This document shows positions 1 through 64,000 of a stretch of 64,000 bases of DNA, in pieces (position 1 is the first letter of the stretch; the number at the start of each line of letters is the position of its first letter). Origin of the DNA: Alloacidobacterium dinghuense (GTDB taxonomy: Bacteria > Acidobacteriota > Terriglobia > Terriglobales > Acidobacteriaceae); assembly GCF_014274465.1 (NCBI RefSeq), contig NZ_CP060394.1, positions 4,774,001 to 4,838,000 on the forward strand, read 5' to 3'. The position numbers were made by a program, and so were the translations under genes. Under the pieces are notes generated by a model. The model did no database searches. It was not told the DNA's origin and saw only the letters and a list, made by a program, of their open reading frames with translations.

Positions 1-30
1 CCTGTGATGGTTCGGCGGCTTGGAAGCAAC

Positions 31-1104
31 CTACAAGACTTTCAAAACCACCAGCGTCAGATCATCCGCCTGTTCCGTCTCTCCGGCAAACACCGCTACC
101 GCCTCGGAAACATGAGCCACCACCTGAGCCGCCGACCCGCCGCCATCCCGGCAAATCACATCTTCCAACCGATCCACTGAGAACTCTTCGCCCTGCTCGT
201 TCTCCTGTTCCGTCACGCCATCCGTGAAGAGCGTGAGAATATCGCCCTGCGCAAGCGTGAGCGAAGTGTCTGAATACTGCGCGTTCGGCAGAATCCCCAG
301 GATCGGGCCGCCGGCTTCATCTAAGAATTGCGACTCGCACGAGCTCGCGCGCAGCAGCACCGGCGGATTGTGCCCCGCGTTCGCGTATTGCAGCGTGCGC
401 GTCACGCGATTCAGCCGGGCATAAAACATCGTCACAAACGTCGCCGCGTTGGTGATCTGCTTCAAAATCTCATCCAGGTCTTGAATCACCTCCGAGGGCG
501 CTTCCAACTCGCGCGCGCGCAATCGCAGCGCAACGGCAAGCGAGGGCATCAACAATGCAGCCGCCGCGCCCTTGCCCGAAACATCGGCAATCACCACATC
601 AATCACATCATCCGAGACGGGGAAAAAATCGTAGTAATCGCCGCCCAGCATCCGCGCCGTCTTCATCTTCGCGGCAATATCGACTCCCGGCAAAGTAAGG
701 GGCTTGGGCAAGACGCGACGTTGCACCTGCGCAGCAAGAGCAAGGTCGCGCTCATAGGCGTCGCGCTGCTCGCGTACCTCCTCGGCCATGCGGTCGCGCT
801 GCTGCGCAATCAGCGTCACAAGAAAGCCAACCACGACGAAGCTCGCCAGATAGACAACATTGTGCACGATCCGCCAGTACAACGAAGGAGCAGGAGGACC
901 GAAAATATCCCCGAGAAAAGTGCAAATCGTTCCCAGCCCGATCGTGAAAGGAAGGGGATTGACTAAAGCGCAGAGTGCAATTGGAAGCACATAAAGGTAG
1001 GCAAGGGAAACATCCGCAACGATCAGCCAATCGGTGTAGGCCACGGCAGCAACCGCCGCGACCACGACAAAGTTCAGCAATCCCGCGACACGCTGCTCGC
1101 CCAT
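31..1104 (-). CDS. Membrane-anchored PP2C/SpoIIE-type serine phosphatase
   Basis: This is a 357-residue protein starting at the ATG at 1104. The reading frame stays open further upstream, but that part crosses an unrelated gene remnant. Residues 9-100 hold three to four hydrophobic segments, followed by a charged helical linker (101-130) and a SpoIIE/RsbU-type phosphatase domain. Metal and catalytic motifs are visible in order: GGDYYDF (154-160), DVSGKG (174-179), AGHNPP (243-248), FTDGVTE (293-299) and ADDLT near the C terminus. Family knowledge: such enzymes dephosphorylate anti-sigma-antagonist proteins in partner-switching stress pathways. No kinase or antagonist gene lies nearby, so the partner is unknown. 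The short membrane region resembles a sensor module, which is inference. Confidence 0.85.
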   Translation of the reverse strand: MGEQRVAGLLNFVVVAAVAAVAYTDWLIVADVSLAYLYVLPIALCALVNPLPFTIGLGTICTFLGDIFGPPAPSLYWRIVHNVVYLASFVVVGFLVTLIAQQRDRMAEEVREQRDAYERDLALAAQVQRRVLPKPLTLPGVDIAAKMKTARMLGGDYYDFFPVSDDVIDVVIADVSGKGAAAALLMPSLAVALRLRARELEAPSEVIQDLDEILKQITNAATFVTMFYARLNRVTRTLQYANAGHNPPVLLRASSCESQFLDEAGGPILGILPNAQYSDTSLTLAQGDILTLFTDGVTEQENEQGEEFSVDRLEDVICRDGGGSAAQVVAHVSEAVAVFAGETEQADDLTLVVLKVL

Positions 1105-1271
1105 GCGCCACGCCTTCTGCGGCCCGTGCCGCGTTATTCCTGCGACCTCAAACGCAGGGTCACTGCATCGCACGAATTGTACCTGACTACGCAAGCTCGG
1201 CCAGACCACCGAGGCGCTGCCTTTTGCGTCCTCCTGTATTGCAACTCCATCCAATCCGCCAGGAGATTCCA

Positions 1272-1638
1272 ATGCCCAAAGCTGTTCGCTTTCGTGAAAT
1301 AGAGGGTCCGGAAGTTCTAAAGCTTGAAGAAGTGCAACCGCAGAACCCCGGCAAGGGCGAAGTGCGGCTGAAAGTACAGGCAATCGGACTGAATCGCGCC
1401 GAGTCGATGTTTTATCGCGGACAGTACCTCTATCAGCCCAAATTTCCCGCGGGGCTTGGATATGAGGCGGAAGCTTGACGCGGCGAAGAAGTACATCTAC
1501 GAGCGCCTTGAGGATGGGCGTTTCCAGCCGAAGATTGCGAAGACATTTTCGTTTGCTCAGGTGGTCGAGGCGTACCAGTATCTTGAGTCGAGTGCCCAGA
1601 TAGGAATTCGTTATCACCGTGCCCTGAAAGCGAGCTAA
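1272..1638 (+). pseudogene. Zinc-type alcohol dehydrogenase/quinone reductase remnant with internal deletion
   Basis: An AGGAG ribosome site precedes an ATG at 1272. The first 68 codons read as the start of a medium-chain dehydrogenase (AIGLNRAESMFYRGQY, then FPAGLGYEAEA) and stop at 1478. From about 1468, in another frame, the C-terminal end of the same family continues (LDAAKKYIYERL, KIAKTFSFAQVVEAYQYLES). The roughly 200 residues of the central catalytic and NAD(P)-binding region are missing. The tail has a further one-base shift near 1609: skipping one base restores VITVP followed by TGA at 1625-1627. At least two lesions make this a decayed gene. The family assignment rests on motif recognition only. 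Confidence 0.8.
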
Positions 1639-1665
1639 GCCTCCACGGTCTGTTACCGTGGAGGC
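1639..1665. terminator. 11-bp perfect stem-loop between convergent genes
   Basis: Arms GCCTCCACGGT (1639-1649) and ACCGTGGAGGC (1655-1665) enclose a 5-nt loop. It lies between the dehydrogenase remnant and the end of the methyltransferase gene on the other strand. There is no clean T-run on either side, so termination is plausible but not certain. Confidence 0.45.
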
Positions 1666-1677
1666 GCCTATGCAATG

Positions 1678-2532
1678 TCAGGCCTGAGCAGTCGGCTGTT
1701 TCAGAATGATTCCGAACAGTCCTTTCTTGTTGAAGCGCCGCAAGTCCGGATGGAGCGGCTCAGCCTCACAAACCATCGATAGATGACCGGAAAATGTCTG
1801 CGTAAAAGACCGGAACCCCCAATTGGCATCCACGTCATCAACAACCAAAGCGCCATTCGGTCGCAGCACCGCCCATGCGCGATCGAGTTTGAAACGCACG
1901 TTCCGTTCGCTGTGCAGACTGTCGTGAATGAAAAGATCAATCTGGCCCAGGTGGGAAAGCAGCTGAGGCAGATGCCGCCGGCTGGAACCCTTGATGTAGG
2001 ACCATCGCTCAGCACAGCGTCCGCGAACAGCGACGCCAACCTGCTTCCGCCACGGCCTTTCCAAAGGTGGAAGGTCAATGCTGCTGAGCCTGCCGCTGCC
2101 ATTCTTCTCAAGCGCCTCCAGAATGCAGCGGGAGGTCACTCCATGAGCAACGCCAGTCTCGACTACATTCTTCGGCTTCAGGTGGCGAACCAGACACCAG
2201 ATCGCGCGAACAAATCCGGCATCTCCATCATTCCATCTCTGAAAGCTCTCAGGGCCGGGTCGAATTCCTGCCGCTTCCAGATCTCCGATCACACCGCGCC
2301 ACAATTTCCAGAATTCAGAAGAAGCCTGGCAGGGCAGTGGAACACCGAGGTGCGCATGAAGGCGCTGCTCCCAATTATCATCCGTCTCATAGTGGCATTG
2401 CGGACCGCGCCGCTCACGATCGGCTAGATAAACATCTTGAGCTGTACTTATGATTTGCAGCGGATCCGCAGCTATGTCCGTCACACCGCTGATGGGATGT
2501 TTGATTAGATAACGCAGAGGTATCCCTAGCAT
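1678..2532 (-). CDS. Class I SAM-dependent methyltransferase
   Basis: A 284-residue protein. The N-terminal 100 residues have no recognisable domain. The Rossmann methyltransferase core starts with VVETGVAHG (123-131, SAM-binding glycine-rich loop), then the acidic strand end SSIDLP (150-155), and IHDSLHSE and VVDDVDANWGF further on. This pattern matches the Methyltransf_24 type, often found with glycosyltransferases or in cephalosporin-hydroxylase-like families. The substrate cannot be read from the sequence. It is transcribed away from the dehydrogenase remnant and sits downstream of a glycogen synthase gene on the same strand, with 147 bases between them, so co-transcription is uncertain. 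Confidence 0.8.
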   Translation of the reverse strand: MLGIPLRYLIKHPISGVTDIAADPLQIISTAQDVYLADRERRGPQCHYETDDNWEQRLHAHLGVPLPCQASSEFWKLWRGVIGDLEAAGIRPGPESFQRWNDGDAGFVRAIWCLVRHLKPKNVVETGVAHGVTSRCILEALEKNGSGRLSSIDLPPLERPWRKQVGVAVRGRCAERWSYIKGSSRRHLPQLLSHLGQIDLFIHDSLHSERNVRFKLDRAWAVLRPNGALVVDDVDANWGFRSFTQTFSGHLSMVCEAEPLHPDLRRFNKKGLFGIILKQPTAQA

Positions 2533-2679
2533 ACCTGGCTCTCCTGGGGTGGGTAGCGGTATATGGGCCCAACGAGAGTCTACACCTTGTTCGTTTGGTA
2601 ATCAGTGAAACTTTGGCCGGTTTAGGATGAGGTGAACGCCTACTCCTCACACACCAAAGAAACGCTCTGCGCCAAAATC

Positions 2680-3897
2680 TTATTTCCGTCGCGACGCAAT
2701 CAGCCCGCGATACAAATCAATCGTCTGATCCGCAATTGCTGCCCAGGAGAAGTGTTCTTCAACCCGCTTGCGACCGGCTTGTCCAAACTGTTTGGCTTTC
2801 GTCGTATCCGCTAACAAATCAGAAACCTTCGCAGCCAGGTCACGCGCAAACTGATCCGGTTTTGTAGGAAAGCTGGTCACCGGGTCCTGCTCAAAGGGCA
2901 CGAGGTAGCCGGTCACGCCATCGACCACGACTTCGAGAATCCCACCCGTAGCGCTGGCGACAACCGGAGCCTGACACGCCATCGCTTCCAGATTAATGAT
3001 GCCGAACGGCTCATAAACAGAGGGGCAGCAGAAGACCGCGCAGTTGCTGTAAAGCTCGATGGCCTCCTGCTTCGTAACCATCTTCTCGATCCACACAACG
3101 TTCGGATTGTGAGCGCGGGCTTCTTCCACCTTGCTGCGCATTTCGGCCGCGATCTCTGGCGTATCCGGAGCGCCCGCGCAAAGAACAACCTGCGTATTCT
3201 CAGGCATGTAGCGGATCGCGTCGACAAGATGCGTCACGCCTTTCTGCCGCGTAATGCGTCCCACGAACAGCACATACGGCTGGCTAAGATTCACGCCGAA
3301 TCCCGGAAGCGTCGATGTATCGCTCGTCTTCTGATATTGCGCCAGATCAATGCCGTTGTAGATCACGTGAACGCGATCCGCCTGCACATCGGGATAGGCG
3401 CGCAGAATATCCTGCTTCGTTCCTTTTGAGACAGCAATGACCGCGTCCGCATCGAGGATCGCAGTCCGCTCCATCCACGAACTCATCGCGTATCCGCTGC
3501 CAAGCTGCTCCGCCTTCCACGCGCGCAACGGCTCAAGGCTGTGCGTAGTAAGGACAAACGGAATGTTGTGCAGCTTCTTGCTCAGAAAACCGGCCATCGA
3601 TACATACCACGTGTGCGTGTGTACGATATCGACGCCGCTCAGCGATTTCACCTGCGCGAGATTGAGACTCATCGCCTCCAGCGCCGTGGTAAATTTCTGC
3701 GGCTCGCCTTGCGCGAGCTTGTCCCACGGCTGCGCGCCGCGCACTTGCAGATTGCCCTCATCCGAATTCTGATCGCCCCAGCAGTGTACTTCGACTTCGA
3801 TTTTCTTTGCCAGCTCACGGCTCAGATATTCGACGTGAACTCCGGCGCCGCCGTACACATTCGGCGGATACTCGCGGGTCATGAGTGCTGCTCGCAC
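2680..3897 (-). CDS. glgA: Glycogen synthase / alpha-maltose-1-phosphate synthase (GT4)
   Basis: This 405-residue enzyme starts with a GTG at 3897 behind GGGAGGA. The first residues read (M)RAALMTREYPPNVYGGAGVH, the signature of the actinobacterial GlgA/GlgM type of GT4 glycosyltransferase. Further features are FVGRITRQKG and the donor-binding E-x7-E region (EPFGIINLEAMA). Family members transfer glucose from ADP-glucose to glycogen, or to glucose-1-phosphate to make maltose-1-phosphate for the GlgE pathway. Which of the two reactions applies cannot be decided here, because no glgE, glgC or glgB lies in the window. The length is normal for the GT4 type and shorter than the enterobacterial GT5 enzyme. 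Confidence 0.85.
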   Translation of the reverse strand: MRAALMTREYPPNVYGGAGVHVEYLSRELAKKIEVEVHCWGDQNSDEGNLQVRGAQPWDKLAQGEPQKFTTALEAMSLNLAQVKSLSGVDIVHTHTWYVSMAGFLSKKLHNIPFVLTTHSLEPLRAWKAEQLGSGYAMSSWMERTAILDADAVIAVSKGTKQDILRAYPDVQADRVHVIYNGIDLAQYQKTSDTSTLPGFGVNLSQPYVLFVGRITRQKGVTHLVDAIRYMPENTQVVLCAGAPDTPEIAAEMRSKVEEARAHNPNVVWIEKMVTKQEAIELYSNCAVFCCPSVYEPFGIINLEAMACQAPVVASATGGILEVVVDGVTGYLVPFEQDPVTSFPTKPDQFARDLAAKVSDLLADTTKAKQFGQAGRKRVEEHFSWAAIADQTIDLYRGLIASRRK

Positions 3898-3998
3898 TGT
3901 TGTCCTCCCGTGACGCGTGACTCAGGTGAGATGCATCTTTCAACTGCCGGAGCATTCTAGCGCCGAGGCATGTGCGCAGCAAACGCGTTCTAAGCTTC

Positions 3999-4553
3999 TT
4001 AATTCCTGGCAAGCTCCGATTCAATAGCGCTCACCAGCGCCGGATCGTCCGGTGTGGTGTTAGGAGCGAAGCGAGCGGCGACTTCTCCGTTGCGGGACAC
4101 AACAAATTTTTCAAAGTTCCACAGGATCTCCGGCGCCTCGTTTGGTTGAACGCCGAAGCGCCTAAGGTCTTCCTCGAATGGCTCTGCCGATGTGCTCACC
4201 GCCGTCGGTTGCGCCTCGATCAGAGCGTGATACAGCGGATGCTTCGCCTCACCAACCACGGTGATCTTCTCGTATAACGGAAAATCAACACCAAAGTTGA
4301 GGCTGCAGAAGCTCTGGATATCTTCGTTCGTGCCGGGCTCCTGTCCAGCGAAGTCATTGGAGGGAAAGCCGCAGACCACCAGGCCTTGATCGTTGTACTG
4401 GCGATAGAGCTTTTCCAGCGCCTCATACTGCGGCGTCAGCCCGCACTTTGAAGCGACGTTCACGACAAGGATGACCTTGCCGCTGTAGTCGGCGAGAGTC
4501 GTTTCTTCTCCGGTAATGCGGCGGACGGGAATGGATTGGACGGGAGCGCTCAT
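3999..4553 (-). CDS. Glutathione peroxidase family thiol peroxidase
   Basis: A 184-residue cytosolic protein from the ATG at 4553. The reading frame continues upstream to 4610, but the ATG that directly precedes the conserved N terminus fits the family. The catalytic tetrad is visible: Cys37 (VASKCGLTPQY), Gln71 (NDFAGQEPG), Trp145 and Asn146 (WNFEKF). Cys83 (SFCSLNF) sits where thioredoxin-dependent members carry the resolving cysteine, so thioredoxin is a more likely reductant than glutathione. A roughly 25-residue acidic insertion (about 114-140) before the Trp-Asn motif is longer than in compact bacterial homologues. It reduces hydroperoxides, presumably for oxidative-stress defence. Confidence 0.9.
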   Translation of the reverse strand: MSAPVQSIPVRRITGEETTLADYSGKVILVVNVASKCGLTPQYEALEKLYRQYNDQGLVVCGFPSNDFAGQEPGTNEDIQSFCSLNFGVDFPLYEKITVVGEAKHPLYHALIEAQPTAVSTSAEPFEEDLRRFGVQPNEAPEILWNFEKFVVSRNGEVAARFAPNTTPDDPALVSAIESELARN

Positions 4554-4754
4554 GCATAGCATTGTAAGTGGTTTACATGCATATCCGCCTGTCCCGACTG
4601 GAAAAACCAAAGTAAGATTCGCGCTGAAACACAGCGAATCGTCTTTGTTTAAAATAGGTTAAAGAGCGGCAGCCACCGTGATCGGCAGTCGACGGCAAAA
4701 GCAAATTTGCCGCTGAATATAGGTGCCTGAGCAAAAAGTTTCCGTAGACAAGGT

Positions 4755-4783
4755 TTGACCTTACTTATCCACACACCTATAAT
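4755..4783 (+). promoter_or_regulatory. Sigma70-type promoter of the Skp-like gene
   Basis: TTGACC at 4755-4760 and a perfect TATAAT at 4778-4783 are separated by exactly 17 bp. The expected transcript start near 4790 leaves a leader of about 170 nt before the ATG at 4962. The leader contains GC-rich inverted repeats, for example GGAAGCGA paired with TCGCTTCC around 4891-4910. The stretch 4554-4754 between the peroxidase gene and this promoter shows nothing else that can be named. Confidence 0.75.
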
Positions 4784-4961
4784 TTCGCTTGAGTTCCTGA
4801 GAATGTCCTCTGTCCGTGTTTCTGCTCTGCGTCTCCGGCTTTTCCGGCCGGATAGCCGCCCCCACGAAGCGCCTCAGACGGGAAAGCCAGGAAGCGAAAG
4901 TTCGCTTCCGCACAGATATGCGGGCGACCACACCCAAGAACCGAAGGAGTTTCTGATTTCC

Positions 4962-5651
4962 ATGAAGCGTTCGTTAACCCTCGTTTGCATGCTCGCGTCC
5001 GGGCTCGGCGTCAGCGCCCTTGCCCAGACCAGCAGCGCAGCCACTACAGACCCGGCGCCTAACGCCCCGTCTACCACCGCGGTTGCCCCCTCAGGCGGAG
5101 CCAAGATCGCCGTCATCATGTTCCAGCCCGCCGTCATGCAGACCAACGAAGGCCAGCGGAACTTTGCCGATCTGCAGAAGAAGTACGATCCCAAGCGGAC
5201 GCAGCTCAAGACGATGAGCGATGAAATTGATTCGCTGAAGAAGAGCCTGCAGGCATCCGGCGCCAACCTGAGCGATGTTGAGAAGGCGAACCGCACCAAG
5301 TCCCTCGATGAGAAGGAAAAGGCCTTTCAGCGCCTCGGGGAAGACACCCAGAACGACTTCCAGCAGGATCTGCAGCAGACCTACACCCAGCTTGCCGAGA
5401 AGGTCTTCGGTGTCCTTCAGACCTATGCTCAGCAGAATGGCTATAGCCTCGTGATTGACGGCAGCACCCAGCAGAGCCCGGTCCTGTGGGCCAACCAGGG
5501 AACGGATATCTCCGCCGCAGTCATCCAGGCCTACAACCAGAAGTCGGGTGTCCCTGCGCCTGCAACTCCAGCGGTCGGAAGCACGCCTGCGGCTCCAACG
5601 CCGCATCCAACCACCCCGCGCTCCACAACCCCTGCTGCTCCCAAGCAGTAA
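4962..5651 (+). CDS. OmpH/Skp-like periplasmic chaperone
   Basis: A 229-residue exported protein. The ATG at 4962 is chosen because a signal peptide follows at once (MKRSLTLVCMLASGLGVSALA) and GAAGGAG lies upstream. The mature part starts with a low-complexity Ala/Pro/Thr linker, then the OmpH core: a short beta strand (KIAVIMFQPAVMQTNEGQR), a long charged coiled-coil (about 80-150) and a closing strand (GYSLVIDGS). Skp family members form trimers that hold outer-membrane proteins in the periplasm. An extra Pro/Thr/Ala-rich C-terminal tail of about 40 residues is unusual next to E. coli Skp. It has its own promoter and terminator and no bamA or lpxD neighbour, unlike the classical operon. Confidence 0.85.
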   Translation: MKRSLTLVCMLASGLGVSALAQTSSAATTDPAPNAPSTTAVAPSGGAKIAVIMFQPAVMQTNEGQRNFADLQKKYDPKRTQLKTMSDEIDSLKKSLQASGANLSDVEKANRTKSLDEKEKAFQRLGEDTQNDFQQDLQQTYTQLAEKVFGVLQTYAQQNGYSLVIDGSTQQSPVLWANQGTDISAAVIQAYNQKSGVPAPATPAVGSTPAAPTPHPTTPRSTTPAAPKQ

Positions 5652-5668
5652 TAGCTTTCAAAGAGCTT

Positions 5669-5700
5669 AAAAAGACCCCGATTTCGGGGTCTTTTTATTT
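5669..5700 (+). terminator. Rho-independent terminator of the Skp-like gene
   Basis: The 12-bp perfect stem AAAAAGACCCCG / CGGGGTCTTTTT has a 4-nt loop and ends in a T-rich tail. The A-run on the other side makes it potentially bidirectional, serving the convergent lepA gene too. The remaining 280 bases up to lepA are AT-richer than the surroundings and show no gene or clear signal. Confidence 0.92.
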
Positions 5701-5980
5701 CTCAGTTTTTGCGATTCGATGGGCATGCAAAATGCACCGGAATCTGTGGAAAAAAATGTGGAAGAAATTTTCTGCGCTGACGGGAAATCCCTTAAGAAAA
5801 CGATTAGAGCCTTAAAAGCCTTTCAAAATGGGGCTGCAACCTCTTTGTTTTCAATGGCGTCTTGTTACTAAAGTACTCTTGCCCTTGAACAAAAACATGC
5901 TGCCTATTAGTGGAGATTGAATTTGCACTTTCCACAGATCGCATTAAAGGACTGTAACTCCACAGATTGAAAGAGATAGC

Positions 5981-7792
<1,812 letters not shown>

Positions 7793-7914
7793 GAGAAAAA
7801 CGCGAGGCCGAAGGGCCTGCTTCCGGAGAAACTTCCCTGACTCACTGCTTTATTATCGCATCCAAAGATGGCGAGCAAGCGTCCGCAGCCCATACAATAA
7901 AGCAGTAAATCCGA

Positions 7915-9708
7915 ATGGTTGTCCCCAGACTCTCAAGCGCCGCTCTTGTTGCGGCTATAGCATGTCTCTCATTTTGCCGCGCTGGCGCTGAAGGCTTCGT
8001 TTCCCCATTTCTCTCCGAACCGCAAAATGCATCGACGCAGGCCGCACCCGCGCCGCAGAAAACCGCACCGCCCGCAATATCATCCCGCGACCAGTCACTC
8101 ATCGACAGCGTGGAAAAGGCCTATCAGATCGGCCTCAGCAATTATCGTGACGGCCACATCGCCTCGGCAAAATCCAATTTCGACTATGCCGTCGACATGA
8201 TGCTGCGCAGCGGCATCGACATCAAAAACGATCCAGCCATCAGTGAAGAATTCGATCGCGTCGTGGACGCGATCAACACACTCGAACTCGACGCCCTGCG
8301 CGAAAACAGCATTCAAACGGCGCAACAGCATCCTGAAGATACGCCCGTCGATATCGCCAACGACGTCACCTTCCCCGCCGATCCGAAGGTCAGAGCGCAG
8401 GCCGAAGCTGAGCTGAAGACCACGCAATCCGATCTGCCGCTCGTCATGAACGACTACGTTGCGAGCTACATCAATTTCTTCTCAAACACCACCAAGGGCC
8501 ACAACACCATCGTCAACTCGCTCACGCGTGCCGGCCGCTACAAGGACATGATCCAGCGCGTGCTCAAGGAAGAGGGAGTGCCGCAGGACCTCATCTACCA
8601 GGCAGTCGCCGAATCCGGCTTCCGTCCGCAGGCGATCAATCCCCGCTCACGCGCCGGAGGCATGTGGCAATTCATGCCCGGCGACGCCTTTGCGCCGCAA
8701 AAGAGCGCATGGTATGACGAGCGCTTCGATCCGGAAAAGGCCACGCGCGCTTACGCGAAATACATCAAATACCTCTATAACCAGACCGGCGACTGGTATC
8801 TCGCCATGGCCTCTTATGACTGGGGCGCAGGCAACATTCAGCGAGCCGTCGAGCGCACCGGCTACGCCGACTTCTGGGAACTGTATCGCCGCAACAATCT
8901 TCCCCAGGAAACAAAGAATTACGTCCCCATCATTCTCGCCGTCACCATCATGGCGAAGAATCCGACGCAATACGGCCTGACGGATCTCGTCGCTGATCCA
9001 CCGCTCGTCACCGACAAGGTCACGACAAATTACGCCGTCGATCTCCGCCTTGTCGCCGATGTCGTCGATGCTCCGATCCAGGAAATCGTCGGGCTCAACC
9101 CGAGCCTGCTGCGCATGAGCACACCGCCGGATGAGTCCTTTGATCTGCAACTGCCGCCGGGTGGCAAGGAACTCTACGAGAAGCGCATCGCCGAGATCCC
9201 CGAAGAGAAGCGGCGCTATTGGCGCTTCCATCTTCTCTCCCATGACGAATCCCTCGAAGAGGTAGCTCGCCAGTATCGCGTATCGGCTTCGGAGATAGCC
9301 TTCGTTAATCAGCTCAGCTCCACCACGGCCGACCTCAGCAACATCGATTCGCTGGTCATCCCCGTAGCCCCTGTGGCAGCCACGTCGTCGGCGCGAAACA
9401 GCATGTATAAAATTGAGCGCGGTGATACTCTCGTAACCGTGGCTGATCGCTTCGGTGTCACTGTCGATCAATTGCGCCGCTGGAACCACATCGGCAGTGG
9501 CGCCATCATCCCGGGACACAAGCTGTATGTCACCGAACCGGCGCGTATCTCCGCTACATCGCGCTCCCGTAAGGGAAAGGCAACAGCCGCGAACACGCAG
9601 GCTGCATCTCACCTTGGAGCGCACGGAGAAAAGCAGGTGCATGCAGAGCAGAAGGCCACCACCGCGACACACACCACATCTGTAAAGGGAAAGAAAACCA
9701 GCCAATGA
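7915..9708 (+). CDS. Membrane-bound lytic murein transglycosylase D-like, two LysM domains
   Basis: This 597-residue exported protein begins with a signal-like segment (1-25). An alpha-helical region (about 55-180) precedes the SLT domain: catalytic Glu233 in AESGFRPQAINP, GMWQFMP (249-255) and YDWGAGNI (301-308). Two LysM modules follow, at about 436-482 (the weaker one) and 497-540 (YKIERGDTLVTVADRFGVT), then a Lys/Ala/His-rich tail. MltD-type enzymes cleave peptidoglycan to 1,6-anhydromuropeptides, and LysM anchors them to the wall. No lipobox is present, so it is probably periplasmic rather than a lipoprotein. A TACAAT 16 nt before the ATG at 7915, without a Shine-Dalgarno, suggests a short leader. 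Confidence 0.9.
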   Translation: MVVPRLSSAALVAAIACLSFCRAGAEGFVSPFLSEPQNASTQAAPAPQKTAPPAISSRDQSLIDSVEKAYQIGLSNYRDGHIASAKSNFDYAVDMMLRSGIDIKNDPAISEEFDRVVDAINTLELDALRENSIQTAQQHPEDTPVDIANDVTFPADPKVRAQAEAELKTTQSDLPLVMNDYVASYINFFSNTTKGHNTIVNSLTRAGRYKDMIQRVLKEEGVPQDLIYQAVAESGFRPQAINPRSRAGGMWQFMPGDAFAPQKSAWYDERFDPEKATRAYAKYIKYLYNQTGDWYLAMASYDWGAGNIQRAVERTGYADFWELYRRNNLPQETKNYVPIILAVTIMAKNPTQYGLTDLVADPPLVTDKVTTNYAVDLRLVADVVDAPIQEIVGLNPSLLRMSTPPDESFDLQLPPGGKELYEKRIAEIPEEKRRYWRFHLLSHDESLEEVARQYRVSASEIAFVNQLSSTTADLSNIDSLVIPVAPVAATSSARNSMYKIERGDTLVTVADRFGVTVDQLRRWNHIGSGAIIPGHKLYVTEPARISATSRSRKGKATAANTQAASHLGAHGEKQVHAEQKATTATHTTSVKGKKTSQ

Positions 9709-9731
9709 CGCTCACTATATACTTGCGTTCA

Positions 9732-9762
9732 TTGGCAAGCCGTTGCATGCTGTTGCTATAAT
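9732..9762 (+). promoter_or_regulatory. Likely promoter of the histone-like gene
   Basis: A perfect TATAAT at 9757-9762 lies 19 bp after TTGGCA (9732-9737). The spacing is long, so the -35 is uncertain; the -10 is convincing. It would give a leader of about 60 nt. Confidence 0.5.
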
Positions 9763-9830
9763 CCGCGCCGCAGGGCATTTTGATTCTGTGGCAGAACGGA
9801 AAACAGGCACCGAAGCCGGAGGGCATTTTC

Positions 9831-10457
9831 ATGCAGGAAGAACGCAAACTTTACGCGAAGAACGATGGTGAATTTGAACCTGAAACGGACGATTATTCAG
9901 AAGAAGGTGAAGACAGCTTCGGTGAGGATGAAGAAGAGGAGGAAGTGAGCATCTCCATCTCCTCTGACGATGATGACATCGAAGATCTCGACGAAGGCGG
10001 GGGAGAATCATTTGAAGAACCCGCAATCGTTGCCGAAGAAGTAATTGTGGCTGTGCCTGCCGCTCCGGCAAAAAAGGCCGCGAAGAAGGCCGCGAAAAAA
10101 GCTCCGGCAAAAAAAGCGGTTGCCAAAAAGGCTTCCCCAAAGAAAGCAGCAAAGAAGGCTCCGGCCAAGAAAGCTGCCGCGAAGAAAGCTCCGGCGAAGA
10201 AAGCCGCAAAGAAGTCTGTCGCTAAGACCAGCAGTAAGGGCGCTCGTAGCGGCGGTAAAGCTACGAAGAAATCCGTGGCTAGTAAGAAGAAGAGCGCAAG
10301 CGGTAAAAAATCAACCAAACGAGGTACTACTTTGGCAGTAAAGAAGGCAGCAAAGAAGGCGGCGGCCAAGAAGGCTCCTGCAAAGAAAGCAGCAAAGAAG
10401 GCAGTAAAGAAGGCTCCTGCAAAGAAGGCAACCAAGAAGGCAGCAAAGAAGAAGTAA
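9831..10457 (+). CDS. Histone H1-like Lys/Ala repeat protein with acidic N-terminal domain
   Basis: A 208-residue protein from the ATG at 9831, placed behind CCGGAGGG; an in-frame ATG at 9780 lacks such a site. Residues 1-70 are strongly acidic (runs of Glu and Asp with Ser). From about residue 75 the protein becomes a chain of KKA, AKKAPAKKA and similar repeats, broken by a Ser/Gly/Lys-rich stretch (about 140-170) that also carries Arg. The basic half resembles eukaryotic H1 tails and bacterial Hc1/HctB or AlgP-like DNA-binding proteins, so nucleoid binding is likely. The acidic head is reminiscent of RpoE-delta or HMG-type tails and could modulate binding in cis. It is followed at once by a strong terminator, so it is monocistronic. 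Confidence 0.8.
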   Translation: MQEERKLYAKNDGEFEPETDDYSEEGEDSFGEDEEEEEVSISISSDDDDIEDLDEGGGESFEEPAIVAEEVIVAVPAAPAKKAAKKAAKKAPAKKAVAKKASPKKAAKKAPAKKAAAKKAPAKKAAKKSVAKTSSKGARSGGKATKKSVASKKKSASGKKSTKRGTTLAVKKAAKKAAAKKAPAKKAAKKAVKKAPAKKATKKAAKKK

Positions 10458-10477
10458 CCACGTAGTTTTTCAGGCAA

Positions 10478-10510
10478 GCAAAAGAGCCCGGCTCATCGCC
10501 GGGCTTTTTT
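10478..10510 (+). terminator. Rho-independent terminator of the histone-like gene
   Basis: The stem AGCCCGGC / GCCGGGCT (10485-10505) has a 5-nt loop and is followed by TTTTT. Confidence 0.93.
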
Positions 10511-10529
10511 GCGTCTGCAGGATGGGACT

Positions 10530-10958
10530 TTAAGGCGTTTTTAGCTGAACCGTCTGAGCAAGTCTTCGCTGCCTGCTGTCGAAACTGTAAAAGGTGTCGG
10601 CCTTTACCTCGAGAGCAGCGGCCACATGCAAAGGGTCTGCTGTTCTCGTTCCAAATTTCGCTGTCGTCCGCAACGAGAGCTGGCGCGCTTTTTCAAAGAC
10701 CTCGTCGGTCAGCGCTGAAATACGAACAACGCCACTCTGGGCATCATTGTCGAAGTCCCTCCGGGAGATGCGCGCCTGCGCTGCGGAAATTTCTTTGCGA
10801 AAGACCTTCAACTCAAGCGCGTTGCACAACTCCAGCTCAACCAATGCAGAAATAAAAAGGGCTGTGGGCGCAGTTGCGATCATATGGGCGGCGATCGTCG
10901 AGTTGGCATCGACGCTGTAGAGTGAAACCAGGAAGCTTGTATCGAAGTAAGCCTTCAA
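10530..10958 (-). CDS. PIN-domain ribonuclease toxin (VapC-like)
   Basis: A 142-residue PIN protein. The acidic active-site residues are in place: Asp6 (AYFDTSFL), Glu41 or Glu43 (ALVELELCNAL), Asp108 (TADPLHVAAAL) and Asp127 (FYSFDSRQRRLA). The start is a TTG at 10958, overlapping the antitoxin stop by 4 nt (TTGA), a typical sign of translational coupling in toxin-antitoxin pairs. VapC-type toxins cleave RNA, often tRNA or rRNA, when released from the antitoxin. The PIN fold is certain by motif; the substrate is unknown. It ends close to and convergent with the histone-like gene's terminator. Confidence 0.88.
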   Translation of the reverse strand: MKAYFDTSFLVSLYSVDANSTIAAHMIATAPTALFISALVELELCNALELKVFRKEISAAQARISRRDFDNDAQSGVVRISALTDEVFEKARQLSLRTTAKFGTRTADPLHVAAALEVKADTFYSFDSRQRRLAQTVQLKTP

Positions 10959-11203
10959 TATCGATCCCGATCCTCGGCAACAATCTCAGCTCCTGTCGTA
11001 GCTGGAATCTGATCGCCATAGATAGCACGCAAACGCCCGATAAAATCAGGCATCTTGACCGTCCCCTGAGCCTCAGGCAACAGCCGAGCTATGACCGTGT
11101 GCCGTTTCGTGATCTCAATCTCCTGTCCCTGCCGCAAGAGCCGCTCAATCTTATTGAAGCTATAACGGAGATCGCGAACGGAAGCTCGTTTCATGTGATA
11201 CAT
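10955..11203 (-). CDS. Phd/YefM-like antitoxin
   Basis: An 82-residue protein with the Phd fold pattern at its N terminus: SVRDLRYSFNKIERLLRQGQ, then EIEITKRHTVIARLLPE. The C-terminal half is the flexible toxin-binding part. ATG at 11203 (MYH) or 11194 (MKRASVRD) could be the start; the second begins nearer the conserved fold. Antitoxins of this type bind the toxin and repress their own promoter. The gene directly precedes and overlaps the PIN toxin. Confidence 0.82.
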   Translation of the reverse strand: MYHMKRASVRDLRYSFNKIERLLRQGQEIEITKRHTVIARLLPEAQGTVKMPDFIGRLRAIYGDQIPATTGAEIVAEDRDRY

Positions 11204-11254
11204 CTTAGCATCACAACGCAGACGAGATTCGAGTTTCTCTCAGTAGACGCCTGG

Positions 11255-11629
11255 CTACGGAAGGCCCACCTCAACTTCATCCCCATCTTTCAGCCCATAC
11301 GCATCGCGCAACTTCACATCCGTAGCAATCTCGATAATGTTCTTCGCATAATGCCCGCTCCCGGCTTCGTTCGCATCCGTCCGAAGAAGAAACGCACGCC
11401 GTCCAAAGATCGTGCAAGGCGCCATGCTTACTGATACCGTGCCGCCATACTCCTCTTTTTCCAGACGGATAACTTTCGCCGGAAGCGAATACGGTTCCGC
11501 GAGCCGCAGGTTGAGCGTGCCCGGAAACAGCCGCATGCCCGTCTTCCACGTGTAGTAGCTCTCCAGCTTTTCCAGCCAGAAAGAAAAATTTCCCATCCCC
11601 GAAACAACCACACCCTTCAGGACGGGCAT
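11255..11629 (-). CDS. CTP-dependent riboflavin kinase-like protein (DUF120, archaeal RibK type)
   Basis: A 124-residue single-domain protein. The signature of the archaeal CTP-dependent riboflavin kinase family is visible in order: VSGMGNFSFWLEKL (nucleotide loop, about 9-22), FPGTLNLRL (35-43), GRRAFLLRT with a following His, and NIIEIATD with LKDGDEVEV at the end. Archaeal RibK makes FMN from riboflavin and CTP, and the N-terminal winged helix found in many archaeal versions is absent here. Bacteria normally use the unrelated RibF, so this would be a second or replacement route, or a related small-molecule kinase. It overlaps the DinB gene by 13 nt and is the last gene of the lipid A/peroxiredoxin gene string. 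Confidence 0.75.
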   Translation of the reverse strand: MPVLKGVVVSGMGNFSFWLEKLESYYTWKTGMRLFPGTLNLRLAEPYSLPAKVIRLEKEEYGGTVSVSMAPCTIFGRRAFLLRTDANEAGSGHYAKNIIEIATDVKLRDAYGLKDGDEVEVGLP

Positions 11630-12066
11630 AGGATCTGCTTCAGATGATGCTGTTGGTGCGCAATATAGTCTTCGATCAGAAACCGCAGCGTGACTGGTTC
11701 GTTATCGCCGACGCGGCACTCGGCATTCAGTTTGTCCACCGGAATGCGCTCGACCACGCTCTTAAGAATCTCGTGATACGTCTGCCACCACGCAAGCAAC
11801 ATCGCCCACGGCATCTCGTTGTAGCCATGCGCAGCAACCCATCCCTCCTGTGCATAGAAAGGACCAGCATAACTGCCATCGAGCGCCGCACGCACAAAGC
11901 GCTGGTGGTTATTCGCCGCCGAATCGATCATGTGCCCCAACACCTGCTTGCGCGTCCATCCGCCCGCCCGCCATGGCAGGCCGACAACATCTTCCGGCAC
12001 ATGTAAAAGCGAATGGCGGATTGCCTCGCAACCCGCCACAAAATCCATCGCAGTTTGATTCGCCAT
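11617..12066 (-). CDS. DinB/YfiT-like four-helix metalloprotein
   Basis: A 149-residue DinB-superfamily protein. The metal ligands are visible: His45 (VLGHMIDSA), His137 and His141 (YIAHQQHHLKQI). The GWTRKQVLGHM motif and the sequence GNNHQ-like ANNHQRF are typical of the YfiT branch. Many members are thiol-dependent S-transferases acting with bacillithiol, mycothiol or other low-molecular-weight thiols, so a detoxification role is possible, but the substrate is not readable. It starts 4 nt after the peroxiredoxin gene ends and overlaps the riboflavin-kinase-like gene by 13 nt, implying translational coupling. Confidence 0.82.
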   Translation of the reverse strand: MANQTAMDFVAGCEAIRHSLLHVPEDVVGLPWRAGGWTRKQVLGHMIDSAANNHQRFVRAALDGSYAGPFYAQEGWVAAHGYNEMPWAMLLAWWQTYHEILKSVVERIPVDKLNAECRVGDNEPVTLRFLIEDYIAHQQHHLKQILCPS

Positions 12067-12070
12067 ATTC

Positions 12071-12628
12071 TTAGGAATGCTGACCCTCCATCGCGGTCAG
12101 CGCCGTCAAAACTTCTTCGCTGTGATGCGAAGGATCGACCTTCGTCCATACCTTCACAATCTTGCCCTGCGGGTCGATCAGGAAAGTATTGCGGTTCGCA
12201 ATCTTGAATCCGGCATAATTGCCCAGCGAGCCATATTCCGCCACGACCTTCTTTTCCTCGTCGCTCAGCAGCGTGAAGTTCAGGCTGTCCTTGGCGCAGA
12301 ACTGTTTGTGGCTGTCGACGGAATCGACGCTCACACCCACGATGACCGCGTTCTCCTTCAGGAACTTATCCTGATCGCGCTGGAAGTTATGTGCCTCAAT
12401 CGTGCAACCTGTGGTCATGTCCTTGGGATAGAAATAGAGCACCACCCACTTGCCGCGGAAGCTGTCCAGGCTCACCGGCTTGCCTTCCTGCGAGTTCAGT
12501 GTGAAGCTCGGCGCCTGTTGACCAACCTGTGGCATCGCCGACTCGTCGGCTGCAAATCCGCGAAGCGCAAACACACCCAGTCCGATAACAACAACGAATG
12601 CAAGCAATGCGATCGAAATCTTTGACAC
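12071..12628 (-). CDS. Exported peroxiredoxin (BCP/PrxQ type)
   Basis: This 185-residue protein starts with a GTG at 12628 behind AGGAGG. Residues 1-27 form a signal peptide or anchor (SIALLAFVVVIGLGVFALRGFAA), so it acts outside the cytoplasm, which is uncommon for the family. The peroxidatic Cys75 lies in PKDMTTGCTIEAHNF. The usual PrxQ resolving cysteine five residues later is a histidine (His80); Cys111 in HKQFCAKDSLNF may take its place, as in the PrxQ subgroup with the second cysteine in helix 3. It reduces hydroperoxides with a thiol donor. It lies in the minus-strand gene string between lpxI and DinB. Confidence 0.88.
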   Translation of the reverse strand: MSKISIALLAFVVVIGLGVFALRGFAADESAMPQVGQQAPSFTLNSQEGKPVSLDSFRGKWVVLYFYPKDMTTGCTIEAHNFQRDQDKFLKENAVIVGVSVDSVDSHKQFCAKDSLNFTLLSDEEKKVVAEYGSLGNYAGFKIANRNTFLIDPQGKIVKVWTKVDPSHHSEEVLTALTAMEGQHS

Positions 12629-12658
12629 GGCTGACAGCCCTCCTTTGGGGCTTCTTCA

Positions 12659-13519
12659 TTATCCCTGCTCGATAGCCACAATCGCAATCTTGGCTGTATT
12701 GGCACGCAAAAGAACTGTATCCCTGTCAAAAATCAGCGTCCGCTCCGCTTCAATCGCCAGACACGTCGCATGCGCGTGCTCCATCGCTTCAATCGTCTTC
12801 AGCCCGATCACCGGAACATCGAAGCGCATATCCTGCTTCGGCTTCGCCACCTTCACAACCGTCAGCGTGCGATCAAAGGTAGAAGCATCGCCATCGGCAG
12901 CCATCGTCTTCATAATCGCGCCCGCGCGTTCAATCGCGGCATCAGTCCCTTCCATTGCCTCAACCGCAACACACGTCTGGCTCGCAACGACGACAGTTTG
13001 TCCAATGTCGTACCCTGCAACCGCCAGCCCCACTTCGCGGCCATAAGCGATGTCCTTCCGCTCCTGCTCCGAAGGCGAACGCTCCGTCAGCACCCCAGCC
13101 TTCGCCAGCAACGGTTCCAGATATGCAGTAGACGAAATCAGTTCAATACCCTCATCGCCCAGCACCTTGGCGACCGCCCCCAGCAGCATGTCTGTATTCT
13201 TGGTGCTCAGAGAAAGCAGCAGTTTGGCCAGCCGCCAGTCCGGACGAATACTCGAGAAAATCTGCTTGTGCTTCACCTGCCCAGCCATCACCGCGCGTGA
13301 GACATTCTCTGTGTGAAACGTCTCGATCAGCTTTGACAACTCACCCAGCGAAAGCCAATAGACGCGAACGCCGGAATCCGCAGCAGCGCGCTCATCGATC
13401 TCCGGATCCGTCTCTTCCTTGATCGCGGCAACCACAACCTCAAGCCCATGCGCGCGCGCCGCATCCAGCAGCAAAAAAGGAAAGTGCCCATTTCCGGCGA
13501 TCAAACCAAGTTTGCTCAC
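12659..13519 (-). CDS. lpxI: UDP-2,3-diacylglucosamine pyrophosphatase LpxI
   Basis: A 286-residue LpxI. The N-terminal motif LGLIAGNGHFPFLLLDAAR and the catalytic-domain signature KPKQDMRFDVPVIG with the following TIEAM are diagnostic. The enzyme hydrolyses UDP-2,3-diacyl-GlcN to lipid X in lipid A synthesis and replaces LpxH in many bacteria. A GTG at 13519 is the start. It begins 4 nt after lpxA ends, matching the conserved fabZ-lpxA-lpxI order known from other phyla. lpxB and lpxD are not in the window. This shows that the organism makes lipid A. Confidence 0.93.
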   Translation of the reverse strand: MSKLGLIAGNGHFPFLLLDAARAHGLEVVVAAIKEETDPEIDERAAADSGVRVYWLSLGELSKLIETFHTENVSRAVMAGQVKHKQIFSSIRPDWRLAKLLLSLSTKNTDMLLGAVAKVLGDEGIELISSTAYLEPLLAKAGVLTERSPSEQERKDIAYGREVGLAVAGYDIGQTVVVASQTCVAVEAMEGTDAAIERAGAIMKTMAADGDASTFDRTLTVVKVAKPKQDMRFDVPVIGLKTIEAMEHAHATCLAIEAERTLIFDRDTVLLRANTAKIAIVAIEQG

Positions 13520-13523
13520 CGGC

Positions 13524-14300
13524 CTACTTCACCACGCCACGTTCTGATTTCTCGATGAACTCCACCAGATAACCGACATCTTCCGTGGCAATGCCTTCGC
13601 TCTTCATTCTTTCCAAAGCCTGCGAAGTGTTCATCTTCCCGGCCAGCAGATACCGATACGCATGCTGCAGCGCCCGCAACCGCTCACGATCAAAGCCCTT
13701 GCGCTCCAAACCAATCTTGTTCAGCCCGTAAGCCTGCGTCTCGCGCTTCGCCGAGGTCAGTGAGAAAGGCAACACATCCTGCACCACGGTCGTTCCGCCG
13801 CCCGTATACGCATGCTTGCCGATCCGGCAAAACTGATGCACCTGGTTCAGCGCCCCCACGGTCACATAATCCTCCACGATCACGTGACCAGCCAGTGTCG
13901 CAGCATTCGCCAGAATGCATCCGTCGCCAATCACGCTGTCGTGCCCGATATGCGCGTACGCCATGATGAGGCACCCACTGCCCACCCGCGTCGTGCCGCC
14001 ACCACCCGCCGTCCCGCGCGAAATCGTCACGCACTCGCGAATGACGTTGTCATCGCCCAGCACCGCGCCCGTAGGCTCGCCCTTGTATTTCAGATCCTGC
14101 GGCGCAACACCCACGCAGGCAAAGGAATAGAACTTGTTTCGCGCCCCGACTCTCAAATGCCCATCGAGAACCACATGCGAGATCAACTCGCAGTCTTCCC
14201 CGAGCGCCACCTCCGGACCAACCGTGCAATATGGCCCCACCGTACACGACTCAGGAATCACAGCACCCGGCGCAACAATCGCCGTCGAATGAATGCTCAC
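13524..14300 (-). CDS. lpxA: UDP-N-acetylglucosamine acyltransferase LpxA
   Basis: A 258-residue protein, close to the usual 262. The GTG at 14300 overlaps the fabZ stop (GTGA), and the translation from there (SIHSTAIVAPGAVI) matches the family N terminus; upstream in-frame codons only re-read fabZ. The left-handed beta helix of hexapeptide repeats spans about residues 1-190 and includes the catalytic His120 in AHIGHDSVIG. The C-terminal helical domain follows (GLNKIGLERKGF). It transfers the first 3-hydroxyacyl chain to UDP-GlcNAc, the committed entry to lipid A synthesis. Confidence 0.96.
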   Translation of the reverse strand: MSIHSTAIVAPGAVIPESCTVGPYCTVGPEVALGEDCELISHVVLDGHLRVGARNKFYSFACVGVAPQDLKYKGEPTGAVLGDDNVIRECVTISRGTAGGGGTTRVGSGCLIMAYAHIGHDSVIGDGCILANAATLAGHVIVEDYVTVGALNQVHQFCRIGKHAYTGGGTTVVQDVLPFSLTSAKRETQAYGLNKIGLERKGFDRERLRALQHAYRYLLAGKMNTSQALERMKSEGIATEDVGYLVEFIEKSERGVVK

Positions 14301-14818
14301 TCTTCCGTCACCGAAGCCATCGCCGGCGCTTCCGCATGCGACTCCTGCCTGCGCCGCGGAACCAGCTGGCACATCACCGTTCCCTCGCAGGCAAGCTTGC
14401 CGTCCACCGTTGCTCTTCCTTCCAGACGCACCGCGCGCGTCTTCCACTGCAGCACATTGATCTCAATCCGCAACTGATCCCCCGGCACCACCGGCCGCCG
14501 AAACTTGGCGCGCTCGATCCCCGTAAAGACCATCAGCTTGCTGTCGCGATCCGGAATCTCAGTCAACAGAAGTGCCCCACCCGCCTGCGCCATCGCTTCA
14601 ATCACCAGGACACCGGGCATGATCGGATAATCCGGAAAATGCCCCTGAAAGAAAGACTCATTGATGGTCACGTTCTTAATCGCGACAATCCGCTTCTTCC
14701 GCTCCATCTCAATCACGCGATCGATCAGAAGAAACGGGTAACGGTGCGGCAAAATCGCCATGATGTCGGAAATATCCATCACCAGGCGAGACTCAGGAGC
14801 GTGGGTTGAGTTCTCCAT
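14297..14818 (-). CDS. fabZ: 3-hydroxyacyl-ACP dehydratase FabZ
   Basis: A 173-residue hot-dog fold dehydratase. The signature LPHRYPFLLIDRV and the catalytic His60 and Glu74 (GHFPDYPIMPGVLVIEAMAQ) are present. The ATG at 14818 is preferred over a TTG three codons upstream. A perfect TATAAT (14833-14838, minus strand) ends only 14 nt before this ATG and no Shine-Dalgarno is visible. The promoter therefore seems to sit right at the gene and the transcript would be nearly leaderless. FabZ dehydrates 3-hydroxyacyl-ACP and competes with LpxA for this substrate, which explains the coupling by the 4-nt overlap. A C-terminal extension of about 20 residues is variable in the family. Confidence 0.95.
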   Translation of the reverse strand: MENSTHAPESRLVMDISDIMAILPHRYPFLLIDRVIEMERKKRIVAIKNVTINESFFQGHFPDYPIMPGVLVIEAMAQAGGALLLTEIPDRDSKLMVFTGIERAKFRRPVVPGDQLRIEINVLQWKTRAVRLEGRATVDGKLACEGTVMCQLVPRRRQESHAEAPAMASVTEE

Positions 14819-14957
14819 AATCTGCAAAAGCGATTATAAAGGGGACTCGCCGTCCAGGCACCCGCTCCCTTCGGTCGCCCTCCGCGGCTCGCGAAACTTT
14901 AACCGGCGCGGTCTCCGCCCGCGATCGAACCTGGTGGCTGCGCACCTTGTAGAAGTG

Positions 14958-15053
14958 CTGTCATCCTGAGCGCAGCGAAGGATCTGCTTTCCCTCAGCAG
15001 CAGCACGAAAACGGGTGCCCCATCCTTCGCGCAGCGAAGGGTGGGAACCACAA
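14958..15053 (+). repeat. Dispersed repeat family A, copy 1
   Basis: It begins ctgtcatcctgag, contains gatctgctttccc and gggtgccccatcc, and ends gtgggaaccacaa. A hairpin is formed by CCATCCTTCGC and GCGAAGGGTGG around 3 nt. The same layout recurs at 16200, 16979 and 26694. It lies between fabZ and the terminator of the sigma-factor gene string. Confidence 0.85.
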
Positions 15054-15070
15054 CCCCGAGCCTGCGACAC

Positions 15071-15100
15071 AAAAAAGGAGCGGCCCATAAGGGCCGCTCC
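15071..15100 (-). terminator. Terminator of the ECF sigma module
   Basis: Read on the minus strand, the 10-bp perfect stem GGAGCGGCCC / GGGCCGCTCC with a 4-nt loop is followed by TTTTTT. It lies 14 nt beyond the stop of the Spy/CnrX-like gene. Confidence 0.93.
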
Positions 15101-15114
15101 TAACAGACCAAGAT

Positions 15115-15681
15115 CTACTCCATCTGAGGCTGCGGAGGCGGTCCACCATCCGGTAACGCTGGGGGACCACCCGGCCCGCGCCGCATGCCGCGACCCTCGC
15201 GGCCCCACTCCTCTTTCTTCTCCGCGCGCAGAGCCTTCAGCTTCGTCCACTGGTCCGGCGTCAGCACCTGCCGAATCCCCAGCAGCATCCGCGCATTTGC
15301 CTTTTCGAGTTCCGCCCTTGCCTGCGCAATCGCGTCAATCTGCCCCAGAATCTTTCCCTCATCCGGCTGATCGGCTTCAATGAGTGGCTGCATAATCGCT
15401 TCCTGCTTCTGCAGCGATGCATTCAGGTCAATCAGCTTCAGCCGATGCTGCTGCAGAATCCCATCCATCTTCGTCTGCTGGTCTGCGGTCAACCCAATCT
15501 TCTGCGCCGTCTGCGGATCGTCCCACCAGCGCCCGTGCAGCATTCTTCCACCAAAGGCCCGCTCCATCGGAGGCGGACCCGGCGTCATCTCCTGCGCCGC
15601 AGCGCGCCTGGACGTTCCAAGAGCTCCAAGGCATCCTGCCAAAATCAACCCCAGTCCCAAAAGCTTTCTAGTTTCTCCCAT
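15115..15681 (-). CDS. Spy/CpxP/CnrX-like periplasmic sensor protein
   Basis: A 188-residue exported protein with a signal peptide (1-30, ending AAAQ). The mature part is mostly helical and carries two LTxxQ motifs: LTADQQ (64-69) and LTPDQW (140-145), the hallmark of the Spy/CpxP/metal-resistance clan. The region between is a charged helical hairpin. The tail is Gly/Pro-rich. Clan members act as periplasmic chaperones (Spy) or as metal sensors that control an ECF sigma factor (CnrX). It is the last gene of a three-gene string behind an ECF sigma factor and a single-span membrane protein, overlapping the latter by 14 nt, so a sensor role is the best inference. No metal-binding His/Met cluster stands out. 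Confidence 0.78.
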   Translation of the reverse strand: MGETRKLLGLGLILAGCLGALGTSRRAAAQEMTPGPPPMERAFGGRMLHGRWWDDPQTAQKIGLTADQQTKMDGILQQHRLKLIDLNASLQKQEAIMQPLIEADQPDEGKILGQIDAIAQARAELEKANARMLLGIRQVLTPDQWTKLKALRAEKKEEWGREGRGMRRGPGGPPALPDGGPPPQPQME

Positions 15682-16144
15682 TTGTCTTCTCCATCTTCCC
15701 CGTAGTCTCGTAACTCACGTAATCGGCATCCGTCTCCGCCAGCGGCTGCATTGAATCCGGCACCGCCTCGGACAACTCGTTCGTTACCTGGTCCAACAAT
15801 GCCGTATCCGCCTCGCGCTGCTTCAAGAGCTGCGCCTGATGCTCGGCCCGCACCGCTGCCGCATGATTGCGATAGAAACCCACCGCCGGCGCCAGCGCCG
15901 CCACGCATAAAGCCGCAGCCACCGCCCACTCAAGCATCACGCGCCGCTGTGCCGACCGCCGCCGCACCCGCGCCTGCTCCAATCCCCACTCCGTCGCTGA
16001 ACCCGTAGACCGAGCCGCAATCTGAAACACCGCCGCGCGAAACTCACTGATCGAGTGCGCCAACCCTTCCAGATCGCGCTTCGTCGCCGCATCGCTTTCC
16101 GGATACAGCTCCTGCACATCCCGGTTTGTCGTCTCTCTCGTCAT
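15668..16144 (-). CDS. Single-span membrane protein, probable anti-sigma factor
   Basis: A 158-residue protein. Residues 1-70 are charged and predicted cytoplasmic, 71-91 form one transmembrane helix (LEWAVAAALCVAALAPAVGF), and 92-158 include a coiled-coil-like stretch (AEHQAQLLKQREADTALLDQ). No zinc-finger HxxxCxxC motif of classical ZAS anti-sigma factors is present. The position between an ECF sigma gene and a Spy/CnrX-like gene, together with the topology, points to an anti-sigma factor or sigma-sequestering adaptor. This is inference from context; no family signature was recognised. Confidence 0.6.
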   Translation of the reverse strand: MTRETTNRDVQELYPESDAATKRDLEGLAHSISEFRAAVFQIAARSTGSATEWGLEQARVRRRSAQRRVMLEWAVAAALCVAALAPAVGFYRNHAAAVRAEHQAQLLKQREADTALLDQVTNELSEAVPDSMQPLAETDADYVSYETTGKMEKTNGRN

Positions 16145-16199
16145 TGCTTATCTCCCACGCCCAGAAGCCGATTCTGCTCTAGTCCCAACCTCACAAGGG

Positions 16200-16305
16200 C
16201 TGTCATCCTGACCCTGAGTGCAACGAAGGGGAAGGATCTGCTTTTTTCCGGCAGAGGCACGAAAAGGGGTGCCCCATCCTTGCGGAGCAAGGGTGGGAAC
16301 CACAA
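16200..16305 (+). repeat. Dispersed repeat family A, copy 2 (inside the sigma gene string)
   Basis: Same boundaries and internal blocks as copy 1, but the hairpin reads CCCATCCTTGC / GCAAGGGTGGG. It occupies most of the 175-nt gap between the ECF sigma gene and the anti-sigma candidate. Confidence 0.85.
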
Positions 16306-16319
16306 CTCCAGACTCGCCC

Positions 16320-16895
16320 TCATCCCTGACCCACGCCCGCCCGCACCGCCGCCAGCGCGCGGTACAAATGCGTCTTCACCGTACTCGGATTCATCCCCGT
16401 CAACTCCGCAATCTCCTTCAATTCCATCTCTTCCACAAAGCGCAGAACAAACACGCTGCGCTGCTTTTCCGGAAGCGCGCTCACCGCCTGCCACACATGC
16501 GCCACCTCGGTCCGCGCAATCAACTCAGCCTCGGGCGAACTCCGCCCATCCGGAATCCAGTCGCTCACATCCACCGGATCGAGCGCCGTATCCCGCGTCT
16601 TCGTCCAGAACCTGAGCCGCTTGCTCCGCAGATAATCGCGCACCAGGTTCATGGCAATCTTCATCAGCCACGTGCTCAGGCTCGAGTCGCCGCGAAAATG
16701 CGCCCGCCCCATGTACGCCTTCAGAAAGCAGTCCTGCGTCAGGTTCTCGGCCACATCGCGGTCGCGCAATGACGCCAGCAGAAACCGGAAGACCCGCGGC
16801 CGATACAGCCGCACAACCTCATCGAAATCCGCAAGATCAAGCACCGCCTGCTCTCGCGCCAGCTGCGTCAGCTCACTCGCTGCAATTTGTTCCAT
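16320..16895 (-). CDS. ECF-type RNA polymerase sigma factor
   Basis: A 191-residue sigma factor from the ATG at 16895. An upstream in-frame extension would only translate repeat A. Region 2 spans about 25-95 (DFDEVVRLYRPRVFRFLL, then AENLTQDCFLKAY and FRGDSSLSTWLMKIAMN, the -10 recognition part). Region 4 spans about 130-185 (LPEKQRSVFVLRFVEEMELKEI, then MNPSTVKTHLYRAL, the -35 helix-turn-helix). Region 3 is lacking, as in all ECF factors. It probably directs an envelope or metal stress regulon, given the Spy/CnrX-like neighbour. An autoregulated promoter is expected upstream but could not be identified. Confidence 0.92.
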   Translation of the reverse strand: MEQIAASELTQLAREQAVLDLADFDEVVRLYRPRVFRFLLASLRDRDVAENLTQDCFLKAYMGRAHFRGDSSLSTWLMKIAMNLVRDYLRSKRLRFWTKTRDTALDPVDVSDWIPDGRSSPEAELIARTEVAHVWQAVSALPEKQRSVFVLRFVEEMELKEIAELTGMNPSTVKTHLYRALAAVRAGVGQG

Positions 16896-16978
16896 GCAAA
16901 GGAATAGACGGAAGGGATTAGGACCGAGTTTACCAGCCAACAAAGCGAACCCCTTAAGCGGTCGCGCACCCCACACCA

Positions 16979-17098
16979 TGTCATCCTGAGCGAAGCGACC
17001 GAAGGGAGCGCAGTCGAAGGATCTGCTTTTCCCTGGCAGCAGCACGAAAAAGGGTGCCCCATCCTTTCGCGCGTTCTGCGAAAGGGTGGGAACTACCA
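16979..17098 (+). repeat. Dispersed repeat family A, copy 3 (upstream of the sigma gene)
   Basis: It carries the same blocks with an 18-nt insertion near its start. The hairpin arms are CCCATCCTTTCGC and GCGAAAGGGTGGG. It ends 7 nt before the stop codon of the unknown membrane protein gene. Confidence 0.85.
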
Positions 17099-17105
17099 AC
17101 ATCCG

Positions 17106-18320
17106 CTACTGAGACTGGTCAATTTCAGGAGCGTTTTTGGAGGCCAACGGGATCAAACCTGCGGCTGTAACTTCTGCTTCCCACACATAATTGCTGTTCG
17201 AAACTTCAAGACTACGGAAGCCAGCGTTGAAGAGGCGCGCGGCAATTCCAGTATTGGCACTGAAATTCTCGATGAAATTGTCGCCCGGAGCATCTTGATC
17301 CGTGATACAGAGTGTGTCTGGCCTACAAACAGTGTAAAAGTGATTGTGGCCCTGTCGCGCTGATAGATCTGTAAGAACTTCTGCGATACGAGAGCGCTCG
17401 TGATCGGGATTTGGGACATAGCCAGCGGGAGGCAGTCCGTTCGGAATAATGCTAGATTGATTCAAGTTCGCGGAGGGTTCTCGTGGATTCGGCACATTAC
17501 CAAACGTGCGCGGTTGCAACGTGCGGGGTTGCACGGCGACTGCCCCTCTCTGGTCTTTTATCGGCTTATGCCTCAGTACAAGAACAGCAGCAATAACTAC
17601 TAGTGCAACCAGAGCGAAGAAGGCAAACAACCTACCTGAGCCGTCGCCTTCATCGAAGTTTGGCTCTGATTCAAACTCCGCTGATGTGGTATTTGAGAGG
17701 ACTTTAGAAAGAGAAATGACAGCCGCCAAACTAAGACTTGTCGCCATGACGTACAGGCCGGCACCCGGCTTAATGTGAACGGAATTTGAGACGATTGCTG
17801 CAAACCCCTGTGCGAGACCGGCGAAGGAATCATTAGTTGGCGAAGAGGAATCGGAAAGCATTCGTTCTTGAAACCACGTATGCAGGTCGGAATCCGCAAC
17901 TACCATGTGGAGTATGGCCACCACTGCTGCCGCCCCTCCAAGAGTTAAGCAAATCTTAACGAAGGACGAGTCGAACCCTCCGACGCAAAACATAAGACCT
18001 AAGAGCGCACACCCGAGACCGATAAGGATCTCAATAGGAAATAACGGTAGCACCTGAACCGAGAATGGGAGTGATAATGCGTTTTCTGCATGTGGCGCTC
18101 TCGGTACAACTCCAGACGACGCTGACCTAGCATCCATATGACTCTGCGAGGAGAGAGTTGCGATGGTTTGACTCAATGTCGTCGCTTTGGACAGGACATC
18201 ATATCCACTCGCTTCGATATTGCCCGCAATTGGAATCTGCAGTGACACCAGAGGAAAAAAGAAGGTTAGTAACGCAACAGCCAACAACCCGCCGATGATC
18301 CAGCGCTCAGAGTCACGCAT
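17106..18320 (-). CDS. Unknown multi-span membrane protein
   Basis: A 404-residue protein of unknown function. The ATG at 18320 has GAGGGTG upstream. Hydrophobic segments lie at about 8-26, 93-112, 121-140, 190-208 and 230-250. The first loop (27-90) is Ser/Thr-rich, and the C-terminal 150 residues are soluble, with a Pro/Asn-rich linker (PRTLQPRTFGNVPNPRE) and then a small domain with Cys-containing strands (FYTVCRPDTLCITDQD). No known family was recognised. The gene is lower in GC than its neighbours and lies between a repeat and an IS element, compatible with a strain-specific insertion. Confidence 0.65.
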   Translation of the reverse strand: MRDSERWIIGGLLAVALLTFFFPLVSLQIPIAGNIEASGYDVLSKATTLSQTIATLSSQSHMDARSASSGVVPRAPHAENALSLPFSVQVLPLFPIEILIGLGCALLGLMFCVGGFDSSFVKICLTLGGAAAVVAILHMVVADSDLHTWFQERMLSDSSSPTNDSFAGLAQGFAAIVSNSVHIKPGAGLYVMATSLSLAAVISLSKVLSNTTSAEFESEPNFDEGDGSGRLFAFFALVALVVIAAVLVLRHKPIKDQRGAVAVQPRTLQPRTFGNVPNPREPSANLNQSSIIPNGLPPAGYVPNPDHERSRIAEVLTDLSARQGHNHFYTVCRPDTLCITDQDAPGDNFIENFSANTGIAARLFNAGFRSLEVSNSNYVWEAEVTAAGLIPLASKNAPEIDQSQ

Positions 18321-18484
18321 CTCGTCGTTTCACCCTCATTCATTTGGCATGAAATTGTCGCATCACTCCACTTTATCTTTCAAGAAAATGGCATAGACGG
18401 GTGGCCCATTCAAGCCTTCTTTGGTGTAAAGTTCCACGAGATACTTTACAGTTTGTCTCCAGAGATTGTTTACAGTTTTGGATT

Positions 18485-19630
18485 TCAGAAGGGGTCTTCT
18501 ATCCAGCGATCGACGATCGTCGATCGCTGGATAGAGAAGTCCAGTTCCCGGATCAGCGTGGTGCAGTAGTAGACCAGCACACGCTGCTCCACAGCCACGA
18601 TCTGCACCCATTGCCGGTTCAGAGCGCGACTGAGATGCCACTGTTGCCCGCCTACCTGGAGTTTGCCGTCGGCGTCTACCTTGCGCAAGACCGCTCCCTC
18701 CGGATACTCCCAGCCGGCCGGGTGGGGCTGATATTTCCGCCGACTCGGCTGCCATACCTTCGCCGGGGTTTTCATCCCCAGGGCTTCATGCGGCCGAAGA
18801 TGGTTATATTCCCAGCGATAGTCATCCAGCCACTGCTGCGTGCGCTGCTCCCACAGGCGCCTCCTCTGGATGGAACGCAGCAGCGTGCCGTGGAAACGCT
18901 CCACTTTGCCTTGTGTCTGCGGGTGCCGCACCCCGCTCCAGTACAGCCGGATCCCTTGCTGCATCAGCCAGACGGAGATCTTCGTCAGCCCCAGCGGGGA
19001 TCGCGGCCCCCACCATGGAATGCCATGATCCATCAGCATCGCCTCCGGCACCCCGCAGCGCAGAAATGCCTCTTCCAACTGCTCGCGCACCGGCTCTGCC
19101 TGCGTGCTGCCCAGCGCCCGTAACCCGATCAGGTAGCGGCTATGATCATCGAGAATCGATAACGGACCCACTTCCTGATTCCATCCGCTCGGTCCCTTGA
19201 AGTCCATCTGCCACAGCTCATTGGGATGGCTGCGCTCAAACCGCTGACAGCATCGGCTGCTCTGCAACCGATCGCGCACCAGATCGTGGCGGCGCAAGAT
19301 GCGGTGGATCGTACTGGGCGGAAGTTGCTGGCCCGATCGCTCGAGCAGCACGCTCAACTTACGCGCTCCCCAATCCGGATACCGCCGCCGCAACGCCATC
19401 ACCTGCTCTTCCAGCGACTCCCTGATCCGGGTCGGACTCGCATGCGGCTTCCGGCTCTGTTCTGCGATGCCTTCAAGACCTCCGCTACGATACCGTTTCC
19501 ACCACAAATACCCGGTCGGACGGGATACCCCGAACTCTTCACAGAGCCGGCTGAAAGGCTTCTCCCCGCGTGTCGCCGCGACTACAAACTCCACCCGCTG
19601 CTGCCGTACATCCATCGTCTTCCAGCCCAT
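18485..19630 (-). CDS. IS481-family DDE transposase
   Basis: A 381-residue transposase from the ATG at 19630, giving MGWKTMDVRQQRVEFV, which aligns with typical IS481 N termini. Residues 1-110 contain two helix-turn-helix modules (RLCEEFGVSRPTGYLWWKRY; PDWGARKLSVLLERSG). The integrase core has the catalytic Asp in WQMDFKG, the second Asp in MDHGIPWW and Glu in GKVERFHGTL, so the DDE triad is complete. The C-terminal part (YPEGAVLRKVDADGKLQVGG) is the family's beta-barrel tail. The gene looks active. Its last codons lie in a perfect palindrome and its start is preceded by a strong hairpin (19637-19677). Confidence 0.95.
   Translation of the reverse strand: MGWKTMDVRQQRVEFVVAATRGEKPFSRLCEEFGVSRPTGYLWWKRYRSGGLEGIAEQSRKPHASPTRIRESLEEQVMALRRRYPDWGARKLSVLLERSGQQLPPSTIHRILRRHDLVRDRLQSSRCCQRFERSHPNELWQMDFKGPSGWNQEVGPLSILDDHSRYLIGLRALGSTQAEPVREQLEEAFLRCGVPEAMLMDHGIPWWGPRSPLGLTKISVWLMQQGIRLYWSGVRHPQTQGKVERFHGTLLRSIQRRRLWEQRTQQWLDDYRWEYNHLRPHEALGMKTPAKVWQPSRRKYQPHPAGWEYPEGAVLRKVDADGKLQVGGQQWHLSRALNRQWVQIVAVEQRVLVYYCTTLIRELDFSIQRSTIVDRWIEDPF
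18498..18535. repeat. 38-nt perfect palindrome at the 3' end of the transposase gene
   Basis: Bases 18498-18516 are the exact reverse complement of 18517-18535 (tctatccagcgatcgacga and its mirror), with no loop. It encodes the final SIQRSTIVDRWIE of the transposase. Confidence 0.95.
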
Positions 19631-19636
19631 CTCGCC

Positions 19637-19677
19637 TTTACACTCCGCCGCTCGCTGCGCTCGCCGCGGAGTGTAAA
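19637..19677 (-). promoter_or_regulatory. Hairpin just upstream of the transposase start
   Basis: The 12-bp arms TTTACACTCCGC (19637-19648) and GCGGAGTGTAAA (19666-19677) enclose 17 nt. On the transposase mRNA this stem ends 6 nt before the ATG at 19630, where a ribosome site would be. It could block translation of transcripts that read in from outside, a known protection device of insertion sequences. No test of this was possible. Confidence 0.6.
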
Positions 19678-19789
19678 GGATGTCCGGAGACATTTTGTAA
19701 AGCATGTCATGAAACTGAACACCTTCTTTGGCTTGAGTGGGGCAGTTTGACAGACCGCTGTCGCGTACCACTTAGCCTGCCCCGAACGA

Positions 19790-19872
19790 AGCCCGAAGGG
19801 CTTCCGGGTAGAAGCACCGGGCTTCAGCCCGGAGAAATAGCGACGTAAGAAAGGGGGCTTTAGCCCCGGGCC
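19790..19872. repeat. Dispersed double-hairpin repeat family C, copy 1
   Basis: gcccgaagggcttccgggtag, a first hairpin CCGGGCttCAGCCCGG, a spacer of about 30 nt, then a second hairpin GGGGCTttAGCCCC. Copies 2 and 3 have the same order. The region 19745-20643 has no credible gene; it holds this repeat, copy 2, two other hairpins and the paired repeat at 20312-20558. Confidence 0.8.
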
Positions 19873-20041
19873 ATCCTGAAAGCTTCCAACCCAGTTTGAT
19901 ATTCGCAAATAGCGCCACTTCGCAAAGTGACGCGCAACACGGGCAGGCCCATGATGATGCCACCATGGAAGACTGGATCAGATCGACACCGGTTTTCCAT
20001 TCGTCGCCTGTACTCACAGGTTGACAGGACTTGCCGGGTGC

Positions 20042-20062
20042 CCAGGTCTCAACGAGACCTGG
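20042..20062. repeat. Hairpin of family D, copy 1
   Basis: CCAGGTCTC / GAGACCTGG with a 3-nt loop, directly before repeat C copy 2. A near copy sits at 51293-51321. Confidence 0.65.
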
Positions 20063-20069
20063 ACTCCAA

Positions 20070-20157
20070 GCCCGAAGGGCTTCCGGGTAGAAGCACCGGG
20101 CTTTAGCCCGGTGAATAAAAAGCAAACGGAAAGAAAGGGGCTTCAGCCCCGGGCCCA
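20070..20157. repeat. Dispersed double-hairpin repeat family C, copy 2
   Basis: It is nearly identical to copy 1 through gaagggcttccgggtagaag. The first hairpin is CCGGGCttTAGCCCGG and the second GGGGCTtCAGCCCC; the spacer differs in sequence but is of similar length. Confidence 0.8.
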
Positions 20158-20254
20158 GGAAAATTCTTGTCAAGCCCCGGAACAGGCAAACCGCATCCCA
20201 TCAATAAGTTACGCCTGCAGGGAATTTCCCCTTAATTTGTTAAACTAAATAAAG

Positions 20255-20283
20255 AAGGCATGGCCAGAAAGCCATGCCTTTTC
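20255..20283. terminator. Orphan terminator-like stem-loop
   Basis: The perfect 10-bp stem AAGGCATGGC / GCCATGCCTT with a 6-nt loop is followed by TTTC on the plus strand and CTTCTTTATTT on the minus strand. No gene ends here on either strand, so it may end an unrecognised small RNA or be a decayed boundary. Confidence 0.55.
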
Positions 20284-20311
20284 TGTTCCACGAGAAACTG
20301 ACAAAAGCAAC

Positions 20312-20412
20312 CGTAAGTCGCGTAAATAGAATAATTTACCGACAGAATGCTGCCGGACGACCACTAACTATCTGCAAAATCAGGAATTTAGCGAAAACGG
20401 CGGGGGGAGAAG
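20312..20412. repeat. Diverged direct repeat E, unit 1
   Basis: It shares blocks with unit 2 exactly 147 nt downstream: GTAAAT, AATTTA, GACAG, CACCTAAC-like, AGGAATTTA and CGAAAA, then a G-rich end. No coding potential is seen. Confidence 0.55.
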
Positions 20413-20458
20413 GGGCTGCGAAAACGCAACACCCGCCATGCACACAGCCGATCTAACC

Positions 20459-20558
20459 CATAACTCACGTAAATCGAACAATTTAGACAGGAAATACCGC
20501 CAAAGCCCACCTAACCTTCTGTGAAATGAGGAATTTAACGAAAAATAGGGGAGGGGAA
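20459..20558. repeat. Diverged direct repeat E, unit 2
   Basis: The second unit of the 147-nt periodic pair, ending in GAATTTAACGAAAAATAGGG. It stops about 85 nt before the start of the small secreted protein gene, so it could also be part of its upstream region. Confidence 0.55.
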
Positions 20559-20643
20559 AAAGCGAGAGACAATTCCCATCCGCGCGGGTCTATAACATCA
20601 TTGGAAGCAGCGAGAACATCATAGTAAGCAGCGAGGTCCAACC

Positions 20644-20967
20644 ATGAAAGCCGGACTCATCACCATCGCCCTATGCGCTCTCATAGCAGCCGCACCCTGC
20701 CACGCCGAGAAGAAGCACCGCAGCGCAGGCGGCGAAGTCGCCAGCGGCACTGGAGACATCGGCAAAGGAGCAGCCAAGGGAGCCGGCAGCCTTGCAGCAG
20801 GCACTGGCAAAGGCGCTGTCAACCTGGTCACGCTCCATCCCGTCGATGCAGCCGCCTCTGTCGGTAAAGGAGGCGTTGTCGCAGGCAAGGATGTCGCCGT
20901 CGGAACGACCAAAGGGACCGCGAAAATCGCCACCGGCATCGGCAAGGGAATCAAGCACATTTTCTAA
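20644..20967 (+). CDS. Small Gly/Lys-rich exported protein
   Basis: A 107-residue protein with a clean signal peptide (MKAGLITIALCALIAAAPCHA). The mature part is a chain of loosely repeated GxGDIGKGAAKGAGSLAAGTGKGA-type units, about 11 residues each, without hydrophobic core or cysteine. Such proteins are seen in acidobacterial genomes without known function. A structural or surface role is possible but nothing in the sequence proves it. It is convergent with the DUF4239 gene, and no operon partner is present. Confidence 0.7.
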   Translation: MKAGLITIALCALIAAAPCHAEKKHRSAGGEVASGTGDIGKGAAKGAGSLAAGTGKGAVNLVTLHPVDAAASVGKGGVVAGKDVAVGTTKGTAKIATGIGKGIKHIF

Positions 20968-21061
20968 CCGCGAAGAGCCTCGCCCCGAACTTGCGAGCCT
21001 TCCACAGGCTGAGACAATTGGTGGCTGATACCGAGCCCGCCTCATCCACCAGTTGAATTCT

Positions 21062-21814
21062 CTACTTCCCGTGCAGCGACTGCGAAAGGCTGATCAGGTT
21101 GTGCGGAACCACGCGAATCGCGCCGCCGCGCGGGCTGTCAAGGTCCGAGATCAGGAAGAGTGAGATTGATACCGCAACCGGCATCACCAGAAACACAATC
21201 CAGTCCGTCCGCCGCGCGCGATACCCGATCAGAACGTTGCAGCCGAGCGAAGTCGCCAGAAGCATCACCCATGCGGAAGTCGGAATGCGATTCAACCACG
21301 CAGCCTCTGTTGACCGCTGCGAAAGAACAATGTCAGTCATTCCGGAAATCAGAAGGCCCTGCAGTTGCGGCGGCAACCGACTGGCAGCAGAGCGGATGGC
21401 GGACCACAATTCATCCTGAATGTGCGCGGTGTCCGCCGAGATTTGTGTCAGCCGATCCGCATTGCGGGTCGTATAGAACAGCACTCGCTGATCGAGATAT
21501 TGCTTCAACAGTCCATGCACTTTGCCTGCATCGTCAGGCACTAGCAGGTCGGCCCGCATGTCTTCGGCGGCAATCGCATTGGCCTCGGTTTTCTCGTAAT
21601 CCTTGCGCAGGTCATATCTGCTGATGGCCATCGCAAAGCTGAAACCGATGACCAGGCCCAGCAGTGTCAGAGTACCCCCCAACACCACGCCGGAATCATC
21701 TCGACTCTCCTCCTTGAGCGGCTTGAATCGCTTGCGAAGACCGTCCCCAATCCAGGCCGCAAGCGCGAGGCCAAGAAATGAGACAAGCAACACGAGGAGT
21801 GGAAAGTTCACCAT
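21062..21814 (-). CDS. DUF4239 (bestrophin-like) membrane protein
   Basis: A 250-residue protein with two N-terminal hydrophobic segments (about 4-22 and 43-65), a central soluble helical part (70-175) and two C-terminal segments (180-198, 206-224). The end reads LISDLDSPRGGAIRVVPHNL, the characteristic close of the DUF4239/bestrophin-like family. The function of the family is unknown; a channel role has been suggested only from the distant bestrophin resemblance. It has GGGAGCG in front of the ATG at 21814 and follows the universal stress gene on the same strand after a 33-nt gap, so the two may be co-transcribed. Confidence 0.78.
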   Translation of the reverse strand: MVNFPLLVLLVSFLGLALAAWIGDGLRKRFKPLKEESRDDSGVVLGGTLTLLGLVIGFSFAMAISRYDLRKDYEKTEANAIAAEDMRADLLVPDDAGKVHGLLKQYLDQRVLFYTTRNADRLTQISADTAHIQDELWSAIRSAASRLPPQLQGLLISGMTDIVLSQRSTEAAWLNRIPTSAWVMLLATSLGCNVLIGYRARRTDWIVFLVMPVAVSISLFLISDLDSPRGGAIRVVPHNLISLSQSLHGK

Positions 21815-21847
21815 CGCTCCCGTCCATTCTTCTAACGGAGATGTCCT

Positions 21848-22711
21848 CTACAACATACTCAAAATTGGACAAGGCCCATTGTGATCGATGATCAAAATAT
21901 GCGTCTGCAATCCCAGCGAAATGGTTCCGGGCCGCGAGCGCCCCGTCATAATCAAATTCGCGGACTTATCAACAGCGACGCGATGGATCGTTCTCGCGAT
22001 GCCCCCTGATTCCACCTCAAAGTCCGAGATGTCCTCCACCTCGTGATGAATCTTTTCCAGGCGCTCAGAAATCGACGCGGCAAATTTGGAATCAGGCCGA
22101 AGAAAATTGGAGCCGTGCTCTCCAACATAAAGGCAAGTCACGCGCGCGCCAAACGTGGAAGCCACAGTCCTCACCGCCTGAATCAGCCGCTCATTCGCGG
22201 CATCCAGCGATACGCTGTCCTCCACATGCACCGCGCATAAAATGTGCATGATATTCGGGCTCGGATCGTCATCCAGATGTTCTGAAGTCCAGATCGGAAC
22301 GGGACACTCATTCAGCATCTTTGCCGTAAACGAATCGGTCATAAACCGCTCTACCCACGGCTGATGATCGCGCGGAATCATGACCAGATCAGCCTTCTCG
22401 TCCTGTGCCAGCAACGGAACGGCAACTGCCTTCTCCCCCATCTTCACAATCCGCCGCACACGGCACGACGCCAGGTTCTGCTCGCAAAAGAAGTCGAGGT
22501 CTCGCGTGGCCTTCTCCGTCAATATGGGAAGGTCCGCCATGAAACGCAGATTGTCTGGCGGCGCCGAAGCATCGTGGTCCTCAGGATCGATAAAGTGCAC
22601 CGCGACAACTTCCGCGTCAAACTTCCTCGCCCAGGTAGCGACGTGTTGCGCACCTTTTGTCGATCGGCGCGTAAAGTCGATGGGAAACACGATCTTCTGA
22701 ATCTTCTTCAT
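21848..22711 (-). CDS. Universal stress protein, two UspA domains
   Basis: A 287-residue tandem Usp from the ATG at 22711. Domain 1 (about 1-140) starts KKIQKIVFPIDFTRRSTKGA and ends near DLVMIPRDHQPWVERFM. Domain 2 (about 150-287) ends with ANLIMTGRSRPGTISLGLQT. The ATP-binding GxxGxn-S motif is degenerate in both halves (GRSRPG in domain 2), so nucleotide binding is uncertain. Universal stress proteins help survival under starvation, hypoxia or oxidative stress. A second, better conserved tandem Usp is encoded at 61209-62126. This gene is divergent from a DoxX-like membrane protein gene. Confidence 0.85.
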   Translation of the reverse strand: MKKIQKIVFPIDFTRRSTKGAQHVATWARKFDAEVVAVHFIDPEDHDASAPPDNLRFMADLPILTEKATRDLDFFCEQNLASCRVRRIVKMGEKAVAVPLLAQDEKADLVMIPRDHQPWVERFMTDSFTAKMLNECPVPIWTSEHLDDDPSPNIMHILCAVHVEDSVSLDAANERLIQAVRTVASTFGARVTCLYVGEHGSNFLRPDSKFAASISERLEKIHHEVEDISDFEVESGGIARTIHRVAVDKSANLIMTGRSRPGTISLGLQTHILIIDHNGPCPILSML

Positions 22712-22903
22712 AGATTGCCGAAAACAGATGAGACCTGTGATTGCCACACAGATTATATGCGGAAATAGAGAGACGACCGGCCTGCAAAAGATAGCTCTTC
22801 ATCCTCAAAATTGCGTCGTCTGGCGGGTTGCAGCAAGAGTCTGCCCAGGCGGATGCTAGGATACGTCGCTAACGTGCGATCCATCGCTGCGGAGGAAGAA
22901 CTG

Positions 22904-23734
22904 ATGAACCGAAGCCAGCAGCCGGCCTTGACCCTCTTTGCCATCGGATTGATCGGCCTCGGCATTCTTGCCCTGATCTATGGCGATTTCGCCCTCGTCT
23001 GGCAGCCTGTAGCGCCATGGGTTCCCGGACGCACAGCCCTCGCCTACGCTTCCGGCATCATCATGCTCTTCGGCGGCATCGGATTGATGCTCAGAATCAC
23101 TGCCGTATGGTCGGCGCGCATCCTGTTCCCATATCTCATCCTCTGGGCATCGCTCAAACTGCCTGCCATCTTTGTCGCCCCGCAGATCGAGGGCGTCTGG
23201 CTGGGCCTCGGCGAACTCACCGTGCTTCTCTCCGGAGGCTGGATTCTCTTCGCCACCGTCGCCGATATCCCGCAGGATTCACCGTTAGCTTTCGCCGCGC
23301 ACGAGAACGGCATCCGCATTGCCCGCTATCTCTTCGCCGTCTCCGTCATCCCGATCGGGCTCAGCCACATCATCTACCTGAAAGAAACGGCTGACCTGGT
23401 ACCGGCATGGCTGCCCTTCCGAGCCGGTTGGGCCTACCTCACCGGATTCGGCCACATCGCCAGCGGCCTCGGCGTGCTCTTCTCTGTATTTCCCGAGGTG
23501 GCGGCCTTCGCTGAAGCTGGCATGATCGGCGTCTTCACGCTTCTCGTCTGGGGGCCAAAGGTCGTGACATCTCCGAAGACACGGCTGTTTTGGACCGCCT
23601 TCTTCATCTCCTGGGTGATTGCCGCCGCCGTCTGGCTGGTAGCGCAAAGCATCCTTAAGCCGGAGTCTGCGAAGCGGGACACACGAAAAACCGCGGGCGT
23701 TCTCAAGGCCAGTCAACCCATCTCGCGCGTTTAA
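22904..23734 (+). CDS. Unknown polytopic membrane protein (DoxX-like)
   Basis: A 276-residue protein. The ATG at 22904 is preceded by GGAGGAAGAA. About seven hydrophobic segments are visible, at roughly 10-28, 44-64, 70-90, 100-122, 145-163, 180-200 and 210-265. It lacks charged catalytic residues and has the small-residue-rich helices of DoxX-type quinone-associated membrane proteins (GRTALAYASGIIMLFGGIGLM). The assignment to the DoxX-like group is tentative. The reading frame continues upstream past the chosen start without protein-like sequence. Confidence 0.7.
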   Translation: MNRSQQPALTLFAIGLIGLGILALIYGDFALVWQPVAPWVPGRTALAYASGIIMLFGGIGLMLRITAVWSARILFPYLILWASLKLPAIFVAPQIEGVWLGLGELTVLLSGGWILFATVADIPQDSPLAFAAHENGIRIARYLFAVSVIPIGLSHIIYLKETADLVPAWLPFRAGWAYLTGFGHIASGLGVLFSVFPEVAAFAEAGMIGVFTLLVWGPKVVTSPKTRLFWTAFFISWVIAAAVWLVAQSILKPESAKRDTRKTAGVLKASQPISRV

Positions 23735-23744
23735 GAGAGGCAGG

Positions 23745-24608
23745 CTATTTCTTGATCTTCGCCGCCGTAGCATCCACATCGAACGCATTTTGCGGAAGCG
23801 GCACATTGTAAGCAGCCTTATAAACAAACCGCTGGTTCGTCATATCGCCATTGTGAAAGCGGGTAATGGCAAACGGAGTTGGAATACCGTCGATAGTCTG
23901 ATAGTTGTCGTACTCTTCCGAATCGTCGTTCTTGTCTTTATAGAGCGGGTCGCGCCACTGAAACGAGCGCCGCAGCGGCAAGTGAGTCTCGGCATCCATC
24001 TGAATGGTGATCGAGTCATTCGAGGCTGAAATCAAAGTCACCTGGTCGGCAAGATGCCGCTCCGCCAACGACTGCCCATCGAAAAGCAGGATGGTGCCTG
24101 GGTCCTTCATCCAGACTTTGACAGCAACCTCAATCGAGTGGTCGCGTCTGCGCATAAACTCGTCACGCTGGTCAGCAGGTAACTCGCGCTTGCCCCGATA
24201 CGTGATCTCCCAGCCCTGGTTGGCGAGAAAGATATCGACAACATCTCGCTTCTTCGTCAACTCAACGCGGTCCTTATCCGGAAACACGTGGTAGGAGTAG
24301 AAATCTCCAATCGCCCCCGTCGGCTTGCCCTGGTAGAAGCCAGAAGTCCGCCCTTCGATATAAGTGTTCTGCAGATTCAGCCAGCGATCCCCACCAAGCG
24401 CCTGCACCATGGCATCCAGCGCCGCCCGCGCCTTTTTTGCATTGGCATCCTGCGTATTGTTCTGCGATCCGGCGATCTGCGGCGAAAAGAGCGCACACAA
24501 AATCAACAGAAGAGTAGAAACGAAGGTAGGCCAGGGCTTCAGCCCTCGCAACCACGCCAATGAAATCGAGGGGGTTTTAGCCCCCGAGGTAATCTTGCTC
24601 ATCTTCAT
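23745..24608 (-). CDS. Secreted LolA-like/lipoprotein-sorting-like protein
   Basis: A 287-residue protein. Residues 27-48 form an export signal (TFVSTLLLILCALFSPQIAG). The mature part starts QNNTQDANAKKARAALDAMVQALGG and contains beta-rich sequence (FYSYHVFPDKDRVELTKKRDVV; MDAETHLPLRRSFQWRDP; GIPTPFAITRFHNGD) typical of the acidobacterial LolA-like outer-membrane-lipoprotein-sorting relatives. Lipid or lipoprotein binding in the periplasm is a guess from the fold. The first 26 residues before the hydrophobic core are partly encoded by a copy of repeat C, which is odd for a signal peptide. The gene overlaps the preceding SDR gene by 4 nt. Confidence 0.72.
   Translation of the reverse strand: MKMSKITSGAKTPSISLAWLRGLKPWPTFVSTLLLILCALFSPQIAGSQNNTQDANAKKARAALDAMVQALGGDRWLNLQNTYIEGRTSGFYQGKPTGAIGDFYSYHVFPDKDRVELTKKRDVVDIFLANQGWEITYRGKRELPADQRDEFMRRRDHSIEVAVKVWMKDPGTILLFDGQSLAERHLADQVTLISASNDSITIQMDAETHLPLRRSFQWRDPLYKDKNDDSEEYDNYQTIDGIPTPFAITRFHNGDMTNQRFVYKAAYNVPLPQNAFDVDATAAKIKK
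24532..24588 (-). repeat. Repeat family C, copy 3, embedded in a gene start
   Basis: First hairpin AGGGCTtcAGCCCT, spacer of about 24 nt, second hairpin GGGGGttttaGCCCCC. It keeps the order and spacing of copies 1 and 2 but lies inside codons of the N-terminal region of the secreted protein at 23745-24608. Confidence 0.75.
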
Positions 24609-25399
24609 CCCACCAGGACCGCGCCGCCATTCACATTGACGATCTCGCCGCTCATAAAGCCTGCAAACGGCGTGCAGAGAAACAAAATCGGTCCGGCAAT
24701 CTCACGCGGAGTCGCCACGCGCCCCAGCGGAATCGCGCCGAAGATCTTCTTGCTGGTGACCGGATCACGCAGCGCAGGCGCCGACATATCCGTTGCCACC
24801 CAGCCGGGAGCCACGCAGTTTACATAGATCCCTTCACCTGCCAGTTCGCTCGACAGACTCTTCGTAAGACTGATCACCGCACCCTTCGTCACCGCATAGT
24901 CCGCGTGGAAAGCCTCGCCGCGCTGTCCCGCCGTCGAGCTGACGAAAACAATATATCCAGCAGCGGACCCATTCGCAGAGCGCCCCTGCCTCTGCATCTG
25001 CGCCACCGCAGCCTGCGCCAGACCGAAAACACTATCCAGATTCACGCCGAGCGTCTGCCGCCACTGCGCGTCGGGCATGGAGGCGATCGGCATGTCCTCT
25101 GGTGGCCAGACCCCATGGTTCACCACCAGGCAATCCAACCGGCCGAAGGCATCAACTACGCGACCAACCAGGGCGCGTCCATCTTCGGGAGAGGACAACT
25201 CCTGCTCAATCCCAACACAATGCTCTGAACCGCCGCACTCACTTGCCAGTTCTCCGGCCTGCTTCCACGCCGCGCGATAGTTAAACGCCACCTTCGCGCC
25301 TGCTTCACGAAACAGGCGCACGCACTCCGCGCCGATGCCCCGCGAGCCCCCGGTAATCAACGCAACCTTACCTTCCAATGACAACGTTACACCGCTCAT
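24605..25399 (-). CDS. SDR-family oxidoreductase (FabG-like)
   Basis: A 264-residue classical short-chain dehydrogenase. Cofactor motif TGGSRGIG (16-23), catalytic Ser154/155, Tyr168 and Lys172 (VFVSST...YAVTK), and the late motif PGWVATDM are all present. The structural NNAG motif reads VNHG. The residues after strand 2 (FNYRAAWKQ) suggest NADPH preference. Such enzymes reduce 3-oxoacyl-ACP or small ketones; the substrate cannot be named. It is followed, with a 4-nt overlap, by the LolA-like gene. Confidence 0.88.
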   Translation of the reverse strand: MSGVTLSLEGKVALITGGSRGIGAECVRLFREAGAKVAFNYRAAWKQAGELASECGGSEHCVGIEQELSSPEDGRALVGRVVDAFGRLDCLVVNHGVWPPEDMPIASMPDAQWRQTLGVNLDSVFGLAQAAVAQMQRQGRSANGSAAGYIVFVSSTAGQRGEAFHADYAVTKGAVISLTKSLSSELAGEGIYVNCVAPGWVATDMSAPALRDPVTSKKIFGAIPLGRVATPREIAGPILFLCTPFAGFMSGEIVNVNGGAVLVG

Positions 25400-25585
25400 C
25401 TTCCGACCCTAACCGAGCGCGGCAAAGCAAGCAAGAAGCGGTGAAACAAACCCTTGCCGCCCACTCCTCTGGGGACTATCATGACCCTGCTTTCGCCACG
25501 GACGCCTCTTCTGTCCGCTCCGGCTTCCATACTCCAGCACGATCAGCTCAGCTCCGTGGCCATCACCGACAAGGAGGGTATTCCC

Positions 25586-26668
25586 ATGTCCACCGCCGTA
25601 TCGCCAGTACGTCCGCTCGACCCTGACAAGCTCCAGCACCTTCTTCACCAGGCTGTCGTCGATATGGGCGCAGCCATGCAATCCACGCTCATCCTCATTG
25701 GTGACCGCCTCGGACTCTACCGCGCCATGGGCGATTGCCAGCCTGTAAGCGCCGCAGAACTCGCCCGCCGCACCAGCACCAATGAACGCTACGTGCGTGA
25801 GTGGCTCAACGCCAACGCCGCAGGCAATTACGTTGAATACAACCCGGCGACGGATACCTACGCAATGACGCCCGAGCAGTCCTTTGCCCTCGCGCAGGAC
25901 GACACCGCCGTTCATCTGCCCGGCTTCTATCACATGCTCGCCTCCTGCATGAAAGACGAAGAAAAACTCACCGAGGTCTTCCGCACCGGAAAAGGCTTCG
26001 GCTGGCACGAGCACGAAAAAGGACTTTTCGAAGGCTGCGAACGCTTCTTCCGCCCCGGCTATCTCGCCAATCTCACCACCAGCTGGATTCCCGCGCTCGA
26101 AGGCGTCGAAGACAAACTCAAGAACGGCGCTCGTGTAGCCGACATCGGCTGCGGCCACGGCGCATCCACGCTGCTCATGGCGCAGACTTATCCCAAGTCC
26201 GAGTTCTTCGGATTCGACTATCACGACAAGTCAATTGAGCAGGCAAACAAGAAGGCGCAAGCTGGCGGTGTCGACAACCGGGTTCACTTCGATGTCGCAC
26301 CAGCAAAGGCCTTCCCCGGAAAAGACTACGACTTCGTCGCCTGCTTCGATTGCCTGCACGACATGGGCGACCCCGCAGGAGCCGCTACCCACGTGCGCAA
26401 ATCATTGTCCAGCAATGGCACCTGGATGATCGTAGAGCCGATGGCTGGCGATGACATCACTTCCAATCTCAACCCAGTCGGCCGCATCTACTATTCCGCC
26501 TCCGCCATCGTCTGCGTCCCCGCTTCGCGCTCACAGGAGGTAGGTCTAGGACTAGGCGCGCAAGCCGGAGAAAAACGCATTCGCAACGTAGTGACCCAGG
26601 GAGGATTCACTCACTTCCGCCGCGCGACAGAGACACCATTCAACATGGTCTTTGAAGCGCGACCATAA
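25586..26668 (+). CDS. SAM-dependent methyltransferase with N-terminal winged helix (Rv2258c-like)
   Basis: A 360-residue protein. The ATG at 25586 follows AAGGAGGG; an upstream in-frame ATG at 25454 lacks such a site. Residues 20-90 form a winged-helix-like dimerisation domain (LGDRLGLYRAMGD, then TSTNERYVREWLNANAAGNY). The methyltransferase core starts at about 170 with VADIGCGHGASTLLMAQ (SAM loop), then FFGFDYHDKSIEQA, FVACFDCLHDMGDP, and ends GGFTHFRRATETPFNMVFEARP. This matches the Rv2258c-like family of small-molecule methyltransferases. The substrate is unknown. It stands alone, with dispersed repeats directly downstream. Confidence 0.87.
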   Translation: MSTAVSPVRPLDPDKLQHLLHQAVVDMGAAMQSTLILIGDRLGLYRAMGDCQPVSAAELARRTSTNERYVREWLNANAAGNYVEYNPATDTYAMTPEQSFALAQDDTAVHLPGFYHMLASCMKDEEKLTEVFRTGKGFGWHEHEKGLFEGCERFFRPGYLANLTTSWIPALEGVEDKLKNGARVADIGCGHGASTLLMAQTYPKSEFFGFDYHDKSIEQANKKAQAGGVDNRVHFDVAPAKAFPGKDYDFVACFDCLHDMGDPAGAATHVRKSLSSNGTWMIVEPMAGDDITSNLNPVGRIYYSASAIVCVPASRSQEVGLGLGAQAGEKRIRNVVTQGGFTHFRRATETPFNMVFEARP

Positions 26669-26693
26669 CATCGAGCCGTTTTTCGCGGAAAAG

Positions 26694-26802
26694 CTGTCAT
26701 CCTGACCCCTGAGCTGCACGAAGGGGAGGATCTGCTTTTCGCCAGCGATCAGCAGGCAAACGAGTGCCCCATCCTTGCGGAGCAAGGGTGGGAAAGCACA
26801 AC
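26694..26802 (+). repeat. Dispersed repeat family A, copy 4
   Basis: Same block order as the copies near the sigma gene; hairpin CCCATCCTTGC / GCAAGGGTGGG. It sits 26 nt after the methyltransferase stop. Confidence 0.85.
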
Positions 26803-26814
26803 ACAAACCCAGCC

Positions 26815-26855
26815 GTCATTCTGACGAGCCAACAGGAGGAAGAATCTCAGCGATT
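26815..26855 (+). repeat. Short dispersed repeat family B, copy 1
   Basis: gtcattctgacgag then gaagaatctcagcgat. It resembles the opening half of repeat A and recurs at 38175. Confidence 0.65.
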
Positions 26856-26889
26856 CGGACGAGACGAAGTCACTGAGCATGACACAAAC

Positions 26890-27324
26890 TCAACGCCGCT
26901 TCTTCTGTGAAGCCAGCAACTTCTTTCTCTCCGCAATCAACTTGCGCCGCTGCGCCGCAGGCATAGCGAGTACATCCTTCGTCCGCTTGGGCAGCTTGGC
27001 AAAGACAAGCTCATACGCACGTGTCAGCAATGCCTCCAGTTCACGCTGTGGCAGCGCATCCCATCGCTCCAGGCACACCCAGAAAATCCGCGCCATATAT
27101 GGAGCCGGAATGACACCCTCATTCTCCAGCAGCTCGTTATACCGATCGGCACCGGCATGAAATGACAACACGCCTTTCCCCATGCCGCTGAGACTTGCCA
27201 GCGCGAACATCTTTCCGCCAATCGCCTTGTCCCCAGCCCAGAAGACAAGGTTGTCGCCCCACTGCATCGTCTCCTCAACGTGCGGCAGCTTCAGTAAAAA
27301 TTCACGCACCCGTTCCACATCCAT
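26890..27324 (-). CDS. MmcQ/YjbR-family protein
   Basis: A 144-residue protein of the MmcQ/YjbR (CyaY-like fold) family. Landmarks are MDVERVREFLLKLPHVEETMQWGDNLVFW at the N terminus and VIPAPYMARIFWVCLERWDALP, LLTRAYELVFAKLPKR later. Family members are described as double-wing DNA-binding proteins, but the function is unsettled. The very basic end (RKLLASQKKRR) would fit nucleic-acid binding. The ATG at 27324 is preceded by CATAAT 8 nt upstream and no ribosome site, so the mRNA may be leaderless. It is divergent from tyrS. Confidence 0.85.
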   Translation of the reverse strand: MDVERVREFLLKLPHVEETMQWGDNLVFWAGDKAIGGKMFALASLSGMGKGVLSFHAGADRYNELLENEGVIPAPYMARIFWVCLERWDALPQRELEALLTRAYELVFAKLPKRTKDVLAMPAAQRRKLIAERKKLLASQKKRR

Positions 27325-27431
27325 AGCTAACCATTATGGCTGACTCGCTTTACGGCGAAGCCGCGCTGACCGGAGTTTTGCTGACCGCCTCTTAGCTGAC
27401 CGGACCATCGCTATCTATACTGAATAAAGCA

Positions 27432-28709
27432 ATGGCACAATTTCTTCCTGTAGACGAGCAACTAGACCTGCTCCAAAAAGGAGCGGCAGAGATCATTCGC
27501 GTCTCGGACCTTCGCGAGCGCCTCGAAAAATCACGGCAGACTGGCACGCCCCTGCGCGTCAAAGCGGGATTCGATCCGACCGCGCCCGACCTGCATCTCG
27601 GCCACACCGTCCTGATGCGCAAGCTCAAACACTTTCAGGATCTCGGCCACCAGGTCATCTTCCTCGTCGGCGATTTCACCTCGCTCATCGGCGACCCCAC
27701 AGGCCGCTCCGCAACGCGCAAGCCGCTGACGCGTGAACAGATTGACGAGAACGCGAAGACCTATACCAATCAGGTCTTCCGCATCCTCGACCGCGACAAG
27801 ACCGAAGTGCGCTTCAACTCCGAGTGGCTCGACAAGCTGGGCTTCGAAGGCGTCATTCGCCTCGCAGCAAAGTTCACCGTCTCGCAGATGCTTGAGCGCG
27901 ACGAGTTCCACAAGCGCTTTCAGGAAGAGCAGCCCATCGCGCTGCACGAACTCCTCTACCCCATCATGCAGGGCTACGACTCGGTCGCTCTCGAGGCGGA
28001 CGTTGAGTTAGGCGGCACCGACCAGAAGTTTAACCTGCTCGCCGGCCGCGAACTGCAGCGCGACTTCAACCAGCAACCGCAGATCGTGCTGATGACCCCG
28101 ATCATCGAAGGACTCGACGGCGTACAGAAGATGTCGAAGTCATTGAACAACGCCATCGGCATCCACGAGCCGCCGCAGGAGATGTACGGCAAGCTCATGT
28201 CGATCAACGACGAGCTGATGTGGCGCTACTGGACGCTCCTCACCGACCTGCGCCAATCCGAGATCGACAAGATGCAAGCTGACGTTGCCAGCGGGACGCT
28301 GCACCCGATGGAAGCCAAGAAGTTACTGGCCCGCACTATTGTCGGTGGATTTTACTCGGAAGAGGCCGCGAAGCAAGCCGACGAGAACTGGGCGAGACTC
28401 TTCCAGCAAAAAGATACAGCGGCAGTTACAGAAGAAGAGTCGGTTGATTTGAAACAAATCGCAGTGGCCGATGCTGCCCACATTGAACGCGCAGTGCAGG
28501 ACCCGTCCGTCGAAATTCGCGTCAATGTCGCCAAACTTCTTGTCGCACTCGGGATGAAATCATCGCGCACCGAAGCCGAAAAGCAGGTCGCGGCCGGAGT
28601 CAACATCGACGGCACAACCACAACGGAGAAATTTCTTGATCTACCCAGACGGCCCGTACGCATTCCTGTTCGCGTAGGCAAGAAAGCGAAAATAGCTGTC
28701 ATCGAATAA
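27432..28709 (+). CDS. tyrS: Tyrosyl-tRNA synthetase
   Basis: A full-length 425-residue class I synthetase. The HIGH-like motif [13 protein letters not shown], the tyrosine-binding region [28 protein letters not shown] and the KMSKS motif ([11 protein letters not shown]) are present. The C-terminal S4-like RNA-binding domain runs from about 355 ([32 protein letters not shown]-like). The enzyme charges tRNA-Tyr. TATACT (27416-27421) ends 10 nt before the ATG and there is no Shine-Dalgarno, so the transcript could start almost at the start codon. No T-box leader is present. Confidence 0.97.
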
Positions 28710-28745
28710 GCGAGGGTTTATCATCTCACCTACAGAGAAATTCCT

Positions 28746-29264
28746 ATGGCAACTGCGGCGAGACTTCCTGTAACTCCTGAAGAATATCTCGGAACCAGCT
28801 ACAAGCCGGATTGCGACTTCGTTGACGGTGAACTTCAGGAGCGGAATGTGGGAGAAGGGCAACACGCGTTGTTCCAGATGGCGGTCATCCTCTGGTTCGG
28901 TAAGCACATGGAGCAATGGCGCCTCTATCCACTGCCGGAAATGCGAATTGAGGTAAGCTCCTCCCGCTTTCGTGTGGCAGACATCTGTGTGGTGCAGGGT
29001 CCCCCGCCCATGGGGGTGCTCGATCAGCCTCCGTTGATCGTCATCGAGATACTCTCACCGGAAGACCGTGTGCATCGCTACAAGGAGCGCATCGAAGACT
29101 ATCGCCGTATGGGAATTTCCAATATTTGGGTGATTGATCCCCTTACTTCCGACGGCTTTGATTGCTCCACCGGCAACTGGAACCAGACAGAAGTATTTCG
29201 CGTTAACGGCGCCGAGATTTACATGCCCGTGCGTGAACTCATCGTCAAGCAGGAAGCAAATTAA
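28746..29264 (+). CDS. Uma2-family (DUF820) PD-(D/E)xK nuclease-like protein
   Basis: A 172-residue protein. The family pattern is clear: TPEEYLGTSYKPDCDFVDGEL, the acidic VADICVV, the core VIEILSPEDRVHRYKERIEDYRRMGI with the Glu and Lys of the PD-ExK site, and IWVIDP. Uma2 proteins are abundant in cyanobacteria and acidobacteria as dispersed putative endonucleases, and their role is unknown. It follows tyrS after 36 nt with TTCCT before the ATG, so it may be co-transcribed or have its own start. Confidence 0.88.
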   Translation: MATAARLPVTPEEYLGTSYKPDCDFVDGELQERNVGEGQHALFQMAVILWFGKHMEQWRLYPLPEMRIEVSSSRFRVADICVVQGPPPMGVLDQPPLIVIEILSPEDRVHRYKERIEDYRRMGISNIWVIDPLTSDGFDCSTGNWNQTEVFRVNGAEIYMPVRELIVKQEAN

Positions 29265-29272
29265 GCCAGCAT

Positions 29273-30478
29273 CTACTTTCTGAAATACCGCGGCTCTCGC
29301 TCATCCGTCCAAGGATCATACCCCGCCGCAAACCGCATCCGTGCCGTCGTCGAAGGATGACTGTACGTCCACCATTCCACAAACCGGTTTGGCGACGGAT
29401 TGTCTAGCCAAACCTCTCCGAGACGCTGAAAATCCTGCGTCGCCACTCGTTGCGGGTCGGCGACGAGCCCATGAATCACTTCCTGCCCATACACATCAGC
29501 CTGGTGCTCGACCACGCGGCTGAAAGCATTCGCCATCGGCTCAGAAACGAAACTCAGCACAGTCATCATCAGCAGAACCAAACCCACAGATGCCCAGTCC
29601 TCAACGGAACGAATACGCCACGCATCTCCGCGGCATTTCACCAGCCACCGCAGCAGCTGAAATGCAATCCAGTAGAAGACAAAAATCAGCCCAGCCGAAA
29701 AAATCAGCCCCCTCACGATATGGCGCAGCACATAGTGACCCTGCTCATGCCCGTAGATAAAAAGAATCTCATCCGTCGAGGCCAGCTCCAGCGCCGTATC
29801 CCAAACCACGATGCGCTTCGAGGCGCCGAAGCCGGTCACATAGGCATTCACGCCGGTCGACTTCGTGCTTGCATCCATCAAAAACATCCGTGACGGCGGA
29901 ATATCGATCCCACCCCGGGCAACTACCTTCTCCAGTTGTGCAACAAGCGCCGGATCGCTCTTTTCCAGCGGAGAAAAATGATTGAAGAGCGGGTCGATGA
30001 AGATCGGCACCGCGTAGATTCCGACAACCACCCCTGGCATCGTGATTAACCAGAACCAAAGCCACCAGTGCCGCTGCGAGTGTCGCATCAATGCGTAAAG
30101 ACAGCTCAGAGCAAGCGTGCCCAGCAGCAGCATAAGGAGCGATTCCAATGCCCAATCGCCGAACCAGTCAACCCAGCGTTGTATCGACAGTCCATAGTGC
30201 AACGAAACGGCATGCGATATTGCCTCTGCCGGCAGACCGATCAACAAGAGCACGGTCACCCAGATCGGAGCCACGATAAAACCCTGCAGCCATGCTTTCT
30301 GTGTGAGCGACGCAGCCCATTCGCGAATTCGTTCACCCAGGCGCAAGCGCACCAGCAGCCATAAGATCATCACTGTCCACGCCACGTCGCCAAAATGCAG
30401 CGCCGTGTGCCAACGACTTAGATGAATCGCCTTTTCCAGTTTGTCAGGAGGAAGCGTGTAAACAGATTCGATGAACAT
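29273..30478 (-). CDS. M48-family zinc metallopeptidase (Ste24-like)
   Basis: A 401-residue integral membrane protease. Hydrophobic segments lie at about 30-47, 65-88, 108-132, 140-162, 255-280 and 297-312. The zinc site is His244-Glu-Gln-Gly-His248 (YGHEQGHYV) with the third ligand Glu324 (RVVEHQADVYG). The preceding region KSTGVNAYVTGFGASKRIVVWDT is typical of the Ste24/CAAX-prenyl-protease-1 branch, which in bacteria acts in membrane protein quality control. Human ZMPSTE24 and yeast Ste24 are the reference enzymes. It is convergent with the Uma2 gene (8 nt apart). Confidence 0.92.
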   Translation of the reverse strand: MFIESVYTLPPDKLEKAIHLSRWHTALHFGDVAWTVMILWLLVRLRLGERIREWAASLTQKAWLQGFIVAPIWVTVLLLIGLPAEAISHAVSLHYGLSIQRWVDWFGDWALESLLMLLLGTLALSCLYALMRHSQRHWWLWFWLITMPGVVVGIYAVPIFIDPLFNHFSPLEKSDPALVAQLEKVVARGGIDIPPSRMFLMDASTKSTGVNAYVTGFGASKRIVVWDTALELASTDEILFIYGHEQGHYVLRHIVRGLIFSAGLIFVFYWIAFQLLRWLVKCRGDAWRIRSVEDWASVGLVLLMMTVLSFVSEPMANAFSRVVEHQADVYGQEVIHGLVADPQRVATQDFQRLGEVWLDNPSPNRFVEWWTYSHPSTTARMRFAAGYDPWTDEREPRYFRK

Positions 30479-30524
30479 GCTTTAGAGGCTGACTTGCTGA
30501 CTCGCTAGCGCTAACTCGTTGAAT

Positions 30525-31313
30525 TCAATCAAGCCGCACCAGATAGGCCTCGCCTTCCTCGGGCTTCAGTTCCTTGGCAATTTCCACAGCGCGGTCCTTG
30601 TCGTCATTCATTGGACGAATCCTTACCCAATGCCCGGTCGGCCCGGTAAATTCAATCACGTTGGCGGTGTGGTATTTCCGCTCCAGGTGCTCTTCAAGCT
30701 TCACCGCTTCTTTTTCTTTGCTGAATGCGCCTATCTGCACACACCACCGGCCACCCTCGTCGATCGGCTTTGGGGCTTCGTACACATCGATGCGCACCTG
30801 TGCCGTCCCCGGCCGCCACACACCAACGATCTTGGCTGAAGCCACAGAAAGATCGAGCACGCGATCCGGCACAAACGGCCCGCGATCCGTGATCCGCATT
30901 ACCGCCGCCTGTCCCGTCTGCAAATTCGTTACGCGCACGAGCGATCCCATCGGCAGCGTGCGGTGCGCAGCCGACATCGCATTCTGATCGAAAATCTGCC
31001 CATTCGCTCCGCGATGATTGTGATACGGCGGTCCATACCAGCTCGCCATGCCTGTTTCTGAATAAATCGGAGTGTGCGATTCTACGAATGTCTCGTCCGC
31101 CGTCTCCTCCGTGGAAGGTGTTGGTGGGTTGGTGACAGGTGGAACCGATGACGGAGCCTGCGCCACGCTGGGCGCCGGAGCATGGATCGCCGGTGGCGGC
31201 GGAGGTGGAGGAGCATACACTGCCTGCTGTTTGTGTCCGCAGCCAACGATCAAGGCAATCCCTGCAGAGGCCGCACACCCAATCAGCTTCTTTCTGCCGC
31301 TCACCCGCTCCAC
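30525..31313 (-). CDS. rlpA: RlpA-like septal lytic transglycosylase with SPOR domain
   Basis: A 262-residue protein starting with a GTG at 31313 that overlaps the stop of the preceding small gene by one base. It is a probable lipoprotein (lipobox IVGC at about residue 25). A Pro-rich linker follows (PPPPPPPAIHAPAPS), then the double-psi beta-barrel of RlpA (about 85-180): GMASWYGPPYHNHRGANGQIF, MSAAHRTLPMGSLVRVTN and MRITDRGPF with the catalytic-type Asp. A SPOR domain closes the protein (about 188-262, WCVQIGAFSKEKEAVKLEEH), which binds denuded glycan at the division septum. The enzyme cleaves peptide-free glycan strands during cell separation. Confidence 0.9.
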   Translation of the reverse strand: MERVSGRKKLIGCAASAGIALIVGCGHKQQAVYAPPPPPPPAIHAPAPSVAQAPSSVPPVTNPPTPSTEETADETFVESHTPIYSETGMASWYGPPYHNHRGANGQIFDQNAMSAAHRTLPMGSLVRVTNLQTGQAAVMRITDRGPFVPDRVLDLSVASAKIVGVWRPGTAQVRIDVYEAPKPIDEGGRWCVQIGAFSKEKEAVKLEEHLERKYHTANVIEFTGPTGHWVRIRPMNDDKDRAVEIAKELKPEEGEAYLVRLD

Positions 31314-31522
31314 TATTTCCGCTCCATATGATCCGCAAGCTTCCGCAGTTGATCAGCCGCAATCCGCAACGCTTCCGATGAGTTCTGCCTCACCTTCGGC
31401 ACTACTTCGTCGTTCAGATACGTAATCACCTTGCGCACTTCTTCTTCCATGCGCGGGCTCGCATTGTTGATACGTTCATCGACTTTGCGCCCAAACTCTT
31501 CAAACGGGTTATTGCCTGCCAT
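31313..31522 (-). CDS. Small conserved-looking helical protein upstream of rlpA
   Basis: A 69-residue protein from the ATG at 31522; 21 further upstream codons are open but less protein-like. The sequence is helical and charged (ERINNASPRMEEEVRKVITYL, DQLRKLADHMERK), without a membrane segment. It resembles short acidobacterial proteins of unknown function. The stop TAG overlaps the GTG of rlpA (TAGTG), so translational coupling is likely. Confidence 0.65.
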   Translation of the reverse strand: MAGNNPFEEFGRKVDERINNASPRMEEEVRKVITYLNDEVVPKVRQNSSEALRIAADQLRKLADHMERK

Positions 31523-31704
31523 AGTTGCGCGCTCCTGCGTGCTGTAACCACTTTTAGTGTGCTTTTTGCGGAATGGCGAGGTCAACGGCTCTCCGGTAAC
31601 CGGGTGCCTAAGCCGTTACCCTTCAATGCGCATGCATCCAGGCGCTTTTTCGCATCATCCAATCGCTAAGCGATCAGAGATTAGGCAAGGAACGTTACCG
31701 ATTG

Positions 31705-32418
31705 ATGCCCCTTAAATACATCCTGTTCTCTATAAGTGTTGCGGTGCTTGTCCTTACCGGTATTCCCGCTTTCGCGCAACAGAACGCTATGCCCGATGCA
31801 CCAAAACCGAGCGACCCGGTAAACAACACTCCTGCCGCGGTCGAAAAACGAAAATGGTCAGACATCGTCGAGCCGGGTGAGAAAGTTCCGCCCCTCTACG
31901 CGACAGACAAATTACTTTTCCCGATCCACGAAACGTTACGTGTCCCCGGCTGGTTCTCCGCATTCGCCTCTTCAGGATGGGAACAGCTTGTAGATGGAAA
32001 TCCTAAATACGGCGTCGATTCCGGAGCCTACAGCCAGCGCTTCGGAGCCGCAGCCATCCGCGATCTCAGCATGCGCACATTCTCTGACGGCGTCATGCCC
32101 GCGCTCTTGCATGAGGACCCCCGCTACTACCGCATGGCCACAGGCAGCATCTGGCATCGCGGCGTCTACGCGGCTGAACGCGTTCTCGTCGGCCAGCGCG
32201 ACTCCGGCGCCTCAGGGTTCAACACCTCCGTCGTCGTCGGTCACGGGATGGCCTCTGCCCTTACTATGGCCTATTACCCCGATAAGAGTGCGAACGCAAG
32301 AGTAGTGTTCACCACCTGGGGCCTTTCTCTGCTCGGCGAGGCAGGCGGCAATCTCTGGTCCGAATTCTGGCCCGATGGCCGCCAGAAGCTCTTCCGCCAC
32401 CACCAGAGAAATGATTAG
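31705..32418 (+). CDS. Secreted protein of unknown function, paralogue of the next gene
   Basis: A 237-residue exported protein from the ATG at 31705 (a TTG directly before it is also possible). Signal peptide 1-24 (ILFSISVAVLVLTGIPAFAQ). The mature protein has QQNAMPDAPKP, then helical sequence with the motif LLHEDPRYYRMA and the glycine-rich FNTSVVVGHGMASALTMAYYPD. The same layout (QQWLPDAPEP, AHQDPHYHRLP, GTALATDPINNFITEF) occurs in the following gene, so the two are paralogues. This type of protein is recurrent in acidobacteria and has no known function. An outer-membrane or periplasmic place is likely. Confidence 0.72.
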   Translation: MPLKYILFSISVAVLVLTGIPAFAQQNAMPDAPKPSDPVNNTPAAVEKRKWSDIVEPGEKVPPLYATDKLLFPIHETLRVPGWFSAFASSGWEQLVDGNPKYGVDSGAYSQRFGAAAIRDLSMRTFSDGVMPALLHEDPRYYRMATGSIWHRGVYAAERVLVGQRDSGASGFNTSVVVGHGMASALTMAYYPDKSANARVVFTTWGLSLLGEAGGNLWSEFWPDGRQKLFRHHQRND

Positions 32419-32514
32419 ACTTGATTTGTATTCTTGAAGTGAAAAATTTTCCTGCCGTGCGTCCAATCGGATATGCGGTCGCAGCCGCCCGGCGATAGGG
32501 GCAAATCTGTAACA

Positions 32515-33399
32515 ATGGGCAGTCACCAGCGCCGGGTCGGCAGGGCCGTCCTTCTTTTGCTCCTGATCGGTTGTGCCTGCCTTCAATCGCTGGCGCAGCA
32601 ATGGCTGCCCGATGCGCCAGAGCCATCCACCGAACTTGTCTTTTCGCCCGAGCCGGGCCAGAGTTTCCCGCCAGCCGCACCTGCGCCGCCAATGTCCAGT
32701 ATCAGTGTGCGATCCTTTCCCTCCGTGCAACCGGTCTGCGTCGACGTGCAATCGAAGGTCTCTGCCACGCCGCCCATGAGTTGCTCGCCCGCGCGAGATC
32801 CGTTTCAGCAAATGATCAACAACGCTGAACTGCATCCGCTGACGCCAAAACAGAAAGCCATCCTCGCCGGAAAAGATGTCATCGATCCCTTCAACCTTCT
32901 CACCATCGCCGGCGTCTCCGCCATCTCCGTTGCCTCGGACTCCCATTCCGCCTACGGCCCCGGCTTCGAAGGATGGGCCAAGCTATCCGGCGTGTCCATC
33001 ACCCAGGACATGACCAACGAGTTCTTCGGTACATTTCTTATCCCTTCCATCGCGCATCAGGACCCGCATTATCATCGTCTGCCCAATGCTTCTTACAAGC
33101 GCCGCATCGCGCACTGCATCTATCAGGTTGTCTGGACCCAGGGAGACAACGGCAAAGGCATGTTCAACTACGCCAACGTTGTCGGCGGAGCCGTTGAAGA
33201 GGCGATCAGCGACGCCTATGTTCCCTATCGCAATACAGGATGGTCCGCCGCAACCGCCCGCTACGGAACCGCTCTGGCCACCGATCCCATCAACAACTTC
33301 ATTACCGAGTTCGTTCCTGACCTCGCCCGCCACATCAACGTCCATGCCGTCCTTGTGCAGCGCCTCATCAACCGCGTAGCCATCGAAGAGGGCCAATAG
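32515..33399 (+). CDS. Secreted protein of unknown function, paralogue of the previous gene
   Basis: A 294-residue exported protein; ATG at 32515 is favoured because the signal peptide (RAVLLLLLIGCACLQSLAQ) follows directly, while an ATG at 32473 would add 14 residues. The mature protein opens QQWLPDAPEPS, has a Pro-rich stretch with three cysteines (about 60-95), and then the family core with IAHQDPHYHRLPNASYKRRI and NYANVVGGAVEEAISDAYVP. Function unknown. The order of the two paralogues followed by a glycosyltransferase gene suggests an envelope-related unit, which is inference. Confidence 0.72.
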   Translation: MGSHQRRVGRAVLLLLLIGCACLQSLAQQWLPDAPEPSTELVFSPEPGQSFPPAAPAPPMSSISVRSFPSVQPVCVDVQSKVSATPPMSCSPARDPFQQMINNAELHPLTPKQKAILAGKDVIDPFNLLTIAGVSAISVASDSHSAYGPGFEGWAKLSGVSITQDMTNEFFGTFLIPSIAHQDPHYHRLPNASYKRRIAHCIYQVVWTQGDNGKGMFNYANVVGGAVEEAISDAYVPYRNTGWSAATARYGTALATDPINNFITEFVPDLARHINVHAVLVQRLINRVAIEEGQ

Positions 33400-33447
33400 C
33401 AGAGCATTTACTTTGCATACGGGACGCTGCATATACACTCGCTGTGT

Positions 33448-34635
33448 ATGTCTTCTCCACCGCCGCGCGTGGCCTATTTCCCTGACTCGTTCCACGAGAT
33501 CAACGGCGTAGCCCATACCAGCCGTGAGTTTGAGGCATTCATCCGCCGCCGCGATCTGCCATTCCTGAGCATTCGCGCCGGAGATCGCATCCCGCGCCTG
33601 TTGACCGAGGGGCAGCTCACCACACTGGAGCTCACGCGCGGTCCGCTTTCCTTTGGCCTGGAAAAAGATCTGAGCTTCGATCTTGGCTTCTTCCGTCACC
33701 TGCCCCTCATCGCCCGCACGCTGCAAAACTTCCGCCCCGACCTCATACATATCACCGGACCCAGCGATTTCGGCATGATGGGCGCTCTCATGTCGAACCA
33801 CTTTCATCTTCCGCTCGTCGCCTCCTGGCATACAAACGTGCACGAGTATGCAGCCAAGCGCTCAGGATGGTTTCTCAACCTGCTATCCGACAAGACCGCG
33901 CCCGCAGCAGAGCGTCAGATTCAGGAGATCAGTCTCTACGCCAGCGCGCGGTTCTACTCCATTGCGCGCGTGCTTTTCGCGCCGAATCTCGAACTATGCG
34001 CGTTGTTGGAACGCGCTACGCGCAGGCCCTGCAAACTCATGCAACGCGGAGTCGACACAGAACAGTTCTCCCCGCATCATCGTAATCGCCCAAACGCCGA
34101 CAAGGATTTCGTTCTCGGGTTTGTGGGCAGGCTCTCGGTCGAGAAGAACGTCGCGCTCCTGGTTCGCATCCGTGAGCAGTTGTTGGAAGCGGGGTTGAGC
34201 AACTTCCGCTTTCTCATCGTAGGGCATGGCGTGCAGGAACCGTGGCTGCGCGAACATCTTCCCAATGCTGAGTTTCCCGGAGTCTTACGCGGTCTCTCTC
34301 TTTCTCGCGCCTACGCGAATATGGATCTCTTCGTTTTCCCCTCGCATACCGATACCTTCGGAAACGTAGTGCTTGAGGCACTTTCCTCGGGTGTTCCCGC
34401 CATTGTCACTCCGGATGGAGGTCCGCGTTACATCGTTCGGGAAGACCAGACCGGCTGTGTCGCCGAGGATGAGAATTTTGCCAGTGCGATCCTCGGCATC
34501 CTCCGCAATCCGCTACTGCACAGGCAAATGTGCGCTGCCGCACGGGCGGATGCGCTCAGCAGATCGTGGGACGCGGTATTTGAGAACGTTTATGCTGCCT
34601 ATGCGTTAGCGCTCGAGCAGCCAGGCGCAAAGTAG
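33448..34635 (+). CDS. GT4 glycosyltransferase (mannosyltransferase MgtA/PimB-like)
   Basis: A 395-residue GT-B enzyme. The N-terminal domain starts RVAYFPDSFHEINGVAHTSREFE, like the GDP-mannose-dependent alpha-mannosyltransferase group. The C-terminal domain has GFVGRLSVEKNVALL and the E-x7-E element (DTFGNVVLEALSSGVPAIV) with GGPRYIV. The donor is therefore probably a nucleotide sugar such as GDP-mannose, and the acceptor a lipid or glycolipid. TATACA ends 10 nt before the ATG and no Shine-Dalgarno is visible, again suggesting a very short leader. It has no cytoplasmic partner nearby. Confidence 0.85.
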   Translation: MSSPPPRVAYFPDSFHEINGVAHTSREFEAFIRRRDLPFLSIRAGDRIPRLLTEGQLTTLELTRGPLSFGLEKDLSFDLGFFRHLPLIARTLQNFRPDLIHITGPSDFGMMGALMSNHFHLPLVASWHTNVHEYAAKRSGWFLNLLSDKTAPAAERQIQEISLYASARFYSIARVLFAPNLELCALLERATRRPCKLMQRGVDTEQFSPHHRNRPNADKDFVLGFVGRLSVEKNVALLVRIREQLLEAGLSNFRFLIVGHGVQEPWLREHLPNAEFPGVLRGLSLSRAYANMDLFVFPSHTDTFGNVVLEALSSGVPAIVTPDGGPRYIVREDQTGCVAEDENFASAILGILRNPLLHRQMCAAARADALSRSWDAVFENVYAAYALALEQPGAK

Positions 34636-34872
34636 AGCCTCCATTCAAGCAAGATCCAGCGCAAAGCGGGGTCTTCAAAGCGCGCGAATAAGAGAAATTT
34701 ATATCCCCTCTACGGTTTTGCTTTTTTTCTATCGACGATTTCGAGGAGAGCGTTTACTATCACCCACAATACTTGGGTTATCAGTCTCTAACAAACAGAA
34801 ATTCCGACTCAGGTATTTCCGGTTACTCGTTAGGGAGCCGGCTTTGCAGCACTTTTTCCGAAGGAGTGGTTT

Positions 34873-37800
34873 ATGGCTAGGACGTACAGGACGCATCCGC
34901 GTCTCATTCGCTATTTGTTTCTTGTGCTTGCTGTTCTTCTGGGGAATCAAGGATTATCGGCCCAGGTGGCGAGCGGCAATATTGCTGGTGTAGTCACTGA
35001 TGCAACCGGAGCTGCTGTCGTCGGGGCCTCCGTCAGTGTCACCAGCACCGCCACAAATGCAGAGCGTAAGACAGTCACGAATGGGGTAGGCGAGTACCGC
35101 TTTGATCTCTTGCCGGTGGGCAACTATCAGCTTGAGGTCGAGGCCAGCGGATTCAGTCATGCACAGGTGAAGGGGCTTCAGGTACTGGTTGGCACCACGG
35201 CCACCGTCAACGTTCCGGTAACGACTGGGCAAGTGGCCCAGACCGTTGAGGTGACCGCGGGCAACCAGTTGGTAGATACCGAAAAAACCGATGTCTCCAC
35301 TTCTGTCACGCAAAGAGACATTCAGGCTCTTCCTCTGAACGGACGCGATTTCGCGAACCTTGCGATTCTCGCGCCTGGCGTCAAACAGGTCGACAGCTAC
35401 GATCCAACCAAGAACCGCTACGCCATCTATGCGGTGAATGGATCATCCGGTCGCAACACCAACACCACCGTCAACGGAATCGATAACAAAGACAATACCG
35501 TTGGCGGCGCCGTCATGCAGTTGCCTCTCGAAGCTGTGCAGGAATTCAACATCAGCCCGAACCGCTTTTCCGCCGCGAACGGCAAGAGCGAAGGTGCCGC
35601 TCTCAACGTAGTCACCAAGTCGGGCACCAACCAATTCCACGGCAGCCTCTACGGCTTCTTCCGCACTCAGGACTTCCAGACCAACAACTATTTTGCAGAA
35701 AAGGGCGATCAGCCAAAGCCTGACTACAGCCGGCAGCAGTACGGTGGCTCGTTCGGCGGCCCCATCCGCAAAGACAAAGACTTCGGCTTTTTCGCCTATG
35801 AAGGACTCCGCGAGCGCTCCAGCCTTTCCGTCAATCCGGATTCCTTCAATGAACTGACCATTGCGGCAAACAGTGGCGCATTCAACCCTGCCCCGCAGCC
35901 CGCGCACACGCTGCCCACTCCGTACGACGACAAGCGCTACAACGGTCGCGTCGATCACAGCTTCAGTGACACCGAACGGGCTTTTATCAGCTACACGGCA
36001 CAGGACAACAAGAGCAACAACGATCAGTCCACTTCGCAGAACGATCTGTCGGAAGGCAACTTCACGATCAACGATCTGATCCTGACCAACTTCACCCTGA
36101 ACTCTCTGCTCAAATCGAACATCGTCAACAACTTCACCTTCGGCTTCCAGTACTGGAATAATCTGATCGACTCGACGACGAGAACGCCCTACGTCACCTT
36201 CCCCGACGGCACCAGCTTCGGAACCAATGTCAATGTTCCGCAGAAGTCCAGCCAGCACAAATTCCAGTTCCGCGACGATTTCTCCTGGGTGCACGGCACG
36301 CATACGTTCCGCACGGGCGTGGACTTTATCTATGAACCACAGGTCGGCGGATTCTTCGAGAACAACCCCACTCCCGAGTTCGACTTCTTCGATCTCCCCT
36401 CCAACATCACCGATCCGAGCAAGTATCCTCAGGGATTCGCGACACCAGGTCTGGTGCAGGCCATGACCGGCACTTCCGGCGATCCGTCCTTTAACCTGTC
36501 GCCGAAAATGCTCGGACTCTACTTCCAGGACGATTGGAAGATATCTCCGCGCTTTCTCTTGAACCTCGGTATCCGCTATGACCGCGACATTGATACCTAC
36601 GGCATCGACAAGCAGAAGAACAGCCGCACGGTACAGGAACTGCAAGCCGCTGCTGCCACCGGTGTTCCCACCGTACCGGCAACGCGCAATGGCATCGCCG
36701 GCGTAGGGTATGTGCCAGATCTCAGCTACATCGGCGGCACCTACACGGGTTTGCCGCACAACGACAACCTCGACTTCAGCCCGCGCATCGGTTTCGCCTT
36801 CGATGTCTTTGGCAACAGTCGAGTCATCGTGCGCGGCGGCTACGGTCTCTATTTTGGCCAGACCTTCGAGAACATCCCGCTGTTCATGCTGCAGCAGGCC
36901 AACAACACCGTCTTCGCCAACACCTTCAGCATTGCCTGCAATGGTCCTGGCGATACAAGCTGCTCGGCTGCCAACACTGTGCCCGGCACAGACATTCTCC
37001 TCAGCAACTGGCGCTACGGCGTCGACCCGATGCCGGTGATTCCGCCAGCCAGCTATGATCTTGCGCCCGGCTCCACCGGCCGCCTAATGAACCCCGCTTA
37101 CCGAAACCCTTACACGCAGCAGATCAACTTTGGCCTGCAGATCGCTCCGAATCCCCACTCCGTAGTCGAAGTGGAATACGTGCAGGCGCGTGGCATTCAT
37201 GAAAACAAAACCGTCAACATCAATCCAACCGAATACTTCAATGGCGGAATCAGGCCATTCTCCGCAGCCTTTGCAGCGGCTGGTGTTCCTGTGCTCGGTC
37301 GATTCGGCGAAGAAGAGTCGATCGGACGCTCGTATTATGACGCGCTGAATCTCAGCTATCGCCAGCAGATGTGGAAGCGCGTCACCGGCACAGCCAACTA
37401 CACCTATGGCAAGGCGCTCGCCTTTGAAGGGAATCCGGCAGCCTTCCGTAACACGGCAACCAATCCCTTCCTTGGCCAGTTCCGCCGCCAGGACTACGGT
37501 CCGGCTCCGAACGACGAGACGCACCACCTTACCGCAGCGGCCACGTTTGCTCTGCCCTGGAAGATCAGCATCTCTCCGATCTTCCAGGTCGGCTCCCCAC
37601 GTCCGGTGGATGTCTACTCGAGCAGCGACAAGTGGGGTGTGGGCTCTGGTCGCGGCAACGCCCACGCGATTATTCCCAAGGGAGGCAAGATGAACGATTT
37701 TGCCTCGCTCACTGCACTCTTCAACGCGGACGGCAGTGTATACAGCAGCAGCTTCTACAAGTCCTGCCTGACGGGTGGAACCTGCGAGGAAGCTTCTTAT

Positions 37801-38076
37801 AACTCGACGCGAGGACAGACATTCGTAGAACTCGACGCCCGAATCGGCAAGACCATCACCATCGCCGAAAAGTACAACATCGATCTCTTCTTCCAGGGCT
37901 TCGACCTAACCAATCGAGCGAATTTTGGTGGTGGTACGAGCCTTCAAGGCAATGTGAACTCGCTTAATACGAACGATCCGTCTTCGTTCCTCAAACCACT
38001 TACCTTCATCACCCCGAACAGCAGTGTGCTCCCAACATCATTCACCGGTGAATTCGGCGCGCGCTTCAGCTTCTAA
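34873..38076 (+). CDS. TonB-dependent receptor, Oar-like, with carboxypeptidase-regulatory domain
   Basis: A 1067-residue outer-membrane protein preceded by GAAGGAG. Signal peptide about 1-30 (ending LSAQ). Residues about 31-115 are the CarboxypepD_reg-like domain (SGNIAGVVTDATGAAVVGAS), which is typical for acidobacterial Oar-type receptors. The plug domain follows at about 120-235 (RDIQALPLNGRDFANLAILAPG) and then a long 22-stranded barrel with alternating aromatic strands, ending in the canonical EFGARFSF. No clear TonB box was recognised. The family imports or exports large molecules; the substrate is unknown. The 237 nt upstream hold no gene; TACTAT near 34752 is a poor -10 candidate. 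Confidence 0.93.
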   Translation: MARTYRTHPRLIRYLFLVLAVLLGNQGLSAQVASGNIAGVVTDATGAAVVGASVSVTSTATNAERKTVTNGVGEYRFDLLPVGNYQLEVEASGFSHAQVKGLQVLVGTTATVNVPVTTGQVAQTVEVTAGNQLVDTEKTDVSTSVTQRDIQALPLNGRDFANLAILAPGVKQVDSYDPTKNRYAIYAVNGSSGRNTNTTVNGIDNKDNTVGGAVMQLPLEAVQEFNISPNRFSAANGKSEGAALNVVTKSGTNQFHGSLYGFFRTQDFQTNNYFAEKGDQPKPDYSRQQYGGSFGGPIRKDKDFGFFAYEGLRERSSLSVNPDSFNELTIAANSGAFNPAPQPAHTLPTPYDDKRYNGRVDHSFSDTERAFISYTAQDNKSNNDQSTSQNDLSEGNFTINDLILTNFTLNSLLKSNIVNNFTFGFQYWNNLIDSTTRTPYVTFPDGTSFGTNVNVPQKSSQHKFQFRDDFSWVHGTHTFRTGVDFIYEPQVGGFFENNPTPEFDFFDLPSNITDPSKYPQGFATPGLVQAMTGTSGDPSFNLSPKMLGLYFQDDWKISPRFLLNLGIRYDRDIDTYGIDKQKNSRTVQELQAAAATGVPTVPATRNGIAGVGYVPDLSYIGGTYTGLPHNDNLDFSPRIGFAFDVFGNSRVIVRGGYGLYFGQTFENIPLFMLQQANNTVFANTFSIACNGPGDTSCSAANTVPGTDILLSNWRYGVDPMPVIPPASYDLAPGSTGRLMNPAYRNPYTQQINFGLQIAPNPHSVVEVEYVQARGIHENKTVNINPTEYFNGGIRPFSAAFAAAGVPVLGRFGEEESIGRSYYDALNLSYRQQMWKRVTGTANYTYGKALAFEGNPAAFRNTATNPFLGQFRRQDYGPAPNDETHHLTAAATFALPWKISISPIFQVGSPRPVDVYSSSDKWGVGSGRGNAHAIIPKGGKMNDFASLTALFNADGSVYSSSFYKSCLTGGTCEEASYNSTRGQTFVELDARIGKTITIAEKYNIDLFFQGFDLTNRANFGGGTSLQGNVNSLNTNDPSSFLKPLTFITPNSSVLPTSFTGEFGARFSF

Positions 38077-38098
38077 CCCCAACCCCAGGTCAAAGCAA

Positions 38099-38127
38099 GA
38101 AGCCCGCCTCATGGCGGGCTTTTTCTT
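38099..38127 (+). terminator. Terminator of the Oar-like receptor gene
   Basis: AGCCCGCC / GGCGGGCT (38101-38120) with a TCAT loop and a following T-run. Confidence 0.93.
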
Positions 38128-38174
38128 GCCTGGATCTACTTTGCTCTAAGTCTTGCGGATATTCAAATGAAGTC

Positions 38175-38207
38175 GTCATTCTGAGCGAAGCGAAGAATCT
38201 CAGCGAT
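38175..38207 (+). repeat. Short dispersed repeat family B, copy 2
   Basis: gtcattctgagcgaagcgaa then gaatctcagcgat. It lies between the receptor terminator and the monooxygenase gene. Confidence 0.65.
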
Positions 38208-38325
38208 GCGCATCAGGTCACATTGTCGACTGACAATTTCCGCTTGTCTGAATAGCGCATCGAATGCATCCATAGGTATATGGTAGTCCTCGTATCGACT
38301 GCCTAAACCTAACCAAGGATGGCTC

Positions 38326-39564
38326 ATGCCAGAACGCGAAACCACAACCTGTTGCATCGCCGGAGGCGGCCCCGCAGGCGTGATGCTCGGTTACCTGCTC
38401 GCGCGCGCAGGCGTCCGTGTTATCGTGCTCGAAAAGCACAAAGACTTCTTCCGCGATTTTCGCGGCGACACCATCCACCCCTCGACGCTCGAGCTCATGC
38501 GCGAGCTCGGCCTGCTCGACGAATTCCTGAAGCTGCCGCACCAGAGAGTGCCCTCCATCGGCGGCCTCTTCGGCGATTACGCCTTCACCGCAGCCGACTT
38601 CTCCCACCTGCCCGTGAAATGCAAATTCATCGCGCTCATGCCGCAGTGGGATTTCCTGAATTTCCTCTCCGAGCATGGAAAGCGCTTCTCCACCTTCGAT
38701 CTCCGCACGGAACACGAAGCTGTAGGTCTCCTCGAAAGCGAAGGCGTCATAAAAGGGGTTCGCGTCAAAACTCCGCAAGAAGAAATCGAAATCGCGGCCG
38801 ACCTCGTCGTAGCTTGCGATGGCCGCCACTCAACCGTGCGCGACGCTGCCGGCTTCAAAGTCATCGACTTGGGAGTGCCAGTCGATGTTCTCTGGTTCCG
38901 CATTAGCCGGAAATCCGAAGACTCTTATCAAGCCCTCGGCCGCATCGACTACGGCAGCATGCTGATCCTTATCAATCGCGGCGACTATTTCCAGAGCGGC
39001 CTCATCATACGCAAAGGCGCTTTCGATTCCGTCAAAGAAGCCGGCATCCCCGCCTTCCATGAGTCTCTGCTGCGCATCGCGCCCTTTCTCGGCCAGCGTG
39101 TAAAAGAAATTTCAAATTGGGATCAAGTAAAGCTTCTCTCCGTCCAGATCAACCGCCTGCGCAAGTTATACAAACCCGGCCTGCTCTGCATCGGTGACGC
39201 AGCCCACGCCATGTCTCCCGCCGGCGGCGTCGGCATCAATCTCGCCATTCAGGACGCCGTAGCCACCGCCAACATCCTCGCCGAGCCTCTGCGCGCAGGG
39301 CGAGTAACCGAAGACCTGCTCGCAAAGCTTCAGGAGCGGCGCGAGTTCCCGGTTCGAGTGATCCAGGCAGCGCAGGAAAGGGCCCACAACGCCTCGCTCA
39401 ACTTCCTCGGGCACCCTGAAAAAGCCCACGCCCCATGGCAGATGCGCGCATTCTTCAAAATCCCTGGAATCAGACGCATTATCGGCCTGGGCATCGGACT
39501 CGGCGTCCGCCCCGAACACATTCATTCACCACTGGAAAAATCCGTCATACGCGATACCATGTAG
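38326..39564 (+). CDS. FAD-dependent monooxygenase/oxidoreductase (PHBH fold)
   Basis: A 412-residue flavoprotein. FAD-binding motif CCIAGGGPAGVMLGYLLARAG at the N terminus, the DG motif VVACDGRHSTVRDAAG in the middle, and the GD motif CIGDAAHAMSPAGGVGINLAIQDA near 287-310 place it in the p-hydroxybenzoate-hydroxylase class. A family-typical C-terminal helix ends RPEHIHSPL. Such enzymes hydroxylate aromatic or polyketide-like substrates or reduce isoprenoid double bonds; the substrate cannot be assigned. The next gene starts 6 nt downstream. Confidence 0.9.
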   Translation: MPERETTTCCIAGGGPAGVMLGYLLARAGVRVIVLEKHKDFFRDFRGDTIHPSTLELMRELGLLDEFLKLPHQRVPSIGGLFGDYAFTAADFSHLPVKCKFIALMPQWDFLNFLSEHGKRFSTFDLRTEHEAVGLLESEGVIKGVRVKTPQEEIEIAADLVVACDGRHSTVRDAAGFKVIDLGVPVDVLWFRISRKSEDSYQALGRIDYGSMLILINRGDYFQSGLIIRKGAFDSVKEAGIPAFHESLLRIAPFLGQRVKEISNWDQVKLLSVQINRLRKLYKPGLLCIGDAAHAMSPAGGVGINLAIQDAVATANILAEPLRAGRVTEDLLAKLQERREFPVRVIQAAQERAHNASLNFLGHPEKAHAPWQMRAFFKIPGIRRIIGLGIGLGVRPEHIHSPLEKSVIRDTM

Positions 39565-39569
39565 GCGAT

Positions 39570-40046
39570 ATGGGGATCTCTCTTCGCACGCGGTTTCTGC
39601 TCGCTGCAATCCTTCTGCTCGCATCGCCAGCCTTCGCTGACAAGCTCAAGAACTTCTACATGGGCAGCGGTGGATACTCCGCCGAAGTACACCGCGTCGT
39701 ATTGCTCGAACTCGCCAAGGACGGCACCGCCGTCCTGCAGCAGAACTGGCACGACAAGGACCCCGTAGTCTGGTCCGTGCACTGGAAGCTCGACGGAAAA
39801 ACGCTGACTTTGAATTTCGATCCGGCAGAAGGCAAGCCAACACCCGGCGAAGCAACCTTCACCCTCAAGAACAACTCACTCGTGCCCGTCAAATGGGACA
39901 GCCAGTACCTCGGCATCCTCGGGCCGCCCACGCTCATGCCTTTCAGCACCAAAAGCAAAGCACCCGGCAGCGTATCCGGCTGCCAGATGCTCGACTACAG
40001 CCAGCCTACCGGTTGCACTCAGTGGGACTCGCGCAAGATGAAGTAA
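39570..40046 (+). CDS. Small secreted protein of unknown function
   Basis: A 158-residue protein from the ATG at 39570, just after the monooxygenase stop. Signal peptide 1-22 (FLLAAILLLASPAFA). The mature part is beta-rich (VHRVVLLELAKDGTAVLQQNWHDKDPVVWSVHW, GKTLTLNFDP), suggesting a small lipocalin- or META-like barrel of about 120 residues. Two late cysteines (GCQMLDYSQPTGC) could form a disulfide. No family was recognised. It ends 3 nt from the convergent receptor gene. Confidence 0.7.
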   Translation: MGISLRTRFLLAAILLLASPAFADKLKNFYMGSGGYSAEVHRVVLLELAKDGTAVLQQNWHDKDPVVWSVHWKLDGKTLTLNFDPAEGKPTPGEATFTLKNNSLVPVKWDSQYLGILGPPTLMPFSTKSKAPGSVSGCQMLDYSQPTGCTQWDSRKMK

Positions 40047-40049
40047 TAA

Positions 40050-42326
40050 TCAAAAATGAAAACGATAGCGAACCTCGCCATAAATCTGGCGCGGATCGTT
40101 GTAGTGAAAGCCGCCGAAGGTCAGACTGTTATCCAGCAGCACACGAGTGTTCGCGACATTGACCGCCGTCACTGAAACGGTAAGTTTCTCTGCGAACGAC
40201 TTTCCAATCGAAAGATCGGCGGTCGTGTGTGCGGGAAGATAATTGCCGCTGTAAGGCGAAGGCGGATCGGTGAACCCATTCGAAAATCCTGAGCCGTAGT
40301 ACACATTGAACGAGCCATAAGCGTGCCAGGGAAGCCTGCCGTTAAAGCCGACATTGAGTGTGTTGCGCTGGTCATGATCCAGCGGCGAATATCCCGGATC
40401 GACAGCGCAGTCCGCTGAATCCGGCGGATAGCAGATCAGGCCCCCGGTAATCGGTCCCCTCTGCTGTGCAATTTGATTTGAATACGACAAGTGGAATTGC
40501 CCATAACGCCACAATTGCGGCGAACGCAGTGTAAGCTCCCACCCTTGGATCAGCGCACCCTGCACCGTGACCGGAATAAAAATGCTCGACTCACCGATAT
40601 TGCTGTGGTCGAGAAAGTTATTCGCCCTGGTCTGGAACGTGTCCGCATCCAGCAGCCATCCTCGGAAAGGAATCTGCACGCCGAACTGGTGCTCCTCATC
40701 GCGTTCACCGTGCAAGGCAACGAAGCTGGTGTTGTTGCCGGTCGCAAATTCCAGCACTGGTCCGGAGATGCTGGTCAGCGGCGGAGGTTGATAATAGCGC
40801 CCGTAAAATCCACGGAAGACCCAGTGAATCTTGGGAATCGTTACAGCCACTCCAACACGCGGATAGACTTCATTGTCAGTAACGTCGCCTTGAAAGTGGC
40901 TCTGACGCAACCCGCCGATCAATGCAAGCCATGAAGTTGGTTTGTAGTTGTCTTCGACAAATACTTCCTCTACTCCTCCGGAAACTGACTGTGGGTAGGA
41001 GAAGTTCGGGTTGCTGCCGTCGTTGAAGACAACGCCAAACAGATCACTCTCGTGCTGGCCATATCCATACACGCCCCCCGAAATCGAATTCTTGGCAACC
41101 ACCGTTGAGATCGATCCCTGCAGCCCGGCGTAGTTCCCCGTCTGATCAGATGTCGTCGCCGTCGGAAAGTCGTTCACGCTCGGCTCATATTTGGCGCTGT
41201 TGAAGTGATAAAAGGGCGAGAGCTGCAACAGCGTTGAAGTGCTGAAGTTATGAACCCAGGTCATTGCGGTATAGGCATCCGTCTCATGCTCGCCATCACG
41301 CAGCCCGCTCGAATTGTAGAGTTGGTTTTGCCAGCTGTTGGGATCAGGATCGCAGGGAATCTGGTAGTAATCCGTCCTCGCCTGCGTCACAACGCGAATC
41401 TGATTCGCAGGGTCGTGGTTATAGATAAAGGATGCAAGGCCCCCATAGCCGTTTGCCGCGTCATGCACTGGCTGTTCAATCGGCGGCGACAGGCCATAGT
41501 TGCTGCGATTGCCGTTCAGGCTGGTGTACCAGGCGAACCGCTCTGTGTGATCCCCCAAACTGAGCTGGTCATTCGTCTGGTAGAAATTGCCCAGCGACAT
41601 CACCAGCTGGCCCTCGCGATTGCCTTCAAAACCGGTGCGGGGAACAACGTTGAAGATGCCGTAGGTGCGATCTCCCATGTCGGCCGTGTAGCTGCCCCGC
41701 TCCGCTTCGAGATAATCAATGTCCTTGGGATCAATCTGCGGAGCGATATTGCTCGCAATGTTCGTATTCGGTATATCCACACCGTCGATGAGCCAGCTCA
41801 ACTGATGTCCGCCGCGCATGTGCAGCATGTCGTGCGTCATGTAGGCGCCCGGCACGTAGTCGGTAATCATCGCCATGCTATTGGTGCGATCAGCGCCGGG
41901 CGTCAATGCGATGTCCTCGCGGCTGATCAGCGTCGTCGGCGTGACCGAATCAGGGTTCGTGCCTAAACTCTTTTCCGTCACCTGCACGGTTTCCCGAACG
42001 GTCGAGAGCGACAGTTGAAAATGCAGTGTGGCCGTAGAATCCGACGTCACTCTGATGGGCTGATCGAGCGTGGCAAATCCTGATTGCGCGATGGAGATGC
42101 TGTACTCGCCCAAAGGAATTGTTGCAAACTGGAACCCGCCATCAGGATTTGTAGTTTGTGTTTCTGCAAAATCAGAGTGCGACGCACGCAGCGTGACCTG
42201 CGCACCTCCGATCGGCCGGTGCTGCGGGTCATGCACAACCCCGTCCACTTGTCCAAAGACAGTAGCCCGCGCATGCTGGCCCATCAGCAGCAATAGAAAA
42301 AGAAAAGTGAATGCAATTCTGCGCAT
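40050..42326 (-). CDS. TonB-dependent receptor with carboxypeptidase-regulatory domain
   Basis: A 758-residue receptor; ATG at 42326 follows AAGGAGG with ideal spacing. Signal peptide 1-22. Carboxypeptidase-regulatory-like domain about 25-110 (GQVDGVVHDPQHRPIGGAQV). Plug about 125-240 (MRGGHQLSWLIDGVDIP). Barrel to the C-terminal aromatic strand (GEVRYRFHF). It is clearly smaller than the Oar-like receptor and closer to classical siderophore/metal receptors in size. It is preceded by a small Cys/His-rich secreted protein gene 69 nt upstream on the same strand, which hints at metal-related uptake. Confidence 0.92.
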   Translation of the reverse strand: MRRIAFTFLFLLLLMGQHARATVFGQVDGVVHDPQHRPIGGAQVTLRASHSDFAETQTTNPDGGFQFATIPLGEYSISIAQSGFATLDQPIRVTSDSTATLHFQLSLSTVRETVQVTEKSLGTNPDSVTPTTLISREDIALTPGADRTNSMAMITDYVPGAYMTHDMLHMRGGHQLSWLIDGVDIPNTNIASNIAPQIDPKDIDYLEAERGSYTADMGDRTYGIFNVVPRTGFEGNREGQLVMSLGNFYQTNDQLSLGDHTERFAWYTSLNGNRSNYGLSPPIEQPVHDAANGYGGLASFIYNHDPANQIRVVTQARTDYYQIPCDPDPNSWQNQLYNSSGLRDGEHETDAYTAMTWVHNFSTSTLLQLSPFYHFNSAKYEPSVNDFPTATTSDQTGNYAGLQGSISTVVAKNSISGGVYGYGQHESDLFGVVFNDGSNPNFSYPQSVSGGVEEVFVEDNYKPTSWLALIGGLRQSHFQGDVTDNEVYPRVGVAVTIPKIHWVFRGFYGRYYQPPPLTSISGPVLEFATGNNTSFVALHGERDEEHQFGVQIPFRGWLLDADTFQTRANNFLDHSNIGESSIFIPVTVQGALIQGWELTLRSPQLWRYGQFHLSYSNQIAQQRGPITGGLICYPPDSADCAVDPGYSPLDHDQRNTLNVGFNGRLPWHAYGSFNVYYGSGFSNGFTDPPSPYSGNYLPAHTTADLSIGKSFAEKLTVSVTAVNVANTRVLLDNSLTFGGFHYNDPRQIYGEVRYRFHF

Positions 42327-42395
42327 CGCAGAAGCCTCCTTGTAGTAGCTGGGAAAGGTCGTCGAACTTTGCCTCAGCAAAGCCCGTTCGATGAG

Positions 42396-42764
42396 CTACA
42401 GGAGAATCAGCGATGGAGGCCCGCGCTTCTGGCGCGAGCGATCGAACGAGATGCGGTAGCGTGCCGCCGTCTGTGCATGAATCGCAGGATGTTGAGTCAG
42501 CCCGGCAAATACAGCAGCATCCGCCGGAGGTGCAAAGATCGAGAGATGAAAGACCACCTGAGCCGCGGGCGCATACGGGCACTTCTCAGCAATGATGCTG
42601 ATGCTTTTGCCTTGTTGCGTGTCCGCATCCATAGCGCAATGATGCTTGCCCGCGCGCCGGCAGCAAGCCGGCAGGCTCGCATTCACCGCGTCGGAAGCGA
42701 GCAACGGCGAGATCAACGAAAAGCTGAAGACCATCAACAACGAGATGGCGAGCAGGCGTCGCAC
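42396..42764 (-). CDS. Small Cys/His-rich secreted protein next to the TonB receptor
   Basis: A 122-residue protein with a signal peptide (1-24). The mature part opens with a compact cluster LPACCRRAGKHHCAM, giving Cys34, Cys35, His41, His42 and Cys43, plus Cys62. The remainder is short, with hydrophobic strands, and ends in a basic tail. The motif looks like a metal (copper or zinc) binding site, and similar small proteins occur beside TonB receptors in acidobacteria; this is recall, not a search result. It probably forms a two-gene unit with the receptor. A heme or metal chaperone role is a hypothesis. Confidence 0.65.
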   Translation of the reverse strand: MRRLLAISLLMVFSFSLISPLLASDAVNASLPACCRRAGKHHCAMDADTQQGKSISIIAEKCPYAPAAQVVFHLSIFAPPADAAVFAGLTQHPAIHAQTAARYRISFDRSRQKRGPPSLILL

Positions 42765-42876
42765 GAGATCAGTTTATATCTAAACATGGAATCGTGATCC
42801 AGAGACGGAAGACGACACGCCACATTCAATTTCATCGGATCATTTGAGAAGTGATGCGCGCGAACGAGCTACTCAT

Positions 42877-43566
42877 TTAGTTATCAGTATCGCCCGCGTC
42901 GCCATCCTCAACCAAAACAGCGGAAAGGCCGACGAGGTCATAGCTCACCTGCTCCGCCCCAGTCGCTTGAAAGGTAATGCGCAAGGGTTCACGTTGCCAT
43001 GTGGAAGGTGCGCAGGCAGGCTTCGGATGGTCTTCCGGGTCCCATACGCCGAGCTTCTTCGCGAGCACCGGCTTTCGCCCCGCGACCTGCGCAACTACCG
43101 CATAGAGCTGCCGTCCGCTCGACGCGAGTCCGCAATATGCAGCATAGTCCCGAAACCAGACGACACTAGAAACAGCCGGATCGTAATCCGGCAGCTTGAT
43201 CGGTACGATATGTCCCGTAACCCGATCGACCAGCAACCATGGACCGCGCTGCCAGACCCAGTGTTCGGTCTTATCTGTGGGGAGGGCATCATTCAGTCGG
43301 ATCGCGCGACGCACCGCGAAGCTGCGGTCCGTCACATCGTGCGCTTCACCTGTTGTCCATTCCTTGATTTTGGCGTCGATCACCAGCGGGCGAACGCGAA
43401 GCTCTTTTTCGTCAGGAGCGGCTCCGGCTGGGTCCCCGGTCACCGAGTAGGGCACTTTCTTCACGGCTCCCAGTGCAACCACATGGGCTTTGGCTGCGGC
43501 GAAGAGTAGGCCCGGTGAACTGACTACGAGAGCCAGGCCCCAAAGCACCGCATGTATCTGACCCAT
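42877..43566 (-). CDS. Exported protein of unknown function
   Basis: A 229-residue protein from the ATG at 43566 (another ATG lies at 43596). Signal peptide 1-24 (AVLWGLALVVSSPGLLFA). The mature domain reads AHVVALGAVKKVPYSVTGDP, then KELRVRPLVIDAKIKEWTTGE, WVWQRGPWLLVDRVTGHIVPIKLPDYDP, a pattern of alternating strands. Two cysteines (AAYCGL, PACAPS) could pair. This domain is recurrent in Acidobacteria, but no function is known to me. It is followed by a 112-nt gap to the small Cys-rich protein gene on the same strand, so co-transcription is possible. Confidence 0.7.
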   Translation of the reverse strand: MGQIHAVLWGLALVVSSPGLLFAAAKAHVVALGAVKKVPYSVTGDPAGAAPDEKELRVRPLVIDAKIKEWTTGEAHDVTDRSFAVRRAIRLNDALPTDKTEHWVWQRGPWLLVDRVTGHIVPIKLPDYDPAVSSVVWFRDYAAYCGLASSGRQLYAVVAQVAGRKPVLAKKLGVWDPEDHPKPACAPSTWQREPLRITFQATGAEQVSYDLVGLSAVLVEDGDAGDTDN

Positions 43567-43655
43567 GGATTTCAGCCTAGGATGAGACCTCGGCACTCGG
43601 CAAGGCTATCTATCGGCTATAAGCCACAGCCGCTGTTACGAGAGTGACTTGACGA

Positions 43656-45383
43656 CTACAGACTGTTTGCTGCAGCGAGAAGGAAGACCAGCGGAGCGTT
43701 CCAGTTGATCGCGATCTCATTCACCGAGTAAGCCCCCTGATCATCGACATACATGCGCATCGGCGGTCCAGGCGGCAACTCCTTCGCAACAGGATCAGCC
43801 GGATGCCGATTCGGGCCGCCCGAAAGCAGCCCAGGCCACGGTGCCGGAAGATGATCAGCAACACTGGGCCGATGATGCGGATGCTGAAAAGGCTGCGAGC
43901 CAAGTTGCGTCACCCATGAAGCCCCAAAGCAATTGCGCCCGACCAGATAGTGCAGATTTCCGAGCGCCGCCTCGACGAAATCGTTATTTGCGTGAAAATG
44001 GCTGGCAATCAACAGTAGCAGTGAATGATTTCCGGCAACCCCATTCGAACCCCAAACATAGTCCGCAGCAGCCAGCGTATTTCCGTAACCGTTACTGTTA
44101 CTATTTGTCACGAGCGCTTCCGCAGCTTTGATCGTCGCGTCCTGAATCGCGCTCAGCAAACCCAAAGTATCCTTGCGTGAAGCAAGCGCGTATGTCCAAT
44201 AAGCGAGCGCCGAAAGCGCACTCCAAGAAGGCGCGTTAATCGCAATCGATTCAGGCTTCTCAGCGCCCGCGCCAAAAGCCTTCTGATACTGCGCGTCGCC
44301 GGTTGTCCGCCACAGCTCCGCCGACGCCCACAGCAACTCATCGCCGCAGTCATCGTCACCATATTCCCCGGTACCCACATCCGGCGGATTATGAAACAAC
44401 ACATTGGGATTGCTCGTAGCCCACTCCCACGCCTTGCGCGCCGCCGTAAGACAGCGCTTGGCATACGCAGCGTCGTACGCCCCATAGCAGCGAGCCGCAA
44501 TCGCCATCACCGCCGCAAAGTCCGCGCTTGCGCATGTGCCCTTGTATGCCGGAGCGCCCGTGCCGATTACATAACTCGTCAGCGTGTCATCCTGCGGCAT
44601 AATGAATGGACAGAACTGCAAACTCGTCTGCTTGTGCCACACTCCGCCGTCGGTATCCTGCAGCGTCATCATCCAGTCCAGGTTCCAGCGCACCTCGGCC
44701 AGAAAATCCGGCAGTTTCCCGCCAGACTCCGGAATCTGAAGCGCAAGCTTGCTCAGTGTGCTCTGATATAGCTCCCACGCCCACAGCAGCGTACCGGTGC
44801 TGATGCCCGAATTCGCGATATAGCGCCCGTAATCGCCCGCATCATGCCAGCCACCCCTGTTCTGCAACGGGCCAGTCTTTCCCGACGAAGCGTGATACGC
44901 CGCTGTCAAATGACACACCGGGTGCGCATAGCCCCCGCCGAGATCGACATGGCATCCGCAGCGCTGTCCATAGAAGGCCCGCATCGTCAACTTGAGAGCA
45001 TCATGGTAAACATCGCCATCGATGCGAAACGCCGGCGACTTCTGCCCCGAATCAAGCTCAAGGATGAAATTCCCCGGCGCGGTCAGCGCTGAAAAATTAG
45101 CCGTCTGCAGTGTATCTCCCGAAGCAGCATCAGCCAGAGGAGCATCCAGTTGTCCGCGATACACAACCTTATCGCCGCCAACAGACCGCACCACAAACGA
45201 CGTTGCCCTCGCATTCACACTCGCGCGCTTCGCCCGTGCAGGCAAATAGCCCACCTGATTGAGCGCAATCGCCAGCGCATTTTCAGGCGCGGCAGCCCTG
45301 GCCAAACCCAATGGCAATGCAGAATAGACAGCACCCGCCCCCAAGTAGCGAGCGGAGGAGGAGAGAAACTCGCGGCGGCGCAT
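43656..45383 (-). CDS. Glycoside hydrolase family 9 endoglucanase
   Basis: A 575-residue enzyme with a twin-arginine-like signal (MRRREFLSSSARYLGAG). An N-terminal immunoglobulin-like CelD_N domain (about 35-125) is followed by the (alpha/alpha)6 barrel. The GH9 catalytic signatures are present: GGWHDAGDYGRY (about residues 173-184), the HHRPS histidine motif near 500 and the general acid Glu in YSVNEIAINWNAPLVF near 553. Such enzymes cleave beta-1,4 glucans, or in some acidobacterial cases chitosan-type substrates. It is divergent from the GH20 gene, with only 54 nt between the starts, so shared control is likely. Confidence 0.93.
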   Translation of the reverse strand: MRRREFLSSSARYLGAGAVYSALPLGLARAAAPENALAIALNQVGYLPARAKRASVNARATSFVVRSVGGDKVVYRGQLDAPLADAASGDTLQTANFSALTAPGNFILELDSGQKSPAFRIDGDVYHDALKLTMRAFYGQRCGCHVDLGGGYAHPVCHLTAAYHASSGKTGPLQNRGGWHDAGDYGRYIANSGISTGTLLWAWELYQSTLSKLALQIPESGGKLPDFLAEVRWNLDWMMTLQDTDGGVWHKQTSLQFCPFIMPQDDTLTSYVIGTGAPAYKGTCASADFAAVMAIAARCYGAYDAAYAKRCLTAARKAWEWATSNPNVLFHNPPDVGTGEYGDDDCGDELLWASAELWRTTGDAQYQKAFGAGAEKPESIAINAPSWSALSALAYWTYALASRKDTLGLLSAIQDATIKAAEALVTNSNSNGYGNTLAAADYVWGSNGVAGNHSLLLLIASHFHANNDFVEAALGNLHYLVGRNCFGASWVTQLGSQPFQHPHHRPSVADHLPAPWPGLLSGGPNRHPADPVAKELPPGPPMRMYVDDQGAYSVNEIAINWNAPLVFLLAAANSL

Positions 45384-45437
45384 ACGGCTTCATTCTCACA
45401 CATCGCCGCTATACTGGCATCGCCGGAGGAAAGCTAC

Positions 45438-47549
45438 TTGTCCGATCGCCGCACGAAGATTTTCGCAGCACTGATTATTGCCTCATCTATTTTGACTCTC
45501 ACGCACATTGCAGCCGCGCAGCAACCTGCCCCGCTCGCTCTCATCCCTCAGCCCAGAGAAACCCGCCTCGTCTCGACCATCCCGCTCACCAAAGGAATCG
45601 CTATCGAAGCGCCCGGTGGCGACGTAGAGGACACCTTCGCAGCCGAAGACCTCAAAGACACGCTGCACTCCTACGGCATAGAGCAGAACGCCAAAGCCTC
45701 GGTCCGCGTCATCCTCTTGCGCAAAGACAACTCCCACGCACGCGAAGCCCTCGAAACCAACCACATCGCCTTCGATCCCGCGATGCACGATGAAGGCTAC
45801 GCGCTCATTCCCAAAGGCGACACGCTCTACGTCATCGCTGAAACTTCCGCCGGAGTCTTCTACGGCGCACAGACCGTCAAGCAACTCGTCACCAAGCAAA
45901 CCGGATCATGGGCGCTTCAAGCCGCCCTCATCCGCGACTGGCCCGCACTCTCGCACCGCGCTGCCGATGACGACCTCTCGCGCAGCGGCATGCCCACACT
46001 CGAATACCAGAAGAAGCAGATCCGCACCTTCGCCGCCTTCAAGTTGAACGCCTACTCGCCCTATTTCGAATTCACCCTCCGCTATAGCGGTAACCCCGTC
46101 CCCGCACCGAGCCCCGGAACTCTCACACGCGAAGACGTGGCCGCACTCGTCCGCTACGCGCAGCAGTACCACATCACCATCATTCCCGAGCAGGAAGCCT
46201 TCGGCCATCTCTACCGTGTTCTCGCCTACGACAAGTACCTCGACCTGGGCGAAACGCCGCACGGCGACGTCCTCGCTCCCGGGGAGCCCGGATCGCTCCA
46301 GCTCATCAAGTCATGGTTCACTGAGATCGCCCAGAACTTCCCCGGCCCCTACATCCACATCGGCGCCGATGAAACCTTCGGCTTAGGCCGCGGAAAAACT
46401 CAATCAGAGGTCCAGAAGCGCGGCCTCGGCCCTGTCTACGTCGATTTCCTGCTCAACATCGCCCATGAACTCGCCCCGCTGCAAAAGAAAATCCTCTTCT
46501 GGGGCGACGTCGCCATGAATGACCCCGAGCAGGTCAAGCGCCTGCCCAAAGACCTCATCGCCGTCCCCTGGTGGTACGACCCCGAGCCCAGCTTCGACAA
46601 GTACATCAAGCCTTTCACCGACGCGGGCCTCGAAACCTGGGTCGCGCCCGGCGTCGACAGCTGGCTCAAGGTCTACCCCAATAACGACGTCGCCCTGCGC
46701 AACATCCAGGGCTTCCTCCGCGACGGCCAGCGCATGGGCGCAAAAGGCGCCATCACCACCATGTGGAACGATCAGGGCGAGACCCTATTTGATCAGGTCT
46801 GGTACGGCATGCTCTTCGGCGCAGCCGCCAGCTGGCAGCAGGGCGAGAGCAGCATCCCCCAATACCAGCAGAGCTTCGCGCAGGCCTTCCACAACGACTG
46901 GTCCGGCAAGATCAACCAGGCGCAATTCGAAATCATCGCCGCGCACCAGGCGCTCGAAAAAGTAAAGATCGACGACGCCAGCAACAACCTCTTCTGGCTT
47001 GACCCATGGAGTCATGACGGCCAGACCATGGCCGACAAGATCCGCCCCGCACTCCGCGACCTCCGCCTCCACGCCGAACAAGCCATCACCCTCGTCGAGC
47101 AAGCCAAAGACGAGAACCCCGACCTCACCAACCGCAACGCCCTCGACGCCCTCGAACTAGGTGCGCGCCGCATGGACTTCATCGGCATGAAGTTCGAGTT
47201 CGCCGACGAGATGGCCGCCATGTACTCCAAGGTCTACGCCGAGCAAAACGATCCCGCCAAAAACGATGAAGTCGACGCCCTCTTCTCCCTCATCACCGAC
47301 ATGAACGACGGCCGCTGCGATCAGCTCCGCGACGGCTACACATTCACCCGCGAGCTCTACGAAGACGCCTGGAAGAAAGAAAACCGCCCCTACTGGCTCG
47401 GCAACGTGCAGGTCCGCTACGAGGCCGCACAGCTTCTCTGGCACACCCGCTGCACCCAGCTCCGCCAGCTCTTCGACGACCACGACAACAACAAGATTCC
47501 GCTGCCGCCCGCGTCATCCCTGGGCATCCCCACCCCAAAAGTCCCATAA
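45438..47549 (+). CDS. Glycoside hydrolase family 20 beta-N-acetylhexosaminidase-like enzyme
   Basis: A 703-residue protein. The start is a TTG at 45438: GGAGGAAAG lies 7 nt before it and a signal peptide follows at once (TKIFAALIIASSILTLTHIAAAQQ); upstream in-frame ATG codons would read through the opposite gene. Residues about 30-150 are the GH20b-like alpha/beta domain. The TIM barrel follows, with the catalytic Asp311-Glu312 pair in HIGADETFG. The C-terminal 200 residues are helical (DALELGARRMDFIGMKFEFADEM) and have no named domain here. It removes terminal N-acetylglucosamine from chitin or peptidoglycan-derived sugars. Confidence 0.9.
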   Translation: MSDRRTKIFAALIIASSILTLTHIAAAQQPAPLALIPQPRETRLVSTIPLTKGIAIEAPGGDVEDTFAAEDLKDTLHSYGIEQNAKASVRVILLRKDNSHAREALETNHIAFDPAMHDEGYALIPKGDTLYVIAETSAGVFYGAQTVKQLVTKQTGSWALQAALIRDWPALSHRAADDDLSRSGMPTLEYQKKQIRTFAAFKLNAYSPYFEFTLRYSGNPVPAPSPGTLTREDVAALVRYAQQYHITIIPEQEAFGHLYRVLAYDKYLDLGETPHGDVLAPGEPGSLQLIKSWFTEIAQNFPGPYIHIGADETFGLGRGKTQSEVQKRGLGPVYVDFLLNIAHELAPLQKKILFWGDVAMNDPEQVKRLPKDLIAVPWWYDPEPSFDKYIKPFTDAGLETWVAPGVDSWLKVYPNNDVALRNIQGFLRDGQRMGAKGAITTMWNDQGETLFDQVWYGMLFGAAASWQQGESSIPQYQQSFAQAFHNDWSGKINQAQFEIIAAHQALEKVKIDDASNNLFWLDPWSHDGQTMADKIRPALRDLRLHAEQAITLVEQAKDENPDLTNRNALDALELGARRMDFIGMKFEFADEMAAMYSKVYAEQNDPAKNDEVDALFSLITDMNDGRCDQLRDGYTFTRELYEDAWKKENRPYWLGNVQVRYEAAQLLWHTRCTQLRQLFDDHDNNKIPLPPASSLGIPTPKVP

Positions 47550-47614
47550 AAATCTTTTTTGCTGAAGCGAAAGGGGATTCTCAGGCCACCATAAATCGCG
47601 GTAGAGTAACGGCG

Positions 47615-48058
47615 ATGAGTAAGAAGTGGGCCTTCTGTCTGGTTTCGATCCTGGTGCTGGCGGTGCTCCTGTACCCGGAAAGGCTGACCATTGTCCCCGC
47701 GTTCCATGTCAAGCTCGTCGACCAGTCAGGCGACCCGCTCGCCAATACGGCGGTCAGCGAGTTGTGGCAACACAACTGCGCGCAGCGGCTCGAAACCCTT
47801 CAGCAGGTCATGACGAACACCCAGGGAGAGGTTGACTTACCCGAGCGCACCTTGCGGGCCTCATTAATAGAACGCACCCTGGGCTGCCTTCGTCAGATAA
47901 GCCGCGAAGGTCTCGGTACCAGCTGCGGCAGTCATTTCTCCATCGTCGCCGCAGGCGACCTCAAGGAAGTAGCGCGAACCGAAACCGTCGCCGGCGTTCT
48001 AAAAAGTAAGCATTCCTTACTCCTCACCGTGAAGCACTGTAACCCCGAAGAACTCTAG
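47615..48058 (+). CDS. Small membrane-anchored or secreted protein of unknown function
   Basis: A 147-residue protein. Residues 5-20 are a signal anchor (WAFCLVSILVLAVLLYPE). The rest has one prealbumin-like strand pattern (AFHVKLVDQSGDPLANTAVSE, then TNTQGEVDLPERTLRAS), resembling a short carboxypeptidase-regulatory or Ig-like fold, and six cysteines beyond the anchor or in it. Function unknown. It follows the GH20 gene after 65 nt and could be in its transcript. Confidence 0.65.
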   Translation: MSKKWAFCLVSILVLAVLLYPERLTIVPAFHVKLVDQSGDPLANTAVSELWQHNCAQRLETLQQVMTNTQGEVDLPERTLRASLIERTLGCLRQISREGLGTSCGSHFSIVAAGDLKEVARTETVAGVLKSKHSLLLTVKHCNPEEL

Positions 48059-48250
48059 GGAGAGGGCCAACTTGATCCGGGCGTGAAGTTACCGAAAACC
48101 AGACTTTTCGGGCATCAGCCCTTGCGCTCGGCGAGACTTGCCGGAACAATCCGCAGTTCTTTCGCGTACCTATCAAAAGAGAGAACTTTCTGCGTCTGGG
48201 TTAGATCAGGTCTGGTCCTGAACCTTCGGATGGATGTGCGAGGAGTGATT

Positions 48251-48766
48251 ATGCGAAAGACTATTTCTGCTGCTGCTCTGGCTGGGCTATTGCTGCTCAC
48301 TATGGAATTTCTCCATGCGAATGCGGCTCCCGTGTCGAATGAAGACGGTGGCACAGTCGTTATCGTCTTCAAGGATGGACATCAGCAAAGCATTCCTGTC
48401 TCGATCATCGCAGCAATGGAATTCAAATCGGGCTCGGGTGTTGTAACACCGATGGCGATTCCTGTCCCGCTCGTGCCGAGCAAGCGCCATTTTGTGGGCA
48501 AATGGTTGGTAGGAAAAGGAAATGGGGATTCGTTCTACATCACCCTGGAAGAGAATGGCGAGGCCGCCAAGTCGTTCGGAGCCGCCCATGGCACATGGAC
48601 CTACGTGGATGGGGAGGCGCGTATTACTTGGGATGACGGCTGGCATGATGCCATCCGAAAGGCCGGATCCAAGTATGAGAAGTTCGCTTATGCTCCGGGA
48701 AAGTCGTTTTCAGACGACCCAGCGAACGTAACCGAGGCCCGTAGTCTCAATCCGCAGCCAATTTAG
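48251..48766 (+). CDS. Secreted protein of unknown function
   Basis: A 171-residue protein. The ATG at 48251 follows GAGGAGTG; an upstream open stretch to 48083 has no signal. Signal peptide 1-25 (ISAAALAGLLLLTMEFLHANA). The mature N terminus VVIVFKDGHQQSIPVSIIAAMEF resembles a strand found in many secreted acidobacterial proteins. A second part (KRHFVGKWLVGKGNGDSFYITL, GAAHGTWTYVDGEARITWDDGW) looks like a small lipocalin-type or META-type barrel. No known role. The following 356 nt up to the next gene show no credible gene or strong signal. Confidence 0.7.
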   Translation: MRKTISAAALAGLLLLTMEFLHANAAPVSNEDGGTVVIVFKDGHQQSIPVSIIAAMEFKSGSGVVTPMAIPVPLVPSKRHFVGKWLVGKGNGDSFYITLEENGEAAKSFGAAHGTWTYVDGEARITWDDGWHDAIRKAGSKYEKFAYAPGKSFSDDPANVTEARSLNPQPI

Positions 48767-49122
48767 GATCCAGGTAAGCCTCTTACAGAGCGGATGAACG
48801 CTTCTCATTGCATTACACCCATTGCAAGCGCAGGTGCCGGAGATAAAGCGGAGATGTAAGATTTTTGGTCTGAGCAGGTTTCTCGGACTTCTTTATGGTG
48901 TCGGGGCGGGGCTAGCCACACTTCTTGAGTGTGAGCGTTTGCTTCTTGATAGTTGCTTACAGACGGCGGCGCGCGGCGACGCAGAGCACATAGGGAATGA
49001 ACTTCCTTGAAAACGGCCTTATCGATAACCACAACCTGGTAGAAACTTAAATTGACCCATTACCGAACTCCAGGCCTTCACGACCATCAGCGTCATTTCC
49101 CGATACAATCAGGAGTTCCCGT

Positions 49123-50097
49123 ATGCCACACACTCCTGTTCTCCTAGTTCACGGCGGAGCCTGGGCCATTCCCGACGACATGGTCGAAGCCCACCAGCGC
49201 GGCGTCGCCAACGCCCTCTCCACCGGACATGCCCTGCTTAGCAAAGGAGCTTCCGCCGTTGACGCCGTCGAGGCCGCCGTAGCCGTCCTCGAAGACGACG
49301 ACACCTTCGACGCCGGACGCGGCAGTTTCCTCACTCGCGATGGCCGCGTGCAGCTCGACGCCCTGCTCATGGACGGTGGCAGCATGCGCGCCGGAGGCGT
49401 CGCCTGCGTCGAGCGCCTGCGCAACCCCATCCACGCCGCGCGCCTCGTCCTCGACAAGAGCCCGCACGTCTACTTCGTCGGACAGGGCGCCGAAGAGTTC
49501 GCCCAGCAGCACGGCATGCAGCTCATCGACAACTCCGAGCTGGTCCTCGACCGCGAGCGTCAGCGCCTCGAAGAAGCACAGGAAAAAGAACGCGCCGGCC
49601 TCCCCGATCTCACCTTCGCCGGAGACGACAAGTCCCCCGAAACCGCGGCCTTTGCCTCGCACGAAGCCATCGGTCTCGATACTCACGACACCGTAGGCGC
49701 CGTTGCGCTCGACTCCAGGGGCAAGATCGCTGCCGCCACCTCGACTGGAGGCACCCTGAACAAAGCCCCCGGCCGTGTCGGCGACTCATCCCTCATCGGC
49801 TGCGGCTGCTACGCGGACAACTCTAGCGCCGCCGTCTCGCTCACCGGATGGGGCGAGCCCATCATGAAATTAGTGCTGGGGAAATGGGCCGTCGATCGCG
49901 TGCAGATGGGCCGAGCCCCCGAACAGGTCGCCCCCGACGCCATCGCCTACCTCTACAAGCGCCTCGGCGGACACGGCGGCATCATCCTCCTCGCCCCCGA
50001 CGGCCGCTACAGCATCGCTCACAACACCCCCCGCATGGCCTGGGGCATCTGCGACGCACAAGGCTGCCGCACCGGCATTCTGATTGAAGACGAGTAA
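49123..50097 (+). CDS. Isoaspartyl peptidase / type III L-asparaginase (Ntn hydrolase)
   Basis: A 324-residue precursor. The N-terminal motif LLVHGGAWAIPDD and the autocleavage site at Thr190 (HDTVGAVALD) define the plant-type asparaginase/isoaspartyl peptidase family. Thr190 becomes the nucleophile of the small subunit after self-cleavage; the TSTGGTLNKAPGRVGDSSLIGCG motif forms the substrate pocket. The enzyme removes beta-aspartyl residues from damaged peptides or hydrolyses asparagine. The CGCY sequence and C-terminal part are normal. AGGAG precedes the ATG. It stands alone, convergent with the next gene. Confidence 0.92.
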   Translation: MPHTPVLLVHGGAWAIPDDMVEAHQRGVANALSTGHALLSKGASAVDAVEAAVAVLEDDDTFDAGRGSFLTRDGRVQLDALLMDGGSMRAGGVACVERLRNPIHAARLVLDKSPHVYFVGQGAEEFAQQHGMQLIDNSELVLDRERQRLEEAQEKERAGLPDLTFAGDDKSPETAAFASHEAIGLDTHDTVGAVALDSRGKIAAATSTGGTLNKAPGRVGDSSLIGCGCYADNSSAAVSLTGWGEPIMKLVLGKWAVDRVQMGRAPEQVAPDAIAYLYKRLGGHGGIILLAPDGRYSIAHNTPRMAWGICDAQGCRTGILIEDE

Positions 50098-50104
50098 GCC
50101 GCGC

Positions 50105-50662
50105 TCACTCGTACAGGGGAACGCTCTCGTCGGTGCTTGAGATGATTATCTTGCCTTGGACTGCGGTAGGCTTTCGCGCCGGGGGTAGGGAAGGGTTACT
50201 GTGATACCTCTCCCCGTTAAAGGAGAGCACCGCCTCGTAGGCGGATAGAATGCCACCTCCTTGCACGGTCACGCCGATATCTGGATAGCCATGACTCGTG
50301 GAGTGTAGCAGCCTAATAGGTAACTGAACGATTGTCACCCTGCCGAGAACCTTGAAAGATGATTCGATGGGCTCTAGGACGAGCATCGTGCATCCGCCAC
50401 TGCCGCACCATCCTTGCCCTGAGAGATAAACAATATACTCTTTGGTTTTGCCGTCGTCGGTTTTCACACTAAAGGCAGTGACCCTGGTTGTCGTGTCAGG
50501 AGGGACCTTCCCGCCGAGGCTCAAGTAGCTCCGAAGGTAAGCCTTCAGTGGCCCGCTGGGGCCATTTGAAGCAACAACCTGCTGCCCCAGTGAAAGCCAG
50601 GTTGTTCCTGTCATCATTAGAAGCGCTGCACCAACAATGCTTGTCGCAAATCGCATTCTCAT
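50105..50662 (-). CDS. Exported protein of unknown function
   Basis: A 185-residue protein with signal peptide 1-27 (TSIVGAALLMMTGTTWLSLGQ). The mature domain has a short N-terminal helix (LKAYLRSYLSLGGKV) and beta strands, with a paired-cysteine loop GWCGSGGCTMLVLE that resembles a disulfide. No family was recognised with certainty. Its ATG directly follows the restored stop of the upstream frameshifted gene, so the two were an operon. Confidence 0.68.
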   Translation of the reverse strand: MRMRFATSIVGAALLMMTGTTWLSLGQQVVASNGPSGPLKAYLRSYLSLGGKVPPDTTTRVTAFSVKTDDGKTKEYIVYLSGQGWCGSGGCTMLVLEPIESSFKVLGRVTIVQLPIRLLHSTSHGYPDIGVTVQGGGILSAYEAVLSFNGERYHSNPSLPPARKPTAVQGKIIISSTDESVPLYE

Positions 50663-51231
50663 TCATTTGCAAACTTCAGCTTCGACTTGAGCCGCAAGTT
50701 TCCCTTTCCCGCACAACGACTGGGTGTTTGTTTCCATAGCATCAGGCAGGAAGAAGCCTTGAGTCTTGACCTCTGCACCTTGCTTGGCAGGATCCGGCAG
50801 CCAGAACCAACAGTTGTGCTTCTTGTCGCACTTGGCAGCGAAGAGAACTTTGCTCCGTCATGGAGCTTATCCATAAACCACTGCTTGTGCACATTGGGCG
50901 TCATGTCGTCGTCTGTCAAAGTACCGTCGTTTGTCAGAGGCTTGAACAGGAAGGTCTTGCCAAGAACAGAAGGCGTATAGATGGAATACATACCGTCATC
51001 TGTCCGGACGTAGTGGATGTTGTGGTCCGCCGTATAGATAGCAATTCCACGTGTTTCTCCATTGGAGTAGCTGCCGTCCCGCAGCCGTCCGGTAGACGGG
51101 AAAATTCCAACCTTGTACTCTGAGGCATGATCAGCAGCCAATGCCGATAAGGTTGAAAGGACCAGGGCAAACAGAAAAAGGATCTCATTGAGCAGTCTAG
51201 ACAACAATTTATTTATTGGGAGATGACCCAA
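50663..51231 (-). pseudogene. Secreted protein gene broken by a one-base frameshift
   Basis: The reading frame starts with a TTG at 51231 and has a signal peptide (EILFLFALVLSTLSALAA). Up to about 50850 the translation is protein-like (KVGIFPSTGRLRDGSYSNGE, KQWFMDKLHDG). Beyond it the same frame is nonsense, whereas another frame reads FAAKCDKKHNCWFWLPDP and CGKGKLAAQVEAEVCK, and stops at 50663-50665, exactly abutting the next ATG. One base is missing near 50840-50850. It could be a decayed gene or a sequencing error. The original protein is a small Cys-rich secreted protein, function unknown. Confidence 0.75.
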
Positions 51232-51292
51232 TCATCCCATCTCTTGGCTTGATTGGCCAGCACTACTTATCACTCGCTGCAATCAAATCCAG

Positions 51293-51321
51293 CCCCAGAT
51301 CTCGCAGAGACCTGGGGCTCA
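51293..51321. repeat. Hairpin of family D, copy 2
   Basis: AGCCCCAGATCTC / GAGACCTGGGGCT, one mismatch, 3-nt loop. It matches the hairpin at 20042-20062 in its core. Confidence 0.6.
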
Positions 51322-51340
51322 ACTGACACGGCAGGCTTGA

Positions 51341-51590
51341 TCAGAGGGACTCTCCGACCATCTCCTCACTCTTCTTCCAGAACTCCTCGGCATTCTCCAG
51401 ATCGAGCGCATAACCACGCACGCCTTCGCTGTTGACGCTGATGGTCACGTCGTCCGGCACGACATTGCCGACACAGCAGTTCTCGCAATAGCAGCCACCG
51501 ATCTCGTCCGCAGGAGCAACCACTCCCGCCCACACCGAAGTCGCGGCTCCCTGAGGAATCGTCTTCCACTGGAACGGTCCTTTGCATTTG
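51341..51590 (-). pseudogene. C-terminal remnant of an SDR-family oxidoreductase
   Basis: From about residue 55 of the open frame, the sequence reads FQWKTIPQGAATSVWAGVV, then an inserted-looking Cys-rich GGCYCENCC stretch, and GVRGYALDLENAEEFWKKSEEMVG. This is the typical end of an acidobacterial WW-domain-oxidoreductase-like SDR (QGAAT-VWA, YA-D---AE-LW-LSEE-VG). The frame upstream (to 51748) is unrelated and lacks a Rossmann fold or catalytic Tyr-Lys. About 200 residues are missing, so the gene is truncated at its 5' side. Confidence 0.7.
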
Positions 51591-51700
51591 TTTCTTCTAC
51601 CTTCTCTGATGGCCTGAGCCGCATTCCTTTTTTTCTTAAAGAGGATGTTCACTGATCGGCGCATCTTCACTTCGCATCTATGCATGATGGAGGTGGCAAA

Positions 51701-52183
51701 ATGCAGAAGGAAATCATTGGACACACGACGGCTGCGAGAAAAAGCCATGAGAACACCGAGTGGCTGGATCTGGAGTCGATGGCTCGCGTCGAACTCACCT
51801 CAGAAGACGCGTCTTTCCCGATCGAAAACGTGCTGAGCATGAACCCGGAGCGTAATCAGCTTGGATGGCGCGCCGCCAGTACCGGGCCGCAGACGATTGC
51901 GCTGGTCTTTACCGTGCCGACCCATCTCCGACGGATCTTCGCGCATTTCATCGATCACGAAGCAGAACGGTCGCAGGAGTTTGTGCTTCGCTACTCTTCG
52001 GCAAACGGACCGGGCCGGGAAATTGTGCGCCAGCAATGGAACTTCAGCCCCACGGGGTCATCGCAGGAGATCGAAGATTTCACCGTTGACCTCGCAGCGG
52101 TGACAAAGCTTGAGTTGGTGATTGACCCGGACCGTGGGGGCGGGCAAAACCGCGCCACACTCAACGCACTTCGACTGGCTTAG
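51701..52183 (+). CDS. Discoidin-like (F5/8 type C fold) protein of unknown function
   Basis: A 160-residue protein; ATG at 51701 follows GGAGGTGG. There is no signal peptide. The sequence reads EDASFPIENVLSMNPERNQLGWRAASTGPQTIALVFTVP, then LRRIFAHFIDHEAERSQEFVLRYSS and KLELVIDPDRGGGQNRATLNALRLA, the strand order of a galactose-binding-like jelly roll. It may bind carbohydrate or be a scaffold, which is inference. Its 3' end overlaps the convergent aldolase gene by 23 nt. Confidence 0.72.
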   Translation: MQKEIIGHTTAARKSHENTEWLDLESMARVELTSEDASFPIENVLSMNPERNQLGWRAASTGPQTIALVFTVPTHLRRIFAHFIDHEAERSQEFVLRYSSANGPGREIVRQQWNFSPTGSSQEIEDFTVDLAAVTKLELVIDPDRGGGQNRATLNALRLA

Positions 52184-53051
52184 GCGCAACGGTGTTGAAG
52201 AGCATCAGCCGCGACTTGACTACCTCTTTCACCGAAGTGACGACAGAGGGAAGAATCTTGTAGGGGACGACCTCATCTTGTTTGTCGGAGAGACTCTTTT
52301 CAAGGCTGCTTCTCCAGGCAACCCGCAATTCCGTATTGATGTGGACGATGGTGATGCCGGCAGCGATAGCTCTGCGGAAATCTTCGTCATCGGTGCCCGA
52401 ACCACCGTGCAGCGTTATGGGCACATTTGCAGCTTTCCTGATCGCGGCGATCCGTTCGATATTTAAATGTTGCTTCGTTGCGCCCTGCACCATGCTTCTC
52501 GACATACCGTGCATGCTGCCTACGGCCGGGGCGAGAATGTCGATGCCCGTTTCTTCGACGAATTGCCGCGCTTCTTCGGGAGTGGTGAGCGTTTTGGACA
52601 GGTCAGGCATCGCTTCCTTCACTTCGGAGCCAGTGCCGATGTCGCCGATCTCTCCCTCGACAAGCATGGAGGGATGGATCGTCTTCAGAGCGACGACAGC
52701 TTCGCGAGTTTTCCGCACGTTCTCTTCGAGCGGCAACGCCGAGAGGTCGAAGACAATGGAATCGAAGCCGGCCCTTGCCACTTCTTCCGCACTGGCGAGG
52801 GTATGCGTATGGTCCGCATTCAGGTAGATCGGCAAATCGAACTCGTCGCGGAAGCTCCTGACCAGGTCTGCGGTCTGGCGAACTCCCATAAAAGAGCGCT
52901 CGCCCTCGGACGCTCCAACGAGCACTGGAACCTTCAGTTCCCGCGCCGCTTCGACAACAGCTTTCAACAGGACGAGATCTGAAATATTGAAATGGCCAAC
53001 CGCCGTCCCGTCTTGTTGCGCCTGCTGCAAAACTTCTCGTAGCGTATGCAT
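52161..53051 (-). CDS. Class II fructose-bisphosphate/tagatose-bisphosphate-type aldolase
   Basis: A 296-residue zinc aldolase of the KbaY/GatY/Fba branch. It has VGHFNISDLVLLKAVVEAA at the N terminus, the zinc ligand region NADHTHTLASAEEVARAG, VEGEIGDIG, a His near MHGMS and ITLHGGSGTDDEDF, then VHINTELR. The enzyme splits ketose bisphosphates or related sugars; the exact substrate is not determined. It lies close to an SDR, MFS and isomerase set, so use of an unusual sugar is plausible. The ATG at 53051 is certain by the family N terminus. Confidence 0.88.
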   Translation of the reverse strand: MHTLREVLQQAQQDGTAVGHFNISDLVLLKAVVEAARELKVPVLVGASEGERSFMGVRQTADLVRSFRDEFDLPIYLNADHTHTLASAEEVARAGFDSIVFDLSALPLEENVRKTREAVVALKTIHPSMLVEGEIGDIGTGSEVKEAMPDLSKTLTTPEEARQFVEETGIDILAPAVGSMHGMSRSMVQGATKQHLNIERIAAIRKAANVPITLHGGSGTDDEDFRRAIAAGITIVHINTELRVAWRSSLEKSLSDKQDEVVPYKILPSVVTSVKEVVKSRLMLFNTVAPKPVEVR

Positions 53052-53269
53052 GGAAATACACCTCTCTCGCGTTTTGATTCGCGGGCGGGGATAAAAGTTA
53101 CACTGACAGGCCCGTGCTCTGCAGAATCCATAGTGCTCCGATGACGGCGACGAACAGGTAAATGTATTTTCAAGCTCCTCGGTTGCTGGCCATATCCAGC
53201 TTGACTTTAAAAGGCTGCTGGCAATGCTGCTGGCTTAAGCTTTTGCCGGAGAATTAAAATAAAACAGGA

Positions 53270-54661
53270 ATGGAACCGATACGGATCGAACAGTTTTTCC
53301 TCGGATGTCTTGCGCACGCCTCCTATATGGTCGCATCGGAAGGCGTTGCCGCCGTGATCGACCCACAGCGCGATGTGGACATTTATGTTGACGCGGCGAA
53401 AGAAGCAGGCTGGCAGATCGAGCACATTATCGAAACGCACCTGCATGCCGACTTCGTATCCGGTCACCATGAACTGGCCGAGCGCACGGGGGCGCGCATC
53501 TATCTGGGCGATGGTTCCGGCGCGTCGTTCATGCATACAGCAGTCAAGGATGGCGACTCGATTCAGTTCGGCAATTGCCGGATTGATTTCATGCAGACGC
53601 CAGGCCACACGGTCGAGAGCGCCTGCGCGGTGTTGACCGACCTAGGCGAACCTTCCCGCCCAAAAGCTGTTTTCACCGGCGACACGCTCTTTGTGGGCGA
53701 TGTAGGAAGGCCCGATCTCTCCGGAGATCACACGCCGCAGGAGCTTGCGGCGATGCTGTACCGGAGCTTGCATGAAAAGCTGCTGAAGCTTCCCGACGAT
53801 ACTGAAGTGTTTCCGGCGCATGGAGCGGGCTCACTCTGCGGACGACAGATGAGCTCAGAGCGCTCTTCTACGATCGGCAAGGAGCGACGCACGAACTACG
53901 CGCTCCAGGCGAAAAGCTCCGATGAGTTTGTCAGCCTTCTTACCGAAAGCCTGCCACCGCGGCCCGAGTATTTTGGCTACGACGTGGAGCTGAATCGAAG
54001 AGGAGCTGCCGCGCTCGAACAGCTTCCGCAGCTTACTCCGTTGCGCGCGTCTGAAGTGCTTCGTCTGCAGTCGGAAGGCGCGGTTGTTCTCGATACACGT
54101 CCGGCAATGGACTTCGCGGTCGCGCATGTGCCAGGGTCGATCCATATCGCGCTCTCCGGACAATATGCGTCGTGGGCTGCGCGCATTCTTGGACTGTACA
54201 AGCGCATCATCCTTGTCGGCGAAGACGCGGATCATCTGCGGGAATCTCAGTTGCGCCTGGCCCGCGTTGGCATTGAGAAGGCGGACACCTATCTCGAAGA
54301 CGGCGTCTCGGGATGGGTGAAGAGCGGATACGAACTCGATTACATTCCGCAGGTTTCAGCTACAGAACTGGCTGACTTGCTGGATCAAGATGACGTCAGC
54401 GTTCTGGATGTTCGCGAATCCACCGAAGTGCAGGGCGGAGCGATTGAGAATTCCATTCGCATTCCGCTAGGCCAGCTGCCGGCTCGAACTGACGAACTGG
54501 ATCACGATAAGCTGATGGTGGTTCATTGCAAAGGCGGATATCGCAGCTCCATCGCTACGAGTATCTTGCGGCGCGCCGGCTTCCGCGACGTTGCAAACCT
54601 TACAGGCGGACACGATGCGTGGCTCGTGCGCAACAATGAAATGGCGGGCTCGCAACTCTAG
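53270..54661 (+). CDS. MBL-fold persulfide dioxygenase fused to two rhodanese domains
   Basis: A 463-residue protein. The metallo-beta-lactamase part (1-245) has THLHADFVSGH (His57, His59, Asp61), PGHT (His113), GDTLF (Asp138) and FPAHGAG, the ETHE1/persulfide-dioxygenase style. A rhodanese domain at about 260-355 has no cysteine in its active loop (ILVGEDADHL) and is probably inactive. The second rhodanese (about 365-460) carries VVHCKGGYRSS with the catalytic Cys. The protein probably oxidises glutathione persulfide or a similar persulfide and transfers sulfane sulfur. It is not in an operon; the aldolase gene is divergent upstream. Confidence 0.9.
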   Translation: MEPIRIEQFFLGCLAHASYMVASEGVAAVIDPQRDVDIYVDAAKEAGWQIEHIIETHLHADFVSGHHELAERTGARIYLGDGSGASFMHTAVKDGDSIQFGNCRIDFMQTPGHTVESACAVLTDLGEPSRPKAVFTGDTLFVGDVGRPDLSGDHTPQELAAMLYRSLHEKLLKLPDDTEVFPAHGAGSLCGRQMSSERSSTIGKERRTNYALQAKSSDEFVSLLTESLPPRPEYFGYDVELNRRGAAALEQLPQLTPLRASEVLRLQSEGAVVLDTRPAMDFAVAHVPGSIHIALSGQYASWAARILGLYKRIILVGEDADHLRESQLRLARVGIEKADTYLEDGVSGWVKSGYELDYIPQVSATELADLLDQDDVSVLDVRESTEVQGGAIENSIRIPLGQLPARTDELDHDKLMVVHCKGGYRSSIATSILRRAGFRDVANLTGGHDAWLVRNNEMAGSQL

Positions 54662-54701
54662 TCGCACAATCAGAACCACAGACCCGTCGCAGTTCTCTGG
54701 G

Positions 54702-56843
54702 CTAACGAATTACTTTGATCGAGGCCAGCGCGGTAAGTCCCAACCCTCGTCCGCAATCGGTCGCGTAGGCAACGGTTGCATTGTCCAGCCACGCAGGCGC
54801 GAACGCATTGCAGTCGCCGAATGTGAGCTGGCGTTCGTCATGGCTGGCAACGCTCATTGTCATCAGCTGCCAGCGATTGAAGAGCAACTTGCGAAAGGCT
54901 ATCTGCTGCCCGTCGGGAGAAACGGCAGGGGCTTCCACTTCTTCGCGGTCAGCGATCAGGACAGCCGGCTGGCTGCCGGGAGTGACCTGATAGATATTCG
55001 TTCTGCCATTCACGCGCGCAGAAAAGACGACTTCTCCGGAAGGTGTCAACGCGGCATCGCGAACATCATAAGGTTCGCGCACCAGCTCAGCATCGCTGAG
55101 CAGGGCTGGTGCGCCGGTCCGCGCTGCGAGGTGTGCGATGCGGAGCTGGCCTCGACCTTTTTCTTCGCGGATGTACACCAGTAACGCTCCGTCGGTCGAA
55201 ATTGCGGGAGACTCGGCGTTTTGGATCTGCATCTCAGGCGAATCTCCAAGCGTGATGCGCGAGCCGCCTTTGTCGGCCAGCTCCGGGATCACGCGCGATT
55301 GATTTCTGGTTGTAGCTGATGAGAGCTGATCGGATGCAGTATGCTCCCACGCCATCTGTCCGTTTTGGTCAACAATTTGATATCCGGACCGGCTCATCAC
55401 TGTTGCCACAAAGCCATCGTCCAGGGGATGGACGCCAGTCGCGAGCAGTGGATGGATAGGAAATCGCAATCGCGAACGGATATCTTCTTCGAGGTGAGAA
55501 AAGTGATGCTGATAGCTCGTGAACCCGGCAATCCAGAACACTCCTGAGAGCGCTGTAAGTGGAATGGCATTCAACAGGATGTTTTTGCGGCTTTCCGGTG
55601 TATAAGCCTCGCGCCAAACGCAGATCACGAGGACAATCCAAAGGAGCAATTCGATCCACAAGCGGGAAAAAGCAAGCACCGTCTGGAATGTAAATGCACT
55701 GCTTTTCGGAGGCGGACCCACCACATTGCAGATGATGAAATAGAGCAATACTACGATCCCCAGCCGAAGATATTGTTGCCTCTTGACCAGAACATCCGCG
55801 GCGAGAATGATCGGAAGGATCATTACGACGAAGTGGTAGCTCGAAGGCACGGGCGACAAAATGAGCAGGGCGAGCAGAAAAATGGCCCACTCCAGTTTTT
55901 CCGTATCACGATCGCGCGATGAAGGTCGAATGCTCAGAAACAACGGGAACCACACTGCAACCTGCCACAGCGGATAGAAGATCGAGTAGAGGGCCGGTCG
56001 ATTCCACACGGGTGTCGGATTCAGATCCGGCTCAAGAATAAAAAGCCGATGCAAGAATGCGGCCGCCGACGCAGCCTGAGGGCTGTAAGGGTCGATCACC
56101 TCACCCTGCATGCTGCGAGGAAGAATCTGAGTGATGTAGATGTGCATGAGATGGCTGCCAAAACACAGATAGCTGACGCCGAGCAGCGCTGCCGTTCCAG
56201 CCACCACGGAAAGGGCTTCGCGCCACTGGCGCTTCCACGCGAAGTAGAAGACGAATAGAAGTGGATATACCTTCAAAGCTCCAGCGAGCGCCACGAGTGA
56301 TCCGCAAACGATACCGCGCTCGCGTAGACGAAAAAAATATGCGAGCGACAACAGTATCAGCACCAAGATATGCATTTGCCCAAGAATGAAACTCGACCGC
56401 AACGGAATGACTGCTAGCAGTGTCAGAATCCAGATGCGACGCCGACCGAGCCGGGTCACGCGCTGGAGCGTCTCGGATGTTCCGAACAGGAATAGAAGAC
56501 TCGCAACGATCCAGAACCGCTTGGCGATAAGCGCCGCAAAGCCGGCCAGCGGCAACACAGGCAATGCAGAAAACGGAGTGAGTCCGGCGAAGCCGACCAG
56601 CGACTGGTCAAGTCCCCAGTGGTCTTTGATTCTCTGCAGCCATATCCAATCGTAGATGCGATCGAGGCTGTAGCCTTCGCGTAGGAGACGTGCGACAAGA
56701 TAGTAGTTTGGAAAGTCAGAATGGAGACCGCGCCAGCCCGGCAGCACTCCCCTCGCCAGCAGAAGACATGCAAGAAACGCCAAGCAAAACAATTCGATGC
56801 ACGGCCATAGTTTCGTGTGCAGGCGAGTCGTGGCATCCTTCAT
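54702..56843 (-). CDS. GT87-type membrane glycosyltransferase fused to a TolB/PD40 propeller
   Basis: A 713-residue protein from the ATG at 56843. Residues about 12-440 hold ten or more transmembrane helices with GT87 (DUF2029) features: LHSDFPNYYLVARLLREGYSLDRIYD with acidic residues in the first loop, SFILGQMHILVLILLSLAYFF and GALKVYPLLFVFYFAWKRQW. GT87 enzymes are polyprenyl-phosphate-mannose-dependent mannosyltransferases. Residues about 465-713 are soluble and contain WD40-like/PD40 repeats (ESPAISTDGALLVYIREEKG, EAPAVSPDGQQIAFRKLLFNRW, CNAFAPAWLDNATVAYATDCG), likely a beta-propeller on the periplasmic side. The fusion is unusual. It ends 40 nt from the convergent MBL gene. Confidence 0.82.
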   Translation of the reverse strand: MKDATTRLHTKLWPCIELFCLAFLACLLLARGVLPGWRGLHSDFPNYYLVARLLREGYSLDRIYDWIWLQRIKDHWGLDQSLVGFAGLTPFSALPVLPLAGFAALIAKRFWIVASLLFLFGTSETLQRVTRLGRRRIWILTLLAVIPLRSSFILGQMHILVLILLSLAYFFRLRERGIVCGSLVALAGALKVYPLLFVFYFAWKRQWREALSVVAGTAALLGVSYLCFGSHLMHIYITQILPRSMQGEVIDPYSPQAASAAAFLHRLFILEPDLNPTPVWNRPALYSIFYPLWQVAVWFPLFLSIRPSSRDRDTEKLEWAIFLLALLILSPVPSSYHFVVMILPIILAADVLVKRQQYLRLGIVVLLYFIICNVVGPPPKSSAFTFQTVLAFSRLWIELLLWIVLVICVWREAYTPESRKNILLNAIPLTALSGVFWIAGFTSYQHHFSHLEEDIRSRLRFPIHPLLATGVHPLDDGFVATVMSRSGYQIVDQNGQMAWEHTASDQLSSATTRNQSRVIPELADKGGSRITLGDSPEMQIQNAESPAISTDGALLVYIREEKGRGQLRIAHLAARTGAPALLSDAELVREPYDVRDAALTPSGEVVFSARVNGRTNIYQVTPGSQPAVLIADREEVEAPAVSPDGQQIAFRKLLFNRWQLMTMSVASHDERQLTFGDCNAFAPAWLDNATVAYATDCGRGLGLTALASIKVIR

Positions 56844-56900
56844 AAGCAATTCCGACTCTACAGCAGCGGGCCAACGGGAGCACCTGCTATTCTCACCTTC

Positions 56901-57671
56901 ATGCAGGCACTCCCTTCATTCAAACTTGATGGACAGATAGCGCTGGTCACCGGCGCAGCGCGCGGATTAGGCCGCGCCATTTCTCTCGCGCTCGCCGAAG
57001 CAGGCGCAGACGTAGCGATGGGCTTGCGCGATCTCAAGGCTGATTCCGGCCTTGCGGCGGAGATAGCTGCGCGAGGTCGCCGCGTGCTGCCTCTACAGAT
57101 GGAGATGACCAGCCTTGAGCAGATTACAAGCGCTGTTGACGAGGCGGTAAATCACTTTGGGCGGCTCGACATCCTGGTGAACAACGCTGGTGTCGCGCCG
57201 GATAATCTCGCGGAAAATGTCGTCGAAAAAGATTTCGATTACACCCTGGCAGTCAACCTGAAGGGAACGTTCTTCGCGAGCCAGGCCGCCGGACGCGTGA
57301 TGATCAAGCAGAAGTATGGGCGCATTATCAACATGAGTTCACAGGCTGGATTCGCCGCCCTGCCCACAGAGTCCATTTATTGCATGACAAAGGCAGGCAT
57401 CGCGCACCTGACGAAATGTCTCGCCGTGGAGTGGGGCAAATACAACATCAATGTCAACGCAGTGGCGCCGACGTTCATTTACACAGACGGAACAAAGCCT
57501 GTGCTCTCCGATCCTGACTTCCATGCGGACACTGTAGAGCGCATCGCCGCTCTGCATCGCATCGGTGAGCCGATTGAGGTCGCAGGCGCTGTCGTCTTCC
57601 TTGCCTCGCAGGCCGCATCGCTCATCACCGGCCACACGCTGCTGATTGATGGCGGTTGGACCGCACGTTAA
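56901..57671 (+). CDS. SDR-family oxidoreductase
   Basis: A 256-residue classical SDR from the ATG at 56901. TGAARGLG (17-24), VNNAG (93-97), catalytic Ser146/147, Tyr160 and Lys164 (MSSQAG...YCMTK) are all present, and the sequence ends ITGHTLLIDGGWTAR. It resembles gluconate 5-dehydrogenase-type sugar-acid reductases. Its stop overlaps the MFS start (TAATG), so it is co-translated with a permease; the pair probably handles the same sugar acid. The GT87 gene is divergent upstream. Confidence 0.9.
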   Translation: MQALPSFKLDGQIALVTGAARGLGRAISLALAEAGADVAMGLRDLKADSGLAAEIAARGRRVLPLQMEMTSLEQITSAVDEAVNHFGRLDILVNNAGVAPDNLAENVVEKDFDYTLAVNLKGTFFASQAAGRVMIKQKYGRIINMSSQAGFAALPTESIYCMTKAGIAHLTKCLAVEWGKYNINVNAVAPTFIYTDGTKPVLSDPDFHADTVERIAALHRIGEPIEVAGAVVFLASQAASLITGHTLLIDGGWTAR

Positions 57672-58882
57672 TGCGGGCTGTTCGCGCCACTATCCTCATA
57701 CTGCTAGTACTCGGCGGCATTGTTAATTTCCTCGACCGCAGCGCACTCTCGATTGCCAATACGACGATGCGTGGCGATCTGCATCTTTCCGCAACGGAGA
57801 TCGGTGCGCTGCTCTCGGCTTTTTCGCTTGCTTACGGATTGGCGCAGTTGCCAGCTGGGTGGCTGCTCGACTCTGTTGGCCCAAGAACCGTTCTGAGCAT
57901 CGGCATGCTGCTGTGGTCCGTCGCACAGATGGCGACCGGCATGGTATCGAGCTTCGCTGCACTCATCGCTACACGCGTTGGACTCGGCGTGGGCGAGGCT
58001 CCGTTTCTGCCGGGTGGATTCAAGGTGATCCACGACTGGTATGAGATGCGCTATCGTGGCGTGCCAACCGGCATCCTTAATGGCTCCACTACGGTAGGGC
58101 AGGCGTTCGCGCCACCTCTGCTGACGGTGCTGCTTCTTAGCTATGGCTGGAGAAGCATGTTCATTTCCATTGGATTGATTGGCGTGCTTGTGGGGCTGGC
58201 GTGGTATCCGGTTTATCGCGATCGTAACAGCGAAGATGAAGTATGGAGCGCCCCGAGGAGCGTGCGGACAGGTGGATGGAGGGATCTCTTCCGTCATCGC
58301 ACCGTGTGGGGCATGATGCTGGGCTTCAGCGGCGTGAACTACACGGCATGGCTCTACCTCGCGTGGCTGCCGGGATACCTTGAAGCGGCGCACCACCTGA
58401 GCTTGCGAAAAACTGGCTGGCTTGCAGCCATTCCGTTCCTCATGGGGTCAGCCGGAATGCTCATCAGCGGCTTTGTTGCAGACGCGCTCGTCCGCCGGGG
58501 CTTCGAACCCCTGCGAAGCCGCAAGGTGCTCATTGTTTCCGGAATGATGTGCTCGGCTGTCTGCACCTTCGCGGTCACACATGTGTCAAGCAGCGGCACC
58601 TCTGTCGCGATCATCGGCATGGCGCTTTTCTTTATTCACTTTGCCGGAACATCGGCCTGGGGATTGGTGCAGGTTGCAGCGCCCGCACGTCTGGTAGGTT
58701 CAGTGGGCTCCCTACAGAACTTCTGCAGCTTTCTCTTCGCGTCGGTTGCGCCTCTGTTAACGGGGTGGTTTCTGGATCGCACTCATTCGTTTCAGATTGC
58801 GCTCGTTATCTGCGCTTGCGTTACATTTCTGGGAGCAATGGCTTATCTAACGCTCGTGCAAAAGCCGATTGAAGCAGCCTAA
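57671..58882 (+). CDS. MFS transporter, anion:cation symporter (sugar acid) type
   Basis: A 403-residue permease with 12 predicted segments, split by a central loop near 185-215. The first segment LGGIVNFLDRSALSIANTTM and GVGEAPFLPGGFKVIHDWYE are typical of the ACS family (hexuronate, glucarate and related organic anions). The ATG at 57671 overlaps the SDR stop. It probably imports a sugar acid that the SDR and the isomerase-like protein process. The exact ligand cannot be read. Confidence 0.88.
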   Translation: MRAVRATILILLVLGGIVNFLDRSALSIANTTMRGDLHLSATEIGALLSAFSLAYGLAQLPAGWLLDSVGPRTVLSIGMLLWSVAQMATGMVSSFAALIATRVGLGVGEAPFLPGGFKVIHDWYEMRYRGVPTGILNGSTTVGQAFAPPLLTVLLLSYGWRSMFISIGLIGVLVGLAWYPVYRDRNSEDEVWSAPRSVRTGGWRDLFRHRTVWGMMLGFSGVNYTAWLYLAWLPGYLEAAHHLSLRKTGWLAAIPFLMGSAGMLISGFVADALVRRGFEPLRSRKVLIVSGMMCSAVCTFAVTHVSSSGTSVAIIGMALFFIHFAGTSAWGLVQVAAPARLVGSVGSLQNFCSFLFASVAPLLTGWFLDRTHSFQIALVICACVTFLGAMAYLTLVQKPIEAA

Positions 58883-59217
58883 TCCAGCATGCGAATCAAC
58901 TCCTGCTCTCCATCAAGCAGGTAGAACGCGATAAAGGTCATCGGCTCAGAATCGGATGCATTGCCGAAATTTGCTATGACGACATCGGCAGGCTCATAGA
59001 AGGCCGATCCGGCGGGCAGCGTCTGCGCCTCTTCGCCTTCGATCTGATAGACAGCAGTGCCGGAAACGATGTATCCCAACACGGCACATGGATGCAGATG
59101 CCGCCCACTCTGCTGGCCCGCTTTAAGGCGTATTCCCCGCACATCTGCGGAAGTGACATTTCTGTTTCCAAGCACCGCTGTCAGAAGCTGCTTTCGCTGG
59201 ATTGTCTTTTGTCCCAT
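58879..59217 (-). CDS. Cupin-domain protein
   Basis: A 112-residue cupin from the ATG at 59217 (other in-frame ATGs at 59223 and 59292 would lengthen it; the last would overlap the neighbour's start). The jelly roll shows KAGQQSGRHLHPCAVLGYIVSGTAVYQIEG with the two metal histidines, and PAGSAFYEPADVVIANFGN. A regulatory or isomerase role in sugar use is suggested only by context. It is convergent with the MFS gene (4-nt overlap) and divergent from the isomerase gene. Confidence 0.8.
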   Translation of the reverse strand: MGQKTIQRKQLLTAVLGNRNVTSADVRGIRLKAGQQSGRHLHPCAVLGYIVSGTAVYQIEGEEAQTLPAGSAFYEPADVVIANFGNASDSEPMTFIAFYLLDGEQELIRMLD

Positions 59218-59272
59218 GGGCATTCGATGCCTTGTCTCCGCAAAGTTTCCTCGCCGATATATGCTGGTTGGC

Positions 59273-60232
59273 ATGAAGGTCGGCGTATTCACTCCATTGC
59301 TCTCGCAGCTGCCGCTCGATCAGGTTTTGACGAAGCTCAAAACCCTCGGCATCGATACGGTTGAACTCGGCACAGGCAACTATCCCGGCGACGCACATTG
59401 CAAGCTCTCCATGCTCGATGATGCGTCGGCGCGCGCAACATTCAAGCAGACACTTGCCGATCACGGCGTAACGATCAGCGCGTTGAGTTGCCACGGCAAC
59501 CCTCTGCATCCGAACAAAGACATCGCGCGACAACACAGGGCAACGAGCCGCCAGACCATCCTGCTTGCAGAAAAGCTGGGAGTGCCGGTGACGGTCGATT
59601 TCTCGGGATGCCCCGGCGATTCGCCGGACGCCAAGCAGCCGAATTGGGTGACCTGCCCGTGGCCTCCGGACTATAGCGACCTGCTGAAGTGGCAATGGGA
59701 CGAGGTTGTCACACCGTACTGGACGGAGCATGCGAAGTTTGCTGCCGATCATGGCGTGAAGATCGCCATCGAGATGCATCCAGGATTTGTGGTCTACAAC
59801 CCGGAGACGATGTTGAAGCTGCGATCCATTGCGGGCCCGAGCGTGGGCTGCAATTTCGATCCGAGCCATATGTTCTGGCAGCAGATCGATCCCGTCGCAG
59901 CGATTCGCGTACTCGGCGATGCTGTCTTTCACGTCCACGCCAAGGACACGCAGATCTATGCTGCGAACCTGCCGACTACGGGCGTGCTCGACACAAAGGC
60001 TTACACCGATGAACGCAATCGCGGCTGGATTTTCCGCACATGCGGCTATGGACACGGCGAATCATGGTGGCGCGAATTCGTTTCTACGCTGCGGCTCTTT
60101 GGTTACGACAACGTGCTTTCGATCGAGCATGAAGACAGTCTGCTATCGCCGGAAGAAGGCCTGACGAAAGCAGCGAGTCTCCTGAATTCGATTGTCATTC
60201 GGGAGCAACCCGCTGCGGCGTGGTGGGTCTAA
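59273..60232 (+). CDS. Sugar phosphate isomerase/epimerase-like TIM-barrel protein
   Basis: A 319-residue xylose-isomerase-like TIM barrel. ATG at 59273 gives MKVGVFTPLLSQLPLDQVL; an ATG at 59261 is the alternative. Metal ligands are visible: Glu in IAIEMHPGFV, Asp-x-x-His in NFDPSHMFWQ, HVHAKD and the final Glu in SIEHED. Members isomerise or epimerise free or phosphorylated sugars, and related proteins occur in inositol and keto-sugar pathways. It is part of the sugar-use group here. Confidence 0.87.
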   Translation: MKVGVFTPLLSQLPLDQVLTKLKTLGIDTVELGTGNYPGDAHCKLSMLDDASARATFKQTLADHGVTISALSCHGNPLHPNKDIARQHRATSRQTILLAEKLGVPVTVDFSGCPGDSPDAKQPNWVTCPWPPDYSDLLKWQWDEVVTPYWTEHAKFAADHGVKIAIEMHPGFVVYNPETMLKLRSIAGPSVGCNFDPSHMFWQQIDPVAAIRVLGDAVFHVHAKDTQIYAANLPTTGVLDTKAYTDERNRGWIFRTCGYGHGESWWREFVSTLRLFGYDNVLSIEHEDSLLSPEEGLTKAASLLNSIVIREQPAAAWWV

Positions 60233-60415
60233 GAATCTGCGCCCCGACTGTGCCGAAAACGTGAGGGCTCATTTAACTCTGCGCTTTCGGGTTGCCTGGG
60301 GAAACATTAATTTCGCCTCTAAATGTAGCTATTTCGCTTACATATTCGGCAACGCGACCGCGACAAGTTGCTTCTCATGGAGGGTGCTCCATTAGTTCCC
60401 CGGAGATGCAACACC

Positions 60416-61207
60416 ATGCGCGGTACAGCGCAGTTAAAGATTTACTTATTTCTACTCAGTGTCGCTGTTCTTGTTTCACCTCTGGCTTGCAAACGCGGGC
60501 ACAGCCAGGTTGCAGCGGCGTCCATAACTCCCACACCAGAGACTAAGCCAGCTCCGCCTACGCCGCTCGCGGTGAAGAAGGCAGAGCTGGGAGATGACAC
60601 AACGTGGAATCCGGAGTGGGACAATGTTGTCGAAACCGCCATTCCACCGGAACTACTTTCATCCCGCGTGCCGCGTGATGTTCGCCGCTTCTGTCCTCGC
60701 TTTTACCAGATGGAGGAAATCGACAAGCGTGCCTTCTGGGCGTATTTCTTTCAGGCTCTTGCAGGCGCAGAAGCTGGGCTTAATCCACGCACGAATGTGC
60801 GGCACACCGAACCGGAGGTTGCTGTGGTGGACGCCGTGACACATCAGCTCGTGCACAGTGAAGGCCTGCTGCAACTGACCTACGAAGATCAGCAACGCTA
60901 TGGCTGCGACTTCAACTGGGAGGTCGACCGCCATCTTCCGCCGCACGATCCGCAACGAACCATCCTGAATCCGGAAAACAATCTGAAGTGTGGCATCAAC
61001 ATTTTGAGCAATCAGATTATCGATCAGCACAAGTCGCTTTTTGCTCACACTTCATACTGGTCAACCTTGCAGCCGGGGACTGTCAGCTTCCGTGTGTTCG
61101 TGAAGCAGATGACCAATCCACCGGAATCCTGTGGCCTGCACAAAGCCGCAGTCAAGCATCGTTCTGTTGACAAAGGAACGGCCGAGGTGGCTTCTTCGCT
61201 GAGGTAA
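60416..61207 (+). CDS. Lysozyme-like (SLT-fold) lipoprotein
   Basis: A 263-residue protein from the ATG at 60416, with GGAGATG upstream. Signal and lipobox (LVSPLACKRG) at about 24. A Pro/Thr linker follows, then a helical domain with FFQALAGAEAGLNPRTNVRHTEP and SEGLLQLTYEDQQRYGCDFNW, which mirrors the AESGFNP and GLMQ motifs of transglycosylases, with Glu in the catalytic place (GAEAG). Three further cysteines (FCPRF, YGCDF, KCGIN) are unusual. Probably a peptidoglycan lytic transglycosylase with a divergent active site. Confidence 0.75.
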   Translation: MRGTAQLKIYLFLLSVAVLVSPLACKRGHSQVAAASITPTPETKPAPPTPLAVKKAELGDDTTWNPEWDNVVETAIPPELLSSRVPRDVRRFCPRFYQMEEIDKRAFWAYFFQALAGAEAGLNPRTNVRHTEPEVAVVDAVTHQLVHSEGLLQLTYEDQQRYGCDFNWEVDRHLPPHDPQRTILNPENNLKCGINILSNQIIDQHKSLFAHTSYWSTLQPGTVSFRVFVKQMTNPPESCGLHKAAVKHRSVDKGTAEVASSLR

Positions 61208-61208
61208 A

Positions 61209-62126
61209 TCAGCCGAAGAAGCCGTTCCATGGAAATGCCGCGCTGCCGCAAATGGTGAGGACCGGGCAGCGCGCGCTTGCCAGCACCTTGTAGGTCACGC
61301 CAGCTGGAACGTGCGTGCGCAGATGGATCGCTGGTCGAACGCCCAGCACGACCAGATCGGCGTTGCCGTCATTTGCCAGCTTCAGAATCGTAGATGGAGC
61401 CTCGCCCTGCTTCACCACACATTCCGGTGAGCACCATTCCCTCACTTCTTCCGGAACCATGGCATTCAGTTCATCGAGGAACGAGTCGCGCAACGATCCA
61501 GCGCAAATCCCCATGCGATCCAGAATAATGTGGCAGAGCGTTACTCGCGCTTTGCTCTCTTGTGCCAGCGATAGCGCATAGAGTGCCGCATGGGCTGTGT
61601 CGGGAGTAAAGTCCGTTGCGTAGAGAATGTGCGACCAGGACACATTGTCGCCGTCTGGAATTACGCATTCAGGACCGACCGTCAATACCGGGCAGGTGAC
61701 ATGGCGCAAAACGTCTTCGGCTGTCGATCCCAGAATAAAGCGCTCCAGATTCCTCTTACCTTTAGTACCCATCACGATCAGGTCGGGCCTGAACTCCCGC
61801 GCATATTCGATGATCGACGACGCAGGATTTACTCCAGTCAGGACAATCCCTTTTTCAATGATGTGTTCGCGACGAAGCTCTTGCCGCACCTTGCGAATAC
61901 CTTCCTCGCCAATCTCTCTCAGATCCGGCATGGAAAAACCTACAGCGGCCTCGGGAGATTGTGTTGCGAGTGACAGGTCGACGACATGGGCGGCGGTAAC
62001 GGCGGAGCCAAAATGGTGCGCAAGCTTCTTCACATATGCGAGGGCCTTCAGTGAGCTCTCAGAAAAGTCGGTTGCAAAAAGTATCTTTTCGACGGTGAGT
62101 GCGATGGGCTGGCCAATGACTGGCAT
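61209..62126 (-). CDS. Universal stress protein, two UspA domains
   Basis: A 305-residue tandem Usp; the ATG at 62126 follows GAAAGGAGG. Domain 1 (about 9-155) opens TVEKILFATDFSESSLKALAYV and carries VMGTKGKRNLERFILGSTAEDVL, an ATP-binding GTKG-x9-G-S(T)-type motif. Domain 2 opens SHILYATDFTPDTAHAALYAL and ends VVLGVRPAIHLRTHVPAGVTYKVL. It is divergent from a Crp/Fnr-type regulator and shares with it a perfect CRP-type site. Family members increase survival under respiratory stress and are often FNR-controlled. Confidence 0.9.
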   Translation of the reverse strand: MPVIGQPIALTVEKILFATDFSESSLKALAYVKKLAHHFGSAVTAAHVVDLSLATQSPEAAVGFSMPDLREIGEEGIRKVRQELRREHIIEKGIVLTGVNPASSIIEYAREFRPDLIVMGTKGKRNLERFILGSTAEDVLRHVTCPVLTVGPECVIPDGDNVSWSHILYATDFTPDTAHAALYALSLAQESKARVTLCHIILDRMGICAGSLRDSFLDELNAMVPEEVREWCSPECVVKQGEAPSTILKLANDGNADLVVLGVRPAIHLRTHVPAGVTYKVLASARCPVLTICGSAAFPWNGFFG

Positions 62127-62200
62127 AACGCCCTCCTTTCTGATCCCGGACTTAGCATCGCTCAATCGCTTCGATCTTTCCGTGATTCCGGACACTACCA

Positions 62201-62220
62201 GATGTGATCATGGTCACATC
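62201..62220. promoter_or_regulatory. CRP/FNR-family operator, perfect TGTGA-N6-TCACA
   Basis: The sequence gaTGTGATCATGGTCACAtc has 7-bp perfect inverted arms (GATGTGA / TCACATC). It is 74 nt upstream of the universal stress start and 63 nt upstream of the regulator start, so either gene could be controlled. Confidence 0.8.
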
Positions 62221-62283
62221 CAGGCAATCGGCTCTTTTGATAAAAATGATTTGTTCTCCTCGCGTTTCGCGAAAGCGCATACT

Positions 62284-63009
62284 ATGCGTATCGTTATGCC
62301 AGCGCCGACGATCCCATCGACTGACTCCTGCAAGGATTGCACCCTGCGCGGGGTGCGCATGTTCTGCAACCTGCACGACGATGCGCTGAATCATCTGGAT
62401 CAGATGGGTGTCCAGGTCCGCTATCCTGCGCGGGTGAACATCTTTCAGCAGGGAGAGAAGGCGCGTGCGCTGCACGTTCTGTGCTTCGGACATGTAAAGC
62501 TCTTCACCACTTCTCGCAGAGGCAAAAGCATGATTCTCAAAATCGCATGGCCCGGAGACGTGCTCGGCCTGAGCGCCGTGCTGAGCCAGGGCGACTATGA
62601 GGTGACGGCGGAAACCCTCGAACCTTGTCAGGTGAAGACGTTGCGTCACGACGAATTCCTCGCCTTCATCGACAAATTCAGTGAGGCTGGACGGCATTCG
62701 CTCGAAAGCATGGCGAGCGAGTATCAATCAGCATTTCGCGATGCGCGGCGACTTTCGCTTGCCGGCTCGGCCGCTTCTCGGCTTGCGAACGTGCTGCTCG
62801 ACCTTGCGCGGAATGCTGTAGACGACAGGAAAGAGCTGCGTTTCAACATTGCGTTGACGCACGAAGAGCTTGGCAATCTTGCGGGGCTTTCCCGTGAGAC
62901 GGTGACACGCCTGCTCGGAAAATTTCAGCGTGAAGGACTGCTCAGAATTAAAGGGGCCTCCATCACCATCGCTGACCAGAGCCGCTTCAGCCGTATAACT
63001 GAAGGCTGA
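62284..63009 (+). CDS. Crp/Fnr-family regulator with N-terminal cysteine cluster
   Basis: A 241-residue protein from the ATG at 62284; upstream codons read through the opposite Usp gene. The N terminus SCKDCTLRGVRMFC gives Cys16, Cys19, Cys28, and Cys115 (LEPCQVKTL) sits in the place of the fourth FNR ligand, so a [4Fe-4S] cluster is plausible. The cNMP-like barrel spans about 30-125 (RVNIFQQGEKARALHVLCFG) and the helix-turn-helix about 188-220 (LTHEELGNLAGLSRETVTRL). Residues Arg204, Glu205 and Arg209 equal the E. coli CRP recognition residues for TGTGA. It probably binds the site upstream. It combines FNR-style sensing with CRP-style DNA reading. Confidence 0.88.
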   Translation: MRIVMPAPTIPSTDSCKDCTLRGVRMFCNLHDDALNHLDQMGVQVRYPARVNIFQQGEKARALHVLCFGHVKLFTTSRRGKSMILKIAWPGDVLGLSAVLSQGDYEVTAETLEPCQVKTLRHDEFLAFIDKFSEAGRHSLESMASEYQSAFRDARRLSLAGSAASRLANVLLDLARNAVDDRKELRFNIALTHEELGNLAGLSRETVTRLLGKFQREGLLRIKGASITIADQSRFSRITEG

Positions 63010-63080
63010 GCCCCGCCCGATATTCAAAGCCAACTCCACCTGCTGACGTTTAGAATGGCGAGCATACTCGCCGCTCAGAG

Positions 63081-63650
63081 ATGGACGTCTACCTCCACAT
63101 CAGAGTCCTGTTGAGCATGATCCTCGGCCTGGGGGTCGGCCACCTGCTACGCGGAGTCTCACGCATCGTTCAGCACCCCACAAAGATTAGGGTGTACTGG
63201 GTTCACCTCGTCTGGGTACTGTTCGTGTTCCTCTATCTGATCCATTTCTGGTGGTGGGAGTTCTACCTCCAGAAAATCCCGCAGTGGACCTTTCCTCTCT
63301 ATTTCTTCCTCGCTCTTTACGCCACGCTCCTCTTTCTGCTGTGCTCATTGTTTTTCCCCGATGAAATGAGCGAATACGACGGCTACCGCGATTACTACTA
63401 CTCGCGTAAGCGATGGATTTTCAGCCTGATGATTATTCTTTTCGCCGCCGACACACTGGACAACTTTATCAAGGGCAGCGATTATTTTGCGCGCCTTGGA
63501 GTCTTCTACGAGATTCGCATAGGCTCTTACATCCTGTTTTGTCTGCTGGCCATCTGGGCGAAAAGCCCGCGCTTCCATGCTTTTTTCGCTATCTTCGCCC
63601 TCATAACTGAGGTGTTGAATATCCTCAAACGTTACCTCACCATTCACTGA
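63081..63650 (+). CDS. Unknown membrane protein
   Basis: A 189-residue protein with about five to six hydrophobic helices (about 8-25, 40-58, 70-92, 110-127, 143-160, 165-182). The charged loop FFPDEMSEYDGYRDYYYSRKRW is notable for its tyrosines. Tryptophans cluster in the second helix (FWWWEFY). No family was recognised. It follows the regulator gene after 71 nt on the same strand, so a common transcript is possible. Confidence 0.7.
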   Translation: MDVYLHIRVLLSMILGLGVGHLLRGVSRIVQHPTKIRVYWVHLVWVLFVFLYLIHFWWWEFYLQKIPQWTFPLYFFLALYATLLFLLCSLFFPDEMSEYDGYRDYYYSRKRWIFSLMIILFAADTLDNFIKGSDYFARLGVFYEIRIGSYILFCLLAIWAKSPRFHAFFAIFALITEVLNILKRYLTIH

Positions 63651-63686
63651 TTCGGGTCTAAGATAGTCACGCGTAGAGGAGATCGT

Positions 63687-64000
63687 ATGTGGATCATCAT
63701 TCGAGCGGGAATAGGGTTTCTATGTTGTCTTTGGATGCTGCAGCCGATGCACGCCCAATCCACGCCCGCTCAATCGACGATGGATGAACAGTGCCAAGGA
63801 TCCACCGTCGACTCGCAGGGTCCGGAGACGGCAACTGCCGCCCGCGCATTTCTCGCCGAGTTGCAGGCCGCCGTCAAAGCGAACGACAAGGCCAAGATCG
63901 CGCGCATGGTTTCATACCCGATGAACTTCGTACAAGGTACTAAACGTGTGCACATACGAGACAAGCAGACCTTTCTCGCGCGCTACGACACCATCTTCAC
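63687..64000 (+). CDS. Secreted protein, partial at the window edge
   Basis: The first 104 codons of an exported protein. The ATG at 63687 follows GAGGAGA. Signal peptide about 1-24 (ending PMHAQ). The visible part has a helix-loop (TAARAFLAELQAAVKANDKAKIARMVSYP) followed by MNFVQGTKRVHI, a pattern found in NTF2-like or similar small exported proteins of unknown function. The end is outside the window. Confidence 0.7.
   Translation, partial: MWIIIRAGIGFLCCLWMLQPMHAQSTPAQSTMDEQCQGSTVDSQGPETATAARAFLAELQAAVKANDKAKIARMVSYPMNFVQGTKRVHIRDKQTFLARYDTIF

Follow-up and report, generated by a model that had tools for sequence, protein, structure and literature searches.

A predicted GT87-type membrane glycosyltransferase joined to a TolB-like propeller in Alloacidobacterium dinghuense and related bacteria

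Glycosyltransferases of the GT-C type add sugars to envelope lipids, to glycans and to proteins; to our knowledge, the way in which these enzymes choose their acceptors remains open for many families. Within family GT87, a described reference is the mannosyltransferase PimE (PDB 9dm5, 9dm7), which has twelve transmembrane helices with both the N and C ends cytoplasmic; mutants of D58, Y62, Y92, Q163, K195 and W319 are dead (for Y92, Q163, K195 and W319, activity is lost in the alanine mutants), and those of H321 and H322 are weak (PMC12041525). Some GT-C enzymes are also known to carry additional carbohydrate-binding modules outside the cytoplasm (PMC11127046). In a deep-learning fold study, GT87 is placed among the shorter GT-C families, and an extended C-terminal domain is named there only for the GT-C2 cluster and GT66 (PMC8476585). 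No description of a fusion between GT87 and a propeller was found in searches of the open-licence PubMed Central literature whose listings give the beginnings of abstracts.

The gene described here lies in a window of 64,000 nucleotides from Alloacidobacterium dinghuense (contig NZ_CP060394.1, positions 4,774,001 to 4,838,000) and occupies window positions 54702-56843 on the minus strand, running without an internal stop from an ATG codon at 56841-56843 to a stop at 54702-54704. The product has 713 amino acids from this ATG, as given by the list of open reading frames (ORFs), the translation and Pfam; the alternative start in that list, a TTG two codons upstream, would yield 715. Three parts can be differentiated, all encoded on the minus strand: a PimE-like GT-C membrane domain (residues 1-415, positions 55599-56843), delimited by Pfam GT87 and by a structure model aligned to PimE; an extra, thirteenth helix predicted to be a membrane tether (residues 416-454, positions 55482-55598), which appears in the model beyond the part aligned with PimE; and a TolB-like propeller (residues 455-713, positions 54705-55481), six-bladed by its match to TolB and assigned from TolB 2w8b, the designed protein Pizza6 and Pfam PD40. 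The original prediction, that a GT87-like polytopic enzyme carries a PD40 propeller at its C terminus, is borne out by these results. The Pfam GT87 match (PF09594) reaches 94.5 bits against a cut-off of 25, exceeding the curated threshold, and the PD40 match reaches 26.8 bits (cut-off 20.9) in a single stretch, residues 635-649 of the 712-residue query; this PD40 signal covers one repeat only, and the assignment of all of residues 455-713 to a propeller depends on the predicted structure together with matches to TolB profiles. When solved structures were searched by sequence, the membrane part matched PimE best, and the C-terminal part matched TolB chains first and WD40 proteins after them. 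The identity of the fused protein as the TolB of the cell was rejected, since it scores 37.7 bits with the TolB equivalog (NCBIfam TIGR02800), far below the cut-off of 343.15, and the genome encodes its own TolB elsewhere (389.6 bits). By score and fold, the fused protein belongs to GT87 and is not TolB, and the joined architecture, one gene with two domains, is almost certainly real.

An AlphaFold2 model of the window protein, computed from an alignment of this protein and ten relatives, has a mean pLDDT of 85.0 and a pTM of 0.85. Foldseek ranked TolB first and PimE 45th; in a second look at these matches with VIA-align, residues 9-411 superposed on PimE 9dm5 (Z 23.7, 3.2 Å over 364 residues, the PimE chain compared having 383), residues 462-713 superposed on TolB 2w8b (Z 22.9, 2.8 Å over 230 residues), and Pizza6 matched the propeller at Z 19.7. 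For the junction, which had been placed near residues 440-470 with structure prediction as its check, the model does give a single helix between membrane domain and propeller, although this helix, at residues 416-454, is located just before the expected place. A second model, of the relative from a KSB1 genome (L017, 23% identity), contains the same three parts with a pLDDT of 80.3 and a pTM of 0.81, matching PimE at Z 31.1 and TolB at Z 22.8; its extra helix (residues 429-455) and linker are poorly predicted, with helix block means of about 50-62. The pTM values above 0.8 suggest a settled placement of the modelled propeller on the membrane domain. The fused protein resembles PimE in its predicted membrane fold, in an Asp after helix 1 and in the places of Gln163 and Lys195, whereas PimE stops on the cytoplasmic side once helix 12 is complete and the fused protein adds a thirteenth helix and a propeller. 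Similarly, it shares with TolB (Tol-Pal; PDB 2w8b, 1crz) the predicted six-bladed fold and the PD40 repeat; however, it is predicted to be tethered to the membrane, and its propeller is preceded in the model by the GT-C domain and the helix, with no N-terminal alpha/beta domain of the TolB kind.

In the putative active site, Asp43 (positions 56715-56717, minus strand), located in a DFPNYY motif where the helix following helix 1 begins, is the expected catalytic base and is an Asp in all 31 fused proteins whose sequence covers this column; from its position and from the Tyr four residues on, it would be the equivalent of PimE D58, with the same spacing between D43 and Y47 as between D58 and Y62. 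In a phmmer alignment, Lys191 (positions 56271-56273, minus strand) falls on PimE Lys195, a phosphate contact, and Q156 falls on Q163; Q156 and K191 are kept in 31/31 fused proteins and Y47 in 30/31. Other places differ from PimE. The W319 position holds A in 25, S in 4, T in 1 and G in 1 of 31 proteins, and the H322 position holds H in 16 and N in 12 of 31, both in a stretch where the alignment is weak (score -3.9), and the Y92 position, adjacent to the start of the alignment, holds I in 15, L in 10, H in 4, Y in 1 and F in 1 (n = 31). Two residues essential in PimE, W319 and Y92, therefore appear not to be kept, their places being set by a weak and an edge alignment, respectively. These differences, together with that at H322, may mean either that the carrier-phosphate pocket is altered in detail, in which case a sugar other than mannose could be the donor, or that catalysis has changed. 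The fused protein is probably an active transferase, a reading made slightly less secure by the place of Y92. The fused family can be recognised by two motifs, DFxN(Y/D)Y following helix 1 and D-x-x-R in the last blade of the propeller, the latter being Asp696-x-x-Arg699 here (positions 54747-54758, minus strand), with both D and R present in 32/32 fused proteins.

Given the twelve helices and cytoplasmic ends of PimE, one extra helix should bring the propeller to the periplasm, and with core and topology well supported by prediction, it is very probable that the propeller is held on the periplasmic side by a thirteenth membrane helix. A hydrophobic stretch of 19 residues occurs at the extra helix in 32/32 fused proteins, with best Kyte-Doolittle means of 1.08-2.43, the low end being marginal, and of 1.73 in the window protein. 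The segment before it contains between one and five basic residues (Lys/Arg) and from none to three acidic ones (Asp/Glu) in the 32 proteins, charges that would amount at most to a mild positive-inside signal; the helix itself shows the least letter conservation of the parts (59% identity to L025, 23% to L014). In the last blade, Cys678 (positions 54810-54812, minus strand) and Cys697 (positions 54753-54755, minus strand) are the halves of a possible disulfide; by numbering in the model they face one another on either side of the strands 680-685 and 690-695, and both are present in 27/32 fused proteins, neither in 5/32, and never one without the other. This all-or-none pattern fits a disulfide in an oxidising compartment and agrees with a periplasmic propeller. 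All of the 27 carriers but L016 belong to one clade (support 99/96, with the near-copy L041 outside the tree), so that few events may underlie the pattern.

In total, 32 distinct fused proteins, this one included, were collected from Acidobacteriota and one KSB1 metagenome-assembled genome, where distinct means differing in the last 200 residues and near-copies are included (30 remain at 90% identity); relatives range from 69% identity (G001) to 23% (L017). A scan of genome contigs found the fusion at 10 of 15 loci (L009-L018). Counting its own genome, the protein was matched in 7 of 100 related genomes, where G075 and G090 were hit by the membrane part only, their propellers being confirmed separately, and in 20 of 396 phylum genomes at E<=1e-30, with propeller evidence in 19; in the phylum search, the match in G270 is of the membrane part only, that in G379 (L129) is an incomplete sequence lying where a contig ends, and L018 and G266 are one identical sequence. 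No plasmid match to the fused protein was returned by tblastn. On a wider scale, 127 GT87 matches at E<=1e-8 were found in 199 phylum genomes, and a propeller was detected by profile on 8 and seen on none of the other 119; open frames of at least 600 residues were all searched, and the shorter ones (567 residues or less) were partly searched and otherwise judged by length alone, among which a half propeller could be missed. A usual GT87 architecture was rejected on these counts, in keeping with the earlier claim that the fusion is not a common one, and the genome of A. dinghuense itself has eight GT87 matches, with a propeller on this one only. As a separate observation, another acidobacterial genome contains four tandem GT87 matches (L098, G167:C59) in frames of 835-1357 residues, without a propeller match.

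On its own, the propeller marks the fusion poorly. A search with residues 448-713 gave hits at E<=1e-5 in 96 of the 297 phylum genomes covered, chiefly to other TolB-like proteins, with fused proteins as the best 11 matches. In the A. dinghuense genome (G000:C1), 27 TolB-profile matches occur at E<=0.001, of which one (730291-731550) lies above the TolB cut-off, and the remainder are partial, many of them in frames of about 700 residues.

In a tree of 66 rows, the label "fused" changes twice, against a mean of 22.3 when labels are shuffled. The 32 fused rows represent 30 distinct proteins (L031 repeats L028, and L038 repeats L088), with the near-copy L041 and the fragment L129 left out; they cluster at 84/99 with one unfused long-branch sequence (L096) inside, and a single change of label was obtained in 40% of 200 bootstrap trees. 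The position of L096 leaves one origin undemonstrated by the tree. Judged from these sequences, the fusion is old, inherited mostly as one unit and patchy among genomes. Both domains are under purifying selection: dN/dS is 0.19/1.65 in the membrane domain and 0.26/1.36 in the propeller against the same-genus L025, and 0.37/2.35 and 0.56/2.83, respectively, against L014, with dS near saturation. Identity is lower in the propeller than in the membrane domain in both comparisons (64% vs 73% for L025, 41% vs 57% for L014). Two relatives are short after the extra helix, L030 (= L103:8485-10083) having about 120 residues there, roughly half a propeller, and L028 having 205; a full propeller is accordingly not strictly required.

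The gene neighbourhood was compared across 32 loci, including the window, by BLAST grouping with single linkage, in which families may be mixed and each name is taken from one member; the stretches differ in length, and the counts are lower bounds. A B12/radical-SAM family lies near the fused gene in 17/32 loci, a polysaccharide co-polymerase/export family in 9/32, an HprK-related family in 9/32 and a bacterial sugar transferase family in 6/32, and GT4, WecG or GT28 genes lie near some other copies. In L009, the fused gene directly adjoins a Wzz/polysaccharide-export gene, after which comes one for a bacterial sugar transferase, and homologues of both occur in the same order in L011. None of the four families was found in the fetched stretches around the window copy, L010, L012, L014, L016, L105, L107, L109, L143, L144 and L145, nor near L106, where GT4-family and WecG genes are present. 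The window copy is flanked by genes that read as metallo-beta-lactamase/rhodanese-like and short-chain dehydrogenase-like, with no glycan cluster. For part of the family, these neighbours tend to suggest a link with surface polysaccharide or with secreted products; they tell little about the window copy. The large proteins beside the fused gene (L009:7208-10936 and L011:7130-10879, of about 1244-1250 residues) are of note in themselves, that of L009 combining Wzz and GNVR (co-polymerase) with Poly_export and SLBB (export) in one chain and that of L011 being its homologue by BLAST. Just upstream of the fused gene in L009, L011, L013, L015 and L108 are B12/radical-SAM, HprK-related and NTP_transf_5 genes, in some cases with a small unknown protein, a set named in L009 and traced in the other loci by BLAST family.

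The protein is proposed to be an inner-membrane GT-C glycosyltransferase of the PimE-like GT87 family, which would transfer a sugar from a polyprenyl-phosphate carrier at the periplasmic face with Asp43 as the catalytic base, the TolB-like propeller being kept on the same side by the thirteenth helix. The acceptor is guessed to be an envelope or exopolysaccharide glycan, and the propeller is guessed to determine acceptor choice by binding either this acceptor or some partner in the periplasm, like the carbohydrate-binding modules of other GT-C enzymes. The roles suggested in the original prediction, recognition of a protein or glycan acceptor or attachment of the enzyme to the envelope, are likewise a guess, and the genes next to the window copy point to no partner. 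By analogy with EmbC, AftD and GT136, whose modules are glycan-binding, the protein may work as a transferase of the PimE kind to which a module in the periplasm has been added. With EmbA/B/C, AftD and GT136 ORF12, the likeness lies in a GT-C core with an added extracytoplasmic module, predicted here and carbohydrate-binding there; the module of the fused protein, in contrast, is a propeller rather than a carbohydrate-binding module and sits on GT87 (PMC11127046). The overall reading, a lipid-linked-sugar transferase whose periplasmic propeller binds an acceptor or partner, is modestly favoured; a glycan acceptor is given an even chance, and the guess that the propeller is the binder of acceptor or partner falls slightly short of even. 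Alternatively, the propeller may read no acceptor and may instead serve to dock or scaffold a protein of the periplasm, such as a part of the polysaccharide export machinery. The propeller of TolB binds the protein Pal (PMC7391070), and the gene next to the fused one in L009 joins Wzz with Poly_export/SLBB domains and has its homologue in L011; however, the copies of the window, L010, L012, L014 and L109 are without such a neighbour, and a scaffold predicts a constant partner, of which none was seen among the loci compared. Such a docking role is considered rather unlikely.

Invariance in the last blade weighs on another explanation, in which the propeller would have a structural role only, as a lid on the periplasmic face of the GT-C domain or as its stabiliser, with no ligand of its own: D696 and R699 are kept in every fused protein, and most sampled GT87 matches (119/127) show no propeller at all, against which can be set the faster divergence of the propeller relative to the membrane domain, the fixed placement suggested by the pTM of 0.85, and the loss of about half the propeller in L030. 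This lid is judged unlikely. The GT87 part might, moreover, have lost or changed its catalysis, leaving a sensor of lipid-linked sugars, as the unkept places of PimE W319 and Y92 and the histidine retained at H322 in about half of the proteins would allow; the constancy of D43, Q156 and K191 (31/31) and the strong purifying selection on the membrane domain argue against a sensor, which is deemed improbable. An equally low probability is given to a receptor for peptides or lipoproteins, by which this GT87 clade would comprise extracytoplasmic protein glycosyltransferases with acceptors picked by a TolB-type propeller. Finally, the frameshift or assembly join about which the original prediction had cautioned is excluded by the 32 distinct fused proteins, from this genome and others, and by the uninterrupted reading frame in a genome assembled as one contig; nothing was found in its favour, and that any artefact, annotation included, unites two genes here has a negligible probability. 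The fusion would offer an experimental handle: given a propeller that is conserved in one clade of GT87 and can be separated, its removal or exchange could test whether acceptor choice sits in an accessory domain.
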